Part shown: positions 1 to 42,353 of the stretch, piece after piece
Position numbering within the stretch: position 1 is the first letter of the stretch
How the letters are laid out: the number at the start of each line of letters is the position of its first letter
Origin: Bacteroidaceae bacterium
GTDB taxonomy: Bacteria; Bacteroidota; Bacteroidia; Bacteroidales; Bacteroidaceae
Length of the DNA stretch: 42,353 bases
NCBI GenBank assembly: GCA_017455585.1
Contig: JAFSZU010000200.1
Span: forward strand, 1-42,353
Direction of reading: 5' to 3'
Program-made: the position numbers and the translations under genes
Notes under the pieces: generated by a model
What the model saw: the letters and a program-made list of their open reading frames with translations, nothing else
Told to the model about the DNA's origin: nothing
The model's database searches: none

Positions 1-513
1 CCCTACCATAACTTCCCCGAGACGCAGAAGATTTGCGACGGCGTGTGGTTCGTCAAGGCCAAGGGTCACACCAACGGCAACAGCCTCGTGATTGCTGAGA
101 GCGACGGGCTTTACTACATGTTCCAGGCCGACATCACATACGTGGACGAGGCTCTACATGAGAACAAACTCTCCGTGGTCTATGACGACCTGCCCGCAGC
201 CCGCGAGACGCTGGACCGGGTGCGTGAATTTGTCCGCAACAACCCCACTGTCTATATGGGCACCCACACCCCGCAGGGCTACGAGAATCTGGAGGCCAAG
301 CACGTGATGGATCTCGACAATCCCGTTCCGACCGTCCTTGCCGAAGTCGATTTCAGCAAGCAGGAGGCCAGCGGCAAGTACGTCTGCTCCGTCTGCGGCT
401 ACGTCTATGACCCTGCCGAGCACGACGGCGTACCCTTCGAGGACTTGCCCGACGACTGGCGCTGTCCTCGCTGCAAGCAGCCCAAGGAGAAGTTCAACAA
501 GTCTGCGATTTAG
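1..513 (+). CDS. MBL-fold metallohydrolase with C-terminal rubredoxin domain (5' truncated)
   Basis: The reading frame is open from the first base, so the N-terminus lies outside the window. The visible 170 residues contain a GHTNGN segment matching the GHTPGH-type motif of MBL-fold (lactonase-like) hydrolases and a [13 protein letters not shown] segment near the end of that domain. A complete rubredoxin domain follows, with two iron-binding pairs, CSVCGY and CPRC (about positions 382-480), and the DDWRCP signature. By family knowledge the rubredoxin iron carries single electrons; joined to an MBL domain it suggests a redox function related to flavodiiron chemistry, though no flavodoxin domain is seen. 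The GTG at 43 is only an internal codon. It ends with TAG, and 109 bases separate it from the patatin gene. The exact substrate is unknown. Confidence 0.75.
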
Positions 514-531
514 CGAGAGCAGAGCCAAGCA

Positions 532-578
532 GCCTTGGACTCTGCCGAGCGTGAGCAGACTCGGACGAAGTTCAAGGC
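532..578 (+). other. Nested inverted repeat between MBL/rubredoxin and patatin genes
   Basis: An outer GCCTTG (532-537) pairs with CAAGGC (573-578). An inner TCTGC (541-545) pairs with GCAGA (555-559). The sequence could fold as a hairpin in the transcript just after the first gene. No T-run follows, so a classical intrinsic terminator is not supported. Confidence 0.35.
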
Positions 579-622
579 ATAATGACACTCGTTATCGTCT
601 TGAAAAGACGGCTGTTAAAGAA

Positions 623-1483
623 ATGACAAAGGACGTAGCATTAGTATTGTCGAGTGGTGGTGCGAGAGGTCTTGCCCATATCGGTGCCATTGAGGAACTG
701 GAGACGCAGGGCTATCGCATCACCTCTATTGCTGGCTGTTCGATGGGAGCACTCATCGGAGGTGTCTATGCGGCAGGGAAATTGGAGGAGTTTCGCGAGT
801 GGATGAAGACAGTAGATCGTAAGAAGATGTTGAAACTGACGGACTTCTCGCTGAGTCTCAATCATATCGTAAAGGGTACGCGTATCATTGAGACTATTGT
901 GGACTTTGTTCCCGATACGCCCATCGAGGACCTGCCGATTCCCTATTGCGCCGTGGCAACCGACTTGAAAACTGGGCGTGAGATAGTTTTTCAGAAGGGT
1001 AGTCTCTTCGACGCCATACGTGCCAGCATCTCGCTGCCGTCGTTCTATGAGCCTGTGCATCGCGACGGCATGATACTCATTGACGGCGGTGTGACCAATC
1101 CCATTCCATTGAATCGTGTGGCACGTCATGAGGGCGACATTCTGGTAGGGGTTGATGTCAGTGGGCATGACTATAAAGCGCAGTCAGAAATTCAGCATGA
1201 ACTGGCAGTAAGGCGCAAGCGCAGCAAATCGCTGTCGCAGCAGATACTCAGCAAACTGATTCCCGACAATCTCGAGTTCAACTATTACACGATGCTCTCG
1301 CGAGTCAGTTCACTGATGATACGCCAGAACTCTATACTTATGGCTCAACTGATGAAGCCAGATGTCCTGGTTGACATCCAGATGAGTCGGTACGGCGGCT
1401 TTGACTACGACAAATCAGAAAAACTCATCGCCATAGGTCGCCAAAAGACGCAACAGGCTCTCAGTAAAATCAGTACGAAATAA
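623..1483 (+). CDS. Patatin-like phospholipase family protein
   Basis: This 286-residue protein carries the full patatin signature. The oxyanion loop is GGARG (12-16), the nucleophile elbow is GCSMG with Ser40, and the catalytic Asp is in DGG at 154-156, giving the Ser-Asp dyad of the family. Such enzymes are lipid acyl hydrolases. There is no signal peptide, so it is probably cytosolic or peripheral, like RssA-type bacterial patatins. The ATG at 623 is preferred because homology begins directly after it (MTKDVALVLSSGG); the frame is open further upstream but that part looks non-coding. It stands alone, with a separate promoter for the next gene. Confidence 0.85.
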   Translation: MTKDVALVLSSGGARGLAHIGAIEELETQGYRITSIAGCSMGALIGGVYAAGKLEEFREWMKTVDRKKMLKLTDFSLSLNHIVKGTRIIETIVDFVPDTPIEDLPIPYCAVATDLKTGREIVFQKGSLFDAIRASISLPSFYEPVHRDGMILIDGGVTNPIPLNRVARHEGDILVGVDVSGHDYKAQSEIQHELAVRRKRSKSLSQQILSKLIPDNLEFNYYTMLSRVSSLMIRQNSILMAQLMKPDVLVDIQMSRYGGFDYDKSEKLIAIGRQKTQQALSKISTK

Positions 1484-1496
1484 TAAGATTTGAGTA

Positions 1497-1527
1497 TTGC
1501 ATAGTCGCTTTTTTATATTTACCTTTG
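1497..1527 (+). promoter_or_regulatory. Bacteroidetes-type promoter for the ZIP transporter gene
   Basis: A TTG at 1497-1499 lies 20 bases before TACCTTTG at 1520-1527, matching the -33/-7 pattern of the Bacteroidetes primary sigma factor. The ATG is at 1532, only five bases after the -7 box, so the transcript should begin at or very near the start codon (leaderless or almost so). Confidence 0.7.
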
Positions 1528-1531
1528 CAAC

Positions 1532-2338
1532 ATGGCAACATTAATCATAGGACTGCTGATTCCGCTGCTGGGCACGATGCTTGGTTCTGCCTTTGTGTTC
1601 TTCATGAAGGACGAGATGTCAGCAAGGCTGCAGAAAACGCTCTTGGGTTTTGCATCGGGCGTGATGGTGGCGGCATCGGTTTGGTCGCTGCTGATTCCTG
1701 CAATAGAGATGGCAAGCGCATCCAACTCTCAACTCTCAACTTTCAACTCTCAACTTTCAACTGTGGTGCCTGCTGCCTTCGGTTTCCTGTTAGGCATGGG
1801 ATTCCTGCTGATGATTGACGAGCTGACCCCTCACCTGCATATCGGTACCGACAAGCCAGAGGGTATGCGGTCGCATCTGTCTCGAACAGCTATGCTTGCC
1901 CTGGCTGTCACCATCCACAACCTGCCAGAAGGTATGGCCGTCGGTGTGGTCTTTGCCGGAGCCGAGAGCGGCATCTCGAATATCTCGCTGGCCAGTGCCG
2001 TTGCCGTTGCGCTGGGTATCGCTATCCAGAACGTGCCTGAGGGTGCTATTATCTCCATGCCCATGCGGGCAGCAGGCAACAGCAAGTGGAAGTCATTTGT
2101 CATCGGCTCATTGAGCGGTGCCGTCGAACCCGTCGGAGCCGTCGCCGTTTTGTTGTTGGCCTCGCTGTTGATGCCCGTCCTGCCTTACATGCTGGCCTTT
2201 GCCGCAGGAGCCATGTTCTACGTCGTTGTCGAGGAACTGATTCCTGAAGCCAATGAGGGCGAACACTCAAACCTCAGCACCATCGGTTTCGCCATTGGCT
2301 TCGTCCTCATGATGGTGCTCGATGTGGTGATGGGATAG
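1532..2338 (+). CDS. ZIP family metal transporter (GufA-like)
   Basis: This inner-membrane transporter of 268 residues has about eight hydrophobic segments. The metal-site motifs of the family are present: HNLPEG at 129-134 and QNVPEG at 166-171, the paired helices that bind divalent metal (usually zinc) in ZIP proteins, followed by a late-helix EELIPE motif. The ATG at 1532 follows directly after the -7 promoter box. Residues about 64-77 read SNSQLSTFNSQLST and are encoded by a copy of the CAACTTT/CAACTCT repeat that is otherwise intergenic here. It falls in the loop between predicted helices 2 and 3 and keeps the frame. It looks functional despite the insertion. Exact metal specificity cannot be read from sequence. 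Confidence 0.88.
   Translation: MATLIIGLLIPLLGTMLGSAFVFFMKDEMSARLQKTLLGFASGVMVAASVWSLLIPAIEMASASNSQLSTFNSQLSTVVPAAFGFLLGMGFLLMIDELTPHLHIGTDKPEGMRSHLSRTAMLALAVTIHNLPEGMAVGVVFAGAESGISNISLASAVAVALGIAIQNVPEGAIISMPMRAAGNSKWKSFVIGSLSGAVEPVGAVAVLLLASLLMPVLPYMLAFAAGAMFYVVVEELIPEANEGEHSNLSTIGFAIGFVLMMVLDVVMG
1721..1762 (+). repeat. CAACTTT/CAACTCT heptad repeat inside the ZIP gene
   Basis: About five units of a 7-base repeat (CAACTCT or CAACTTT) sit in frame within the coding region. The same family occurs between genes at 21154-21186 (reverse orientation), 26115-26153 and 31668-31706, and a related unit forms the hairpin at 27505-27544. Confidence 0.8.
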
Positions 2339-2410
2339 GTTACGCAATATATATAGCTTAAACAATAAAGAAACGCTGTGGCGTTTGGCTCTGCCGCCCG
2401 GACGTATCAG

Positions 2411-2506
2411 TTATTCGGTGGTCATGAAATGATTATTCCATCATGACCGAATGATTATTCCATCATGAACGAATAATCAATCCTTCATGACCGAATAATG
2501 ATCAAA
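2411..2506 (+). repeat. 22-base tandem/inverted repeat cluster upstream of the HU-like gene
   Basis: Units beginning TCATGA start at 2422, 2441, 2463 and 2485; the last three are spaced by 22 bases. TTATTCGG followed by TCATGA at 2411-2427 is the reverse complement of TCATGACCGAATAA at 2485-2498, so the cluster also has inverted ends. It fills most of the 253-base gap after the ZIP gene. It may act as an operator array, a transcript hairpin or a passive repeat. Confidence 0.6.
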
Positions 2507-2528
2507 CTTGTATTTATCGGGCAAAACA

Positions 2529-2560
2529 TTTGGTCGATTGGTGCAAAACATTTACCTTTG
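2529..2560 (+). promoter_or_regulatory. Bacteroidetes-type promoter for the HU-like gene
   Basis: TTTG at 2529-2532 lies 20 bases before TACCTTTG at 2553-2560. Transcription would start near 2566, leaving a leader of roughly 25 bases before the ATG at 2592. The repeat cluster at 2411-2506 lies just upstream. Confidence 0.65.
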
Positions 2561-2591
2561 CGGCATCAAACCATTAAATACATATTACCCT

Positions 2592-3209
2592 ATGGCTATT
2601 CGTTTTACCATTGCCAAGCGGGGCACGGTGCCCGCCGAAGGTGCCGATATCCGCCTGCAACCCCGTTTAGAGAAGTGTCCGACCGTTGATGTCACAGATT
2701 TCCAGCGCAGCTCATTCCGCCTGAGTTCCTCGCTGTCTGCCGGAGAATATCTTCATGCGCTGGACGACCTGCAGCGCGTCATGCTGCATGAGATGGAGAA
2801 GGGCAGCGCCGTCTCGCTGCCCGGCATCGGCACCTTCCGCCTCTCGCTCAAGGGCGAGGTCGAAGTGCGCGACGGCAACTATCATGGCCGCGATGTCCGC
2901 GTCGGCGGCATCAACTTCCAGCCCGACCGCGAGTTGCTGTCAAAAGCCCTGAAGTTCAAGGTGGACCAAGTGCCCTGCGGCCAGGCGTTCGACACCGACG
3001 ACGACGACATCGACCAGCGGCTCACCACCCTCTTCGCCGACCACGACATCGTCACCCACAGGGACATCCGCTTCGCCTTCGAGGAAACCCTCACACCCCA
3101 CCGCATCACCGCCCTCCTCCAGCGTCTCGTCGCCGAAGGCCGCCTCCTCCGCGAAGGGCGCGGCTGCCAAACCCGCTACCGCGCCGCCGCCGGACAGTTC
3201 GGGAAATGA
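2592..3209 (+). CDS. HU-like DNA-binding protein with C-terminal helix-turn-helix region
   Basis: The first ~125 of 205 residues match the HU-like family common in Bacteroidales: a MAIRFTIAKRG start, a LSAGEYLHALDDLQ helix and a VSLPGIGTFRLSLKGEV beta-arm segment. Such proteins bind and bend DNA as dimers. After an acidic linker (DTDDDDIDQ), residues about 145-205 form a predicted winged-helix-like segment (DIVTHRDIRFAF, ITALLQRLVAEGRL), so this version is longer than the usual ~150-residue form. The ATG at 2592 is chosen because homology starts there, although the frame is open from 2508. Its TGA overlaps a possible ATG at 3206 of the next frame. Confidence 0.8.
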   Translation: MAIRFTIAKRGTVPAEGADIRLQPRLEKCPTVDVTDFQRSSFRLSSSLSAGEYLHALDDLQRVMLHEMEKGSAVSLPGIGTFRLSLKGEVEVRDGNYHGRDVRVGGINFQPDRELLSKALKFKVDQVPCGQAFDTDDDDIDQRLTTLFADHDIVTHRDIRFAFEETLTPHRITALLQRLVAEGRLLREGRGCQTRYRAAAGQFGK

Positions 3210-3256
3210 CCGCAAAACGAGAAAACATGAAGTCGAACATATCAAACTGCATCATT

Positions 3257-3940
3257 ATGAAAAAGATTCTATTTATGTTTGCAACGCTGCTCGCATTGGC
3301 TGCATGTAACCAGAACAAGCCCGCAGAGGCAATAGTCGAAACATCGAGGACAGAGATTCCTGCTGACAGCATCATCAGGCTCCCGGAGCCGGACAAGACG
3401 CTCGACGTGACGTTGATGCAGGCCCTCAGCGACCGCAAGTCACAGCGCGATTTCGCCGAACAGCCGCTCTCGCTCGAAGAGCTGTCAACGCTCCTCTGGG
3501 CCGCCAACGGTGTCAACCGCGAGGACGGCCGCCGCACGGCACCCTCGGCCGTCAATGCACAGGACATCGACATCTATGTCTGCATGGCCGACGGTGCGTA
3601 TCTCTACGATGCAGCACAGAGCCGGCTCCTCCGCATTACCCCCGATGACCTGCGGGCAGCCGTGGCTGGCCGGCAGCCGATGGATGCTCCCCTGTTCCTG
3701 GTCATGGTGGCCGACCTCTCGCGCTATCCCGAGGGTCTCGCCGCACAGCGTCCGCTCGTGGAGTCCTTTGCCTGCATGGATGCTGGCTATGTCTCGGGCA
3801 ATATCGGCCTCTACTGCGCTGCCGCCGGGCTGGCCACCGTTCCCCGTGCCTCGATGGACAAGGAGGCCTTGGCCGAGGCGCTCCGTCTGACAGACTCTCA
3901 AATGCCGGTGCTCAACAACCCTGTGGGGTATATGAAATAA
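3257..3940 (+). CDS. SagB-type nitroreductase-family lipoprotein
   Basis: This 227-residue protein begins with a lipoprotein signal peptide (MKKILFMF, then LALAAC with lipidated Cys17). The nitroreductase fold follows: DVTLMQALSDRKSQRDF near the FMN-binding start, LSTLLWAANGVNR, APSAVNAQDI, and a C-terminal MPVLNNPVGYMK that resembles the family's LNHPVGYPK ending. These enzymes use FMN to reduce or dehydrogenate small substrates; the lipobox places it outside the cytoplasmic membrane, as in other Bacteroidales SagB-type nitroreductases. An ATG at 3206 overlaps the previous stop, but 3257 is preferred because the signal peptide starts there. The substrate is unknown. Confidence 0.82.
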   Translation: MKKILFMFATLLALAACNQNKPAEAIVETSRTEIPADSIIRLPEPDKTLDVTLMQALSDRKSQRDFAEQPLSLEELSTLLWAANGVNREDGRRTAPSAVNAQDIDIYVCMADGAYLYDAAQSRLLRITPDDLRAAVAGRQPMDAPLFLVMVADLSRYPEGLAAQRPLVESFACMDAGYVSGNIGLYCAAAGLATVPRASMDKEALAEALRLTDSQMPVLNNPVGYMK

Positions 3941-4564
3941 GCACATCATGGCAAACACTTCAAGTTTGTGTTTATCTCGCATGGACACAGCGACCATGCG
4001 GGAGGATTGAAGCATTTACTGAAGATCAATGAGAAGGCTAAAGTCATCGTGTCACCCGATGCCGTCAGTGGAGAGTTCTTCTCCAAACGAGGTAACTTGC
4101 ACAGCATCACGACCGAGTGGCCCGAAGGGGTAGGAGAGAGGTGCATCTTGATAGATCATACACAGGAGGTGGCAGATGGCCTTCACGTTATAGCCCATAT
4201 CCCTCAGAATCATCCGATGCCCAAAGGAAATCAAAATCTCTATGTGCAGAACGCCGCTGGGGATTATATCCACGACGATTTCCGTCATGAGCTGGCTCTC
4301 TATGTCGATGGCCTGCTGTTGACAGGCTGTGCCCATAGCGGTCTGGAGAATATTCTGGCGGCAAGTCCCTATCCCGTAAAGACCGTTGTCGGAGGATTCC
4401 ATCTGCTTGATGACCACGAGAGCGAAGAGGAACTTGCAGCCTTGGGTCAGAGGCTCAAAGAGACCTATCCTCAGACAACGTTCTACACCAGTCATTGTAC
4501 AGGTGATTAGGTCCTTGCTACTCTCCAAACCGTGATGGGCGACCAACTTCATGCCTTTTTGTGA
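3941..4564 (+). pseudogene. Decayed MBL-fold metallohydrolase (N-terminus lost, in-frame TAG)
   Basis: Directly after the nitroreductase stop the frame reads FVFISHGHSDHAGGLK, the zinc-binding HxHxDH motif of MBL hydrolases, but the ~60 residues that normally precede it are absent and no ATG exists. Later motifs are intact: LLTGCAHSGLENIL and VVGGFHLL. At 4508-4510 a TAG interrupts the C-terminus. The same frame then continues with VLATLQTVMGDQLHAFL, which resembles the family's usual end, before a TGA at 4562. A 5' deletion plus a nonsense mutation indicate a pseudogene. A GTG at 3968 could start a truncated product, but it would lack the first strands of the fold. Confidence 0.75.
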
Positions 4565-4580
4565 AAAATTAAACAATAAA

Positions 4581-5120
4581 ATGAAACGAGTAATTGTTAT
4601 TTCGACGAGTTTTCGTCGTGGTTCAAACAGCGACATGCTCGCTGACAACTTCGTGGAAGGCGCAAAGGCCGCTGGAAACGATGTGGAGAAAATATCGCTC
4701 ACGGGCAAGGACATTCAGTTCTGCAAGGGCTGTCTGGGATGTCAAAAACTGGGCAAGTGTGTCATCAAGGATGATGTGAACGACATCATGGCCAAGGTCT
4801 TAGAGGCTGATGTGGTGGTGTGGGCAACACCTATATATTATTATGAGATGAGCGGACAGATGAAGACGCTCATCGACCGCATGAACGCCATGTACTCGCA
4901 GGAATACAAGTTCCGCGACGTCTATCTGCTGACCACAGCCACCGATGATGACCCTGAGACGCCGAAACGTGCCGAGACAGGACTCGGTGGCTGGATTGCC
5001 TGTTTCCCCGAGAGCCGGCTGGCTGGCACCTTGTTCTGCGGAGGCGTAAGCGGACCACGAGCCATCGAAGGGAATCCCAAGCTACAGGAAGCGTTTGAGT
5101 TGGGAAAATCCATCGAATGA
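4581..5120 (+). CDS. Flavodoxin-family protein / NADPH-dependent FMN reductase-like
   Basis: This 179-residue cytosolic protein has the FMN phosphate loop near its start (STSFRRGSNS after strand 1) and a cysteine cluster (CKGCLGCQKLGKC, about residues 46-58) like that of iron-sulfur flavoproteins and related reductases. The ATPIYYYEMSGQMK segment is the conserved loop over the flavin. It likely binds FMN and reduces a small substrate or transfers electrons. ATG at 4581 is chosen over an upstream TTG because the first beta strand (KRVIVIST) begins there. The stop overlaps an ATG at 5117 of a small ORF. Confidence 0.8.
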   Translation: MKRVIVISTSFRRGSNSDMLADNFVEGAKAAGNDVEKISLTGKDIQFCKGCLGCQKLGKCVIKDDVNDIMAKVLEADVVVWATPIYYYEMSGQMKTLIDRMNAMYSQEYKFRDVYLLTTATDDDPETPKRAETGLGGWIACFPESRLAGTLFCGGVSGPRAIEGNPKLQEAFELGKSIE

Positions 5121-5281
5121 AGATGACTCTCGACACGACCAATATATGCTCGCACTTGCAGCGCAAGGCAGCTCCCAAATTTATCGGGGAAGATAAACTT
5201 TGTGAAATGCTGAAAAAAGAAAGTTTTGAGATTGAAACGCGAAATCTACTCAGCGGCAGGGCTGATCGAATATATCCATGA
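5117..5281 (+). CDS. Small ORF overlapping the flavodoxin stop (possible frameshifted 5' end)
   Basis: An ATG overlaps the preceding TGA (ATGA) and opens 54 codons starting MKMTLDTTNICSHL and including KFIGEDKLCEML. I do not recognise it. It runs 56 bases into the next gene in another frame. It could be a real small protein, the original N-terminus of the AlkZ-related gene displaced by a +1 frameshift, or a remnant of another gene. The coupled start is the only argument in its favour. Confidence 0.25.
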   Translation: MKMTLDTTNICSHLQRKAAPKFIGEDKLCEMLKKESFEIETRNLLSGRADRIYP

Positions 5282-5897
5282 GGTTGGCTTTCTGCCATTG
5301 CTTGACAGCGGCATTGCGGGCTACTCGGCAGAGGAAGTGGTGGCGGATGATTGCCGCTATGTGACCTTCCCCGATGGCGGTTGGGACTGGCCGCTGTGGA
5401 AATGGAAAGGCCCGGTTGTCACGGAGGGCAACTGTGTATATGGCAAGTTCTTCGCCGGAAAGGCGGGATTCATCAGTCGCGAGTGGTGGCCCGACTTCTA
5501 CAACTATCGGCGCAGCAGACATCCGTCGCCTGTAGATGGCTCCATCGAGGAAACAGTCCTGCTGACATTGCAGCAGCAGGGTAGTCTGATAACACGCGAG
5601 CTGAGGCGGGCTTGTGGCTTCGACGGGCCAAAGATGCGCAGCCGCTTCGACGGCTACGTGACTCGTTTGCAGATGGGCTGCTACGTCGTGACGGAGGACT
5701 TCGTCTATCCCACCGACAGGCGCGGCAGAGAATACGGATGGGGATGGTCGCTGCTCACTACGCCGGAGGTCCTGTTCGGGCGTGAGGCTTGCTTGTCGCC
5801 TCACACGCCTGAAGACTCCTATCAACGCATAGCACTGCATCTCAAGAAGATACTCCCCCAGGCATCAGACAGACAGATTCATAGGCTGATAGGATGA
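5226..5897 (+). CDS. AlkZ-related protein (Bacteroidales family)
   Basis: The 223 residues match proteins annotated in Bacteroides as AlkZ-related, distant relatives of winged-helix DNA glycosylases. Recognisable pieces are EVGFLPLLDSGIAGYSAEEV, GKAGFISREWWPDFYNYRR, a central helix-turn-helix-like part (LITRELRRACG) and SRFDGYVTRLQMGCYVV followed by YGWGWSLLTTPEVLFG. By family a DNA repair role is possible but unproven. No ATG precedes the homologous region; TTG at 5226, after an in-frame stop at 5211, is the only convenient start. That and the overlapping 5117 ORF leave the true 5' end uncertain. Confidence 0.65.
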   Translation: MRLKREIYSAAGLIEYIHEVGFLPLLDSGIAGYSAEEVVADDCRYVTFPDGGWDWPLWKWKGPVVTEGNCVYGKFFAGKAGFISREWWPDFYNYRRSRHPSPVDGSIEETVLLTLQQQGSLITRELRRACGFDGPKMRSRFDGYVTRLQMGCYVVTEDFVYPTDRRGREYGWGWSLLTTPEVLFGREACLSPHTPEDSYQRIALHLKKILPQASDRQIHRLIG

Positions 5898-5987
5898 AGG
5901 AACGTTGTGAGATACGTCGAAAGTTACTTATATGATAGCATGTAAACTAAATATGCTCACAGATTGAAGAAACTAACGATTTCAATT

Positions 5988-7055
5988 ATGAAAAAGATGC
6001 TTATGACGCTCGCTGCCGTCGTCATTTGCAGCACAAGCGTGTTCACCGCCTGTTCGAACGACGACAATTCCGTCGGCGACAATACGCAGCCCGTCTATAC
6101 TTACCTATACTATGCCGATGCCCGCGACAACATGAGTGCCGAGGAGCAGACGCAGTATGCCGCCTATAGCTGGCGTATGGAGCGCGAAGACAAGCTTCAG
6201 GAGCCAAAGAACTGGCGCACCTGTCAGGGCGAACTTTCCCCTAATGAAGAGTCGGAACTTTTCCCCGACCCCGACTACAAGCCCTCCACACAGGGCCTGC
6301 GCGAACTGAACATCTCTGGCAGCAGCGACCTGTCGGCCAAGGAAATGGAATGGGTGAAGGCTGAAATCCAGAAACTCACCGACGGGCCGATATATATAAT
6401 AGATGTCCGCGGGGAGAGCCACGGTCTCATCAATGGCATTCATGTCTCGCGCTACGGGGTCAATAACTGGGCTAATGTAGGCAAGACGCACGCACAGATC
6501 ATTGCTGAAGAATCAGCCGACATCCACGCCACGCTGGGGCAGACCATCGACACCTACCCACTCGGCAAGAGTAATAAATACCAACCCTTGGAAGAAGAAC
6601 GCACCACCGTTGATGTCACCAAAGCCCAAACCGAGGAGGAGGCCTGCAAGGAGCGGGGACTGGGCTATGCCCGCTTCACCGTGCCCGACCGTGCCTTCCC
6701 CGGCGACAGCGAGTTGGAGGCTTTCGTGGACTTCGTCAAGACTCTTCCTGCCAACGCCTGGCTACACTTCCACTGTAAGGCCGGCGCCGGACGCACCACA
6801 CAGTACATGACCTTCTACGACATGATGCGCAACCCCGGCCTGCCGCTCAAGGACATCATCTGCCGCCAGTGCCTGCTCGGTGGCAACTACCTGCTGTATG
6901 ATGGCTCTGCGCCCGGCGAAAACCCCGTGAATGCCAAACTCTGCGCTGAGAAGGCTCAGATGATACCTCTCTTCTACCAATACATTCAGGAAAACCATGC
7001 CACCAATTACAAGACAAAGTGGGGGCAATGGAAGCGGCAATTCAAGGACAAATAA
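5988..7055 (+). CDS. PTP-like phosphatase lipoprotein (phytase/inositol phosphatase type)
   Basis: This 355-residue protein starts with a lipoprotein signal (MKKMLMTLAAVVICS, then FTAC with Cys22). The catalytic loop of cysteine phosphatases is at 262-270, HCKAGAGRT, fitting CX5R with Cys263 and Arg269. The HCxAGxGRT form is typical of PTP-like phytases and paladin-like phosphatases, so phosphorylated inositols or proteins are plausible substrates at the cell surface or in the periplasm. Other segments in keeping are IYIIDVRGESHGLINGIHVS and AWLHFHCKAG. The ATG at 5988 is used because the TTG at 5964 would precede the signal peptide. It is followed after 12 bases by a second small lipoprotein. 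Confidence 0.8.
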   Translation: MKKMLMTLAAVVICSTSVFTACSNDDNSVGDNTQPVYTYLYYADARDNMSAEEQTQYAAYSWRMEREDKLQEPKNWRTCQGELSPNEESELFPDPDYKPSTQGLRELNISGSSDLSAKEMEWVKAEIQKLTDGPIYIIDVRGESHGLINGIHVSRYGVNNWANVGKTHAQIIAEESADIHATLGQTIDTYPLGKSNKYQPLEEERTTVDVTKAQTEEEACKERGLGYARFTVPDRAFPGDSELEAFVDFVKTLPANAWLHFHCKAGAGRTTQYMTFYDMMRNPGLPLKDIICRQCLLGGNYLLYDGSAPGENPVNAKLCAEKAQMIPLFYQYIQENHATNYKTKWGQWKRQFKDK

Positions 7056-7067
7056 CCCCTTACAATA

Positions 7068-7439
7068 ATGAATAAACGAGTGATGAAGCGCATTAAGTAT
7101 TTAGTGATTTCTATGGCCCTGCTAATTTGCTCATGTGGCAGCAATACCACAAAGAGTGAAATAACGGCAGAGATGGCCTACGAAGGAGTCAGCAACTATT
7201 GCCATAGCACGTATGACTGGAGCGTAGCTGACAATCATTCTTCCATCATGTGCGTAGAGATGGGAGACGAGACGGATTCTGCCTATCAGGTGGTATTCCG
7301 CAGTTATACTGGGGCTTTCGTTTATTTCTACGTCGATAAGGCAAGTGGCACAACAAGAATGGAAGAGTTTGTTCCCACCCTTGATGTCAGAAACGAGGCA
7401 GGGACACTTAATCTATTCGATTATTTAGATGAAAGATGA
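7068..7439 (+). CDS. Small predicted lipoprotein of unknown function
   Basis: A 123-residue protein with a signal peptide ending in LLICSC (Cys23 the likely lipidated residue). I do not recognise the mature domain, which is mixed alpha/beta with aromatic strands (YQVVFRSYTGAFVYFYVD). Its stop overlaps the start of the next gene (ATGA at 7436), so the two are probably translated together. A second ATG at 7083 is an equally good start, giving a shorter and more typical signal peptide. Confidence 0.65.
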   Translation: MNKRVMKRIKYLVISMALLICSCGSNTTKSEITAEMAYEGVSNYCHSTYDWSVADNHSSIMCVEMGDETDSAYQVVFRSYTGAFVYFYVDKASGTTRMEEFVPTLDVRNEAGTLNLFDYLDER

Positions 7440-7783
7440 ATATAGAGGACTATCGTGAATTCTGCCTTTCGCTGGGCACAGACGTGGAAGAGAAACTGCT
7501 TTTCACGGCGTTTCATTATGCCAGCGGGGTGCTGGTGTTCTATGTGAATGGACACATGTTCTCTTTCTTCGACTGCGATAACTATAGTGTCATTACGCTG
7601 AAATGTCAGCCAGAGCGCATAGAGGAACTGAAGGTTGAACACAGCTGCATCGGCCAACCGTTCAACATGTCACCAAGGCATTGGATTGGCGTTGATGCAA
7701 ATACAGCTCCAGATTACCTCCTTCGTGAACTGACACGCAACTCCTACGAGATTGTCAAGACCAAGTATAAATGTAAACTATAA
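7436..7783 (+). CDS. MmcQ/YjbR family protein
   Basis: The 115 residues fit the MmcQ/YjbR family of small cyclophilin-like, CyaY-like fold proteins: a start like MNIEDYREFCLSLG, a central VLVFYVNGHMFSFFD and LKCQPERIEEL, and the conserved PRHWIGVD before the C-terminal LRELTRNSYEIV helix. Some members are annotated as DNA-binding, but a precise role is not established. It overlaps the preceding lipoprotein gene by four bases. Confidence 0.8.
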   Translation: MNIEDYREFCLSLGTDVEEKLLFTAFHYASGVLVFYVNGHMFSFFDCDNYSVITLKCQPERIEELKVEHSCIGQPFNMSPRHWIGVDANTAPDYLLRELTRNSYEIVKTKYKCKL

Positions 7784-7858
7784 ACAACATAGAAGATATA
7801 TCTGAATGAGACCAGTAGATGGATGACATGACAATAAGAAATAACCGATATACAATAT

Positions 7859-8734
7859 ATGAGCAAGAAATCGATACGTTATTTCAATGACCGCGAGGTG
7901 CGGGCGGTGTGGGACGGGGAACACAACAAGTGGTGGTTTTCGGCGACGGACATTGTGCGGGCTATCAATGATGAGGATGACTGTATCAAAGCGGGTAACT
8001 ACTGGCGTTGGCTTAAAAGGAAGCTTAACACGGAAGGAGTTCAACTCGTGAGCGTCACTCACGACTTCAAGTTCCAAGCACCCGACGGCAAGCAGCGTGC
8101 AGCAGATGCAATGGATGCTGAGTGCGTCCAGACTTTGGCAAAGAACTATCCGAAAAACCGTGCCCGCAAGTTCCTGGAGTGGTTTACATATAGCGATAAC
8201 AGCATTGACGGTCAAAGCAAGAAGAAAGCCTATACGCTCATTGAGAGTGGCTTGCTTGAAAGTATGAAGCCGGGAAGCGTTGAGTGTCTAAAACAGATTC
8301 ACGCCTATCTGTTTGGTGGACTCTACGACTTTGCTAGGCAGATACGGACCAAAACGATCTGGAAAGACGGGACGCTGTTCTGCCGCGCTGAGTATCTGAT
8401 GTAGAATCTGAAACAGATAGAGGCGATGCCGGAAACGACTTTCGACGAAATTGTGAACAAGTACGTGGAGATGAACGTGGCACATCCTTTCATGGAGGGC
8501 AACGGGCGAAGCACTCGTCTCTGGCTGGACTTGATTTTCAAGAAACGTTTGAGGCTCTGTGTGGATTGGAGCCGGATTGACAAGAAAGAGTATCTGGCTG
8601 CTATGCGCCGAAGCACGACGGATGCATCAGCTGTTAGGACTCTGCTCAAAGGGGCGATGACAGACAAGATTGATGACTGCGAGATTATCATGAAGGGTAT
8701 CGATTACTCGTATTATTACGAGCAAGAGGGATAA
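7859..8734 (+). pseudogene. BRO-N/Fic-domain gene interrupted by an in-frame TAG
   Basis: One frame runs from ATG 7859 to the stop at 8734 apart from a single TAG at 8402-8404 (codon 182). The first half has a BRO-N/phage-antirepressor-like domain (VWDGEHNKWWFSATDIVRAI) and the start of a Fic fold (CLKQIHAYLFGGLYDFARQI). The second half has the Fic core HPFMEGNGRSTR from about codon 209 and ends IDYSYYYEQEG. Fic enzymes transfer AMP or similar groups to target proteins. Both halves match one protein, so the TAG separates the catalytic motif from the N-terminus. This is most simply a nonsense mutation; a restart at 8426 (ATG) would yield a 102-residue piece containing the motif. Confidence 0.75.
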
Positions 8735-8847
8735 ACTCTTCGGAAGGAACTCAGTTTGTAATCATCAGCAATAAGATAGCGGTAACTCTCTCAATGATGG
8801 TTTTGAATTGAAAGAATGATTTAATGGCAAATTAAAATGTGGCAAAT

Positions 8848-9237
8848 ATGAAACAGATAGAAGTGGTGGCTGCAATCATACATGATGAGGGGCGGATTTT
8901 CGCCACTCAGCGTGGATATGGGGATTTCAAGGACTACTGGGAGTTCCCTGGGGGAAAGATGGAGGCCGGGGAGACACCGGAGGAGGCCTTGAAGCGTGAG
9001 ATATGGGAGGAACTGGAGACGAGCATCGTCATCGAGCGGCCAGTGATGACAGTGGAATGGGACTACCCTCAGTTTCATTTGATGCTGCATTGCTACTGGT
9101 GCCATGTAGAAAGTGGCTCACTGACCTTGAAGGAACATGAGGCGGCACGCTGGCTATCGCGTGACGAACTGGATAGCGTGGAGTGGTTGCCAGCGGATAA
9201 GGACGTTATTGAAAGAATCAAAAATTATAATGATTAA
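8848..9237 (+). CDS. Nudix hydrolase, MutT-like (8-oxo-dGTP diphosphatase type)
   Basis: A 129-residue protein with an almost complete Nudix box, GGKMEAGETPEEALKREIWE then EL (about residues 38-59). The usual Gly near the end of the box is Glu here. The preceding FATQRGYGDFKDYWEFPGG is typical of MutT-like enzymes that hydrolyse oxidised nucleotides, and of related thiamine-pyrophosphate-type Nudix proteins. The ATG at 8848 is preferred to the GTG at 8839. The MFS gene starts 5 bases after its stop, so the two are probably cotranscribed. The 113 bases upstream show no clear element. Confidence 0.85.
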   Translation: MKQIEVVAAIIHDEGRIFATQRGYGDFKDYWEFPGGKMEAGETPEEALKREIWEELETSIVIERPVMTVEWDYPQFHLMLHCYWCHVESGSLTLKEHEAARWLSRDELDSVEWLPADKDVIERIKNYND

Positions 9238-9242
9238 CAGTT

Positions 9243-10646
9243 ATGAGTAAAACATCTTCTCTCAAGAGTACCATCGCGGTTTCTCTCAACAACTATCTGG
9301 ATGCCGGTGCCATCGTGGCGGGCGCCAGCGGCATCACGCTGTGGCAAAACTATTTAGGACTGAGCGAGATGCACTTGGGGTGGCTCAACGCCATCAGTGC
9401 CAACGCCTTGGGCGCAGCCATCGGAGCCATCATCGGCGGTTTTCTGGCCGACAGGTTCGGGCGCAAGTTCATCTTCACCTACAACCTGCTGGTTTACATG
9501 CTGGGGGTGCTCATCGTCATGCTCTCCGTGAACTTCCCCATGCTGCTGTGCGGCTTCCTCGTGACCGGCATCTCTGTGGGCATCGGTGTGCCCGCCTCTT
9601 GGACCTATATCTCTGAGAGCTCAGAGGTCAACAATCGCGGTCGCAACATCTGTATCTCCCAGATGTCATGGGGTTTCGGGCCCATGGTGATCCTGCTGTT
9701 CGGCATGTTGTTTGCCCCCGGCGGCTATCTCTACGGCCTCGTTGAGTCGCTGGCTCATGCCGTCATCGGCACGGACGCTGCGGCTACCGCCGTCGAAGTC
9801 TTCAGTTCGCGTGTGGTCTTCCTGACGCTGTTCATCGTGGCCTTTATCGCCTGGACGCTGCAGCGTCAGCTGGAAGAGAGCAAGGAGTGGAGCCCCACCT
9901 CCCAGCCCCGTCCCAGTAAGGAGGGGAGCAATTGCCTCTCAGGAGCGGAAGGGAAAGAAGTTTCAGCGACTGCCGCTCAAAGAGAATCTGCTTCCATCTT
10001 ATCCAATATCAAATCCCTCTTCACCAACAAGGTCGCTGTCCGTTCCGTGGCCTTCCTGGCCGTTATCTATCTGACGTGGAACCTGGTGGCATCGGTCATG
10101 GGCTTCTTCCAGCCGCATATCTACGAGACTGCCGGCGGCCTTAGCAACGAATATGCCAACATGCTCAGTTGCGCAGGGTGGGGCGTTGTGGTGGCTGTCA
10201 CCTTCTGCCTGTCTTTCTTCATCGACCGTCTGCCGCATAAACTGTTCTATGTCCTCGGCCTGGTGGCAGCCATCGCCACATGGGTCGTCATCATCAAGGG
10301 TGTCACTGGCATCGGCAGCCTCTGGGCCTTCTCCATTCTCTGGGGCGTCAATGGTGGATTGAGCGTGCAGATCTTCTATGCTCTCTGGGGCAGCGAGCTT
10401 TTCCCCGCCAAGTTCCGTGCCGGTGCCCAGGGTCTGATGTTCTTCATCGTCCGCGGACTCTCTGCTGCCTGGGGCCTCGTCTTCACCTACATCTATGGTG
10501 AGAACGGCGAAGGCTTCACCCTCGCCGCCTGGTGCATGGTTGCCCTCTTGGTCGTCTCTCTCGTGGTGGGCGTTATCGGTTGTCCCGACACCCGTGGCAA
10601 GTCCCTCACGCAGATTACCCGTGAGCGCTACGGCGACACTGTTTGA
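9243..10646 (+). CDS. MFS transporter (sugar-porter-like)
   Basis: This 467-residue inner-membrane protein has about 12 hydrophobic segments. MFS motif A appears after the second segment (GGFLADRFGRK), and a sugar-porter-like PASWTYISE follows. The second half has an ELFPAKFRAGAQG segment, like the PTEIRxxGxG motif of sugar transporters, and it ends CPDTRGKSL. The substrate is not identifiable. The central cytoplasmic loop (about residues 217-240) is partly encoded by a C-rich repeat, an in-frame addition in a tolerant linker. It directly follows the Nudix gene. Confidence 0.87.
   Translation: MSKTSSLKSTIAVSLNNYLDAGAIVAGASGITLWQNYLGLSEMHLGWLNAISANALGAAIGAIIGGFLADRFGRKFIFTYNLLVYMLGVLIVMLSVNFPMLLCGFLVTGISVGIGVPASWTYISESSEVNNRGRNICISQMSWGFGPMVILLFGMLFAPGGYLYGLVESLAHAVIGTDAAATAVEVFSSRVVFLTLFIVAFIAWTLQRQLEESKEWSPTSQPRPSKEGSNCLSGAEGKEVSATAAQRESASILSNIKSLFTNKVAVRSVAFLAVIYLTWNLVASVMGFFQPHIYETAGGLSNEYANMLSCAGWGVVVAVTFCLSFFIDRLPHKLFYVLGLVAAIATWVVIIKGVTGIGSLWAFSILWGVNGGLSVQIFYALWGSELFPAKFRAGAQGLMFFIVRGLSAAWGLVFTYIYGENGEGFTLAAWCMVALLVVSLVVGVIGCPDTRGKSLTQITRERYGDTV
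9891..9958 (+). repeat. C/G-rich repeat inside the MFS gene loop
   Basis: A C-rich run (CCCCACCTCCCAGCCCCGTC) is followed by a G-rich run (GGAGGGGAGC) that can pair with it. It encodes a proline/glycine/serine-rich piece of the cytoplasmic loop. It resembles the C/G-rich arms inside polA at 33192-33432. Confidence 0.55.
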
Positions 10647-10732
10647 CAGCTGCAAGAAACCCCTTCTGTATCAGTACTTTCACATTTGACGCACAGGGCT
10701 CTCTCCGAACAGACCTGCGCGACTCCACAAAC

Positions 10733-10821
10733 ACAAGCGGACGTGAGCGCCTTCACGTGCGGTCGTAAAGCACATTACGACCGCACGTGAAGGCGCTCAC
10801 GTCCGCTTGTTAAGAAGCTCA
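10733..10821 (+). repeat. 36-bp perfect inverted repeat of the CGTCCGCACGT family
   Basis: Arms at 10733-10768 and 10775-10810 are exact reverse complements with a 6-base loop. The right arm divides into 22-base units starting CGACCGCACG (10778) and CGTCCGCTTG (10800), the same family as the 22-base array at 37367-37476. The arm is very stable but no long T-run follows. It may stop or protect the MFS transcript. The rest of the 403-base gap (10647-11049) holds no gene I can support; there is no mraZ here. Confidence 0.8.
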
Positions 10822-11012
10822 AAACCGCAAGGTCCTGCCGACCCGGCTGACCGACAAACCCCGTTCAGCGCCCTCATGCCACAATGGCGGACAGTTACAG
10901 ACAGTTAAACACTCGGTCCTATAGTTAAAGTAATGCTTTAACCATTTAATTCACTATGGCAAAACGATTTATATATTTTTATTTATTTTGCGTTAAAAAA
11001 GTGCTTGAAATA

Positions 11013-11044
11013 TTTGGTGGGTTCAGGATTTCTGTGTAATTTTG
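11013..11044 (+). promoter_or_regulatory. Bacteroidetes-type promoter of the dcw cluster
   Basis: TTTG at 11013-11016 lies 20 bases before TAATTTTG at 11037-11044. The rsmH ATG at 11050 is five bases beyond, so the mRNA is predicted to be leaderless. An AT-rich tract at 10940-11000 lies upstream. Confidence 0.75.
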
Positions 11045-11049
11045 CCGCC

Positions 11050-11970
11050 ATGGAGGCCAGCGAATACCATATACCTGTCTTGCTGCATCCATCGGTGGAT
11101 GGGCTAAATATCAGAAAAGACGGTATTTACGTTGATGTGACGCTGGGCGGAGGCGGCCATAGTCGCGAGATTCTGAGTCACCTTTCTCCTGCTGGACATC
11201 TCTTCAGTTTCGATCAGGACAAGGATGCCATCACAAGAGCGCAATGTACAGAGTGCCCTGCCAACTGGACGCTGGTGCAATCCAATTTCCGCTATCTCAA
11301 GAACTGGATGCGCTATTATGGCATAGAAGCCATCGACGGCTTGCTGGCCGATTTGGGAGTTTCCAGCCATCATCTGGACGAGGGCGACCGAGGTTTCAGT
11401 TTCAGGACCGATGCACCGTTGGACATGCGCATGAACCAGCTCGCCCGCCAGACCGCCGCCGATGTGGTGAACAGTTATTCGCGAGAACAGTTGAGAACCA
11501 TCTTCCGCCTCTACGGTGAACTGCACCAAGGCAACCGACTGGCAGAGGCCATCATCAAGGCACGCGGCGAGCGCCCCATCCAAACCACCGGGCAGTTGCA
11601 ACAACTGCTGACTCCACTTTTGGGTCGGGACCGCGAGAAGAAAGACTTGGCCCGCGCATTCCAGGCATTGCGCATTGAGGTGAATCATGAGATGGATGCC
11701 TTGCGCGATATGCTCACAGCGGCTACGGAACTGCTATCTCCGGGAGGGCGGCTGGTGGTGATGAGCTATCACTCTCTGGAAGACCGCATCGTGAAGAATG
11801 TGATGCGAGCAGGCAACTTCGATGGTGACGTGCAGCAGGACATCTACGGCAATAGCCATTCGCCGCTCCGGCCTGTGGGCAAGCCCGTCACGCCCACCGC
11901 AGAGGAACAGGCAAGCAACCCGCGCAGCCGCAGTGCCCGGTTGAGAGTGGCGGAGAAGGTTGATGGATAA
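11050..11970 (+). CDS. rsmH: 16S rRNA (cytosine(1402)-N(4))-methyltransferase RsmH
   Basis: RsmH (MraW) methylates N4 of C1402 in the decoding centre of 16S rRNA using S-adenosylmethionine. The 306 residues include the SAM-binding DVTLGGGGHSREIL (about 27-40), LLADLGVSSHHLD, GFSFRTDAPLDMRM and the C-terminal ARAFQALRIEVNHE and VMSYHSLEDRIVK blocks, all typical, and the length is normal. ATG 11050 is chosen over the upstream TTG because it follows the promoter and begins the homology. It opens the dcw cluster; mraZ, its usual upstream neighbour, is absent. A 9-base repeat follows its stop. Confidence 0.95.
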   Translation: MEASEYHIPVLLHPSVDGLNIRKDGIYVDVTLGGGGHSREILSHLSPAGHLFSFDQDKDAITRAQCTECPANWTLVQSNFRYLKNWMRYYGIEAIDGLLADLGVSSHHLDEGDRGFSFRTDAPLDMRMNQLARQTAADVVNSYSREQLRTIFRLYGELHQGNRLAEAIIKARGERPIQTTGQLQQLLTPLLGRDREKKDLARAFQALRIEVNHEMDALRDMLTAATELLSPGGRLVVMSYHSLEDRIVKNVMRAGNFDGDVQQDIYGNSHSPLRPVGKPVTPTAEEQASNPRSRSARLRVAEKVDG

Positions 11971-12016
11971 GACATATAGAACCTATAGGACTTATAAGAC
12001 CTATAAGACTTATAGG
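11971..12016 (+). repeat. 9-base CCTATAAGA/CTTATAGGA repeat between rsmH and ftsL
   Basis: Units such as ACCTATAGG, ACTTATAAG, ACCTATAAG and ACTTATAGG follow one another with a 9-base period and are partly self-complementary, so the array can fold on itself. It starts right after the rsmH stop, in a 128-base gap. Confidence 0.75.
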
Positions 12017-12098
12017 ATTCACATTATATAAGAAAATAAGGAGTAGAAACGTGCCGCAGTGGCGGCAGACGGATTTATTAAGGTAAAAGTGACTCAGC

Positions 12099-12671
12099 AT
12101 GAAAAAGAATGATGACGTGCCCTTTGAGGTGACGCCGGTTATTGAGGATGAAGCCTCGGAGCAGGTTGTGGCAGAGGATGCCATGGCCGATGCTTTTGTC
12201 ACTGACGGAGAGGCGCCGGAGCCTTCCCCTGTGACAGACGATGTGCCTCTGGCCCTGACTGCCGATGACGAGGCCACCGACACGCCGGCAGACGCTGCTG
12301 CGACGGACAAACGGTCGGCGTGGAAGGTGCTCTCGAATGAGGACCTGCCTGCTGTGTCACTGCGAGAGATTCTGGGCGGCGACTATCTCATCGGCAGCTT
12401 CCTGCGCCGCAACATCGGCTTCATCCTGACGCTGGTGGTCATGGGCATCGTCTATATCAGCAACCGTTATGGTGCCCAACAGGAAATCATAGAAGAGGTG
12501 AACCTGCGCAAAGAACTGCAGGAGAAGAAGAACTACGCCCAGACCCAGTATGCCCAGCTGACCATGCAGACGCGCCAGAGCGCGCTGGAACGCCGCTTGA
12601 AAGCAATGGGCGACAGCACACTGTTAGCAGCCAAGGAGGCTCCGTTCATCATCTTTAAACAGCAAGACTGA
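12099..12671 (+). CDS. FtsL-like cell division protein
   Basis: A 190-residue bitopic membrane protein in the ftsL position. Residues 1-80 are acidic and probably disordered, residues 106-121 form one transmembrane segment (IGFILTLVVMGIVYIS), and the rest is a predicted periplasmic coiled coil (EVNLRKELQEKK onward) with an LKAMGDSTLL segment. This matches the Bacteroidetes FtsL-like proteins, which link FtsQ/FtsB-type partners to FtsW-FtsI. The cytoplasmic tail is longer than in classical FtsL. It is followed by ftsI after one base. Confidence 0.8.
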   Translation: MKKNDDVPFEVTPVIEDEASEQVVAEDAMADAFVTDGEAPEPSPVTDDVPLALTADDEATDTPADAAATDKRSAWKVLSNEDLPAVSLREILGGDYLIGSFLRRNIGFILTLVVMGIVYISNRYGAQQEIIEEVNLRKELQEKKNYAQTQYAQLTMQTRQSALERRLKAMGDSTLLAAKEAPFIIFKQQD

Positions 12672-12672
12672 T

Positions 12673-14715
12673 ATGAATTTCGATAGCAAACATACCATTC
12701 CACGATTCCTGATTGTCATCATCCCGCTGACGCTGCTGGGACTGGCCATCGTGGGCAAGGCAGGCTATGAGATGATGGTCAGGAGTGCCTACTGGGACAC
12801 CGTCCGGGGGCGTTTGGCACAACAGCAGCGCGACATCCCGGCCATTCGAGGCAACATCTATTCTTCAGACCGGCAGTTGCTGGTGGGTTCCATGCCCGTT
12901 TATACGCTGCGCATGGACTTTGTGGTGAAAGACCCCAACGACAGCGTGGCCGAGCGCAAACAGCAACACTGGCGCGACAGTGTCCTGCGGGAAGAGCTGG
13001 ACAGTTTCGCCATAGGGCTGAATGCACTGTTCCCCAAACACAGCGTGGCCGAATACAAGAAAATGATTCTTGACGGACAGCGTCGCAAACGCAGGAACCT
13101 GCCCTTGGCACGCAACGTGTCTTATATACAATACAAGGAGTTTCTCGACCTCCCCTATGTCCGCTACGGACGCATCAAGACGGGTGTTTATGCCGAGGAG
13201 ATTCCGCAACGGCAGAAACCCTATGGCAGCATGGCCAACCGCACTCTGGGTTCCTTGATGACCACCTGCGACTCGGCACGCAATGGCATCGAACTGGCAT
13301 ACGACAGCATCTTGCGCGGCACCCCGGGCAAACGACACCGCGAGAAAGTGCGCAAGCAGTGGATGGACAAGACCGACGTGGAACCCATCGACGGGCTGGA
13401 CATCGTCACCACCATCGACGTGGGGATGCAGGATGCTGCCGAGAAGATCCTCACCCGCAAGCTCAAGGAAATCAATGCCGAAGTGGGTGTGGTGGTGCTT
13501 CTGGAAGTGCCCACGGGTGATGTCAAGGCCATTGTGAACATGACGCGCATCGCCCCAGGGGTCTATGCCGAGGTGAAGAACAATGCCATCACCGACCTGT
13601 GGGAACCCGGTTCCACTTTCAAGACAGCCTCGATGATGGTAGCTCTCGAAGACGGCATGGTCAAGCGTGGCGATATGGTCGATGTCGGCAACGGACAATA
13701 CCCCATGCACGGCCGTGTGATGAAAGACCACAACTGGCGCAAGGGCGGCTACGGACGTGCCATTTCCGTGGATGAGTGCCTGATGTTCTCCAGCAACGTG
13801 GGCGTCAGCCGCATCATCGATGAGCATTATTTCAAGCATCCGGAGAAATACGTGGACGGACTCCTGCGCGAGGGCGTAGGCGTGCCTTTTGAATTACCCT
13901 TCCCCGGAGCTGGCAAGCCCTACGTGCGGCGTCCCAAGGCTGACGGCAGCAACTGGAGCAAGACCGCCTTGGCATGGATGAGCATCGGCTATGAGACTCA
14001 GATTCCTCCCATCTACACCGTGTCATTCTACAACGCCATTGCCAACAACGGCTGTATGGTGCAGCCCCGCTTCGTCAAAGCCATCGAGCGTAATGGCGAG
14101 GTTCTGAAGGAGTTCCCCGTGAAAGTGGTGAAGCAGCGCATCTGCTCACCCTCGACCCTGAAAGATGTGCATGAGATCCTGGAACGGGTGGTCAACGACC
14201 CGACAGGCCTGGGCAAGAAGGCCGGTTGCAAGCAGTTCAAGGTCTGCGGCAAGACGGGTACGGCTCAGGTGGCCGACGAGCACGGCAGCTATCACGGCTC
14301 GCCCGCCCGCTACATGGTCAGCTTTGCCGGCTTCTATCCTTCAGAGAATCCCCAGTATTCCTGCGTGGTATGCATCAAGAAGAGCGGTTTGCCTGCCTCC
14401 GGTGGCGGGCAGGCGGGTCCCGTCTTCAGTGAATTGGCGCAATATGTGATGGCCAAGGGCGTGTTCCGTCCTGCCGATGAGGCCGCCGACAGCACCAGCG
14501 TGCTGGAACGTCCTCTGCCGCCCGTACTCCCCGACACCGTGGAAGGGAAAGTGCCAGATGTGCGCGGACTGGGTGCACGGGATGCCGTGGCACTCTTGGA
14601 GGCACAGGGCATGAAAGTGAAACTGCGTGGCCAAGGCCGTGTCCACTCACAGAGTGCAGTCCCAGGAAGCAATGTCACCAAGGACCAGGTGGTGACGCTG
14701 GAACTGCGGAAATAG
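12673..14715 (+). CDS. ftsI: Septal peptidoglycan transpeptidase FtsI (PBP3-like) with PASTA domain
   Basis: This 680-residue penicillin-binding protein crosslinks septal peptidoglycan. An N-terminal membrane anchor (about 11-30) is followed by the dimerisation domain (RGNIYSSDRQ). The transpeptidase has its three motifs: STFK at 314-317 with catalytic Ser314, SSN at 373-375 and KTG at 527-529. A C-terminal PASTA domain occupies about 620-680 (VPDVRGLGARDAVALLE). Its start lies one base after the ftsL-like stop, indicating coupled translation. It would act with FtsW, encoded downstream. Confidence 0.95.
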   Translation: MNFDSKHTIPRFLIVIIPLTLLGLAIVGKAGYEMMVRSAYWDTVRGRLAQQQRDIPAIRGNIYSSDRQLLVGSMPVYTLRMDFVVKDPNDSVAERKQQHWRDSVLREELDSFAIGLNALFPKHSVAEYKKMILDGQRRKRRNLPLARNVSYIQYKEFLDLPYVRYGRIKTGVYAEEIPQRQKPYGSMANRTLGSLMTTCDSARNGIELAYDSILRGTPGKRHREKVRKQWMDKTDVEPIDGLDIVTTIDVGMQDAAEKILTRKLKEINAEVGVVVLLEVPTGDVKAIVNMTRIAPGVYAEVKNNAITDLWEPGSTFKTASMMVALEDGMVKRGDMVDVGNGQYPMHGRVMKDHNWRKGGYGRAISVDECLMFSSNVGVSRIIDEHYFKHPEKYVDGLLREGVGVPFELPFPGAGKPYVRRPKADGSNWSKTALAWMSIGYETQIPPIYTVSFYNAIANNGCMVQPRFVKAIERNGEVLKEFPVKVVKQRICSPSTLKDVHEILERVVNDPTGLGKKAGCKQFKVCGKTGTAQVADEHGSYHGSPARYMVSFAGFYPSENPQYSCVVCIKKSGLPASGGGQAGPVFSELAQYVMAKGVFRPADEAADSTSVLERPLPPVLPDTVEGKVPDVRGLGARDAVALLEAQGMKVKLRGQGRVHSQSAVPGSNVTKDQVVTLELRK

Positions 14716-14729
14716 TCATCTGCTTCATC

Positions 14730-14764
14730 GTCAAATCGTGAAAATATAAAATCGTCAAATAAAA
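14730..14764 (+). repeat. ATCGTCAAAT repeat before murE
   Basis: Three ATCGTCAAAT/ATCGTGAAAA-type units fill the ftsI-murE gap. The same family precedes murG (21240-21271), ftsQ (23780-23826) and aroK (40725-40757). Confidence 0.7.
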
Positions 14765-14766
14765 CC

Positions 14767-16533
14767 ATGTTGCTCTCAGAACTCCTTCAAGTTATCAAGC
14801 CCGTCAAGGTGACGGGTTCCACGGACATCGACGTGCTGGATATTGCCATTGATTCGCGTCAGGTGCACCCTGGTCACCTCTTCATCGCCGTCCCTGGCAC
14901 ACAGGTGGACGGACACAAGTTCATTCCCAAAGCCATTGAACAAGGGGCTGTTGCCATTGTGTACTCTGAGTGTGATTTTAAGTGCATAGTGCATAGTGCA
15001 GAAGTGCAGAGTGATACAGAGTGCAGAGTGCAGAGTGCTGAAGTGCATAGTGATACCTTTGTAGATGGAGATCCAGAGTCACAACAATCACTATGCACTA
15101 TGCACTCCAGCACTATGCACTTAAAAGACTCTATGCACTTAAAAGGCCTTATGAACACTCCCACTTTTATACAAGTGGAAGACTCTGCCGCCGTTGTGGG
15201 ACCATTGGCCCACCATTTCTTTGGAGCACCCACGGAGAAAGTGGATCTTATCGGTGTCACTGGCACCAACGGCAAGACCACCATTGCCACCCTGCTGTTC
15301 AAGATGTTCCGCCAGTTTGGCTACAGCTGCGGACTTCTCTCCACCGTCTGCAACTATATTGACGATGAGGCCATCCCCACCGACCACACCACACCCGACC
15401 CCATTACATTAAACCGATTGCTCGGGCGCATGGCCGACAAGGGATGCCGCTATGCCTTCATGGAGGTGAGTTCCCACAGTGTGGTGCAACATCGTATCGC
15501 CGGACTCACCTTCAGGGGCGGCATCTTCACCAACCTCACCCGTGACCACCTGGACTACCACAAGACCTTCGAGGCCTACCGCGACGCCAAGAAGGGATTC
15601 TTCGACATGCTGCCCAAGGGAGCCTTTGCCGTGGTCAACGCCGATGACAAGAACGGCCTCTTCATGACACAGAATACCCGTGCCACCGTGCACACCTACA
15701 GCCTTCGCAGCATGGCCGACTACCGTGCCCGCATCCTCGAAGAAGGCTTCGACGGCATGACGCTCTCTGTGGATGGCCGCGAGGTATGCGTCCAGTTCAT
15801 TGGCCGCTTCAACGTGCAGAACCTGTTGGCTGTCTATGGTGCCGCCGTCTGCATGGGCAAACAGCCAGAGGACGTGCTGGTCTGCCTGAGCACCCTGCGT
15901 CCTGTCAACGGCCGCTTCGAAGCCATCCGCTCCCGCGAGGGCGTGACAGCCATCGTGGATTATGCGCATACGCCCGATGCATTAGATAATGTACTGGCCA
16001 CCATCAACGAGATTATTGGAAAGTGCGGAGTGCAGAGTGAAACTAAGTGCATAGTGCATAGTGCAGAAGTGCATAGTGATACCTTTGTAGATGGAGATCC
16101 AGAGTCACAGCAATCACTATGCACTATGCACTCCGGAACTATGCACTCAAAAGACACTATGCATTTAAAATCCCAGATTATCACCGTCTGCGGTGCCGGC
16201 GGCAATCGTGACAAGGGCAAGCGCCCGCTGATGGCACAGAGTGCCGTGCGTGCCAGCGATCGCGTCATCATCACCTCGGACAACCCCCGCTTCGAGGAGC
16301 CGCAGGACATCATCAACGACATGCTGGCTGGCATCACATCGCCCGAGGACAAGCGCAAGGTCCTCAGCATCGTCGATCGTCGCGAGGCCATCCGCACCGC
16401 CTGTGCCCTGGCACAGCCTGGCGATGTCATCCTCATCGCCGGCAAAGGGCATGAGGACTACCAAGATGTGAAAGGAGTCAAGCACCACTTCGACGACCAT
16501 GAGGTGGTCCGCGAAGCTTTTTTTAGTGCATAG
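14767..16533 (+). CDS. murE: UDP-MurNAc-tripeptide ligase MurE carrying two in-frame repeat insertions
   Basis: MurE adds the third residue, meso-diaminopimelate, to UDP-MurNAc-L-Ala-D-Glu in the cytoplasm. The ATP loop GTNGKTT is at 166-172. SDNPRFEEP contains the DNPR signature of DAP-specific enzymes, which fits the ddh gene at 35495. At 588 residues it is about 100 longer than usual. The excess is two insertions, about residues 70-127 (end of the N-terminal domain) and 419-469 (in the C-terminal domain before [14 protein letters not shown]). Both are encoded by the GTGCATAGTGC repeat and share [20 protein letters not shown]. Flanking motifs are intact, so the enzyme is probably functional. 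Its TAG stop lies within the next repeat arm. Confidence 0.93.
14974..15153 (+). repeat. GTGCATAGTGC element copy 1, in frame inside murE
   Basis: The left part has direct units such as AGTGCATAGTGC, ending in GTGATACC. A short core starting TTTGTAGATGG follows, then a right part of reverse-complement units (CACTATGCAC, TATGCACTTAAAA). Left and right arms could pair in the mRNA. Positions 15040-15144 match 16066-16170 with about six differences in 105 bases by eye. Confidence 0.9.
16021..16174 (+). repeat. GTGCATAGTGC element copy 2, in frame inside murE
   Basis: Same architecture and same reading frame as copy 1: left units, GTGATACC boundary, the TTTGTAGATGG core and right reverse-complement units. 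The 105-base core at 16066-16170 is nearly identical to copy 1, indicating recent duplication or maintained homology. Confidence 0.9.
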
Positions 16534-16578
16534 TGCCAAAATGCATAGTGCATAGTAATACCTATAAAAATAAAAGTT

Positions 16579-16941
16579 ATGAGATACGAAGAGTCTGGCC
16601 CCATCAAAGAAAAGGCAATGTCCTTTAGTATTCGTATATATAAACTTGCTAAATATCTACAAGAGAAGAATGAGTTTGTTTTAAGTCAACAAGTATTAAA
16701 GGCTGGGACGTCGATAGGTGCCAATGCTGCCGAATCAAGAAGAGCGGAATCTCTGGCCGACTTCACTCACAAGTTGGAGATCGCCTCCAAAGAATGTGAA
16801 GAGATTCGTTATTGGTTAGAACTACTTTGGAAAGTAGAACTTATTCAAGAAAATCTATATAACTCATTAGAAGACCAAGCCGCAGAGTTGCATCGGCTTC
16901 TCAAGGCAAGTATCAATACCGCAAAGAATAACCGCAAATAG
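16579..16941 (+). CDS. Four helix bundle protein (S23/TIGR02436-like)
   Basis: A 120-residue, mostly helical cytosolic protein. SFSIRIYKLAKYLQEKN, LSQQVLKAGTSIGANAAESR and LADFTHKLEIASKECEEIRY match the four-helix-bundle family known from 23S rRNA intervening sequences. Avd, the accessory protein of diversity-generating retroelements, has a similar fold and binds nucleic acid. No catalytic motif is present; family members are basic and form ring-like pentamers. The gene is visibly more AT-rich than murE and mraY and is not part of the standard dcw cluster, suggesting acquisition. It starts 45 bases after murE and has repeat arms on both sides. Confidence 0.88.
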   Translation: MRYEESGPIKEKAMSFSIRIYKLAKYLQEKNEFVLSQQVLKAGTSIGANAAESRRAESLADFTHKLEIASKECEEIRYWLELLWKVELIQENLYNSLEDQAAELHRLLKASINTAKNNRK

Positions 16942-16942
16942 C

Positions 16943-17106
16943 TTATGCATTCACTATGCACTATGCACTTTATCACTATGCACTTTATCACTATGCACTT
17001 TATCACTATGCACTTTATCACTATGCACTTTATCACTATGCACTTTATCACTATGCACTTTAGCACTATGCACTTTAGCACTATGCACTTTAGCACTATG
17101 CACTAA
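16943..17106 (+). repeat. Tandem 15-base array ending just before mraY
   Basis: After a CACTATGCACTATGCAC lead-in, a 15-base unit (TCACTATGCACTTTA, later GCACTATGCACTTTA) repeats about nine times from 16973 to 17104. The period is five codons, so all frames stay open; the minus strand reads KCIVI over and over. The mraY ATG follows at 17111. Confidence 0.95.
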
Positions 17107-17110
17107 TACT

Positions 17111-18376
17111 ATGCTCTATTATCTCTTCCGCTATCTTAGCCAATACGGCATCCCCGGCTCACACATGTGGAGCTATATCTCCTTCCGCGCCATCCTGACG
17201 CTGGTGCTCTCTCTGATTATCTCAGCCTGGTTCGGCGAATGGTTCATCAAGTGGATGAAGGCCCGCAAACTGAGCGAGGAGCAGCGTGATCCCTCCATTG
17301 ACCCCTACGGTGTCAATAAGATTGGAGTCCCCACCATGGGTGGTATCATTATTATCATTGCCACCGTGATACCGGCTTTGCTCTTCGGGCGACTCCGTAA
17401 CATCTACATGCTGATTATGCTCGGCACCACATTGTGGCTGGGTCTGCTCGGCTTCATTGACGACTACACGAAGATGAAAAAAGGCAAGGACGGCATCCGT
17501 CCGCTCTATAAGCTGGTGGGCCAGGCCCTGCTCGGATTAGTCGTGGGATTGGTGCTGTGGCTGAGTCCCGATGCCGTTGTGCATGAGAATATCACCACCG
17601 AACGCCAGAATGGTGTGGAAGTGGTGGTGCATAGGAGTGAACCCGTGAAGAGCACCGTCACAACCATTCCCTTTGTGAAGAACAACAACCTCAGCTACTC
17701 AGACATCTTCCGCTTCTTGGGCAGCCGCCGCACTGCTGCCGGGTGGATACTCTTTGTCCTCATCACCACCTTTGTGGTCATGGCTGTCAGCAACGGTTCC
17801 AACCTCAACGACGGCATGGACGGCATGTGTGCCGGCAACTCGGCCATCATGTGTGGTGCCTTGGCCATTCTTGCCTACGTCTCGTCACACATCAATCTGG
17901 CCGCCTACCTTAATATTATGTTTGTGCCAGGTTCCGAGGAACTGGTGGTGTTCCTCATGGCTTTCGTGGGTGCACTCATCGGTTTCCTCTGGTATAATGC
18001 TTATCCTGCACAGGTCTTCATGGGCGACACCGGCTCGCTGGCCATCGGTGGCATCATCGCCGTGACAGCCATCATCATCCACAAGGAACTGCTGTTGCCG
18101 CTCATCTGTTTCGTCTTTCTGGCTGAAAGCGTCAGTGTGCTGGCACAAACCAACTACGCCAAATATGGCAACAAGCGAGGCCTGAAGCTGCGTGTCTTCA
18201 AGCGCGCCCCGCTGCACGATACCTTCCGTGTGGCTCCCGGACAACTGCCCAAGGATTTCAAGGTGCTCATCAACTGGCCAAAGGGTTGCTGGCTCGAGTC
18301 CAAGATTACCACCCGTTTCTGGATTATCACCGTTATGATGTGCGCACTTGCCATCGTTACATTAAAGATAAGGTGA
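17111..18376 (+). CDS. mraY: Phospho-N-acetylmuramoyl-pentapeptide-transferase MraY
   Basis: MraY transfers phospho-MurNAc-pentapeptide from UDP to undecaprenyl phosphate, making lipid I at the inner membrane. The 421 residues have about ten transmembrane segments and the conserved IDDYTK, NLNDGMDGM and AYPAQVFMGDTGSLA blocks, with the metal-binding Asp residues in place. The length is usual for Bacteroidetes. A long periplasmic or cytoplasmic loop (about 155-195) is also typical of the group. The ATG at 17111 directly follows the 15-base array, so translation initiation happens next to repeat RNA. Confidence 0.95.
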   Translation: MLYYLFRYLSQYGIPGSHMWSYISFRAILTLVLSLIISAWFGEWFIKWMKARKLSEEQRDPSIDPYGVNKIGVPTMGGIIIIIATVIPALLFGRLRNIYMLIMLGTTLWLGLLGFIDDYTKMKKGKDGIRPLYKLVGQALLGLVVGLVLWLSPDAVVHENITTERQNGVEVVVHRSEPVKSTVTTIPFVKNNNLSYSDIFRFLGSRRTAAGWILFVLITTFVVMAVSNGSNLNDGMDGMCAGNSAIMCGALAILAYVSSHINLAAYLNIMFVPGSEELVVFLMAFVGALIGFLWYNAYPAQVFMGDTGSLAIGGIIAVTAIIIHKELLLPLICFVFLAESVSVLAQTNYAKYGNKRGLKLRVFKRAPLHDTFRVAPGQLPKDFKVLINWPKGCWLESKITTRFWIITVMMCALAIVTLKIR

Positions 18377-18381
18377 CAGAG

Positions 18382-18597
18382 AAGTGCATAGTGCAAAAGT
18401 GCAGAAGTGCATAGTGCAAAAGTGCATAGTGCAGAAGTGCATAGTGATACTATTAGAGTGATACTATTAGGAATAATACGTAAAATATGAGATTTATGAA
18501 TCAACAAAAGAATAACCCCCAAATAACAGAAGTGCCACTATGCACTATGCACTCTAGCACTATGCACTTAAAAGACACTATGCACTTAAAAGACACT
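18382..18597 (+). repeat. GTGCATAGTGC element copy spanning the murD start
   Basis: Left arm 18382-18449: AGTGCATAGTGCAAA-type units ending GTGATACT. Right arm 18535-18597: CACTATGCACTATGCAC and two TATGCACTTAAAAGACAC units. The murD ATG at 18487 lies in the loop and the right arm is translated as the murD N-terminus. Confidence 0.85.
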
Positions 18598-19926
18598 AAG
18601 CGTATTGTGATCCTGGGTGCTGCCGAGAGCGGCGTGGGTGCTGCGGCACTGGCCAAGAAAGAAGGCTTTGATGTCTTTGTGACCGATATGGGCAAGATCA
18701 AGCCCCACTATAAGGAGATGCTGGATGCCCGCGGCATTAAGTGGGAAGAGGGACAGCATACAGAGGAGCTTATCCTTAACGCCGACGAGATCATCAAGAG
18801 TCCTGGCATCCCCGATGCAGCACCCATGGTGCAGAAGGTGAAAGCCGTCGGCATACCCATCATCAGCGAGATAGAGTTTGCCGGACGCTACACCCACTCC
18901 AAGATGATCTGCATCACCGGCTCCAACGGCAAGACCACCACCACCAGCCTCATCTACCACATCTTCAAGAAGGCTGGCTATGACGTGGGGCTGGCCGGCA
19001 ACATCGGGGCTTCGCTGGCCCTGCAAGTGGCAGAGGAACCGCACGAATACTACGTGATCGAGCTCTCCAGCTTCCAGCTGGACAACATGTATGACTTCCG
19101 TGCCAACATCGCCGTGCTGCTGAACATCACGCCCGACCATCTGGATCGCTATCACAATTCGATGCAGGAATACACCGATGCCAAGATGCGAATCCTCCAG
19201 AACCAGACGAGCGACGATGCCTTTGTCTTCTGGAATGATGACCCCGTCATCCGCCGCGAACTGGAGAAATACCACATCGAGAGCCGCATGTGCCCCTTTA
19301 GCATAATCAAGAAGGAGGGCATGATTGGCTATATCGCCGACGGGGAGTACCATATCGAGCGGCCCACGCCGTTCAACATGGAGCAGGAATCGCTGTCGCT
19401 CTCTGGCATCCATAACATGTATAACTCGTTGGCCGCTGGCATCACGGCCGACCTCAGCGGCATCTCCAACGAGGTCATCCGCGAGAGCCTGAGCGATTTC
19501 CAAGGCGTGGAACACCGGCTGGAATATGTCTGTCAGGTGCACGGCGTGACCTTCATCAACGACTCCAAGGCCACTAATGTCGATGCCTGCTGGTATGCCT
19601 TGGAGAGCATGAAGCAACCTACCATCCTCATCCTGGGTGGCCTGGACAAGGGCAACGATTACAATGCCATCAAGGAACTGGTGCAGAAGAAGTGCAAGGG
19701 CCTTGTCTTCCTGGGAGTGGATAACCGCAAACTCCACGATTTCTTTGACCCCATGGGCATCCCCACGGTCGAGACACACTCCATGCAGGACTGCGTCAAC
19801 GTCTGCTACCAGATGGCCCAGCCCGGTGACACCGTCCTGCTCTCGCCCTGCTGTGCCAGCTTCGACCTCTTCAAGAACATGGAGGATCGCGGCGAACAGT
19901 TCAAGTCTCTCGCCCGTGCCCTATGA
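18487..19926 (+). CDS. murD: UDP-MurNAc-L-alanine:D-glutamate ligase MurD with repeat-derived N-terminus
   Basis: MurD adds D-glutamate to UDP-MurNAc-L-alanine in the cytoplasm. The body begins at residue 38 (KRIVILGAAESGVG). The ATP loop is ITGSNGKTTTT, followed by AGNIGASLA, the ELSSFQLD block and LSPCCASFDLF near the end, all characteristic. Residues about 15-37 ([20 protein letters not shown] and so on) are encoded by the right arm of the GTGCATAGTGC repeat and are absent from usual MurD. In-frame ATG codons inside the repeat (codons 21, 26 and 32) could also serve as starts, so the true N-terminus may be shorter than the ATG at 18487 implies. Confidence 0.93.
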   Translation: MRFMNQQKNNPQITEVPLCTMHSSTMHLKDTMHLKDTKRIVILGAAESGVGAAALAKKEGFDVFVTDMGKIKPHYKEMLDARGIKWEEGQHTEELILNADEIIKSPGIPDAAPMVQKVKAVGIPIISEIEFAGRYTHSKMICITGSNGKTTTTSLIYHIFKKAGYDVGLAGNIGASLALQVAEEPHEYYVIELSSFQLDNMYDFRANIAVLLNITPDHLDRYHNSMQEYTDAKMRILQNQTSDDAFVFWNDDPVIRRELEKYHIESRMCPFSIIKKEGMIGYIADGEYHIERPTPFNMEQESLSLSGIHNMYNSLAAGITADLSGISNEVIRESLSDFQGVEHRLEYVCQVHGVTFINDSKATNVDACWYALESMKQPTILILGGLDKGNDYNAIKELVQKKCKGLVFLGVDNRKLHDFFDPMGIPTVETHSMQDCVNVCYQMAQPGDTVLLSPCCASFDLFKNMEDRGEQFKSLARAL

Positions 19927-19940
19927 AAACTGATAGTCCA

Positions 19941-19968
19941 TTGTTCATTATTCATTATTCATTATAAT
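19941..19968 (+). repeat. TTCATTA heptad repeat between murD and ftsW
   Basis: TTCATTA is repeated about four times with a 7-base period in the 44-base murD-ftsW gap. It is related to the ATGAATT repeats around 36393-36492. Confidence 0.7.
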
Positions 19969-19970
19969 AC

Positions 19971-21170
19971 ATGTCCATCCCGCAATTGCCCAATAAAAAC
20001 GTTTCCGTAGGTAACCTCTTCGAGGGCGACAAGGTTATCTGGATGATCCTTTTCTTCCTGTGTATCATCTCCATCCTCGAAGTGTATAGTGCTTCCAGCA
20101 CCATGACCTTCGGCAAGAGTGCCTACTGGCAACCCGTGCTGATGCACAGCCTCTATCTGGCAGTGGGCGTGGGCGTGGCATGGGTGGTACATCGCATCCC
20201 GTGCCGCTACTTCGGCTGGATTGTGGTGGCTGGCCCCGTGCTGAGTATGTTGTTGCTTACCCTGGTGTTGTTCAGTGGTGGCATCAATGGTGCTTCCCGT
20301 TGGATGAACTTCATGGGTATCTCCTTTCAGCCCTCCGAGATAGCCAAGGGTTCACTCGTGGTGGTTGTGGCATGGCTGTTGAGTGTGATGCGCGACGAGC
20401 ATGGTGCCACCACTGCTGCTTTCAAATGGATATTGGGCTTCACTGCTGTCATCTGCGGACTCATCGTCTCAGAGAACCTCAGCACCGCCATACTCACCTT
20501 TTTTGTCGTGTTACTGATGATGTTCATCGGACAAGTGCCTTGGAAACTGCTCAGTGCGCTGGTAGGGGCCATAGTCATTGGTGGCGGTATCGGGTTCGCT
20601 GTGCTGGTTCTCACTCCTGAATCCACGTTGCAACAGATGCAAAGTGTTCCCGTACTCAAACGTCTGCCCACATGGGCACATCGTGTCCGCGACCACTCCG
20701 AACTACCGTCCGATCCGCTGCAATATGACCTGAACACCAACCCGCAGATTACACAGTCACGCATCGCCATCGCCACTTGCAACGTCATCGGCCGAGGGCC
20801 GGGCAACAGCACCGTGCGCGACTTCCTGCCCCAAGCCTATTCGGATTTCATCTACGCCATCATCATTGAGGAACTGGGTCTCTTTGGTGGCATATTCCTC
20901 ATGTTGCTATACATCACGCTCTTGTATAGAGCGGCACGCATCGCCGGGCGGTGCGAGAAGAACTTCCCCGCCTTCCTCATCATGGGGCTCTCACTGCTCA
21001 TTGTCATCCAGGCACTCATCAACATGTCTGTGGCCGTAGGCATCTTTCCTGTGACTGGCCAGCCGCTGCCCCTCGTCAGCCGAGGCGGTTCCTCCATCAT
21101 GGTCAACTGCGCCTACATCGGCATCATGCTTTCCATCAGCCGGTCAGCACGGGTGAAAGTTGAGAGTTGA
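19971..21170 (+). CDS. ftsW: Septal peptidoglycan glycosyltransferase FtsW
   Basis: FtsW is the SEDS-family enzyme that polymerises lipid II at the septum together with FtsI. The 399-residue protein has about ten membrane segments. SEDS signatures are present: FQPSEIAKGSLV, RDFLPQAYSDFIYAIIIEEL and GQPLPLVSRGGSS. The C-terminal RVKVES and the TGA stop are encoded by the AAAGTTGA repeat at 21154-21186, so the repeat has set the end of the protein. Confidence 0.95.
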   Translation: MSIPQLPNKNVSVGNLFEGDKVIWMILFFLCIISILEVYSASSTMTFGKSAYWQPVLMHSLYLAVGVGVAWVVHRIPCRYFGWIVVAGPVLSMLLLTLVLFSGGINGASRWMNFMGISFQPSEIAKGSLVVVVAWLLSVMRDEHGATTAAFKWILGFTAVICGLIVSENLSTAILTFFVVLLMMFIGQVPWKLLSALVGAIVIGGGIGFAVLVLTPESTLQQMQSVPVLKRLPTWAHRVRDHSELPSDPLQYDLNTNPQITQSRIAIATCNVIGRGPGNSTVRDFLPQAYSDFIYAIIIEELGLFGGIFLMLLYITLLYRAARIAGRCEKNFPAFLIMGLSLLIVIQALINMSVAVGIFPVTGQPLPLVSRGGSSIMVNCAYIGIMLSISRSARVKVES

Positions 21171-21271
21171 AAGTTGAAAGTTGAATGGGTTGGGTGTAGC
21201 GCGTATTCGCGCACAGATAACAGCCTGTCCCATCTATAGTCAAATCGTAAATCGTCAAATCGTCAAATAAA
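21154..21271 (+). repeat. Three repeat families in the ftsW-murG gap
   Basis: AAAGTTGAGAGTTG-type heptads (21154-21186, reverse of the CAACTTT family) cover the ftsW stop. GGTTGGGTGTAGCGCG with a GCGCG/CGCGC hairpin follows at 21187-21213; its relative is at 24617-24642. ATCGTAAATCGTCAAAT units at 21240-21271 run to the murG ATG. Confidence 0.8.
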
Positions 21272-22390
21272 ATGACCACTCCCCTCAGAATCATCATCAG
21301 CGGCGGCGGCACCGGCGGTCACATCTTCCCCGCCTTGTCCATTGCCAATGCCCTAAAGGCCCTGAAGCCCGATACAGAGATACTGTTTGTCGGTGCAGAA
21401 GGACGCATGGAGATGCAGCGTGTGCCCGCTGCAGGCTATGAAATAAAAGGTCTGCCTGTGGCCGGCTTTGACCGCCAGCACTTGCTCAAGAACATCGGTG
21501 TGCTGTGGAAGTTGATGAAGAGCCGCCGCATGGCACGCCGCATCATCAAGGAGTTTGCCCCCCATGCAGCCGTGGGAGTGGGTGGCTATGCCAGCGGCCC
21601 CACGCTGAACATGGCTGCAAAGATGGGCATCCCCTCGCTGATTCAGGAGCAGAACTCCTACGCCGGTGTCACCAACAAACTGCTGGCCAAGTCGGCTCGC
21701 AAGATCTGTGTGGCCTACGAGGGCATGGAGCGGTTCTTCCCCAAGGACAAGATTATCCTCACGGGCAATCCTGTCCGCCAGCAACTGACAGAATGCAAAC
21801 TCACCCGCGCAGAGGCTATCGAGAAGCTGGGTTTCGACCCTGTGCGCTCTGTCATCCTCATCATTGGCGGCAGCCTGGGCGCACGCACTATCAACGAGAG
21901 CGTGCTGCAGGCACTCCCGCTCATCGCCGAGAGCCGTGTGCAGATCATCTGGCAGACAGGCGGCTACTACTTCGAGGACATCAAGCGGCAACTCTCCGAG
22001 AAAGGCTGTCCGGCAAACCTGAAGGTGACCGACTTCATCAATGCCATGGACGAGGCCTACCGCGCCGCCGACCTCGTCATCAGCCGTGCCGGCGCCAGCA
22101 GCATCTCTGAACTGTGTTTGCTGGGCAAACCCTCCATCCTTGTGCCGTCGCCCAACGTGGCCGAAGATCACCAAACACACAACGCCATGGCACTGGTCAA
22201 CAAAGAAGCTGCCCTCATGGTCAAGGATGTCGATGCGCGCGAGCAACTGCTTCCACTCGCCATCAAGACCGCTCTCACTCCCGCCACTCTCACCCAATTG
22301 GGGAACAATGCCAAGGCTATGGCACTGCCGGATTCGGCACGCATCATCGCAGAAGAAGTACTCAAATTAGTGGAATCACCTCAACAATGA
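21272..22390 (+). CDS. murG: UDP-GlcNAc:lipid I N-acetylglucosaminyltransferase MurG
   Basis: MurG adds GlcNAc to lipid I, forming lipid II, on the cytoplasmic face of the inner membrane. The 372 residues contain the N-terminal GGGTGGH loop (11-17), GVGGYASGP, the IQEQNSYAG segment, ILIIGGSLGA for the second Rossmann domain and the UDP-GlcNAc-binding SRAGASSISEL with the PSPNVAEDHQ block. The TGA overlaps the murC ATG (ATGA), implying coupled translation; this is one of two dcw junctions free of repeats. Confidence 0.95.
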   Translation: MTTPLRIIISGGGTGGHIFPALSIANALKALKPDTEILFVGAEGRMEMQRVPAAGYEIKGLPVAGFDRQHLLKNIGVLWKLMKSRRMARRIIKEFAPHAAVGVGGYASGPTLNMAAKMGIPSLIQEQNSYAGVTNKLLAKSARKICVAYEGMERFFPKDKIILTGNPVRQQLTECKLTRAEAIEKLGFDPVRSVILIIGGSLGARTINESVLQALPLIAESRVQIIWQTGGYYFEDIKRQLSEKGCPANLKVTDFINAMDEAYRAADLVISRAGASSISELCLLGKPSILVPSPNVAEDHQTHNAMALVNKEAALMVKDVDAREQLLPLAIKTALTPATLTQLGNNAKAMALPDSARIIAEEVLKLVESPQQ

Positions 22391-23766
22391 TACAAGCAGT
22401 CTATTTCATCGGAATCGGAGGCATCGGCATGAGCGCCATTGCCCGTTATTATCTGAAACGCGGCCTCACGGTGGCAGGTTATGACCTCACACCCACGCCG
22501 CTCACACGCGAACTCGAACGTGAAGGAGCACTCATCCATTATGAGGAGGACGTGACGCAGATTCCTGAAGCGTGTCGTGATGCGGCCTCAACACTTGTGG
22601 TCTATACGCCCGCCATTCCCGCCGAACACGCCGAGCTGCAATACTTTCTCTGCCACCACTTCGACATCCAGAAGCGAGCCGAGGTCTTGGGCACCCTCAC
22701 CCGCACACACCGCGGCCTCTGCGTGGCCGGCACACACGGCAAGACCACAACCAGCAGCATGACGGCCCATCTGCTGCACCAGAGCCACGTCGATTGCAAC
22801 GCTTTCCTCGGCGGCATCACCAAGAACTACGGCACCAACTACATCTTGGCTCCCAAGAGCGACTATGTGGTGATAGAAGCCGACGAGTTCGACCGTTCCT
22901 TCCACCACCTCTCGCCCTTTGCCACCGTCATCACCGCCACCGATGCAGACCATCTCGACATCTATGGTACCGAGGAAGCCTACTTGGAGAGTTTCCGCCA
23001 TTACACGGAACTTATCCAGCCGGGCGGCTACCTGGTCTTGCACGACGGGCTGAAGATGCGACCCAACGTGCGTGAGGGCGTCACCACCTATATATATTCA
23101 CGCACGCGCGGGGATTTCCATGCAGAAAATATCCGAATGGGCGATGGTGCCATCCGCTTCGACCTCATATCCCCTATAGAGAATATCAAGGATATAGAGT
23201 TGGGTGTGCCTGTGGGCATCAACATCGAGAACGGCATCGCTACCATGGCACTGGCGCAGATTGCCGGTCTCACCCCCGATGAGATTCGTCAGGGCATGGC
23301 TTCGTTCCGCGGTGTGGATCGCCGTTTCGACTTCCATGTGCGCACGCCGCAGCGAGCCTATCTGAGCGACTATGCCCACCACCCCGAGGAACTGCGCCAG
23401 TGCATCCGCAGCATCCGCGAAGTCTATCCCGACCGACGCATCGTGGGCATCTTCCAGCCACATCTCTACAGTCGCACGCGCGACTTCTACCAGGAGTTTG
23501 CCGATGCACTCTCAGACCTCGACGAAGTGGTACTGACAGAAATCTATCCTGCCCGTGAGTTGCCCATGCCCGGTGTCACCAGCCAACTGATTCTTGACCA
23601 CTTGCGCCCTGGCGTGCCCCATCGCCTCATCCGCAAGGACGACGTGCTGGACGTGGTGCCTACCCTGCAGTTCGATGTCCTCATCACCCTCGGTGCCGGC
23701 AACCTCGACGATTATGCCGACCGCATCGCCGACATCGTCAAATCGATGAACACGTTAACACATTAA
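22387..23766 (+). CDS. murC: UDP-N-acetylmuramate:L-alanine ligase MurC
   Basis: MurC performs the first amino-acid addition of the muropeptide pathway, joining L-alanine to UDP-MurNAc. The 459 residues begin with the UDP-binding FIGIGGIGMSAIA. The ATP loop GTHGKTTT starts at 115, and EADEFDRSF, DYAHHP and FQPHLYSRT follow. ATG 22387 overlaps the murG stop; the open frame upstream is only a shadow of murG. The last residues, MNTLTH, and the TAA stop come from the TTAACACG octad repeat at 23748-23771. Confidence 0.95.
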   Translation: MIQAVYFIGIGGIGMSAIARYYLKRGLTVAGYDLTPTPLTRELEREGALIHYEEDVTQIPEACRDAASTLVVYTPAIPAEHAELQYFLCHHFDIQKRAEVLGTLTRTHRGLCVAGTHGKTTTSSMTAHLLHQSHVDCNAFLGGITKNYGTNYILAPKSDYVVIEADEFDRSFHHLSPFATVITATDADHLDIYGTEEAYLESFRHYTELIQPGGYLVLHDGLKMRPNVREGVTTYIYSRTRGDFHAENIRMGDGAIRFDLISPIENIKDIELGVPVGINIENGIATMALAQIAGLTPDEIRQGMASFRGVDRRFDFHVRTPQRAYLSDYAHHPEELRQCIRSIREVYPDRRIVGIFQPHLYSRTRDFYQEFADALSDLDEVVLTEIYPARELPMPGVTSQLILDHLRPGVPHRLIRKDDVLDVVPTLQFDVLITLGAGNLDDYADRIADIVKSMNTLTH

Positions 23767-23826
23767 CACGTACAATCAATAATCGTCAAATTGTAAATCG
23801 TCAAATTGTAAATCGTTAAATCGTAA
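23748..23826 (+). repeat. TTAACACG and ATCGTCAAATTGTAA repeats between murC and ftsQ
   Basis: 23748-23771: TTAACACG/TTAACACA units of 8 bases, overlapping the murC stop. 23780-23826: AAATCGT and CAAATTGT units alternating (about 15 bases per pair) up to the ftsQ ATG. Confidence 0.8.
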
Positions 23827-24570
23827 ATGTACAAGACCATCCTCAAAGTCGCCGTCTTCCTCGGCTTAGTAGCTTACCTCATCTTCGCGCTTGTACGCTT
23901 AAACCGCAACGAGCAGGGACAGGAATGCACGGGCCTGGAAATCACCATTGATGACACACGACAGACGGGTTTCTTGGGTGAGAACGAGGTAAGGGAACTG
24001 TTGATAGCGAGCAAACACTATCCCGAGAACGAACTACTGGAGTCCGTGGACTTGGCAGAGCTGGAATCCGTGTTAGTCGCCAGTCCCTACATCAATGAAG
24101 CCTTATGTTTCAAGACCGTAGAAGGTAAAGTGGCTATGCATATCACCCCGCGCATTCCCGTCCTGCACGTCCTGAATGATAACGGTGAGGATTTCTATAT
24201 CGACAACTGCGGAAGCGTCATGCCACGTGGTCACCACACCATAGACTTGCCTGTCATGACGGGACATGTGGACCGAGCCACTGCCGGGTCGCTCTACTCA
24301 CCCATAGGCGTACTACTCAACAAAGACGAGTTTTGGAACCAGCAAACACAGGAGATTCACGTTACCCCCAAAGGTGAATTGGAACTGACACCCCGTGTCG
24401 GCGACCACACCATCCTGCTGGGAGATACTTCTGGCTTGACCGACAAACTACAGCGCATGCGTACCTTCTACACTGAGGGACTGGACCGTGCAGGGTGGAA
24501 TCGTTATAAAGCTATAGACCTGCGCTTCAAGGATCAGGTCATTGGCATCAAGAAAGATAAGAAGAAGTGA
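23827..24570 (+). CDS. ftsQ: Cell division protein FtsQ/DivIB
   Basis: A 247-residue bitopic protein: short cytoplasmic start, one transmembrane segment (about 6-24, ILKVAVFLGLVAYLIFALV) and a periplasmic region with a POTRA-like part (ITIDDTRQTGFLGENEVREL, then LESVLVASPYINEAL) and the FtsQ domain (PRIPVLHVLNDNGEDFYID). It scaffolds the divisome by binding FtsL- and FtsB-type proteins. The lysine-rich end (KKDKKK) is unremarkable. It sits in the standard place between murC and ftsA. Confidence 0.9.
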   Translation: MYKTILKVAVFLGLVAYLIFALVRLNRNEQGQECTGLEITIDDTRQTGFLGENEVRELLIASKHYPENELLESVDLAELESVLVASPYINEALCFKTVEGKVAMHITPRIPVLHVLNDNGEDFYIDNCGSVMPRGHHTIDLPVMTGHVDRATAGSLYSPIGVLLNKDEFWNQQTQEIHVTPKGELELTPRVGDHTILLGDTSGLTDKLQRMRTFYTEGLDRAGWNRYKAIDLRFKDQVIGIKKDKKK

Positions 24571-24616
24571 TTATTCACAAGAGGCAAGGACAACCATCCG
24601 CCTCAAAAGAAACAAC

Positions 24617-24642
24617 GGTTGGGTGTAGCGCAAATTTGCGCG
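24617..24642 (+). repeat. GGTTGGGTGTAGCGC hairpin repeat between ftsQ and ftsA
   Basis: GGTTGGGTGTA is followed by GCGCAAATTTGCGC (24628-24641), a perfect palindrome. The same leader and a variant palindrome occur at 21187-21213. It is too short, and lacks a T-run, for a confident terminator call. Confidence 0.6.
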
Positions 24643-24685
24643 TTCCCCTGCCAATACAAGACTAAACGTTAAACGAATTATAATT

Positions 24686-26080
24686 ATGGGAGCAGAAAAA
24701 AACATTGTCGCCATCGAACTGGGATCATCCAGCATCCGGGCCATCATCGGGCAGAAACGCGCCGACGGCACCCTTCAGGTGCTGGGCTATGAGAAAGAGA
24801 GCGCGCCTGACAGCATCCGCAAAGGCGTGGTCTATAACATCGACAAGACCGTCCAGGCCATTAACGCCATCAAAAGCCGCATTGAGGAGCGCCAGAAGGT
24901 CTATGTCAACCGTGTCTATGTAGGTGTCAGCGGGCAATCGCTGCGTACCGTCGCCAACAGTGTTCGCAAGCAGTTCGAGATGAAGACAGCTGTCACAGAA
25001 CAGATGGTTGAGGACTTGAAGGACGAGAACCGTGCGCACCTCTATGCAGGAGCAGAAGTGCTCTATGTCCTGCCGCAGGAATACCGTGTGGGTGCAAACC
25101 TGACCAATGAACCTGTAGGCATCATGTCGGATCGCATAGAGGGGTATTACAAGAATATTATTGCCCGCAAGACGTTGCGCGAGAGTCTGCGTCGTTGCTT
25201 TGCTGGCAGCAAGTTGGAGGTGGCAGATTATGTCATCGCGCCCTTCTTGCTTTCCGGATACCTCCTTTCAGACGTGGAGAAACGATCGGGGTGTGCACTT
25301 GTAGATTTCGGAGCTGAAACCACCACTGTGGCCATCTATGAAAAGAATATTCTGCGTCATCTTGTTGTTCTGCCTCTTGGAGGAGCTAACATCACAGCCG
25401 ATATCGCCAACAGTCTCCACATAGAGACCGAGGAAGCAGAAAGTCTCAAGAAGACCTATGGAGTTGCTTACACCGAAGAGGGCGCGCTCACCAATCCCCG
25501 CCAGATTCGGATTTCCAACGACCGTGTGGTCGATGAGAAACGTCTGCTTGACATCATTGAGGCACGTCAACAGGAAATCCTGGCCAACGTGTGGGAACAG
25601 ATTAAGGACTACGCCGACCGTTTGATGGCAGGTGTCATCTTCACAGGCGGAGCTTCAAATATGAAATCCTTGGAGACGGCTTTTGAGAAGTGCCAGCACT
25701 TTGACCGTGTCAAGACCCGTCTCATGCCTTCTACCACTGACTACACCACGAATCTCAAACTGGACACCACTGGCAATACACTGGCCACACTCATTGCCAT
25801 GCTACGTCGGGCAGACCAGGAATGTACAAGCGAGAAACCCGCAGAACCCGACCTCTTCGATGACCAAAATAATCAGACCGAGGCTGCTGTGGACACCTCT
25901 TCTTTGTCTCCCGCAGGAGAAGGAGTCATCAGACCAGATGACAGGCCGGAACCTGAGCCGGAACCTGAGCCAGAGCCCGAACCAGAACCAGAGCCCGAGC
26001 CCGAACCAGAGAAGCCCAAAGGCCCCAGTGTCTTCAAGAAAATCGGCAAATGGTTCACAGACCTCGTGGAAGAGAATTGA
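24686..26080 (+). CDS. ftsA: Cell division protein FtsA
   Basis: FtsA is the actin-like ATPase that anchors FtsZ to the membrane. The 464 residues include the phosphate-1 loop AIELGSSSIRAIIG, the FtsA-specific 1C-domain region (VYVNRVYVGVSGQSL), LVDFGAETTTVAIY and VIFTGGASNMK. The C-terminal membrane-targeting amphipathic helix is SVFKKIGKWFTDLVEEN. Before it lies a Glu-Pro repeat linker (about residues 421-442) encoded by GAACCTGAGCC-type hexamers, which likely acts as an extended tether. The ATG at 24686 follows an AT-rich leader. Confidence 0.95.
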   Translation: MGAEKNIVAIELGSSSIRAIIGQKRADGTLQVLGYEKESAPDSIRKGVVYNIDKTVQAINAIKSRIEERQKVYVNRVYVGVSGQSLRTVANSVRKQFEMKTAVTEQMVEDLKDENRAHLYAGAEVLYVLPQEYRVGANLTNEPVGIMSDRIEGYYKNIIARKTLRESLRRCFAGSKLEVADYVIAPFLLSGYLLSDVEKRSGCALVDFGAETTTVAIYEKNILRHLVVLPLGGANITADIANSLHIETEEAESLKKTYGVAYTEEGALTNPRQIRISNDRVVDEKRLLDIIEARQQEILANVWEQIKDYADRLMAGVIFTGGASNMKSLETAFEKCQHFDRVKTRLMPSTTDYTTNLKLDTTGNTLATLIAMLRRADQECTSEKPAEPDLFDDQNNQTEAAVDTSSLSPAGEGVIRPDDRPEPEPEPEPEPEPEPEPEPEPEKPKGPSVFKKIGKWFTDLVEEN

Positions 26081-26083
26081 GCA

Positions 26084-26153
26084 TGTTAACACGTTAACAT
26101 ATTAACACGTTAACACTTTCAACTTTCAATGTTCAACTTTCAACTTTCAACTC
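26084..26153 (+). repeat. TTAACACG and CAACTTT repeats between ftsA and ftsZ
   Basis: 26084-26116 has octads like GTTAACAC and ATTAACAC. 26115-26153 has CAACTTT heptads. Together they fill the 78-base gap. An in-frame ATG at 26129 inside the repeat could extend FtsZ by ten residues (MFNFQLSTQY) but is unlikely to be the true start. Confidence 0.85.
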
Positions 26154-26158
26154 AATAT

Positions 26159-27490
26159 ATGGACAACAACAACACAGAGACTGGCGGAATCCAGTTCAAT
26201 ATTCAAACCAGTAGCCCAAGCATCATCAAAGTGGTGGGCGTAGGCGGCGGCGGTGGCAACGCTGTCACACACATGTTCAACGAGGGCATTCATGATGTCA
26301 CCTACGTGCTCTGTAACACCGACAGCAAGGCACTCACAGACTCACCTGTCCCCAACAAGCTGCAAATGGGCGAAGGTCTGGGAGCCGGCAATCGCCCCGA
26401 GGTGGGGCGCAAGGCAGCCCTTGACACCATCGACCAGATTAAGGAACTCTTCAACGATGGCACCCGCATGGCGTTCATTACCGCTGGTATGGGCGGCGGA
26501 ACGGGCACCGGCGCTGCGCCCATCGTGGCACAGTGTGCCCGCGAGATGAACATTCTCACCGTGGGTATCGTTACTATCCCCTTCCGTTTCGAGGGACACA
26601 AAAAGATAGACCAGGCACTCGATGGTGTGGAGGAAATGTCCAAGCATGTGGATGCCCTGCTCGTCATCAACAACGAGCGACTGCGCGAGATATACCCCGA
26701 ACTCACCGTCCTCAATGGCTTTGCCAAGGCCGATGACACACTGAGCATCGCCGCCAAGAGTATCGCAGAAATCATCACCATGCGAGGCATCATCAACCTC
26801 GACTTCCAGGATGTCAACACTGTGCTCAAGGACGGTGGTGTGGCCATCATGTCCACGGGTTACGGCGAGGGCGAGAACCGTGTCACCAAGGCATTCCAGG
26901 AAGCCCTGCACAGCCCCTTGCTCAATAACAACGACATCTACAACTCCAAGAAGGTTCTCTTCTACATTACCTTCTCTGGCGGCAGCGAGAATGAGCAGCT
27001 GACCATGGAGGAGATGAACGAGGTCAATGACTTCATGAGCCGCTTCCAGCAGGACAGCGTGGAGACCAAGTGGGGACTCGGCACCGACGACAGCCTGGGT
27101 CAGAAGGTCAAGATCACGCTGCTGGCTTCCGGCTTCGGTCTGCAGAATGTACCCAGCATGGAAGAACGCGCCGCCAAACTCACTCGCGAGGAGGAAGAGC
27201 GCCAGCGCAAGCTCGAGGAAGAGCAAGAGGAGAAAGGCATCCGCCGCGACCAGTTTTACGGTGCCGAAGAGAATCGACCGCAGAAGCCCCGCCGCCAGAT
27301 CTTCATCTTCAGCGAGCGCGATCTGGACAACGATGACATTATCTCCATGGTGGAATCCACTCCCACGGCCGACCGCAAGAAAGACGAACTGCGCCGCATC
27401 CAAGAGAAGGCCAACGCCGCGGAGGAGGTTACCGCACCACCCACCGACGACACCGCCACGACGGCTCCCTCTTTCACGATTACCTTCTGA
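26159..27490 (+). CDS. ftsZ: Cell division GTPase FtsZ
   Basis: FtsZ is the tubulin-like GTPase that forms the cytokinetic ring. The 443 residues carry VGVGGGGGNAV for guanine binding, the tubulin signature GGGTGTG at 112-118, and the T7 loop around NLDFQDV. The globular domain ends near residue 325. It is followed by a charged linker (EEEERQRKLEEEQEEKG) and a C-terminal tail that here ends APSFTITF. The start at 26159 is chosen over 26129 because that extension is repeat-encoded. It is the last gene of the dcw run and converges with the EnvC-like gene. Confidence 0.96.
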   Translation: MDNNNTETGGIQFNIQTSSPSIIKVVGVGGGGGNAVTHMFNEGIHDVTYVLCNTDSKALTDSPVPNKLQMGEGLGAGNRPEVGRKAALDTIDQIKELFNDGTRMAFITAGMGGGTGTGAAPIVAQCAREMNILTVGIVTIPFRFEGHKKIDQALDGVEEMSKHVDALLVINNERLREIYPELTVLNGFAKADDTLSIAAKSIAEIITMRGIINLDFQDVNTVLKDGGVAIMSTGYGEGENRVTKAFQEALHSPLLNNNDIYNSKKVLFYITFSGGSENEQLTMEEMNEVNDFMSRFQQDSVETKWGLGTDDSLGQKVKITLLASGFGLQNVPSMEERAAKLTREEEERQRKLEEEQEEKGIRRDQFYGAEENRPQKPRRQIFIFSERDLDNDDIISMVESTPTADRKKDELRRIQEKANAAEEVTAPPTDDTATTAPSFTITF

Positions 27491-27504
27491 TTCCTTTGAA
27501 ATTG

Positions 27505-27544
27505 AAAGTTGAGGGTTCTCCACACTTGGAGAACCCTCAACTTT
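27505..27544. terminator. Bidirectional hairpin between convergent ftsZ and EnvC-like genes
   Basis: AAAGTTGAGGGTTCTCC (27505-27521) pairs perfectly with 27528-27544 around a 6-base loop, a 17-bp stem. It lies 14 bases after the ftsZ stop, and its right arm overlaps the stop codon of the minus-strand gene. Position and symmetry suit a terminator for both genes, though T-runs are weak. The outer bases are the AAAGTTGA repeat motif. Confidence 0.75.
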
Positions 27545-28859
27545 AACGTCCTATCCAGCTTTCTGGATTTAACTTGGTTGTTTCCTTCCGCAGCTGGAAA
27601 TGAAGGATATAATTCCCCTGCTCGTCTTCTGCCACAGTACCAATGAGGTCACGTGCCCGAACTTTCTGCCCGCGTGTGACAATGGTAGAAGACAGATTGC
27701 AATAAACACTGATATATGAGCCGTGGCGGATGAGGACGTTCTTCTGGTCGCCTAACTGGAAGACAGCCGACACCACCCCGTCATAGATGGCTCGGGCACG
27801 TGCACCCGCCTGTCCCATGTAGTTGACGCCTTTGTTATCGAGCATAATACCCTTGGCCACTTGATTGAGTCCGAATCGGCGTGCCACACGGTAAGGTCCG
27901 GTGAGGGGCACTGGCAGACGGCCTTTGTTCTGTTCCAGACTGCCGTTGAGCTGGCGGTCTTCGGCAGTAAGCCAAGAGGATTTGCCATTTGACGATTTAC
28001 TATTGGTTTTATTGCTTGACGTCTGTGTCTTGGACTGTGTGCCCTTCTTCTTGTCCTTCTGTGCTTGGGCGCGCTGGGCGGCCAGTTCTGCCTCGCGTTT
28101 GCGCTTGGCCTCGGCCTCGGCACGTTTGCGGGCTTGCTCTATCTCGTAGGCCACCAACTCGTCGATCTTTTTGTTCAAGGCGGTGAGTTTCTGTTGCTGC
28201 TCGCGCATCTGCTGTTCAATCTCTTTCTGCTGCTTGTGCAACTGTGCCACTCCCGCCTTGACCACAGAATGGCGCGAGGCCAGCTGATGACGCTGGCGGA
28301 TGACCTCTTGCACCACACCGCTCATCTCCTGCTTGGCCGCCAACAAGTGGTCTTGCTTATTGCGCGCCTGATTCTGCTTCTCCATGAGCTGGATGCCCAG
28401 ATTCTTCTGCAACGAAGCCTGCTCGCGGGCATAGCGCATCCGGCGTACCATCTTCGGGAAAGACTCCGCTGAAAAGATGAACAGCACGGGGTTGCGTGCG
28501 GCCTGTGACTGGCGGGCTGCCCGCAGACTGCGGATATATTTCTGCTTGCGCAACGTCACCTGTGAGTCCAGTTCCTGCACTTCATCCTCCAAACGATCTA
28601 CCCGACACTGCAAAGTATCCATCTCCATCTCCAGACGATGGATATACTGGAGTCGGTTCTGCAACTGATTCTCCAGGAAGTCTGCCGTCTGCTCCTTCTT
28701 CACCGTCTGCTGGCGGTTTTGGTTGAGCTGGTTCTTTGACTTCTTGATGTCTTGCTCTATCTTGGCCTTCTGGTTCTTCAGATCCTTAATCTGCTTGGTC
28801 TGAGCAAAGCATGGAAGTGTCAACAGGAACAAGAGGATAGGGAGTATATAGTGCATCAT
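27543..28859 (-). CDS. EnvC-like murein hydrolase activator with degenerate LytM (M23) domain
   Basis: A 438-residue exported protein: signal peptide (MMHYILPILLFLLTLPCFAQ), a long coiled coil (about 20-300) in two parts, then a C-terminal LytM-like domain (about 325-438). The zinc ligands of M23 peptidases are not conserved. The first motif reads KGIMLDNKGVN, YAHLS is YCNLS, and HLHF is ILHF. This pattern matches EnvC, which activates septal amidases instead of cutting peptidoglycan itself. The start is ATG 28859 (or 28856), because the frame upstream is a shadow of the DUF4292 gene. It is last in the operon and faces ftsZ. Confidence 0.85.
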   Translation of the reverse strand: MMHYILPILLFLLTLPCFAQTKQIKDLKNQKAKIEQDIKKSKNQLNQNRQQTVKKEQTADFLENQLQNRLQYIHRLEMEMDTLQCRVDRLEDEVQELDSQVTLRKQKYIRSLRAARQSQAARNPVLFIFSAESFPKMVRRMRYAREQASLQKNLGIQLMEKQNQARNKQDHLLAAKQEMSGVVQEVIRQRHQLASRHSVVKAGVAQLHKQQKEIEQQMREQQQKLTALNKKIDELVAYEIEQARKRAEAEAKRKREAELAAQRAQAQKDKKKGTQSKTQTSSNKTNSKSSNGKSSWLTAEDRQLNGSLEQNKGRLPVPLTGPYRVARRFGLNQVAKGIMLDNKGVNYMGQAGARARAIYDGVVSAVFQLGDQKNVLIRHGSYISVYCNLSSTIVTRGQKVRARDLIGTVAEDEQGNYILHFQLRKETTKLNPESWIGR

Positions 28860-28866
28860 GTATGTG

Positions 28867-29718
28867 TCAGAGGTTTGATAGTATTTTGATGATGGTGTCG
28901 AATGACACTTCCTTGTAGCTGCTGCCAGGTGTGGTAACCAGGTTGCCCAGGTCATCGTCGGCCTGTACGCGGGAAAGACTGATGTCGGCATCAACGGTGC
29001 GCGCCCCAGCACGCACATTGAGCTGCAAGTCGTTGGGGAACACCCCTTGCTCCAAGTTTGTCCAGTCTTTATACTGGCAGTCAAAACCAATGTCCGTGCG
29101 AGCCGGAGCCGTGATGGTGGTCTGCCCCACCAGATTGCGTGTGGGGTGAATGGCGAACTGTGCTACCAGCTCCCCTTTGCTGTCGGTGGAGAGCAAGGGC
29201 TTGCTGCCTGTCAGGTCAAGTGTGAAGTCCTTTTCCGAGGGCATCCCCTTCTTTCCTGGCACGAAGAGCTCGTCCCAGAACAATGCCTGGAAGACGTCGA
29301 AGTTAATACCTGCGCGCTGGAAGGCGGCAATATCTTTCCATGCCATCCGCATAAATTGCTTGTGGATGCGGTCTTGCACGAAGAAATAATCTGGCGTGAG
29401 CTCCATTCGTCCCACTTCCAAAAGTCCCATGGCGGTGAGCGATAGCTGTATTACCTCGTCTCTTTTCATCTTGAGCGTACCTCCCACGCTGGCACTCTTA
29501 CTCCCCAGCGTGAGATGCAAACTCATCTTGGCTCGTATGCCAGTGGCTGTCTGACGTTGCCCGTTGACACTGGCCACCAGCGTGCTCGCTTTCTTCTGTG
29601 CCCGTTTGATTTGTTCTGTGGTGGTATCATCATTATTCGCCGCGTGCTTGCTCGAATGGCACGCTGTCAGCAATAAAGCAGAAATGCAAATAACAAGTAA
29701 CTTTTTCATCCGTTTCAT
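28867..29718 (-). CDS. DUF4292 lipoprotein
   Basis: A 283-residue lipoprotein: signal MKRMKKLLVICISALLLTAC with Cys20 lipidated. The mature part matches the Bacteroidetes DUF4292 family (IRAKMSLHLTLGSKSASVGG, LTAMGLLEVGRMELTPDYFF, IHKQFMRM), which is predicted to have an outer-membrane LolA/LolB-like fold, so lipid or lipoprotein handling is plausible. It lies between the TPR lipoprotein and the EnvC-like gene with short gaps (28 and 7 bases), as expected for one operon. Confidence 0.82.
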   Translation of the reverse strand: MKRMKKLLVICISALLLTACHSSKHAANNDDTTTEQIKRAQKKASTLVASVNGQRQTATGIRAKMSLHLTLGSKSASVGGTLKMKRDEVIQLSLTAMGLLEVGRMELTPDYFFVQDRIHKQFMRMAWKDIAAFQRAGINFDVFQALFWDELFVPGKKGMPSEKDFTLDLTGSKPLLSTDSKGELVAQFAIHPTRNLVGQTTITAPARTDIGFDCQYKDWTNLEQGVFPNDLQLNVRAGARTVDADISLSRVQADDDLGNLVTTPGSSYKEVSFDTIIKILSNL

Positions 29719-29746
29719 TTGAATAATCAGTTGTGTGACAAATAAA

Positions 29747-31621
29747 CTATTTCCGGTTTTTCCGATTTTTCCGAATATTTCCGTGCTTTCCGTTGTTCCC
29801 GTTGTCCCCGTTGTCCAGCTTTTCCCTTATCTGTCGGATTTTCTTGGGCAGCAGAGCCGTGATGCCATCGCCACCTGCCGCTTGTGCCAGTTGCCAGAAG
29901 CGCAGGGCCTGCTGCGGGAGGTCGTTCTTGTCGGCAATGTCGCCCGCGTGTTCCAGTACCACGCCAGAGACAGACGGGTCTGTCATCAGCACACTGTCTG
30001 CCGAATCCGGTGGACAGACGCGGTCGATATAGATCTGCGCCTCGCTGTAGCGCTGCTTCATGAAGAGAATCCAGGCGTAGGTGTCCAGATACGTCTTGTT
30101 GTTCGGTTCCAGACGGATGGTGCGGTAGCTCATTTCCTCGGCCTTGTCCAGTTGTTGGTTCTGCAAGGAGAGGTAGTATGCATAGTTGTTCAGGCATCCC
30201 ACGTTGTCATCTTGATAGGTGAGGCAGGAATCGTAGGCTGCGTAGGCTTCATTCTCGCGTCCCAGCTCATGCAGCACATCGCCCATGATGCTGTAGAGGT
30301 CGGCCACCATCGTGGGTCGGCTCTCTTCGGTCTTCTGCACCAGTCCGTCCTCGAAGGCTTTCAGCGCCTCCTGCTTCTTGTCCTGTTGATAACAGGCCAC
30401 ACCCAGATAGAAGTGGCAGATCAGCTCCTCGGGATGGGTCAACACACCGCGCCGGCACAAATCTTCTAATCGGGCAAACTCTTTGTGTGTGCCATAATAC
30501 TGAATCAGATAGAACAGAGCTTGTGTGTTGGCGGGTTCCAGCTCGTTGATGCGGTCCATCACGCTCACGAAGGCAGCCTCATCCTCCTTCTCGTAGGTGG
30601 CCAGGTAGGCTGCCCTCAGTTGCAGCAAATCCAGGCTGCGCGGCTGTATGGAGTCCAGACGGTCAAAGGTGTCGTGCACCCGTGTTCGTCCGGTCTTCTC
30701 GTCATCCATGACATCCCCAATGTATCCACGTAGCAACTGCACGCGCATGTCATTCGTTGTCTGTGGCGCAAAGAGCAGTGAATCCCGTAGGCCAACATAC
30801 ACCGAATCGGCTCCCGTGTCATGATAGTACTGCAACATCGAAAGCTGCAACTGCTCGCTGTTTGGTTCGATGGCCCGCACCTGTTCAAAAACCTGCAACG
30901 CCTCGTCTGCGCGTCCCACCTTCAGCAGCTGGTTGCCGATAGCCAGGCGGTAGCTCATCTCATGTGGGTACTCGCGGCAGAGTGCTTCCAGCTCGTCGAA
31001 CGCACGTTTTTCGTCCTGCAAGCTCGTGTAGAGCGCATATTTGCGATAGCTGGCAGCAGCCGTCTTGCCGTCCAACAGCTCGATGCGGTCCAGCACCCGG
31101 ATGGCATCCTGAGGACGATCCAGCGAGGAGTAAATATTCACCAGCTGTGAGAGCACATCGGTGCGCTTGGGTTGCATGGCGGCCATCTGTTCCAGATAGG
31201 GCAGGGCAAGCTCGGTCTGGCGCCGTTCCAGATAGAACGCTGCCAGTGCCTCCATGTAATAGACGTTTTGCGGGTCGGCCTCCGTGGCATGGTGTAGAAG
31301 CTTCTCGGCTACGGAGTCCTGACGCAACATCAGTCGATACAAAGCCATGTCATACAGCACTTCAGACGCGGCGGAGTCTATCTCCATGCAGTGTTGCAGC
31401 AGGTCAAACGCTGCCACATGGTTGCCCAACATCTTCTGCCTCGCCGCCTCCTCATAGAGATAGCTCAGTCTCATGCGGTCATTCTGGCTCAACGGTGTGC
31501 GGCGCAAGTGTCCCACCTTGGCCACCGTTCCCTTCTCAGGAACAGCAGCCTTCTTCGGTGCATGACAGGCCGTCAACATCATGACCACCGCCACAGCTAT
31601 GAACCACTTACTTTTTACCAT
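29747..31621 (-). CDS. TPR-repeat lipoprotein
   Basis: A 624-residue surface or periplasmic lipoprotein. The signal peptide ends MMLTAC. The body is a row of about ten or more TPR-like helical pairs, for example AAFDLLQHCMEIDSAASEVL, YPHEMSYRLAIGNQLLKVG, KAFEDGLVQKTEESRPTM and LNNYAYYLSLQNQQLDKAEE. TPRs bind proteins; partners may be the operon's other envelope proteins. The last 20 residues are low complexity, rich in Asn, Gly, Lys and Arg, and come from the 9-base repeat at 29752-29816. The ATG at 31621 is used instead of the TTG just upstream. Confidence 0.82.
   Translation of the reverse strand: MVKSKWFIAVAVVMMLTACHAPKKAAVPEKGTVAKVGHLRRTPLSQNDRMRLSYLYEEAARQKMLGNHVAAFDLLQHCMEIDSAASEVLYDMALYRLMLRQDSVAEKLLHHATEADPQNVYYMEALAAFYLERRQTELALPYLEQMAAMQPKRTDVLSQLVNIYSSLDRPQDAIRVLDRIELLDGKTAAASYRKYALYTSLQDEKRAFDELEALCREYPHEMSYRLAIGNQLLKVGRADEALQVFEQVRAIEPNSEQLQLSMLQYYHDTGADSVYVGLRDSLLFAPQTTNDMRVQLLRGYIGDVMDDEKTGRTRVHDTFDRLDSIQPRSLDLLQLRAAYLATYEKEDEAAFVSVMDRINELEPANTQALFYLIQYYGTHKEFARLEDLCRRGVLTHPEELICHFYLGVACYQQDKKQEALKAFEDGLVQKTEESRPTMVADLYSIMGDVLHELGRENEAYAAYDSCLTYQDDNVGCLNNYAYYLSLQNQQLDKAEEMSYRTIRLEPNNKTYLDTYAWILFMKQRYSEAQIYIDRVCPPDSADSVLMTDPSVSGVVLEHAGDIADKNDLPQQALRFWQLAQAAGGDGITALLPKKIRQIREKLDNGDNGNNGKHGNIRKNRKNRK
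29752..29816 (-). repeat. 9-base repeat encoding the C-terminal tail of the TPR lipoprotein
   Basis: On the plus strand TTCCGATTT, TTCCGTTG and CCCGTTGTC-like units recur every 9 bases. Nine bases are three codons, so the tail repeats as NRK and GDN/GNN motifs before the stop. Confidence 0.7.
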
Positions 31622-31639
31622 CAATTATCTCTTTTGTCT

Positions 31640-31706
31640 CGCAGAAAGCGCAGATAACGCAGAAATAACTTTCAACTCTCAACTCTCAACTCTCATCTCT
31701 CAACTC
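31640..31706 (-). repeat. CGCAGAAAG and CAACTCT repeats between dut and the TPR gene
   Basis: 31640-31666 holds three 9-base units (CGCAGAAAG, CGCAGATAA, CGCAGAAAT). 31668-31706 holds CAACTCT heptads, which overlap the dut stop codon at 31700-31702. Confidence 0.75.
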
Positions 31707-32134
31707 CTCCCACTATGCCCGAACCCGCCGGCACCGCGTTCCGTCTCGTCCAGCGTGTCTGTGGGTTGCCACTCCACCTGTTCGTGACGGGCAATCACCA
31801 TCTGGGCGATGCGCTCGCCGTCGGCAATGGTGAAAGGTTGCTCAGACAAGTTCACCAGAATCACACACACCTCGCCGCGATAATCGGCATCAATGGTGCC
31901 GGGCGAGTTCAGCACCGTGATACCGTGCTTGATGGCCAGCCCGCTACGGGGGCGCACTTGTGCCTCCATGCCTGGGGGTAACGCCATGAACAATCCCGTG
32001 GGCACCAGGGCGCGCTGCATGGGTTGCAAGAGAATCGGTTCCGACAAGTTGGCCCGCAGGTCCATGCCTGCCGACAGAGGTGTGGCGTAGGCGGGTAGCG
32101 GATGATGAGAACGGTTGATAATGGGTATTTGCAT
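31700..32134 (-). CDS. dut: Deoxyuridine 5'-triphosphate nucleotidohydrolase
   Basis: dUTPase hydrolyses dUTP to dUMP and pyrophosphate, keeping uracil out of DNA and feeding dTMP synthesis. All five motifs of the trimeric family are present in the 144 residues: [29 protein letters not shown] (catalytic Asp), GERIAQMVI and the C-terminal [10 protein letters not shown], which normally reads GFGSTG. The start is ATG 32134 (or 32137); the TTG at 32161 lies within the promoter region. The stop lies in a CAACTCT repeat. It heads the operon with the TPR, DUF4292 and EnvC-like genes. Confidence 0.93.
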
Positions 32135-32158
32135 CATTCTGACGTTGTAATTTGGGTG

Positions 32159-32190
32159 CAAAGGTAATCAAAAGTTATAGAGTTCTTCAA
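32159..32190 (-). promoter_or_regulatory. Bacteroidetes-type promoter of the dut operon
   Basis: On the minus strand TTG (32190-32188) precedes TACCTTTG (32166-32159) by 21 bases. Transcription would begin about 20 bases before the dut ATG. It lies back to back with the polA promoter. Confidence 0.7.
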
Positions 32191-32258
32191 GATTGAAGCA
32201 ACAAAATGTCGAACAAAGACGTGAAAGTTGAAATAAATTCTATTTTTTGTGTTTTCCG

Positions 32259-32289
32259 TTGTGTATTACATGGAAAAGCACTACTTTTG
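32259..32289 (+). promoter_or_regulatory. Bacteroidetes-type promoter of polA
   Basis: TTG at 32259-32261 lies 20 bases before TACTTTTG at 32282-32289. A short leader of about 20 bases would precede the polA ATG at 32317. Confidence 0.7.
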
Positions 32290-32316
32290 CGCTCGTTATT
32301 ATGACGTTTCTTGCTC

Positions 32317-35235
32317 ATGAAACTCTTCCTGCTCGATGCCTACGCCCTCATCTATAGGGCTTATTATGGACTCATCAAGAACCCGCGCATCAACAGCCGC
32401 GGCGAGAATGTTTCGGCCGTCTTTGGATTCTTCAACACACTTGAAGAAGTTATTAACACAGAACAGCCCACTCACATCGGCGTAGCCTTTGACCCCCACG
32501 GCGGCACGTTCCGCCATGAGCGCTATCCCCTCTACAAGGCACAGCGTGATGAGACTCCCGAGGCCATCCGCTTCGGCGTGCCGATTATCAAGAATATTCT
32601 TGCTGCTTATCATATTCCTGTCCTGGAGGTGGCTGGCTATGAGGCAGATGATGTCATTGGCACACTGGCGGCACAGGCCGAGGCCGCTGGCATTTCCACC
32701 TTCATGATGACCCCGGACAAGGACTATGGGCAGCTGGTGTCTGCACATGTGAGCATGTTCAAGCCTCGGACGATGGGTGCCGGATTCGACATCATGGGAC
32801 CCAAGGAGGTCTGTGACAAGTGGGGTATAGAGCGACCGCAGCAGGTGGTTGACATTCTGGGTTTGATGGGCGATGCGTCGGACAATATTCCCGGTTGTCC
32901 GGGGGTGGGGGAGAAGACCGCCGCCACGCTCATCCAGCAGTTCGGCTCCATAGATAACCTGCTGGCACACACCGACCAGCTGAAAGGCAAGCTCCGCGAG
33001 AAAGTGGAGGGTGGCCGTGAGCAGATAGAGCTGTCTCGCTGGCTGGCGCAGATTGTCACAGACGTGCCCATCCAATTGGATTTGGACATGTTGGAGCGTC
33101 AGGAGCCAGACCGCGAGGTGCTGGTCAGGAAGTTCGGAGAGCTGGAGATGCGGTCGCTGGTTAATAGGATAAAGGAGAAGCAGAACCAGACCACCCGGTC
33201 CCCCCAGACCCCCTCCCCGCTCCCCCTTGGGGGGGAGAGTGGTCACCGTTTGACTACTGGGGGACAGCTGGATTTGTTTAGTGGTGCAAATAGTCAACAG
33301 GATTCATACGCCAGTGGCAGTCAACTGAATCTCTTTGCTTCAGACATCCAGCCCAATTCCCCCCAATTCACACAAGTATCCACTCTCCCCCTTGAGGGGG
33401 AGCGGGGAGGGGGGCTGGGGGGCCTGGAGAGTCTTGGGACTGCCCTTTATCATTTAGTTTCTTCCCCCTCTTCGCGCGCAAACCTTATCAATATATTATT
33501 ATCTTCTTCCGAAGTCTCTCTCGACACCGAGACCACCTCCACCTCGGCCATTGACGCAGAGCTGGTGGGACTGAGCTTTGCTGTCAAGGAGGGCGAGGCC
33601 TACTACGTCCCCGTGCCCGCAGACCGCGCCGAGGCACAGGCCATCGTGGAAGAGTTCAGACCCGTGTATGAGCACACGAGCATCTTGAAGGTGGGCCAGA
33701 ACCTCAAATATGACTTGCAAGTGCTGGCCAACTACGGCATCTCATTGGCCGCACCCATGTTTGACACCATGATCGCCCACTACCTGTTGCAACCCGAGTC
33801 GCGCCACGGCATGGACTATCTGGCAGAGGTCTATCTGCACTACAAGACCATACACATCGACGAGCTGATCGGCAAGAAGGAACGCGGCAAGCCGCAGAAG
33901 TCCATGCGCGACGTGCCCGTGGAGGAGGTCTGCCCCTACGCCGCCGAGGATGCCGACATCACCCTGCGGCTGAAGCATGTCTTCGAGCCGATGTTGCAAG
34001 CGGAGAACGCCATGCAGCTCTTCACAGAGATAGAGATGCCGCTGATGCCCGTGCTGGCCGACATGGAGCGAACCGGCGTGCGCCTGGACACCGAGGCCCT
34101 GCGCGCTGCCAGCGAGACACTCACTACACAGATGGCCGCCACCGAGCAGGAGATTTATGCGCTGGCGGGCACCGAGTTCAATATCAATTCCCCCAAACAA
34201 GTGGGCGAGGTGCTCTTTGACCGCATGAAGCTGCTGCCCAATGCCAAGAAGACCAAGGCCGGGGCCTACTCCACCAACGAGGAAGTGCTGCAGCGCATCC
34301 GTGCCAAGAATCCCATCGTGGACAAGATACTTGACTACCGCGGCAAGAAGAAGCTCGTGGGCACCTACTTAGACAACCTGCCGCAGCTCATCAACCCGCG
34401 CACCGGCCACATCCACACCAGCTTCAACCAGTGCGTGGCCGCCACGGGACGCCTGTCCAGCAGCGACCCCAACCTGCAGAACATCCCCGTCCGCACCGAG
34501 GACGGCAAGGAGATCCGCAAGGCATTCATCCCCGAGGAGGGGCAGCTGTTCTTCTCTGCCGACTACTCGCAGGTGGAGCTCCGCATCATGGCTCACTTGA
34601 GCGGTGACGAGGGACTCATCGAGGACTTCCGTCTGGGGCACGACATCCACGCGGCCACCGCCGCCAAGATATTCCACAAGTCCATTGAGGAGGTGACGCG
34701 CGAGGAACGCGGCCGCGCCAAGACAGCCAACTTCGGCATCATCTATGGCATCACCGCCTTCGGGCTGACAGAACGCTTGGGCATCAGCCGCAGCGAGGCC
34801 AAAGAGCTAATAGACAACTATTTCGAGACCTATCCCCGCGTCCACGCCTTCATGCAGGAGAGCATCGACCGCGCGCGCCAGCTGGGCTACACCGAGACCA
34901 TCTGCCACCGCCGCTGCTACCTGCGCGACATCAACTCGGCCAACGCCACCGTGCGCGGCTTTGCCGAGCGCAACGCCATCAACTCGCCCATTCAAGGGTC
35001 GGCAGCCGACATCATCAAGATGGCCATGGTGGGCATCCACCGCCGTTTCCGCGAGGAGGGACTGCGCTCGCGCATGATCCTGCAAGTGCACGACGAGTTG
35101 AACTTCTCTGTCCTGCCCGAGGAGCGCGACCGCGTGCAGGACATCGTCATAACAGAGATGCAGAACGCCGTGCAGATGCAGGTGCCCCTCCTGGCCGACG
35201 CGGGCTGGGGCAGCAACTGGCTTGAAGCACACTAA
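32317..35235 (+). CDS. polA: DNA polymerase I with inverted C/G-rich insert in the linker
   Basis: Pol I fills gaps and removes RNA primers. Order in 972 residues: 5'-3' exonuclease (about 1-285; DAYALIYRAYY, GYEADDVIG, LMGDASDNIPG), linker, 3'-5' proofreading exonuclease (from about 390; Asp403 and Glu405 in DTETT, intact), then the polymerase (Asp749 in SADYSQVELR, RGRAKTANFGIIYG, and HDE at 925-927). The linker contains two repeat-coded patches, about 293-308 (SPQTPSPLPLGGES) and 355-372 (LPLEGERGGGLGGLESLG), formed by inverted arms. ATG 32317 is chosen because MKLFLLDAYALIYR is the usual start. Confidence 0.95.
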   Translation: MKLFLLDAYALIYRAYYGLIKNPRINSRGENVSAVFGFFNTLEEVINTEQPTHIGVAFDPHGGTFRHERYPLYKAQRDETPEAIRFGVPIIKNILAAYHIPVLEVAGYEADDVIGTLAAQAEAAGISTFMMTPDKDYGQLVSAHVSMFKPRTMGAGFDIMGPKEVCDKWGIERPQQVVDILGLMGDASDNIPGCPGVGEKTAATLIQQFGSIDNLLAHTDQLKGKLREKVEGGREQIELSRWLAQIVTDVPIQLDLDMLERQEPDREVLVRKFGELEMRSLVNRIKEKQNQTTRSPQTPSPLPLGGESGHRLTTGGQLDLFSGANSQQDSYASGSQLNLFASDIQPNSPQFTQVSTLPLEGERGGGLGGLESLGTALYHLVSSPSSRANLINILLSSSEVSLDTETTSTSAIDAELVGLSFAVKEGEAYYVPVPADRAEAQAIVEEFRPVYEHTSILKVGQNLKYDLQVLANYGISLAAPMFDTMIAHYLLQPESRHGMDYLAEVYLHYKTIHIDELIGKKERGKPQKSMRDVPVEEVCPYAAEDADITLRLKHVFEPMLQAENAMQLFTEIEMPLMPVLADMERTGVRLDTEALRAASETLTTQMAATEQEIYALAGTEFNINSPKQVGEVLFDRMKLLPNAKKTKAGAYSTNEEVLQRIRAKNPIVDKILDYRGKKKLVGTYLDNLPQLINPRTGHIHTSFNQCVAATGRLSSSDPNLQNIPVRTEDGKEIRKAFIPEEGQLFFSADYSQVELRIMAHLSGDEGLIEDFRLGHDIHAATAAKIFHKSIEEVTREERGRAKTANFGIIYGITAFGLTERLGISRSEAKELIDNYFETYPRVHAFMQESIDRARQLGYTETICHRRCYLRDINSANATVRGFAERNAINSPIQGSAADIIKMAMVGIHRRFREEGLRSRMILQVHDELNFSVLPEERDRVQDIVITEMQNAVQMQVPLLADAGWGSNWLEAH
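33192..33432 (+). repeat. Pair of inverted C/G-rich arms inside polA
   Basis: Arm 33192-33240 and arm 33380-33432 are near reverse complements over about 50 bases (for example CCCCCTCCCCGCTCCCCCTT against AAGGGGGAGCGGGGAGG-type sequence). They enclose about 140 bases. In RNA they would make a long GC-rich stem within the polA message, yet both arms keep the frame. Each arm also has a C-run and a G-run that can pair within the arm. Confidence 0.85.
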
Positions 35236-35238
35236 AGC

Positions 35239-35452
35239 ACCACAGATTAAAACAGATTAAACGAATTACAAGTCCTATCGTTATGATATTTCTTTTTGAT
35301 ATTTCACAGATTTTGGAGTCGCACGCCACGAAGGTTATGAATGTTGCCAACTTGAAACCCTGGAGCGTTTCCCTCTGAAATCTGTGAAATGATGAACATA
35401 ATTGATGATAGCAAGCAGAAACGAATCCGTGTAATTTGTGCAATCCGTGGTG
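35239..35452 (+). repeat. Nested inverted-repeat element between polA and ddh
   Basis: Outer arms: CACCACAGATTA with an ACGAATTACA segment near 35239-35270, against GTAATTTGTGCAATCCGTGG near 35431-35452, imperfect. Inner arms: ATTTCACAGATTT (35301-35313) against AAATCTGTGAAAT (35378-35390), a perfect 13-bp pair. The central 64 bases show no clear gene. The element fills most of the 259-base gap. Confidence 0.7.
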
Positions 35453-35494
35453 TTGATCAATAAAAGTAGTATAAACATTCAATATGAAGTGATC

Positions 35495-36394
35495 ATGAAG
35501 AAGATTCGTGCAGCCGTCGTAGGTTACGGCAACATTGGAAAGTACACGTTGGAGGCTCTCTTGGAGGCTCCCGATTTTGAGATTGCAGGCATCGTGCGCC
35601 GCAAGGGTGCCGAAGACTGCCCGCGGGAACTGGCAGACTACCCCGTGGTGAAGGACATCCGCGAGCTCGCAGACGTGGATGTGGCCATCCTGGCCACGCC
35701 CACCCGCAGCGTGGAGGCCTACGCCAAGGACATTCTCGCACTGGGCATCAATACCGTGGATTCCTTTGACATCCACACACAGATTGTGCCGCTGCGCCGC
35801 TCGCTCGACGAGGCGGCCAAGGCGGGCGGAGCCGTCAGCATCATCTCCGCTGGCTGGGATCCGGGGTCGGACAGCGTAGTGCGCACACTCATGGAGAGTC
35901 TGGCTCCCAAGGGCATCACCTATACCAACTTCGGTCCCGGACGCTCGATGGGTCACAGCGTGGCTGTGCGCGCCATCGCCGGTGTGCGGGATGCACTCAG
36001 CGTCACCATCCCCCTGGGCACAGGCATCCATCGCCGCATGGTCTATGTGGAGTTGGAGGAGGGTGCCAGCTTCGAGACCGTGAAGCAGGCCATTCTGGCA
36101 GACCCCTACTTCGTGAACGACGAGACCCACGTGACCCAGGTGCCGTGTGTGAAGGACCTCAACGACGTGGGCCACGGCGTGAACCTCGTCCGCAAAGGCG
36201 TCAGCGGCCAGACCCACAACCAGCTCTTGGAGTTCAACATGAAGATCAACAACCCCGCCCTCACGGCGCAGGTGCTGGTCAACGTGGCCCGCGCCTCCAT
36301 GCGTCAGCAGCCCGGCTGCTACACGATGATCGAGATTCCCGTCATCGACCTGCTGCCCGGCGACAAGGAACAGTGGGTTGGACACTTGGTTTAA
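35495..36394 (+). CDS. ddh: meso-diaminopimelate D-dehydrogenase
   Basis: Ddh reductively aminates L-2-amino-6-oxopimelate with NADPH and ammonia, a one-step route to meso-diaminopimelate for peptidoglycan and lysine. The 299 residues have the N-terminal Rossmann GYGNIGKYTLEA, VAILATPTRSVE, DSFDIHTQIVPLRRSLD, SAGWDPGSDSVVRTLM, NFGPGRSMGHSVAVRA and the C-terminal QPGCYTMIEIP blocks of the family at the usual length. ATG 35495 begins the homology; the frame upstream runs into the repeat. It supplies the substrate for the DAP-type MurE encoded at 14767. Confidence 0.93.
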   Translation: MKKIRAAVVGYGNIGKYTLEALLEAPDFEIAGIVRRKGAEDCPRELADYPVVKDIRELADVDVAILATPTRSVEAYAKDILALGINTVDSFDIHTQIVPLRRSLDEAAKAGGAVSIISAGWDPGSDSVVRTLMESLAPKGITYTNFGPGRSMGHSVAVRAIAGVRDALSVTIPLGTGIHRRMVYVELEEGASFETVKQAILADPYFVNDETHVTQVPCVKDLNDVGHGVNLVRKGVSGQTHNQLLEFNMKINNPALTAQVLVNVARASMRQQPGCYTMIEIPVIDLLPGDKEQWVGHLV

Positions 36395-36492
36395 TTCACA
36401 ATGCACAATTCATAATTCATAATGCATACCCCGCCCTGTTGTGGTGTGATAGCTTTTGACCACGTATGAATTATGAATTATGAATTATGAAT
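36393..36492 (+). repeat. AATTCATA/TATGAATT inverted repeat between ddh and ribF
   Basis: AATTCATAATTCATAATGCAT on the left (to 36428) faces GTATGAATTATGAATTATGA on the right (from 36463), both with 7-base periods. A GTGGT/ACCAC pair lies between them. The last ATGAAT unit is the ribF start codon. Confidence 0.8.
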
Positions 36493-37401
36493 ACTGTTGC
36501 TACCATCGGCTTCTTCGACGGCGTGCACCGCGGTCACCAGTGTCTCATCCGGCAAGTGCAGGACGAGGCACGGCGGCGTGGTGCACGCTCGTTGCTCATC
36601 ACCTTTGACCGCCATCCACGGGCTGTCTTTGCGCCAGACAGCGTGCCGCCCCTGCTCACCACCCCCGAAGAGAAGATGCAGCTGCTGCGCGCCACGGGCA
36701 TCGATGCCATCCACATCCTGCCCTTTGACCGCACGATGGCAGCCCTCACCGCCCGCGAGTTCATGCGGCAGGTGCTGCGAGACCAGCTGGGTGTCACCGC
36801 CCTCGTCATCGGCTATGACCATCATTTCGGGAAGCCTCAAGGAGAAAACTATGTGGATTACTGCGCTTTTGGTCAAGAATTGGGTATAGACGTTGTATTG
36901 GCACATGAATTAGAAGGGGAACATGTCAGCAGTTCCGAAATACGTCGCGCCTTGGAGACAGGTGATGTGTCCACTGCGGCCTATTTATTAGGTCGGCCAT
37001 ACTCCTGGAGCGGACAGGTCGTACAAGGACACGCTATCGGTCGTCAGCTCGGTTTCCCAACGGCAAATCTTCAGACCTCTACGCCCGACAAACTGCTGCC
37101 CGCCAATGGAGCTTATGCAGTGAGGGTTATCTCGTCCACAGGCAATTCATGGGGAGCGATGCTCAATATCGGTTGTCGCCCCACAATGGATAACGGTACA
37201 GATACTTCCATTGAGGTCCATCTGTTCGACTTCGAGGGTGACCTTTATGGCTTGAGCCTCACCTTATTATTTATTTCACGCCTACGTGCGGAACGATGTT
37301 TTTCCAGCGAGGAAGAACTGGTTCATCAGCTCCAACAGGATAAGTCTGTAGCCATGTCTGTTCTCGCGTCCGCACGTGATTCTCATAACGTCCGCATGTA
37401 A
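36487..37401 (+). CDS. ribF: Bifunctional riboflavin kinase/FMN adenylyltransferase
   Basis: RibF turns riboflavin into FMN and then FAD. The N-terminal adenylyltransferase has GFFDGVHRGH (8-17) and VSSSEIRRAL. The C-terminal kinase has GHAIGRQLGFPTANL and the late LLFISRLRAE. At 304 residues it is of normal length. The first codon is the last ATG of the TATGAATT repeat. The end (SVLASARDSHNVRM) and the stop are encoded by the first two units of the CGTCCGCACGT array, so both ends have been set by repeats. Confidence 0.92.
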   Translation: MNTVATIGFFDGVHRGHQCLIRQVQDEARRRGARSLLITFDRHPRAVFAPDSVPPLLTTPEEKMQLLRATGIDAIHILPFDRTMAALTAREFMRQVLRDQLGVTALVIGYDHHFGKPQGENYVDYCAFGQELGIDVVLAHELEGEHVSSSEIRRALETGDVSTAAYLLGRPYSWSGQVVQGHAIGRQLGFPTANLQTSTPDKLLPANGAYAVRVISSTGNSWGAMLNIGCRPTMDNGTDTSIEVHLFDFEGDLYGLSLTLLFISRLRAERCFSSEEELVHQLQQDKSVAMSVLASARDSHNVRM

Positions 37402-37476
37402 ACCCTTTCGCGTCCGCACGTAAACCCCTTCGCGTCCGCACGTAAATCATTTCACAACCGCACGTTTTTTGTTTAT
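37367..37476 (+). repeat. Five-unit 22-base CGTCCGCACGT array
   Basis: Units begin at 37367, 37389, 37411, 37433 and 37455, each starting CGTCCGCACG or a close variant. The array overlaps the ribF stop and runs to the CPBP start; the last unit ends in a T-run. The same 22-base family forms the 36-bp inverted repeat at 10733. Confidence 0.9.
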
Positions 37477-38269
37477 GAAAAACATTCGCAGACACTCCTG
37501 GTGGGTGTACCTGATTATTTTCTTTGTCAGCCAGCTGACAGCTGCCGGCGCAGCCATTCTTTTCCGCACCTTGACCCCTGAAATGATGTCGCCCGTCGTG
37601 CTGACGGTGGTGACATTGTTTGTTGCCAACGCACTGGCCGTCCTGCTCTGGTGGGCCTTCCGCCCGTCGGCCATCACATGGCAGCACACGATAGCGGGTC
37701 TGCGTGGAGACAAGAGTCGGCGCACGGGGCTGGTGTTCCTGCTGGCACTGCCCCTGATCATCCTGACGAATCTGGGCCAGGAAGTGTTCTTCCCGGATAT
37801 CCCCAACTTGCTGGACGAGAGCACGATGCTGGGTATTATGCATCACCCGGTGGGATTGCTGACCGTTGCTGTGCTGGGGCCATTGTCAGAGGAACTGCTG
37901 TTTCGCGGCGGCGTGCAGCACGACCTCTCATTGCACCATTCAGACCAGGGATGGTTTGTGCCCATTGCCCTGACCGCCGTTTTCTTCTCGCTCATCCATC
38001 TGAACCCGGCACAGATGCCCGCAGCCTTCATCCTTGGCTGTCTGCTCGGCTTTGCCTACTGGTGGACGGGCTCTCTGGTGGCACCCGTCTGCATCCATGT
38101 CTTCAACAACTCGCTGGCCTGTGTGCTGGCTTTCATCTCGCCAGACGATGACAGCATCATCCACTTCCTGGGCGGCCCCACCAGTGCCGGCATCGTGGCT
38201 ATTGTGAGTGTGTTTGGGCTTGTTTTGGCCTTGCGTGCAGTGCGAAAAGAAGGCATAGGAGAGGCATAA
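37475..38269 (+). CDS. CPBP-family intramembrane metalloprotease
   Basis: A 264-residue integral membrane protein with about eight hydrophobic segments and the CAAX protease/bacteriocin-processing (CPBP, Abi) motifs: EELLFRG with Glu139, Glu140 and Arg144, FFSLIHLNP, and HVFNNSLA near the end. Such glutamate proteases cleave peptides within the membrane; in bacteria the substrate is usually unknown. ATG 37475 immediately follows the 22-base array. It has no clear functional link to ribF or topA. Confidence 0.85.
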   Translation: MKNIRRHSWWVYLIIFFVSQLTAAGAAILFRTLTPEMMSPVVLTVVTLFVANALAVLLWWAFRPSAITWQHTIAGLRGDKSRRTGLVFLLALPLIILTNLGQEVFFPDIPNLLDESTMLGIMHHPVGLLTVAVLGPLSEELLFRGGVQHDLSLHHSDQGWFVPIALTAVFFSLIHLNPAQMPAAFILGCLLGFAYWWTGSLVAPVCIHVFNNSLACVLAFISPDDDSIIHFLGGPTSAGIVAIVSVFGLVLALRAVRKEGIGEA

Positions 38270-38326
38270 TTGTTGAAAAAATCTTTTTTTTTCTTATATT
38301 ATAAGGTGTAGTTCGGCTTTTTTGCG

Positions 38327-38334
38327 TAGCTTTG
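38327..38334 (+). promoter_or_regulatory. Putative -7 box upstream of topA
   Basis: TAGCTTTG fits the Bacteroidetes -7 consensus, 31 bases before the topA ATG. A matching -33 box is not clear at the expected spacing, so this call is weaker than the other promoters. Confidence 0.5.
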
Positions 38335-38365
38335 CGCCCGAATTTTCAAAAACAAGGAAAGAGTT

Positions 38366-40732
38366 ATGCAGAAAAATCTGGTTATCGTAGAGTCTCCGGC
38401 CAAGGCCAAGACCATCGAGAAGTTTCTGGGTAAAGATTACAAAGTCATGTCCTCCTACGGGCACATCCGTGACCTGCAGAAGCATAGTTTCAGCATTGAT
38501 GAGGATTCTTTCATGCCACAATATGAGATTCCCGACGACAAGAAACATGTGGTCACACAGCTCAAACAGAACGCCAAGAAAGTCGAGACCGTCTGGCTCG
38601 CGTCCGATGAGGACCGCGAGGGAGAGGCCATCTCATGGCACCTGCAGGAGGTGTTGAAACTGAAACCCGACACCACACGTCGCATCGTCTTCCACGAGAT
38701 CACCAAGCCCGCCATCCTGGAGGCCATCGAGCATCCGCGTCAGGTGGATATGGGGCTGGTCAACGCCCAGCAGGCGCGCCGTGTGCTGGACCGCATCGTG
38801 GGCTTCAAGCTCTCGCCCGTGCTGTGGCGCAAGGTCAAGCCCAGCCTCAGTGCCGGACGCGTGCAGAGCGTGGCCGTGCGCCTCGTCGTGGAGCGCGAGC
38901 GCGAGGTGCAGGCGTTCCAGGCAGAAGCCTCCTTCCGCGTCACGGCTCTGCTGGTCAATGCAGACGGCAGCCAGCTCAAGGCCGAGCTCAACCGTCGCTT
39001 CGCCACCCGCGAGGAGGCAGAGGCATTCCTGAAGGCCGCCGCCGTTGCCACCTTCACCATCGAGGACATACAGATGCGTCCCGTGCATCGGTCGCCCGCA
39101 CCGCCCTTCACCACCAGCACCCTGCAACAGGAGGCGGCCCACAAGCTGGGTCTGCCCGTGGCGCAGACCATGTTGCTGGCACAGCGGCTCTATGAGAACG
39201 GACTCATCACCTACATGCGAACAGACAGCGTGAATCTTTCAACGCTCGCACTGGGCACCAGCCGCACCGTCATCACCGAGCTGATGGGTGAGCAGTATGT
39301 CAAGACGCGCCAGTTCCACACCTCCAGCAAGGGAGCGCAGGAGGCCCACGAGGCCATCCGACCCACCTACATGGACCGCACGGAACTCACCGATGCCCAG
39401 ACACAGGAGCGCCGCCTCTATGACCTCATCTGGAAACGCACCATTGCCAGCCAGATGGCCGATGCCGAGATGGAAAAGACCACGGCCACCATCAGCATCA
39501 GCGGGCGAGAGGAGCAGTTCGTGGCCACCGGCGAGGTGCTGAAGTTCGACGGTTTCCTGCGGGTCTATCGAGATACCAATGAGGACAGCGAGGGCAGTGC
39601 CGACGGCGGCGAGAACGCAGAGAGCACCACACTGTTGCCGCCGCTCACCGTGGGGCAGCAGCTCCAGCGTGTGGAGCTTCAGGCCACCGAGCGCTTCACG
39701 CAGCGGCCCAGCCGATACAACGAGGCCAGTCTGGTGCGCAAGCTCGAAGAGCTGGGCATCGGTCGTCCCTCCACATACGCCCCCACTATCAGCACCATCC
39801 AGCAACGCGAATACGTCAGCAGGGGTGACAAGGCGGGCGAGGAACGCACGTTCTCTGTCCTGACCATCGGAGCCGACAACCGTCTGCGGGGGGAACAGCG
39901 TTCGGCCGTCTTCGGTGCCGAGCGCGGCCGTCTGCTGCCCACGGATATCGGTGTCGTTGTCAACGATTTCCTGATGGAGTACTTCCCCAGCATCATGGAC
40001 TATAACTTCACGGCTGAAGTGGAAAAGGAGTTCGATGCCATTGCCGAGGGCAAGGAGGAGTGGACAGGCATGATCCGCCACTTCTACAAGACCTTTGAGC
40101 CGCAGGTGGAGCAGACCATCCAGGCCAAGACAGAGCTGCGGGCAGGGGAGCGTGTCCTGGGCACCGACCCGCAGTCGGGCAAACCCGTCAGTGTGAAGAT
40201 TGGCCGATATGGCCCCGTGGTGCAGATTGGCAGTGCCGAGGACAAGGAGAAACCCCGCTTTGCGCAGCTCAAGAAAGGTCAGAGCCTGGAGACCATCACG
40301 CTGGAAGAGGCACTGGAGTTGTTCCGTCTGCCCCGCACCCTGGGCGAGTATGAAGGCGACACCGTCACCATCGGCTCGGGACGCTATGGCTGTTATGTCC
40401 TGCACCAGAAGAAGTTCACCAGTCTGCCCGCAGATGCTGATCCACACAGCATCACGCTCGAAGAGGCCATCCACATCATCGAGGACAAGCGCAAGAGCGA
40501 GGCCGACAAGCACATGAAGTCATTCCCCGAAGAGCCCGAACTGGAAATCATCAACGGCCGCTTCGGTCCCTATATGGTCTATAAGGGCGAGAACTATCGT
40601 CTGCCCAAGTCCCAGCAGGAACGGGTGGCCGAACTCACCTGCGAAGAGTGTCTGCAAATGATCAAGGAGCAGGAGGAGAAAGCCAAGGCGGGTGGCGGCA
40701 GCAAGCGTCGCTACACGCGAAAAAAATCGTAA
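38366..40732 (+). CDS. topA: DNA topoisomerase I
   Basis: Type IA topoisomerase that relaxes negative supercoils by transient single-strand cleavage. In 788 residues: TOPRIM domain (MQKNLVIVESPAKAKTIEKF, then SDEDREGEAISWHL), the LSAGRVQSVAVRLVVERE segment and the catalytic Tyr283 in ITYMRTDS, then ASLVRKLEELGIGRPSTYA. C-terminal repeats GRYGPVV, GRYGCYV and GRFGPYM are the zinc-less version common in Bacteroidetes, followed by a basic tail. The TAA stop falls within an ATCGTAAATTG repeat that fills the gap to aroK. Confidence 0.95.
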   Translation: MQKNLVIVESPAKAKTIEKFLGKDYKVMSSYGHIRDLQKHSFSIDEDSFMPQYEIPDDKKHVVTQLKQNAKKVETVWLASDEDREGEAISWHLQEVLKLKPDTTRRIVFHEITKPAILEAIEHPRQVDMGLVNAQQARRVLDRIVGFKLSPVLWRKVKPSLSAGRVQSVAVRLVVEREREVQAFQAEASFRVTALLVNADGSQLKAELNRRFATREEAEAFLKAAAVATFTIEDIQMRPVHRSPAPPFTTSTLQQEAAHKLGLPVAQTMLLAQRLYENGLITYMRTDSVNLSTLALGTSRTVITELMGEQYVKTRQFHTSSKGAQEAHEAIRPTYMDRTELTDAQTQERRLYDLIWKRTIASQMADAEMEKTTATISISGREEQFVATGEVLKFDGFLRVYRDTNEDSEGSADGGENAESTTLLPPLTVGQQLQRVELQATERFTQRPSRYNEASLVRKLEELGIGRPSTYAPTISTIQQREYVSRGDKAGEERTFSVLTIGADNRLRGEQRSAVFGAERGRLLPTDIGVVVNDFLMEYFPSIMDYNFTAEVEKEFDAIAEGKEEWTGMIRHFYKTFEPQVEQTIQAKTELRAGERVLGTDPQSGKPVSVKIGRYGPVVQIGSAEDKEKPRFAQLKKGQSLETITLEEALELFRLPRTLGEYEGDTVTIGSGRYGCYVLHQKKFTSLPADADPHSITLEEAIHIIEDKRKSEADKHMKSFPEEPELEIINGRFGPYMVYKGENYRLPKSQQERVAELTCEECLQMIKEQEEKAKAGGGSKRRYTRKKS

Positions 40733-40757
40733 ATTGTAAATCGTCAAATCATAAATT
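40725..40757 (+). repeat. ATCGTAAATTG/ATCGTCAAAT repeat at the topA end
   Basis: Units of the ATCGTCAAAT family overlap the topA stop (TCG TAA) and run to the aroK start. An in-frame TAA in the repeat (40752-40754) blocks any upstream start for aroK. Confidence 0.75.
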
Positions 40758-40760
40758 ACC

Positions 40761-41288
40761 TTGGTTCGCATCATTCTCATCGGTTACATGGGTGCCGGCA
40801 AGACCACCGTCGGCAAGGCACTGGCAGCAGAGCTGGGCGTTCCCTTCTATGACCTTGACTGGTTCATCACCACACGCTACCGCAAGAGCGTGCCGGAGAT
40901 TTTTGCCGAGAGCGGCGAGGCAGGTTTCCGCGAACTGGAGCGGCGTATGCTGCATGAGGTGGCGGAGTTCGAGGACATCGTCCTCAGTTGTGGAGGCGGC
41001 ACACCCTGTTTCTTCGACAACATGGAGTACATGAACTCTCTCGCAGACACCGTCTATCTGAAAGCCGAACCCGCTGTGCTGGCCATGCACCTGCGTATGG
41101 GCAAGGGCAAGCGTCCCCTGCTCGAAGGCAAGTCACCCGAGGAGCTGGAAGACTACGTCCGCGAGATGCTCGTCACCCGCGAACCCTTCTACTCGAAGGC
41201 CAAATACACACTCGATGTGTCTCTGTTGGACAACTTTACAAAAATTCAAGAGAGCGTCGGCCTCATCAAGGAAATGCTGAAAGTTTAA
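40761..41288 (+). CDS. aroK: Shikimate kinase (TTG start)
   Basis: Shikimate kinase phosphorylates shikimate with ATP in the aromatic amino acid pathway. The 175 residues show the Walker A loop GYMGAGKTT (8-16), DLDWFI for shikimate binding, FRELERRML and the CGGGTPCF block. The start is TTG 40761: an in-frame stop lies nine bases upstream and the next ATG would remove the first beta strand. The ATG may have been lost when the repeat at 40725-40757 arose. It is followed after four bases by speA. Confidence 0.9.
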   Translation: MVRIILIGYMGAGKTTVGKALAAELGVPFYDLDWFITTRYRKSVPEIFAESGEAGFRELERRMLHEVAEFEDIVLSCGGGTPCFFDNMEYMNSLADTVYLKAEPAVLAMHLRMGKGKRPLLEGKSPEELEDYVREMLVTREPFYSKAKYTLDVSLLDNFTKIQESVGLIKEMLKV

Positions 41289-41292
41289 AAAC

Positions 41293-42353
41293 ATGAAGAA
41301 GTGGCGCATAGAAGACTCAGAAGAGCTTTATAACATCAAGGGCTGGGGTGTCAACTACTTCGGCATCAACGAGAAAGGACATGTGTATGTCACGCCCAAG
41401 AAGAACGGCGTGCAGGTGGACTTGAAAGACGTGGTGGACGAACTGGCCACCCGCCATGTGACAGCTCCCGTGCTGCTGCGCTTCCCCGACATTCTGGACA
41501 ACCGCATCGAAAAGACCGATGAGTGCTTCCGCAAGGCGGCCAAGGAGTACAACTACCAGGCCGAGCACTTTATCATCTTCCCCGTGAAGGTCAACCAGAT
41601 GCGCCCCGTCGTTGAGGAAATCATCAGTCACGGCAAGCGCTATAACCTCGGACTGGAAGCTGGCTCGAAGCCAGAACTCCACGCCGTGCTGGCCACCAAC
41701 ATGGACAGCGACAGCCTCATCATCTGCAACGGCCACAAGGACCAGAACTTCATTGAGTTGGCGCTGCTGGCACAGAAGATGGGCAAGCGTGTCTTCCTCG
41801 TCATCGAGAAGCTGCCCGAACTGAAAATCATTGCCGAGACGGCCCAGCGGTTGGGTGTGCGGCCCAACTTAGGCATCCGCATCAAGCTGGCAGCCAACGG
41901 TAGCGGCAAGTGGAGCGAGAGCGGCGGCGATGCCTCCAAGTTCGGATTAAATAGTTCCGAACTGCTCATGGCGCTGCAACTGCTCGACGAGATGGGGCTG
42001 CGGGATTGCCTGAAGCTTCTGCACTTCCACATCGGTAGCCAAATCACCAAGATTCGTCGCATCAGCACCGCCCTGCGCGAGGCTGCACAGTTCTATGTGC
42101 AGTTGCACACAATGGGCTTTAACATTGAGTTCATCGACTGCGGCGGCGGCCTGGGTGTGGATTATGACGGCACACGCTCCAGCAACAGCGAGTCCAGCGT
42201 CAACTACAGTATTCAGGAATATGTCAACGACTGCGTCTATACCCTTGTGGAAGCGGCCAATGCCAGCAACATTCCCCATCCCAATATCATCACCGAGGGC
42301 GGCCGTTCGCTGACCGCCCACCACAGCGTGCTCATCGTGGATGTGCTGGAGAG
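41293..42353 (+). CDS. speA: Biosynthetic arginine decarboxylase (3' truncated by window)
   Basis: SpeA converts arginine to agmatine, the first step of one polyamine route, using pyridoxal phosphate. The visible 353 codons give the N-terminal half: MKKWRIEDSEELYNIKGWG, the PLP lysine Lys99 in FPVKVNQ, GSKPELHAVLA, LLHFHIGSQI and IDCGGGLGVDYDGTRS, then EGGRSLTAHHSV at the edge. The ATG at 41293 starts the homology, four bases after the aroK stop, so the genes are probably cotranscribed. The reading frame continues beyond the window. Confidence 0.93.
   Translation, partial: MKKWRIEDSEELYNIKGWGVNYFGINEKGHVYVTPKKNGVQVDLKDVVDELATRHVTAPVLLRFPDILDNRIEKTDECFRKAAKEYNYQAEHFIIFPVKVNQMRPVVEEIISHGKRYNLGLEAGSKPELHAVLATNMDSDSLIICNGHKDQNFIELALLAQKMGKRVFLVIEKLPELKIIAETAQRLGVRPNLGIRIKLAANGSGKWSESGGDASKFGLNSSELLMALQLLDEMGLRDCLKLLHFHIGSQITKIRRISTALREAAQFYVQLHTMGFNIEFIDCGGGLGVDYDGTRSSNSESSVNYSIQEYVNDCVYTLVEAANASNIPHPNIITEGGRSLTAHHSVLIVDVLE

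Follow-up and report, generated by a model that had tools for sequence, protein, structure and literature searches.

Why does a gene for a four-helix-bundle protein lie between inverted short repeats at the murE-mraY junction of a Bacteroidaceae bacterium? The window, by which we mean the whole 42,353-nucleotide stretch of DNA analysed, comes from a source genome (G000; 2.82 Mb assembly, 201 contigs, 80% complete) and carries a dcw cluster with an S23-family gene flanked by inverted AGTGCAT arrays at that junction. All of the features concerned lie on the forward strand. The host gene murE (14767-16533), which carries two in-frame insertions, ends within a left arm of AGTGCAT-type units followed by AATACC (16525-16556, containing the murE stop codon at 16531-16533). 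The S23, or 23S-IVS, four-helix-bundle protein gene follows (16579-16941), then a right arm, an array of ATGCACT-type units that are the reverse complement of the left-arm units (16944-17106), and the host gene mraY (17111-18376) starts directly 3' of this array. The arms are 91% complementary over 32 nt (16525-16556 against 16953-16984), and the right array continues to about 17106 in 15-nt (7+8) periods with a TRF score of 272. Aligned in inverted orientation the arms score 50, versus 22 for the best of 60 shuffles and 13 in direct orientation. The 120-residue product of the gene matches PF05635 with 95.9 bits (cut-off 33.8; E 2e-27) and TIGR02436 with 101.7 bits (cut-off 24). A sequence-only reading of this DNA had described an S23-like ORF between inverted arms at the junction, more AT-rich than its neighbours, and both observations hold: the GC content is 0.399 for the gene and 0.378 for the whole block, compared with 0.550 for murE and 0.539 for mraY.

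We propose that the block at 16525-17106 is probably a selfish foldback element in its gene-bearing form, served by its S23 protein. Such an element would have as its two arms arrays of a 7-8-nt unit in inverted orientation, and its sole gene would be that of the S23 four-helix-bundle protein. Gene-less copies, in which the same arms are joined by a short fixed core, would spread in the same genome and ride on the gene-bearing form, much as RAYTs support REPINs and transposons support MITEs. The S23 protein, an oligomer if it resembles its solved homologues, would recognise the hairpin of its own unit, as DNA or as RNA, and promote copying and insertion with host enzymes, and coding sequence would tolerate an insertion as long as the new copy reads through in frame as an open peptide. 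We infer, in short, that S23 binds or moves the arms.

S23 structures have been released since 2006-2007; to our knowledge, S23 proteins have no recognised catalytic site or residues and no established function. AF2 predicts a four-helix bundle for the window protein (pLDDT 94.7). Foldseek places it nearest to 2RLD and 2GSC and then to Avd (4DWL) and a DGR ribonucleoprotein (8UB7), these with E of at least 0.06 and a probability of about 1. Among 21 diverse S23 members Gln38 and Glu75 are invariant, and Arg41, Ser45, Asn49, and Glu52 are nearly so. Window S23 and the Avd protein of DGRs are of the same fold class, and the resemblance of PF05635 to Avd is noted in a retroelement paper (PMC10053308). 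However, the Avd model gives the window protein 24.1 bits, far under its cut-off of 80, so membership of a DGR is not indicated by Avd; a further difference is that no RT was found in G007, a related genome with an armed S23 gene.

Is the arrangement peculiar to this junction? In a related set of 41 genomes, PF05635 gave 104 matches over the cut-off. Fifteen were omitted as partial, low-scoring, interrupted by stops or unfetched (including G025:C61, G040:C316, and G040:C355), and 89 were used, of which one has no right flank and 88 have usable flanks; fetched matches with internal stops are retained among the 88. The arm score was obtained by aligning the left 200 nt to the reverse complement of the right 200 nt, with an arm threshold of at least 30. 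Inverted arms reach this threshold at 71 of the 88 S23 genes, and 76 score above all 60 shuffles, which leaves 17 genes without arms by score and 12 by the shuffle test; these counts include non-independent loci, namely those that share a genome and those that are orthologous. In direct orientation, only 9 of the same 88 genes reach 30 and 11 exceed all shuffles, and among control genes of the same loci inverted arms of at least 30 are found at 3 of 273 (2 of 199 among genes of 750 nt or less). The unit is specific to the locus: when arms are swapped between loci, a score of at least 30 is reached by 3.8% of 7364 pairs from different genomes and by 7.2% of 292 pairs within a genome. At the 71 armed loci the two flanks have lag-7 identities of 0.357 and 0.365, versus 0.262 at 1.2 kb upstream, and the best lag is 7 in 34 and 36 loci (the two sides) and 8 in 17 and 19. 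k-mer enrichment for one inner-end motif shared by all S23 loci returned no single strong motif. The source genome alone has five PF05635 genes, on contigs C11, C111, C136, C138, and C139; all five read as lying between inverted short arrays in co-directional gene runs, with a different unit at each, and four of the five have an arm score of at least 30, the other (L003) scoring 24.

Arrays were also counted in genomes with and without S23 genes. Period-7 arrays number 0 in 482 kb of three S23-less genomes (G004, G020, and G039) and 18 in 432 kb of four S23-bearing genomes, in a sample of low-numbered contigs (first 20 kb or less of each, S23-matching contigs being skipped in G013 and G016). 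Arrays are likewise commoner in the S23-bearing sample at period 8 (10 versus 0) and period 9 (9 versus 1). The 432 kb sample contains a single inverted array pair (L401) by a strict scan, one that misses the AGTGCAT pairs of the window.

The unit also tracks the protein. Arm similarity and protein similarity are correlated across 69 of the 71 armed loci, two having been dropped for internal stops (Mantel r 0.17, a value reached in 0 of 500 permutations). Cross-arm scores of at least 30 are found in 0.6% of cross-genome pairs at a protein score ratio below 0.2 (n = 1186), in 53% at 0.6-0.8 (n = 32), and in eight of eight above 0.8. Some of this correlation may simply reflect common descent from a single insertion. 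It is scarcely credible that the arms are ordinary simple-sequence repeats that lie near S23 genes by chance; 7-nt arrays do occur elsewhere in these genomes, but the difference between S23 and control genes, the locus-specific matching of arms, and their co-variation with the protein all argue against coincidence.

How, then, does a unit change? Among same-genus genomes only G002 has an S23 gene adjacent to mraY, and this gene has arms too, in keeping with the earlier proposal that gene and arms form one block. Within the set, the S23 genes of the source genome and G002 are mutual best hits at 62.5%, ahead of 46.6% and 50.4% for the next hits. They occupy the same junction, and on site and mutual best hit we treat the two elements as putative orthologues. 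The inner-left sequence AGTRATACCTAT is common to both. Their units differ, AGTGCAT in the source genome and AGTGAGA in G002, yet both arms match within each element. This one pair of loci thus indicates that the two arms of an S23 element may change together.

Does the unit occur without the gene? The sequence-only reading had called the block REPtron-like, and gene-less copies of the unit elsewhere in the source genome, as expected of such an element, are indeed found. The sequence AGTGCATAGTGCA occurs 63 times there (36+27), and its reversed control 0 times; in 40 relatives there are 19 occurrences in all, across four genomes, and 0 in the other 36 (the reversed control of the AGTGCAT pattern matched once, in G007). 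The unit is largely restricted to its own genome. Its occurrences in the source genome form 20 clusters, 14 of them with both strands, one of the 20 being the S23 copy's right arm; the unit is present at 19 further sites, 14 with paired arms. Fifteen short-spaced elements (52-60 nt spacing) have one common core. Its inner ends are like those found in the S23 copy and in the G002 element. A 94-nt core query found the core in the source genome alone, and in the 40 relatives only arm matches (G021 and G008).

Fourteen cores fit a strict motif, and in 13 of these the same frame, part of a long ORF, encodes VHSDTF..ESQQSL or a close variant. The exception, L096, is not in the shared frame of a long ORF; the fifteenth element (L097), which falls outside the strict motif, is read in the shared frame too. 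Because each core is open in two or three frames, the use of one shared frame is unexpected by chance, and the cores may have been selected for an open, harmless peptide. Constraint by codon position was also considered: codon positions 1, 2, and 3 of the core have 8, 12, and 18 minor alleles in 5, 5, and 6 variable columns, too few variants for claiming selection. Ten of the 12 host frames outside the window were scanned (L094 and L097 omitted), and Pfam names a host for nine: SNF2 helicase, MetH activation domain, RapZ/APH, HisI-HisE, sulfatase, RibD, Alr, SurE, and LpxB. The tenth scanned frame (L105) has no Pfam family.

The window holds three more paired arms of the AGTGCAT unit that the sequence-only reading had missed, all on the forward strand. 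Two are gene-less elements in frame in murE, at 14981-15153 (core 15042-15099) and 16029-16167 (core 16068-16125); the predicted RNA fold of 16021-16170, around the second, has a z of −7.2. The third, at the mraY/murD junction (18383-18598), has a longer spacer that is unlike the core, and its right arm is in frame within the murD N-terminus.

Neither murE insert is seen in an alignment with 19 relatives (for G012 and G023, fragments that start at the first insertion site, this applies to the second insert), and empty murE-mraY junctions exist, for example in G024, in a comparison of 21 loci in two of which (G007 and G009) the mraY start was unmatched by pattern. In-frame insertion of palindromes in unrelated genes is known from the Rickettsia palindromic elements (PMC10969869), which the 13 motif-matched cores resemble in this respect. 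The present elements differ in having heptad-array arms and a gene-bearing S23 relative, the comparison being by description.

Does the element act at the RNA level, as an intervening sequence (IVS)? RNase III would cut the stem in the mRNA and free the S23 message, and spread would go via RNA. In one published 23S rRNA IVS, which RNase III excises, tandem heptamers immediately precede the S23 ORF (PMC4990558), and the outer arms of the window element do pair in the predicted fold, although the whole locus folds no better than shuffles (z −1.25). On the other hand, cutting at the gene-less copies that lie in coding sequences of essential enzymes would destroy those mRNAs, and RT was not found in G007; we regard this reading as distinctly improbable. 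The likeness to an IVS drawn in the sequence-only reading stands for the S23 family gene inside inverted repeats. It does not extend to location, because the window element is in a protein operon outside 23S rRNA, with unit-specific gene-less copies elsewhere in the genome. An Rfam scan of 40 S23 loci detected rRNA in none. The authors of the IVS study conclude that their S23 protein is unlikely to be produced in vivo and that its ORF is decaying, and they cite earlier ideas that IVSs are of transposition origin and that the ORF serves mobility (PMC4990558). If the block is a selfish foldback element, 23S IVSs may be the same kind of element in another place.

Do other S23-bearing genomes have units of their own? 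In G007, where one S23 gene was found, with GGTTATA arms, GGTTATMGGTTATM occurs 153 times, and it occurs 0 times in four other genomes. The matches listed for G007, with C111 omitted, form 33 clusters, of which 15 have both strands and two are the S23 arms; in 16 testable elements the loops look related, and an open frame runs through none. Similarly, AGCGAATAGCGAATAG is present in four of four genomes picked for that unit and in none of six others. In the alphaproteobacterium G041 it has 31 occurrences, six at the S23 locus; two of nine clusters are pairs when matched exactly, and relaxing the unit gives pairs at six of the seven gene-less sites (L341-L346; L347 is unpaired). Four Rhodopseudomonas sites (L351-L354) are likewise paired. 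The G022 unit occurs 19 times in G022, nine of these at the S23 locus, and 0 times in four others. The G012 unit occurs 37 times in G012, including eight copies at the S23 locus; of four other genomes one has a single occurrence, and the reversed control of the pattern matched 10 times. The extra copies in G012 and G022, among those listed, look mostly solo. In G005 none of 33 clusters is a gene-less pair by exact 14-mer, the extra copies being solo arrays, and the AGTTCAK unit, which is found mainly as solo arrays, counts against pairing.

Solo arrays lead to an alternative in which S23 is an RNA- or DNA-binding regulator and the arrays are its sites in a post-transcriptional network, its own arms serving autoregulation, perhaps via RNase III. 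Such arrays are common in G005 and G012 and also lie before mraY in several relatives. Among the 76 S23 loci of the related genomes with close neighbours on both sides, 63 lie between co-directional genes, and a post-transcriptional network has been proposed for the TAACTGA heptads of Beggiatoaceae (PMC4679880). We nevertheless consider this alternative unlikely, as copies with a conserved core lie in frame inside unrelated enzymes and units differ between close relatives.

What moves the element? Candidate partner enzymes were sought. A RAYT as the mover was sought with PF01797 (Y1_Tnp) in four genomes: none was found in the source genome (E <= 0.001; 80% complete) or in G005, G007 gave one sub-cut-off match, and G021 gave two above the cut-off. 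A reverse transcriptase was sought with PF00078 in eight genomes: none was found in G007, G005, G016, G020, or G039, one weak match was found in the source genome, and two each in S23-less G004 and in G041. The weak match of the source genome is on contig C137, apart from all five S23 contigs, so no RT was found beside S23 there. Since Y1_Tnp was not found in the source genome and RT was not found in G007, nothing here calls for either partner, with the caution that most of the genomes are incomplete, and a missing S23, Y1_Tnp, or RT gene there is no proof of absence.

These searches bear on the possibility that S23 is a passenger or a repeat-tolerance factor, the arrays being moved by a RAYT/Y1 enzyme, by RT or by replication slippage. 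That we know of no catalytic residues in S23, that its fold resembles Avd, the partner of a reverse transcriptase, and that many S23 genes are armless and many arrays solo are all in favour of this possibility. It is quite unlikely in view of the Y1_Tnp and RT results for G000, G005, G007, and G016, and because, among the fetched AGTGCAT sites of the source genome, S23 is the only gene seen between arms.

The best reading is thus a selfish foldback element that is REPtron-like in logic and built from other parts, and the overall interpretation of the sequence-only reading is partly supported: the gene-less copies fit its REPtron comparison, but the Y1_Tnp enzyme was not found in the 80% complete source genome. 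Like REPINs and their RAYTs, the elements are hairpin-forming inverted pairs, are multi-copy within one genome, and are accompanied by a gene close to that repeat (PMC3116915), and those of the source genome are multi-copy inverted pairs with a short spacer of 52-60 nt. They differ in having S23 rather than a Y1 tyrosine transposase, arms that are tandem 7-8-nt arrays, and insertions inside genes. Viewed against the MITEs of DNA transposons, the ends of these elements are tandem arrays.

How widespread is the association? With a Nostoc S23 protein as query, the best 80 of 371 confirmed places were taken, which span cyanobacteria, proteobacteria, planctomycetes, chloroflexi, acidobacteria, and others; four were dropped for short flanks. 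Of the 76 usable among these best 80, 43 have inverted arms of at least 30 (direct, 5) and 49 score above all 60 shuffles (direct, 7), with 33 lacking arms by score and 27 by the shuffle test. The link between arms and S23 genes, on which the element idea was to stand or fall, is therefore borne out in the related genomes and in other phyla. Three cyanobacterial plasmid S23 loci, those inspected among 29 matching records, are armed, and two of them lie between cas6 and cas4; at one plasmid locus (L233) the direct score is even above the inverted score. Carriage by phages was sought with L035, itself armless, as query, and there was no match in 50,697 phage records.

Tandem heptamers have been described before. 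Cyanobacterial STRRs are kindred 7-nt tandem arrays. The heptamers of Xanthomonas (GGGAATC), often in convergent inverted pairs, and of Nostoc (GGGGATT), rarely paired (PMC4692102), resemble the present arms, as do the Beggiatoaceae heptads, in being 7-nt tandem arrays. Heptamer repeats have long been noted in bacteria with no source for them, and in the Xanthomonas and Nostoc study no tie to mobile elements was found (PMC4692102). A text search of the two heptamer papers (PMC4692102 and PMC4679880) gave no mention of S23 or of a helix bundle. Among the matches listed in a mostly open-access literature, bioRxiv excluded, none ties S23 genes to inverted short repeats outside rRNA; a figure legend on CRISPR-associated genes expands 23S rRNA IVP (PMC10910872), and four helix bundle genes are merely listed in PMC5524665.

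Here, counts across several phyla tie S23 genes to heptamer repeats, and the tie between unit and protein is testable. A wider proposal, in which our confidence falls somewhat short of even, is that S23 proteins are the proteins of a transposase-free class of foldback elements, each lineage with its own unit, whose arms are rewritten together and which seed gene-less hairpins and solo arrays, including in-frame peptides in essential enzymes; the orphan heptamers of cyanobacteria, xanthomonads, and Bacteroidales and the 23S IVSs would be its footprints. If true, a class of mobile elements with no recognised transposase would be added, 23S intervening sequences would be explained as one landing place, and essential enzymes, for example MurE and LpxB, would have received recent in-frame peptide insertions.

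Finally, we note that a gene-less inverted pair at 36407-36494 of the window, with ATTCATA/TATGAAT units and no assigned strand, resembles the arms of another S23 locus of the source genome, L003.

Several repeats in the window resemble the arms of S23 loci found elsewhere in the same genome. An inverted pair of ATTCATA/TATGAAT units without a gene (36407-36494, with a 35-nt gap) is similar to the arms of one such locus, L003, and the AATCGTCAAAT-type unit arrays at 21239-21268 and 23781-23828 are similar to those of another, L005. The latter arrays lie ahead of the ORFs beginning at 21272, which we read as MurG, and at 23827. Arrays of a third, CAACTTTCAACT-type unit are present at 1723-1762, 21154-21185, 26115-26152 and 31667-31706. 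Five S23 loci were identified in this genome, which is incomplete, and the unit does not match any of them; it is similar to the arms of L132, an S23 locus in the related genome G014.

Paired AGTGCAT arms also flank the mraY/murD junction (18383-18598). The spacer between them does not resemble the element core, and the right arm reads as an in-frame N-terminal portion of MurD.

Other tandem repeats are longer in period. At another S23 locus, L001, the right arm (1861-2028) is a 47-nt tandem array of 3.6 copies with 98% matches, which contains the heptads together with a GC-richer stretch. Separately, a tandem repeat of 22-nt period (CGTCCGCACGTAAACC..) at window positions 37364-37465 differs from the heptad arrays.

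Finally, in type I-D CRISPR loci on two cyanobacterial plasmids (L232 and L233), heptad-armed S23 genes are found with cas6 and cas4 on either side. This placement may bear on the naming of the family in a CRISPR survey's figure of CRISPR-associated genes (PMC10910872).
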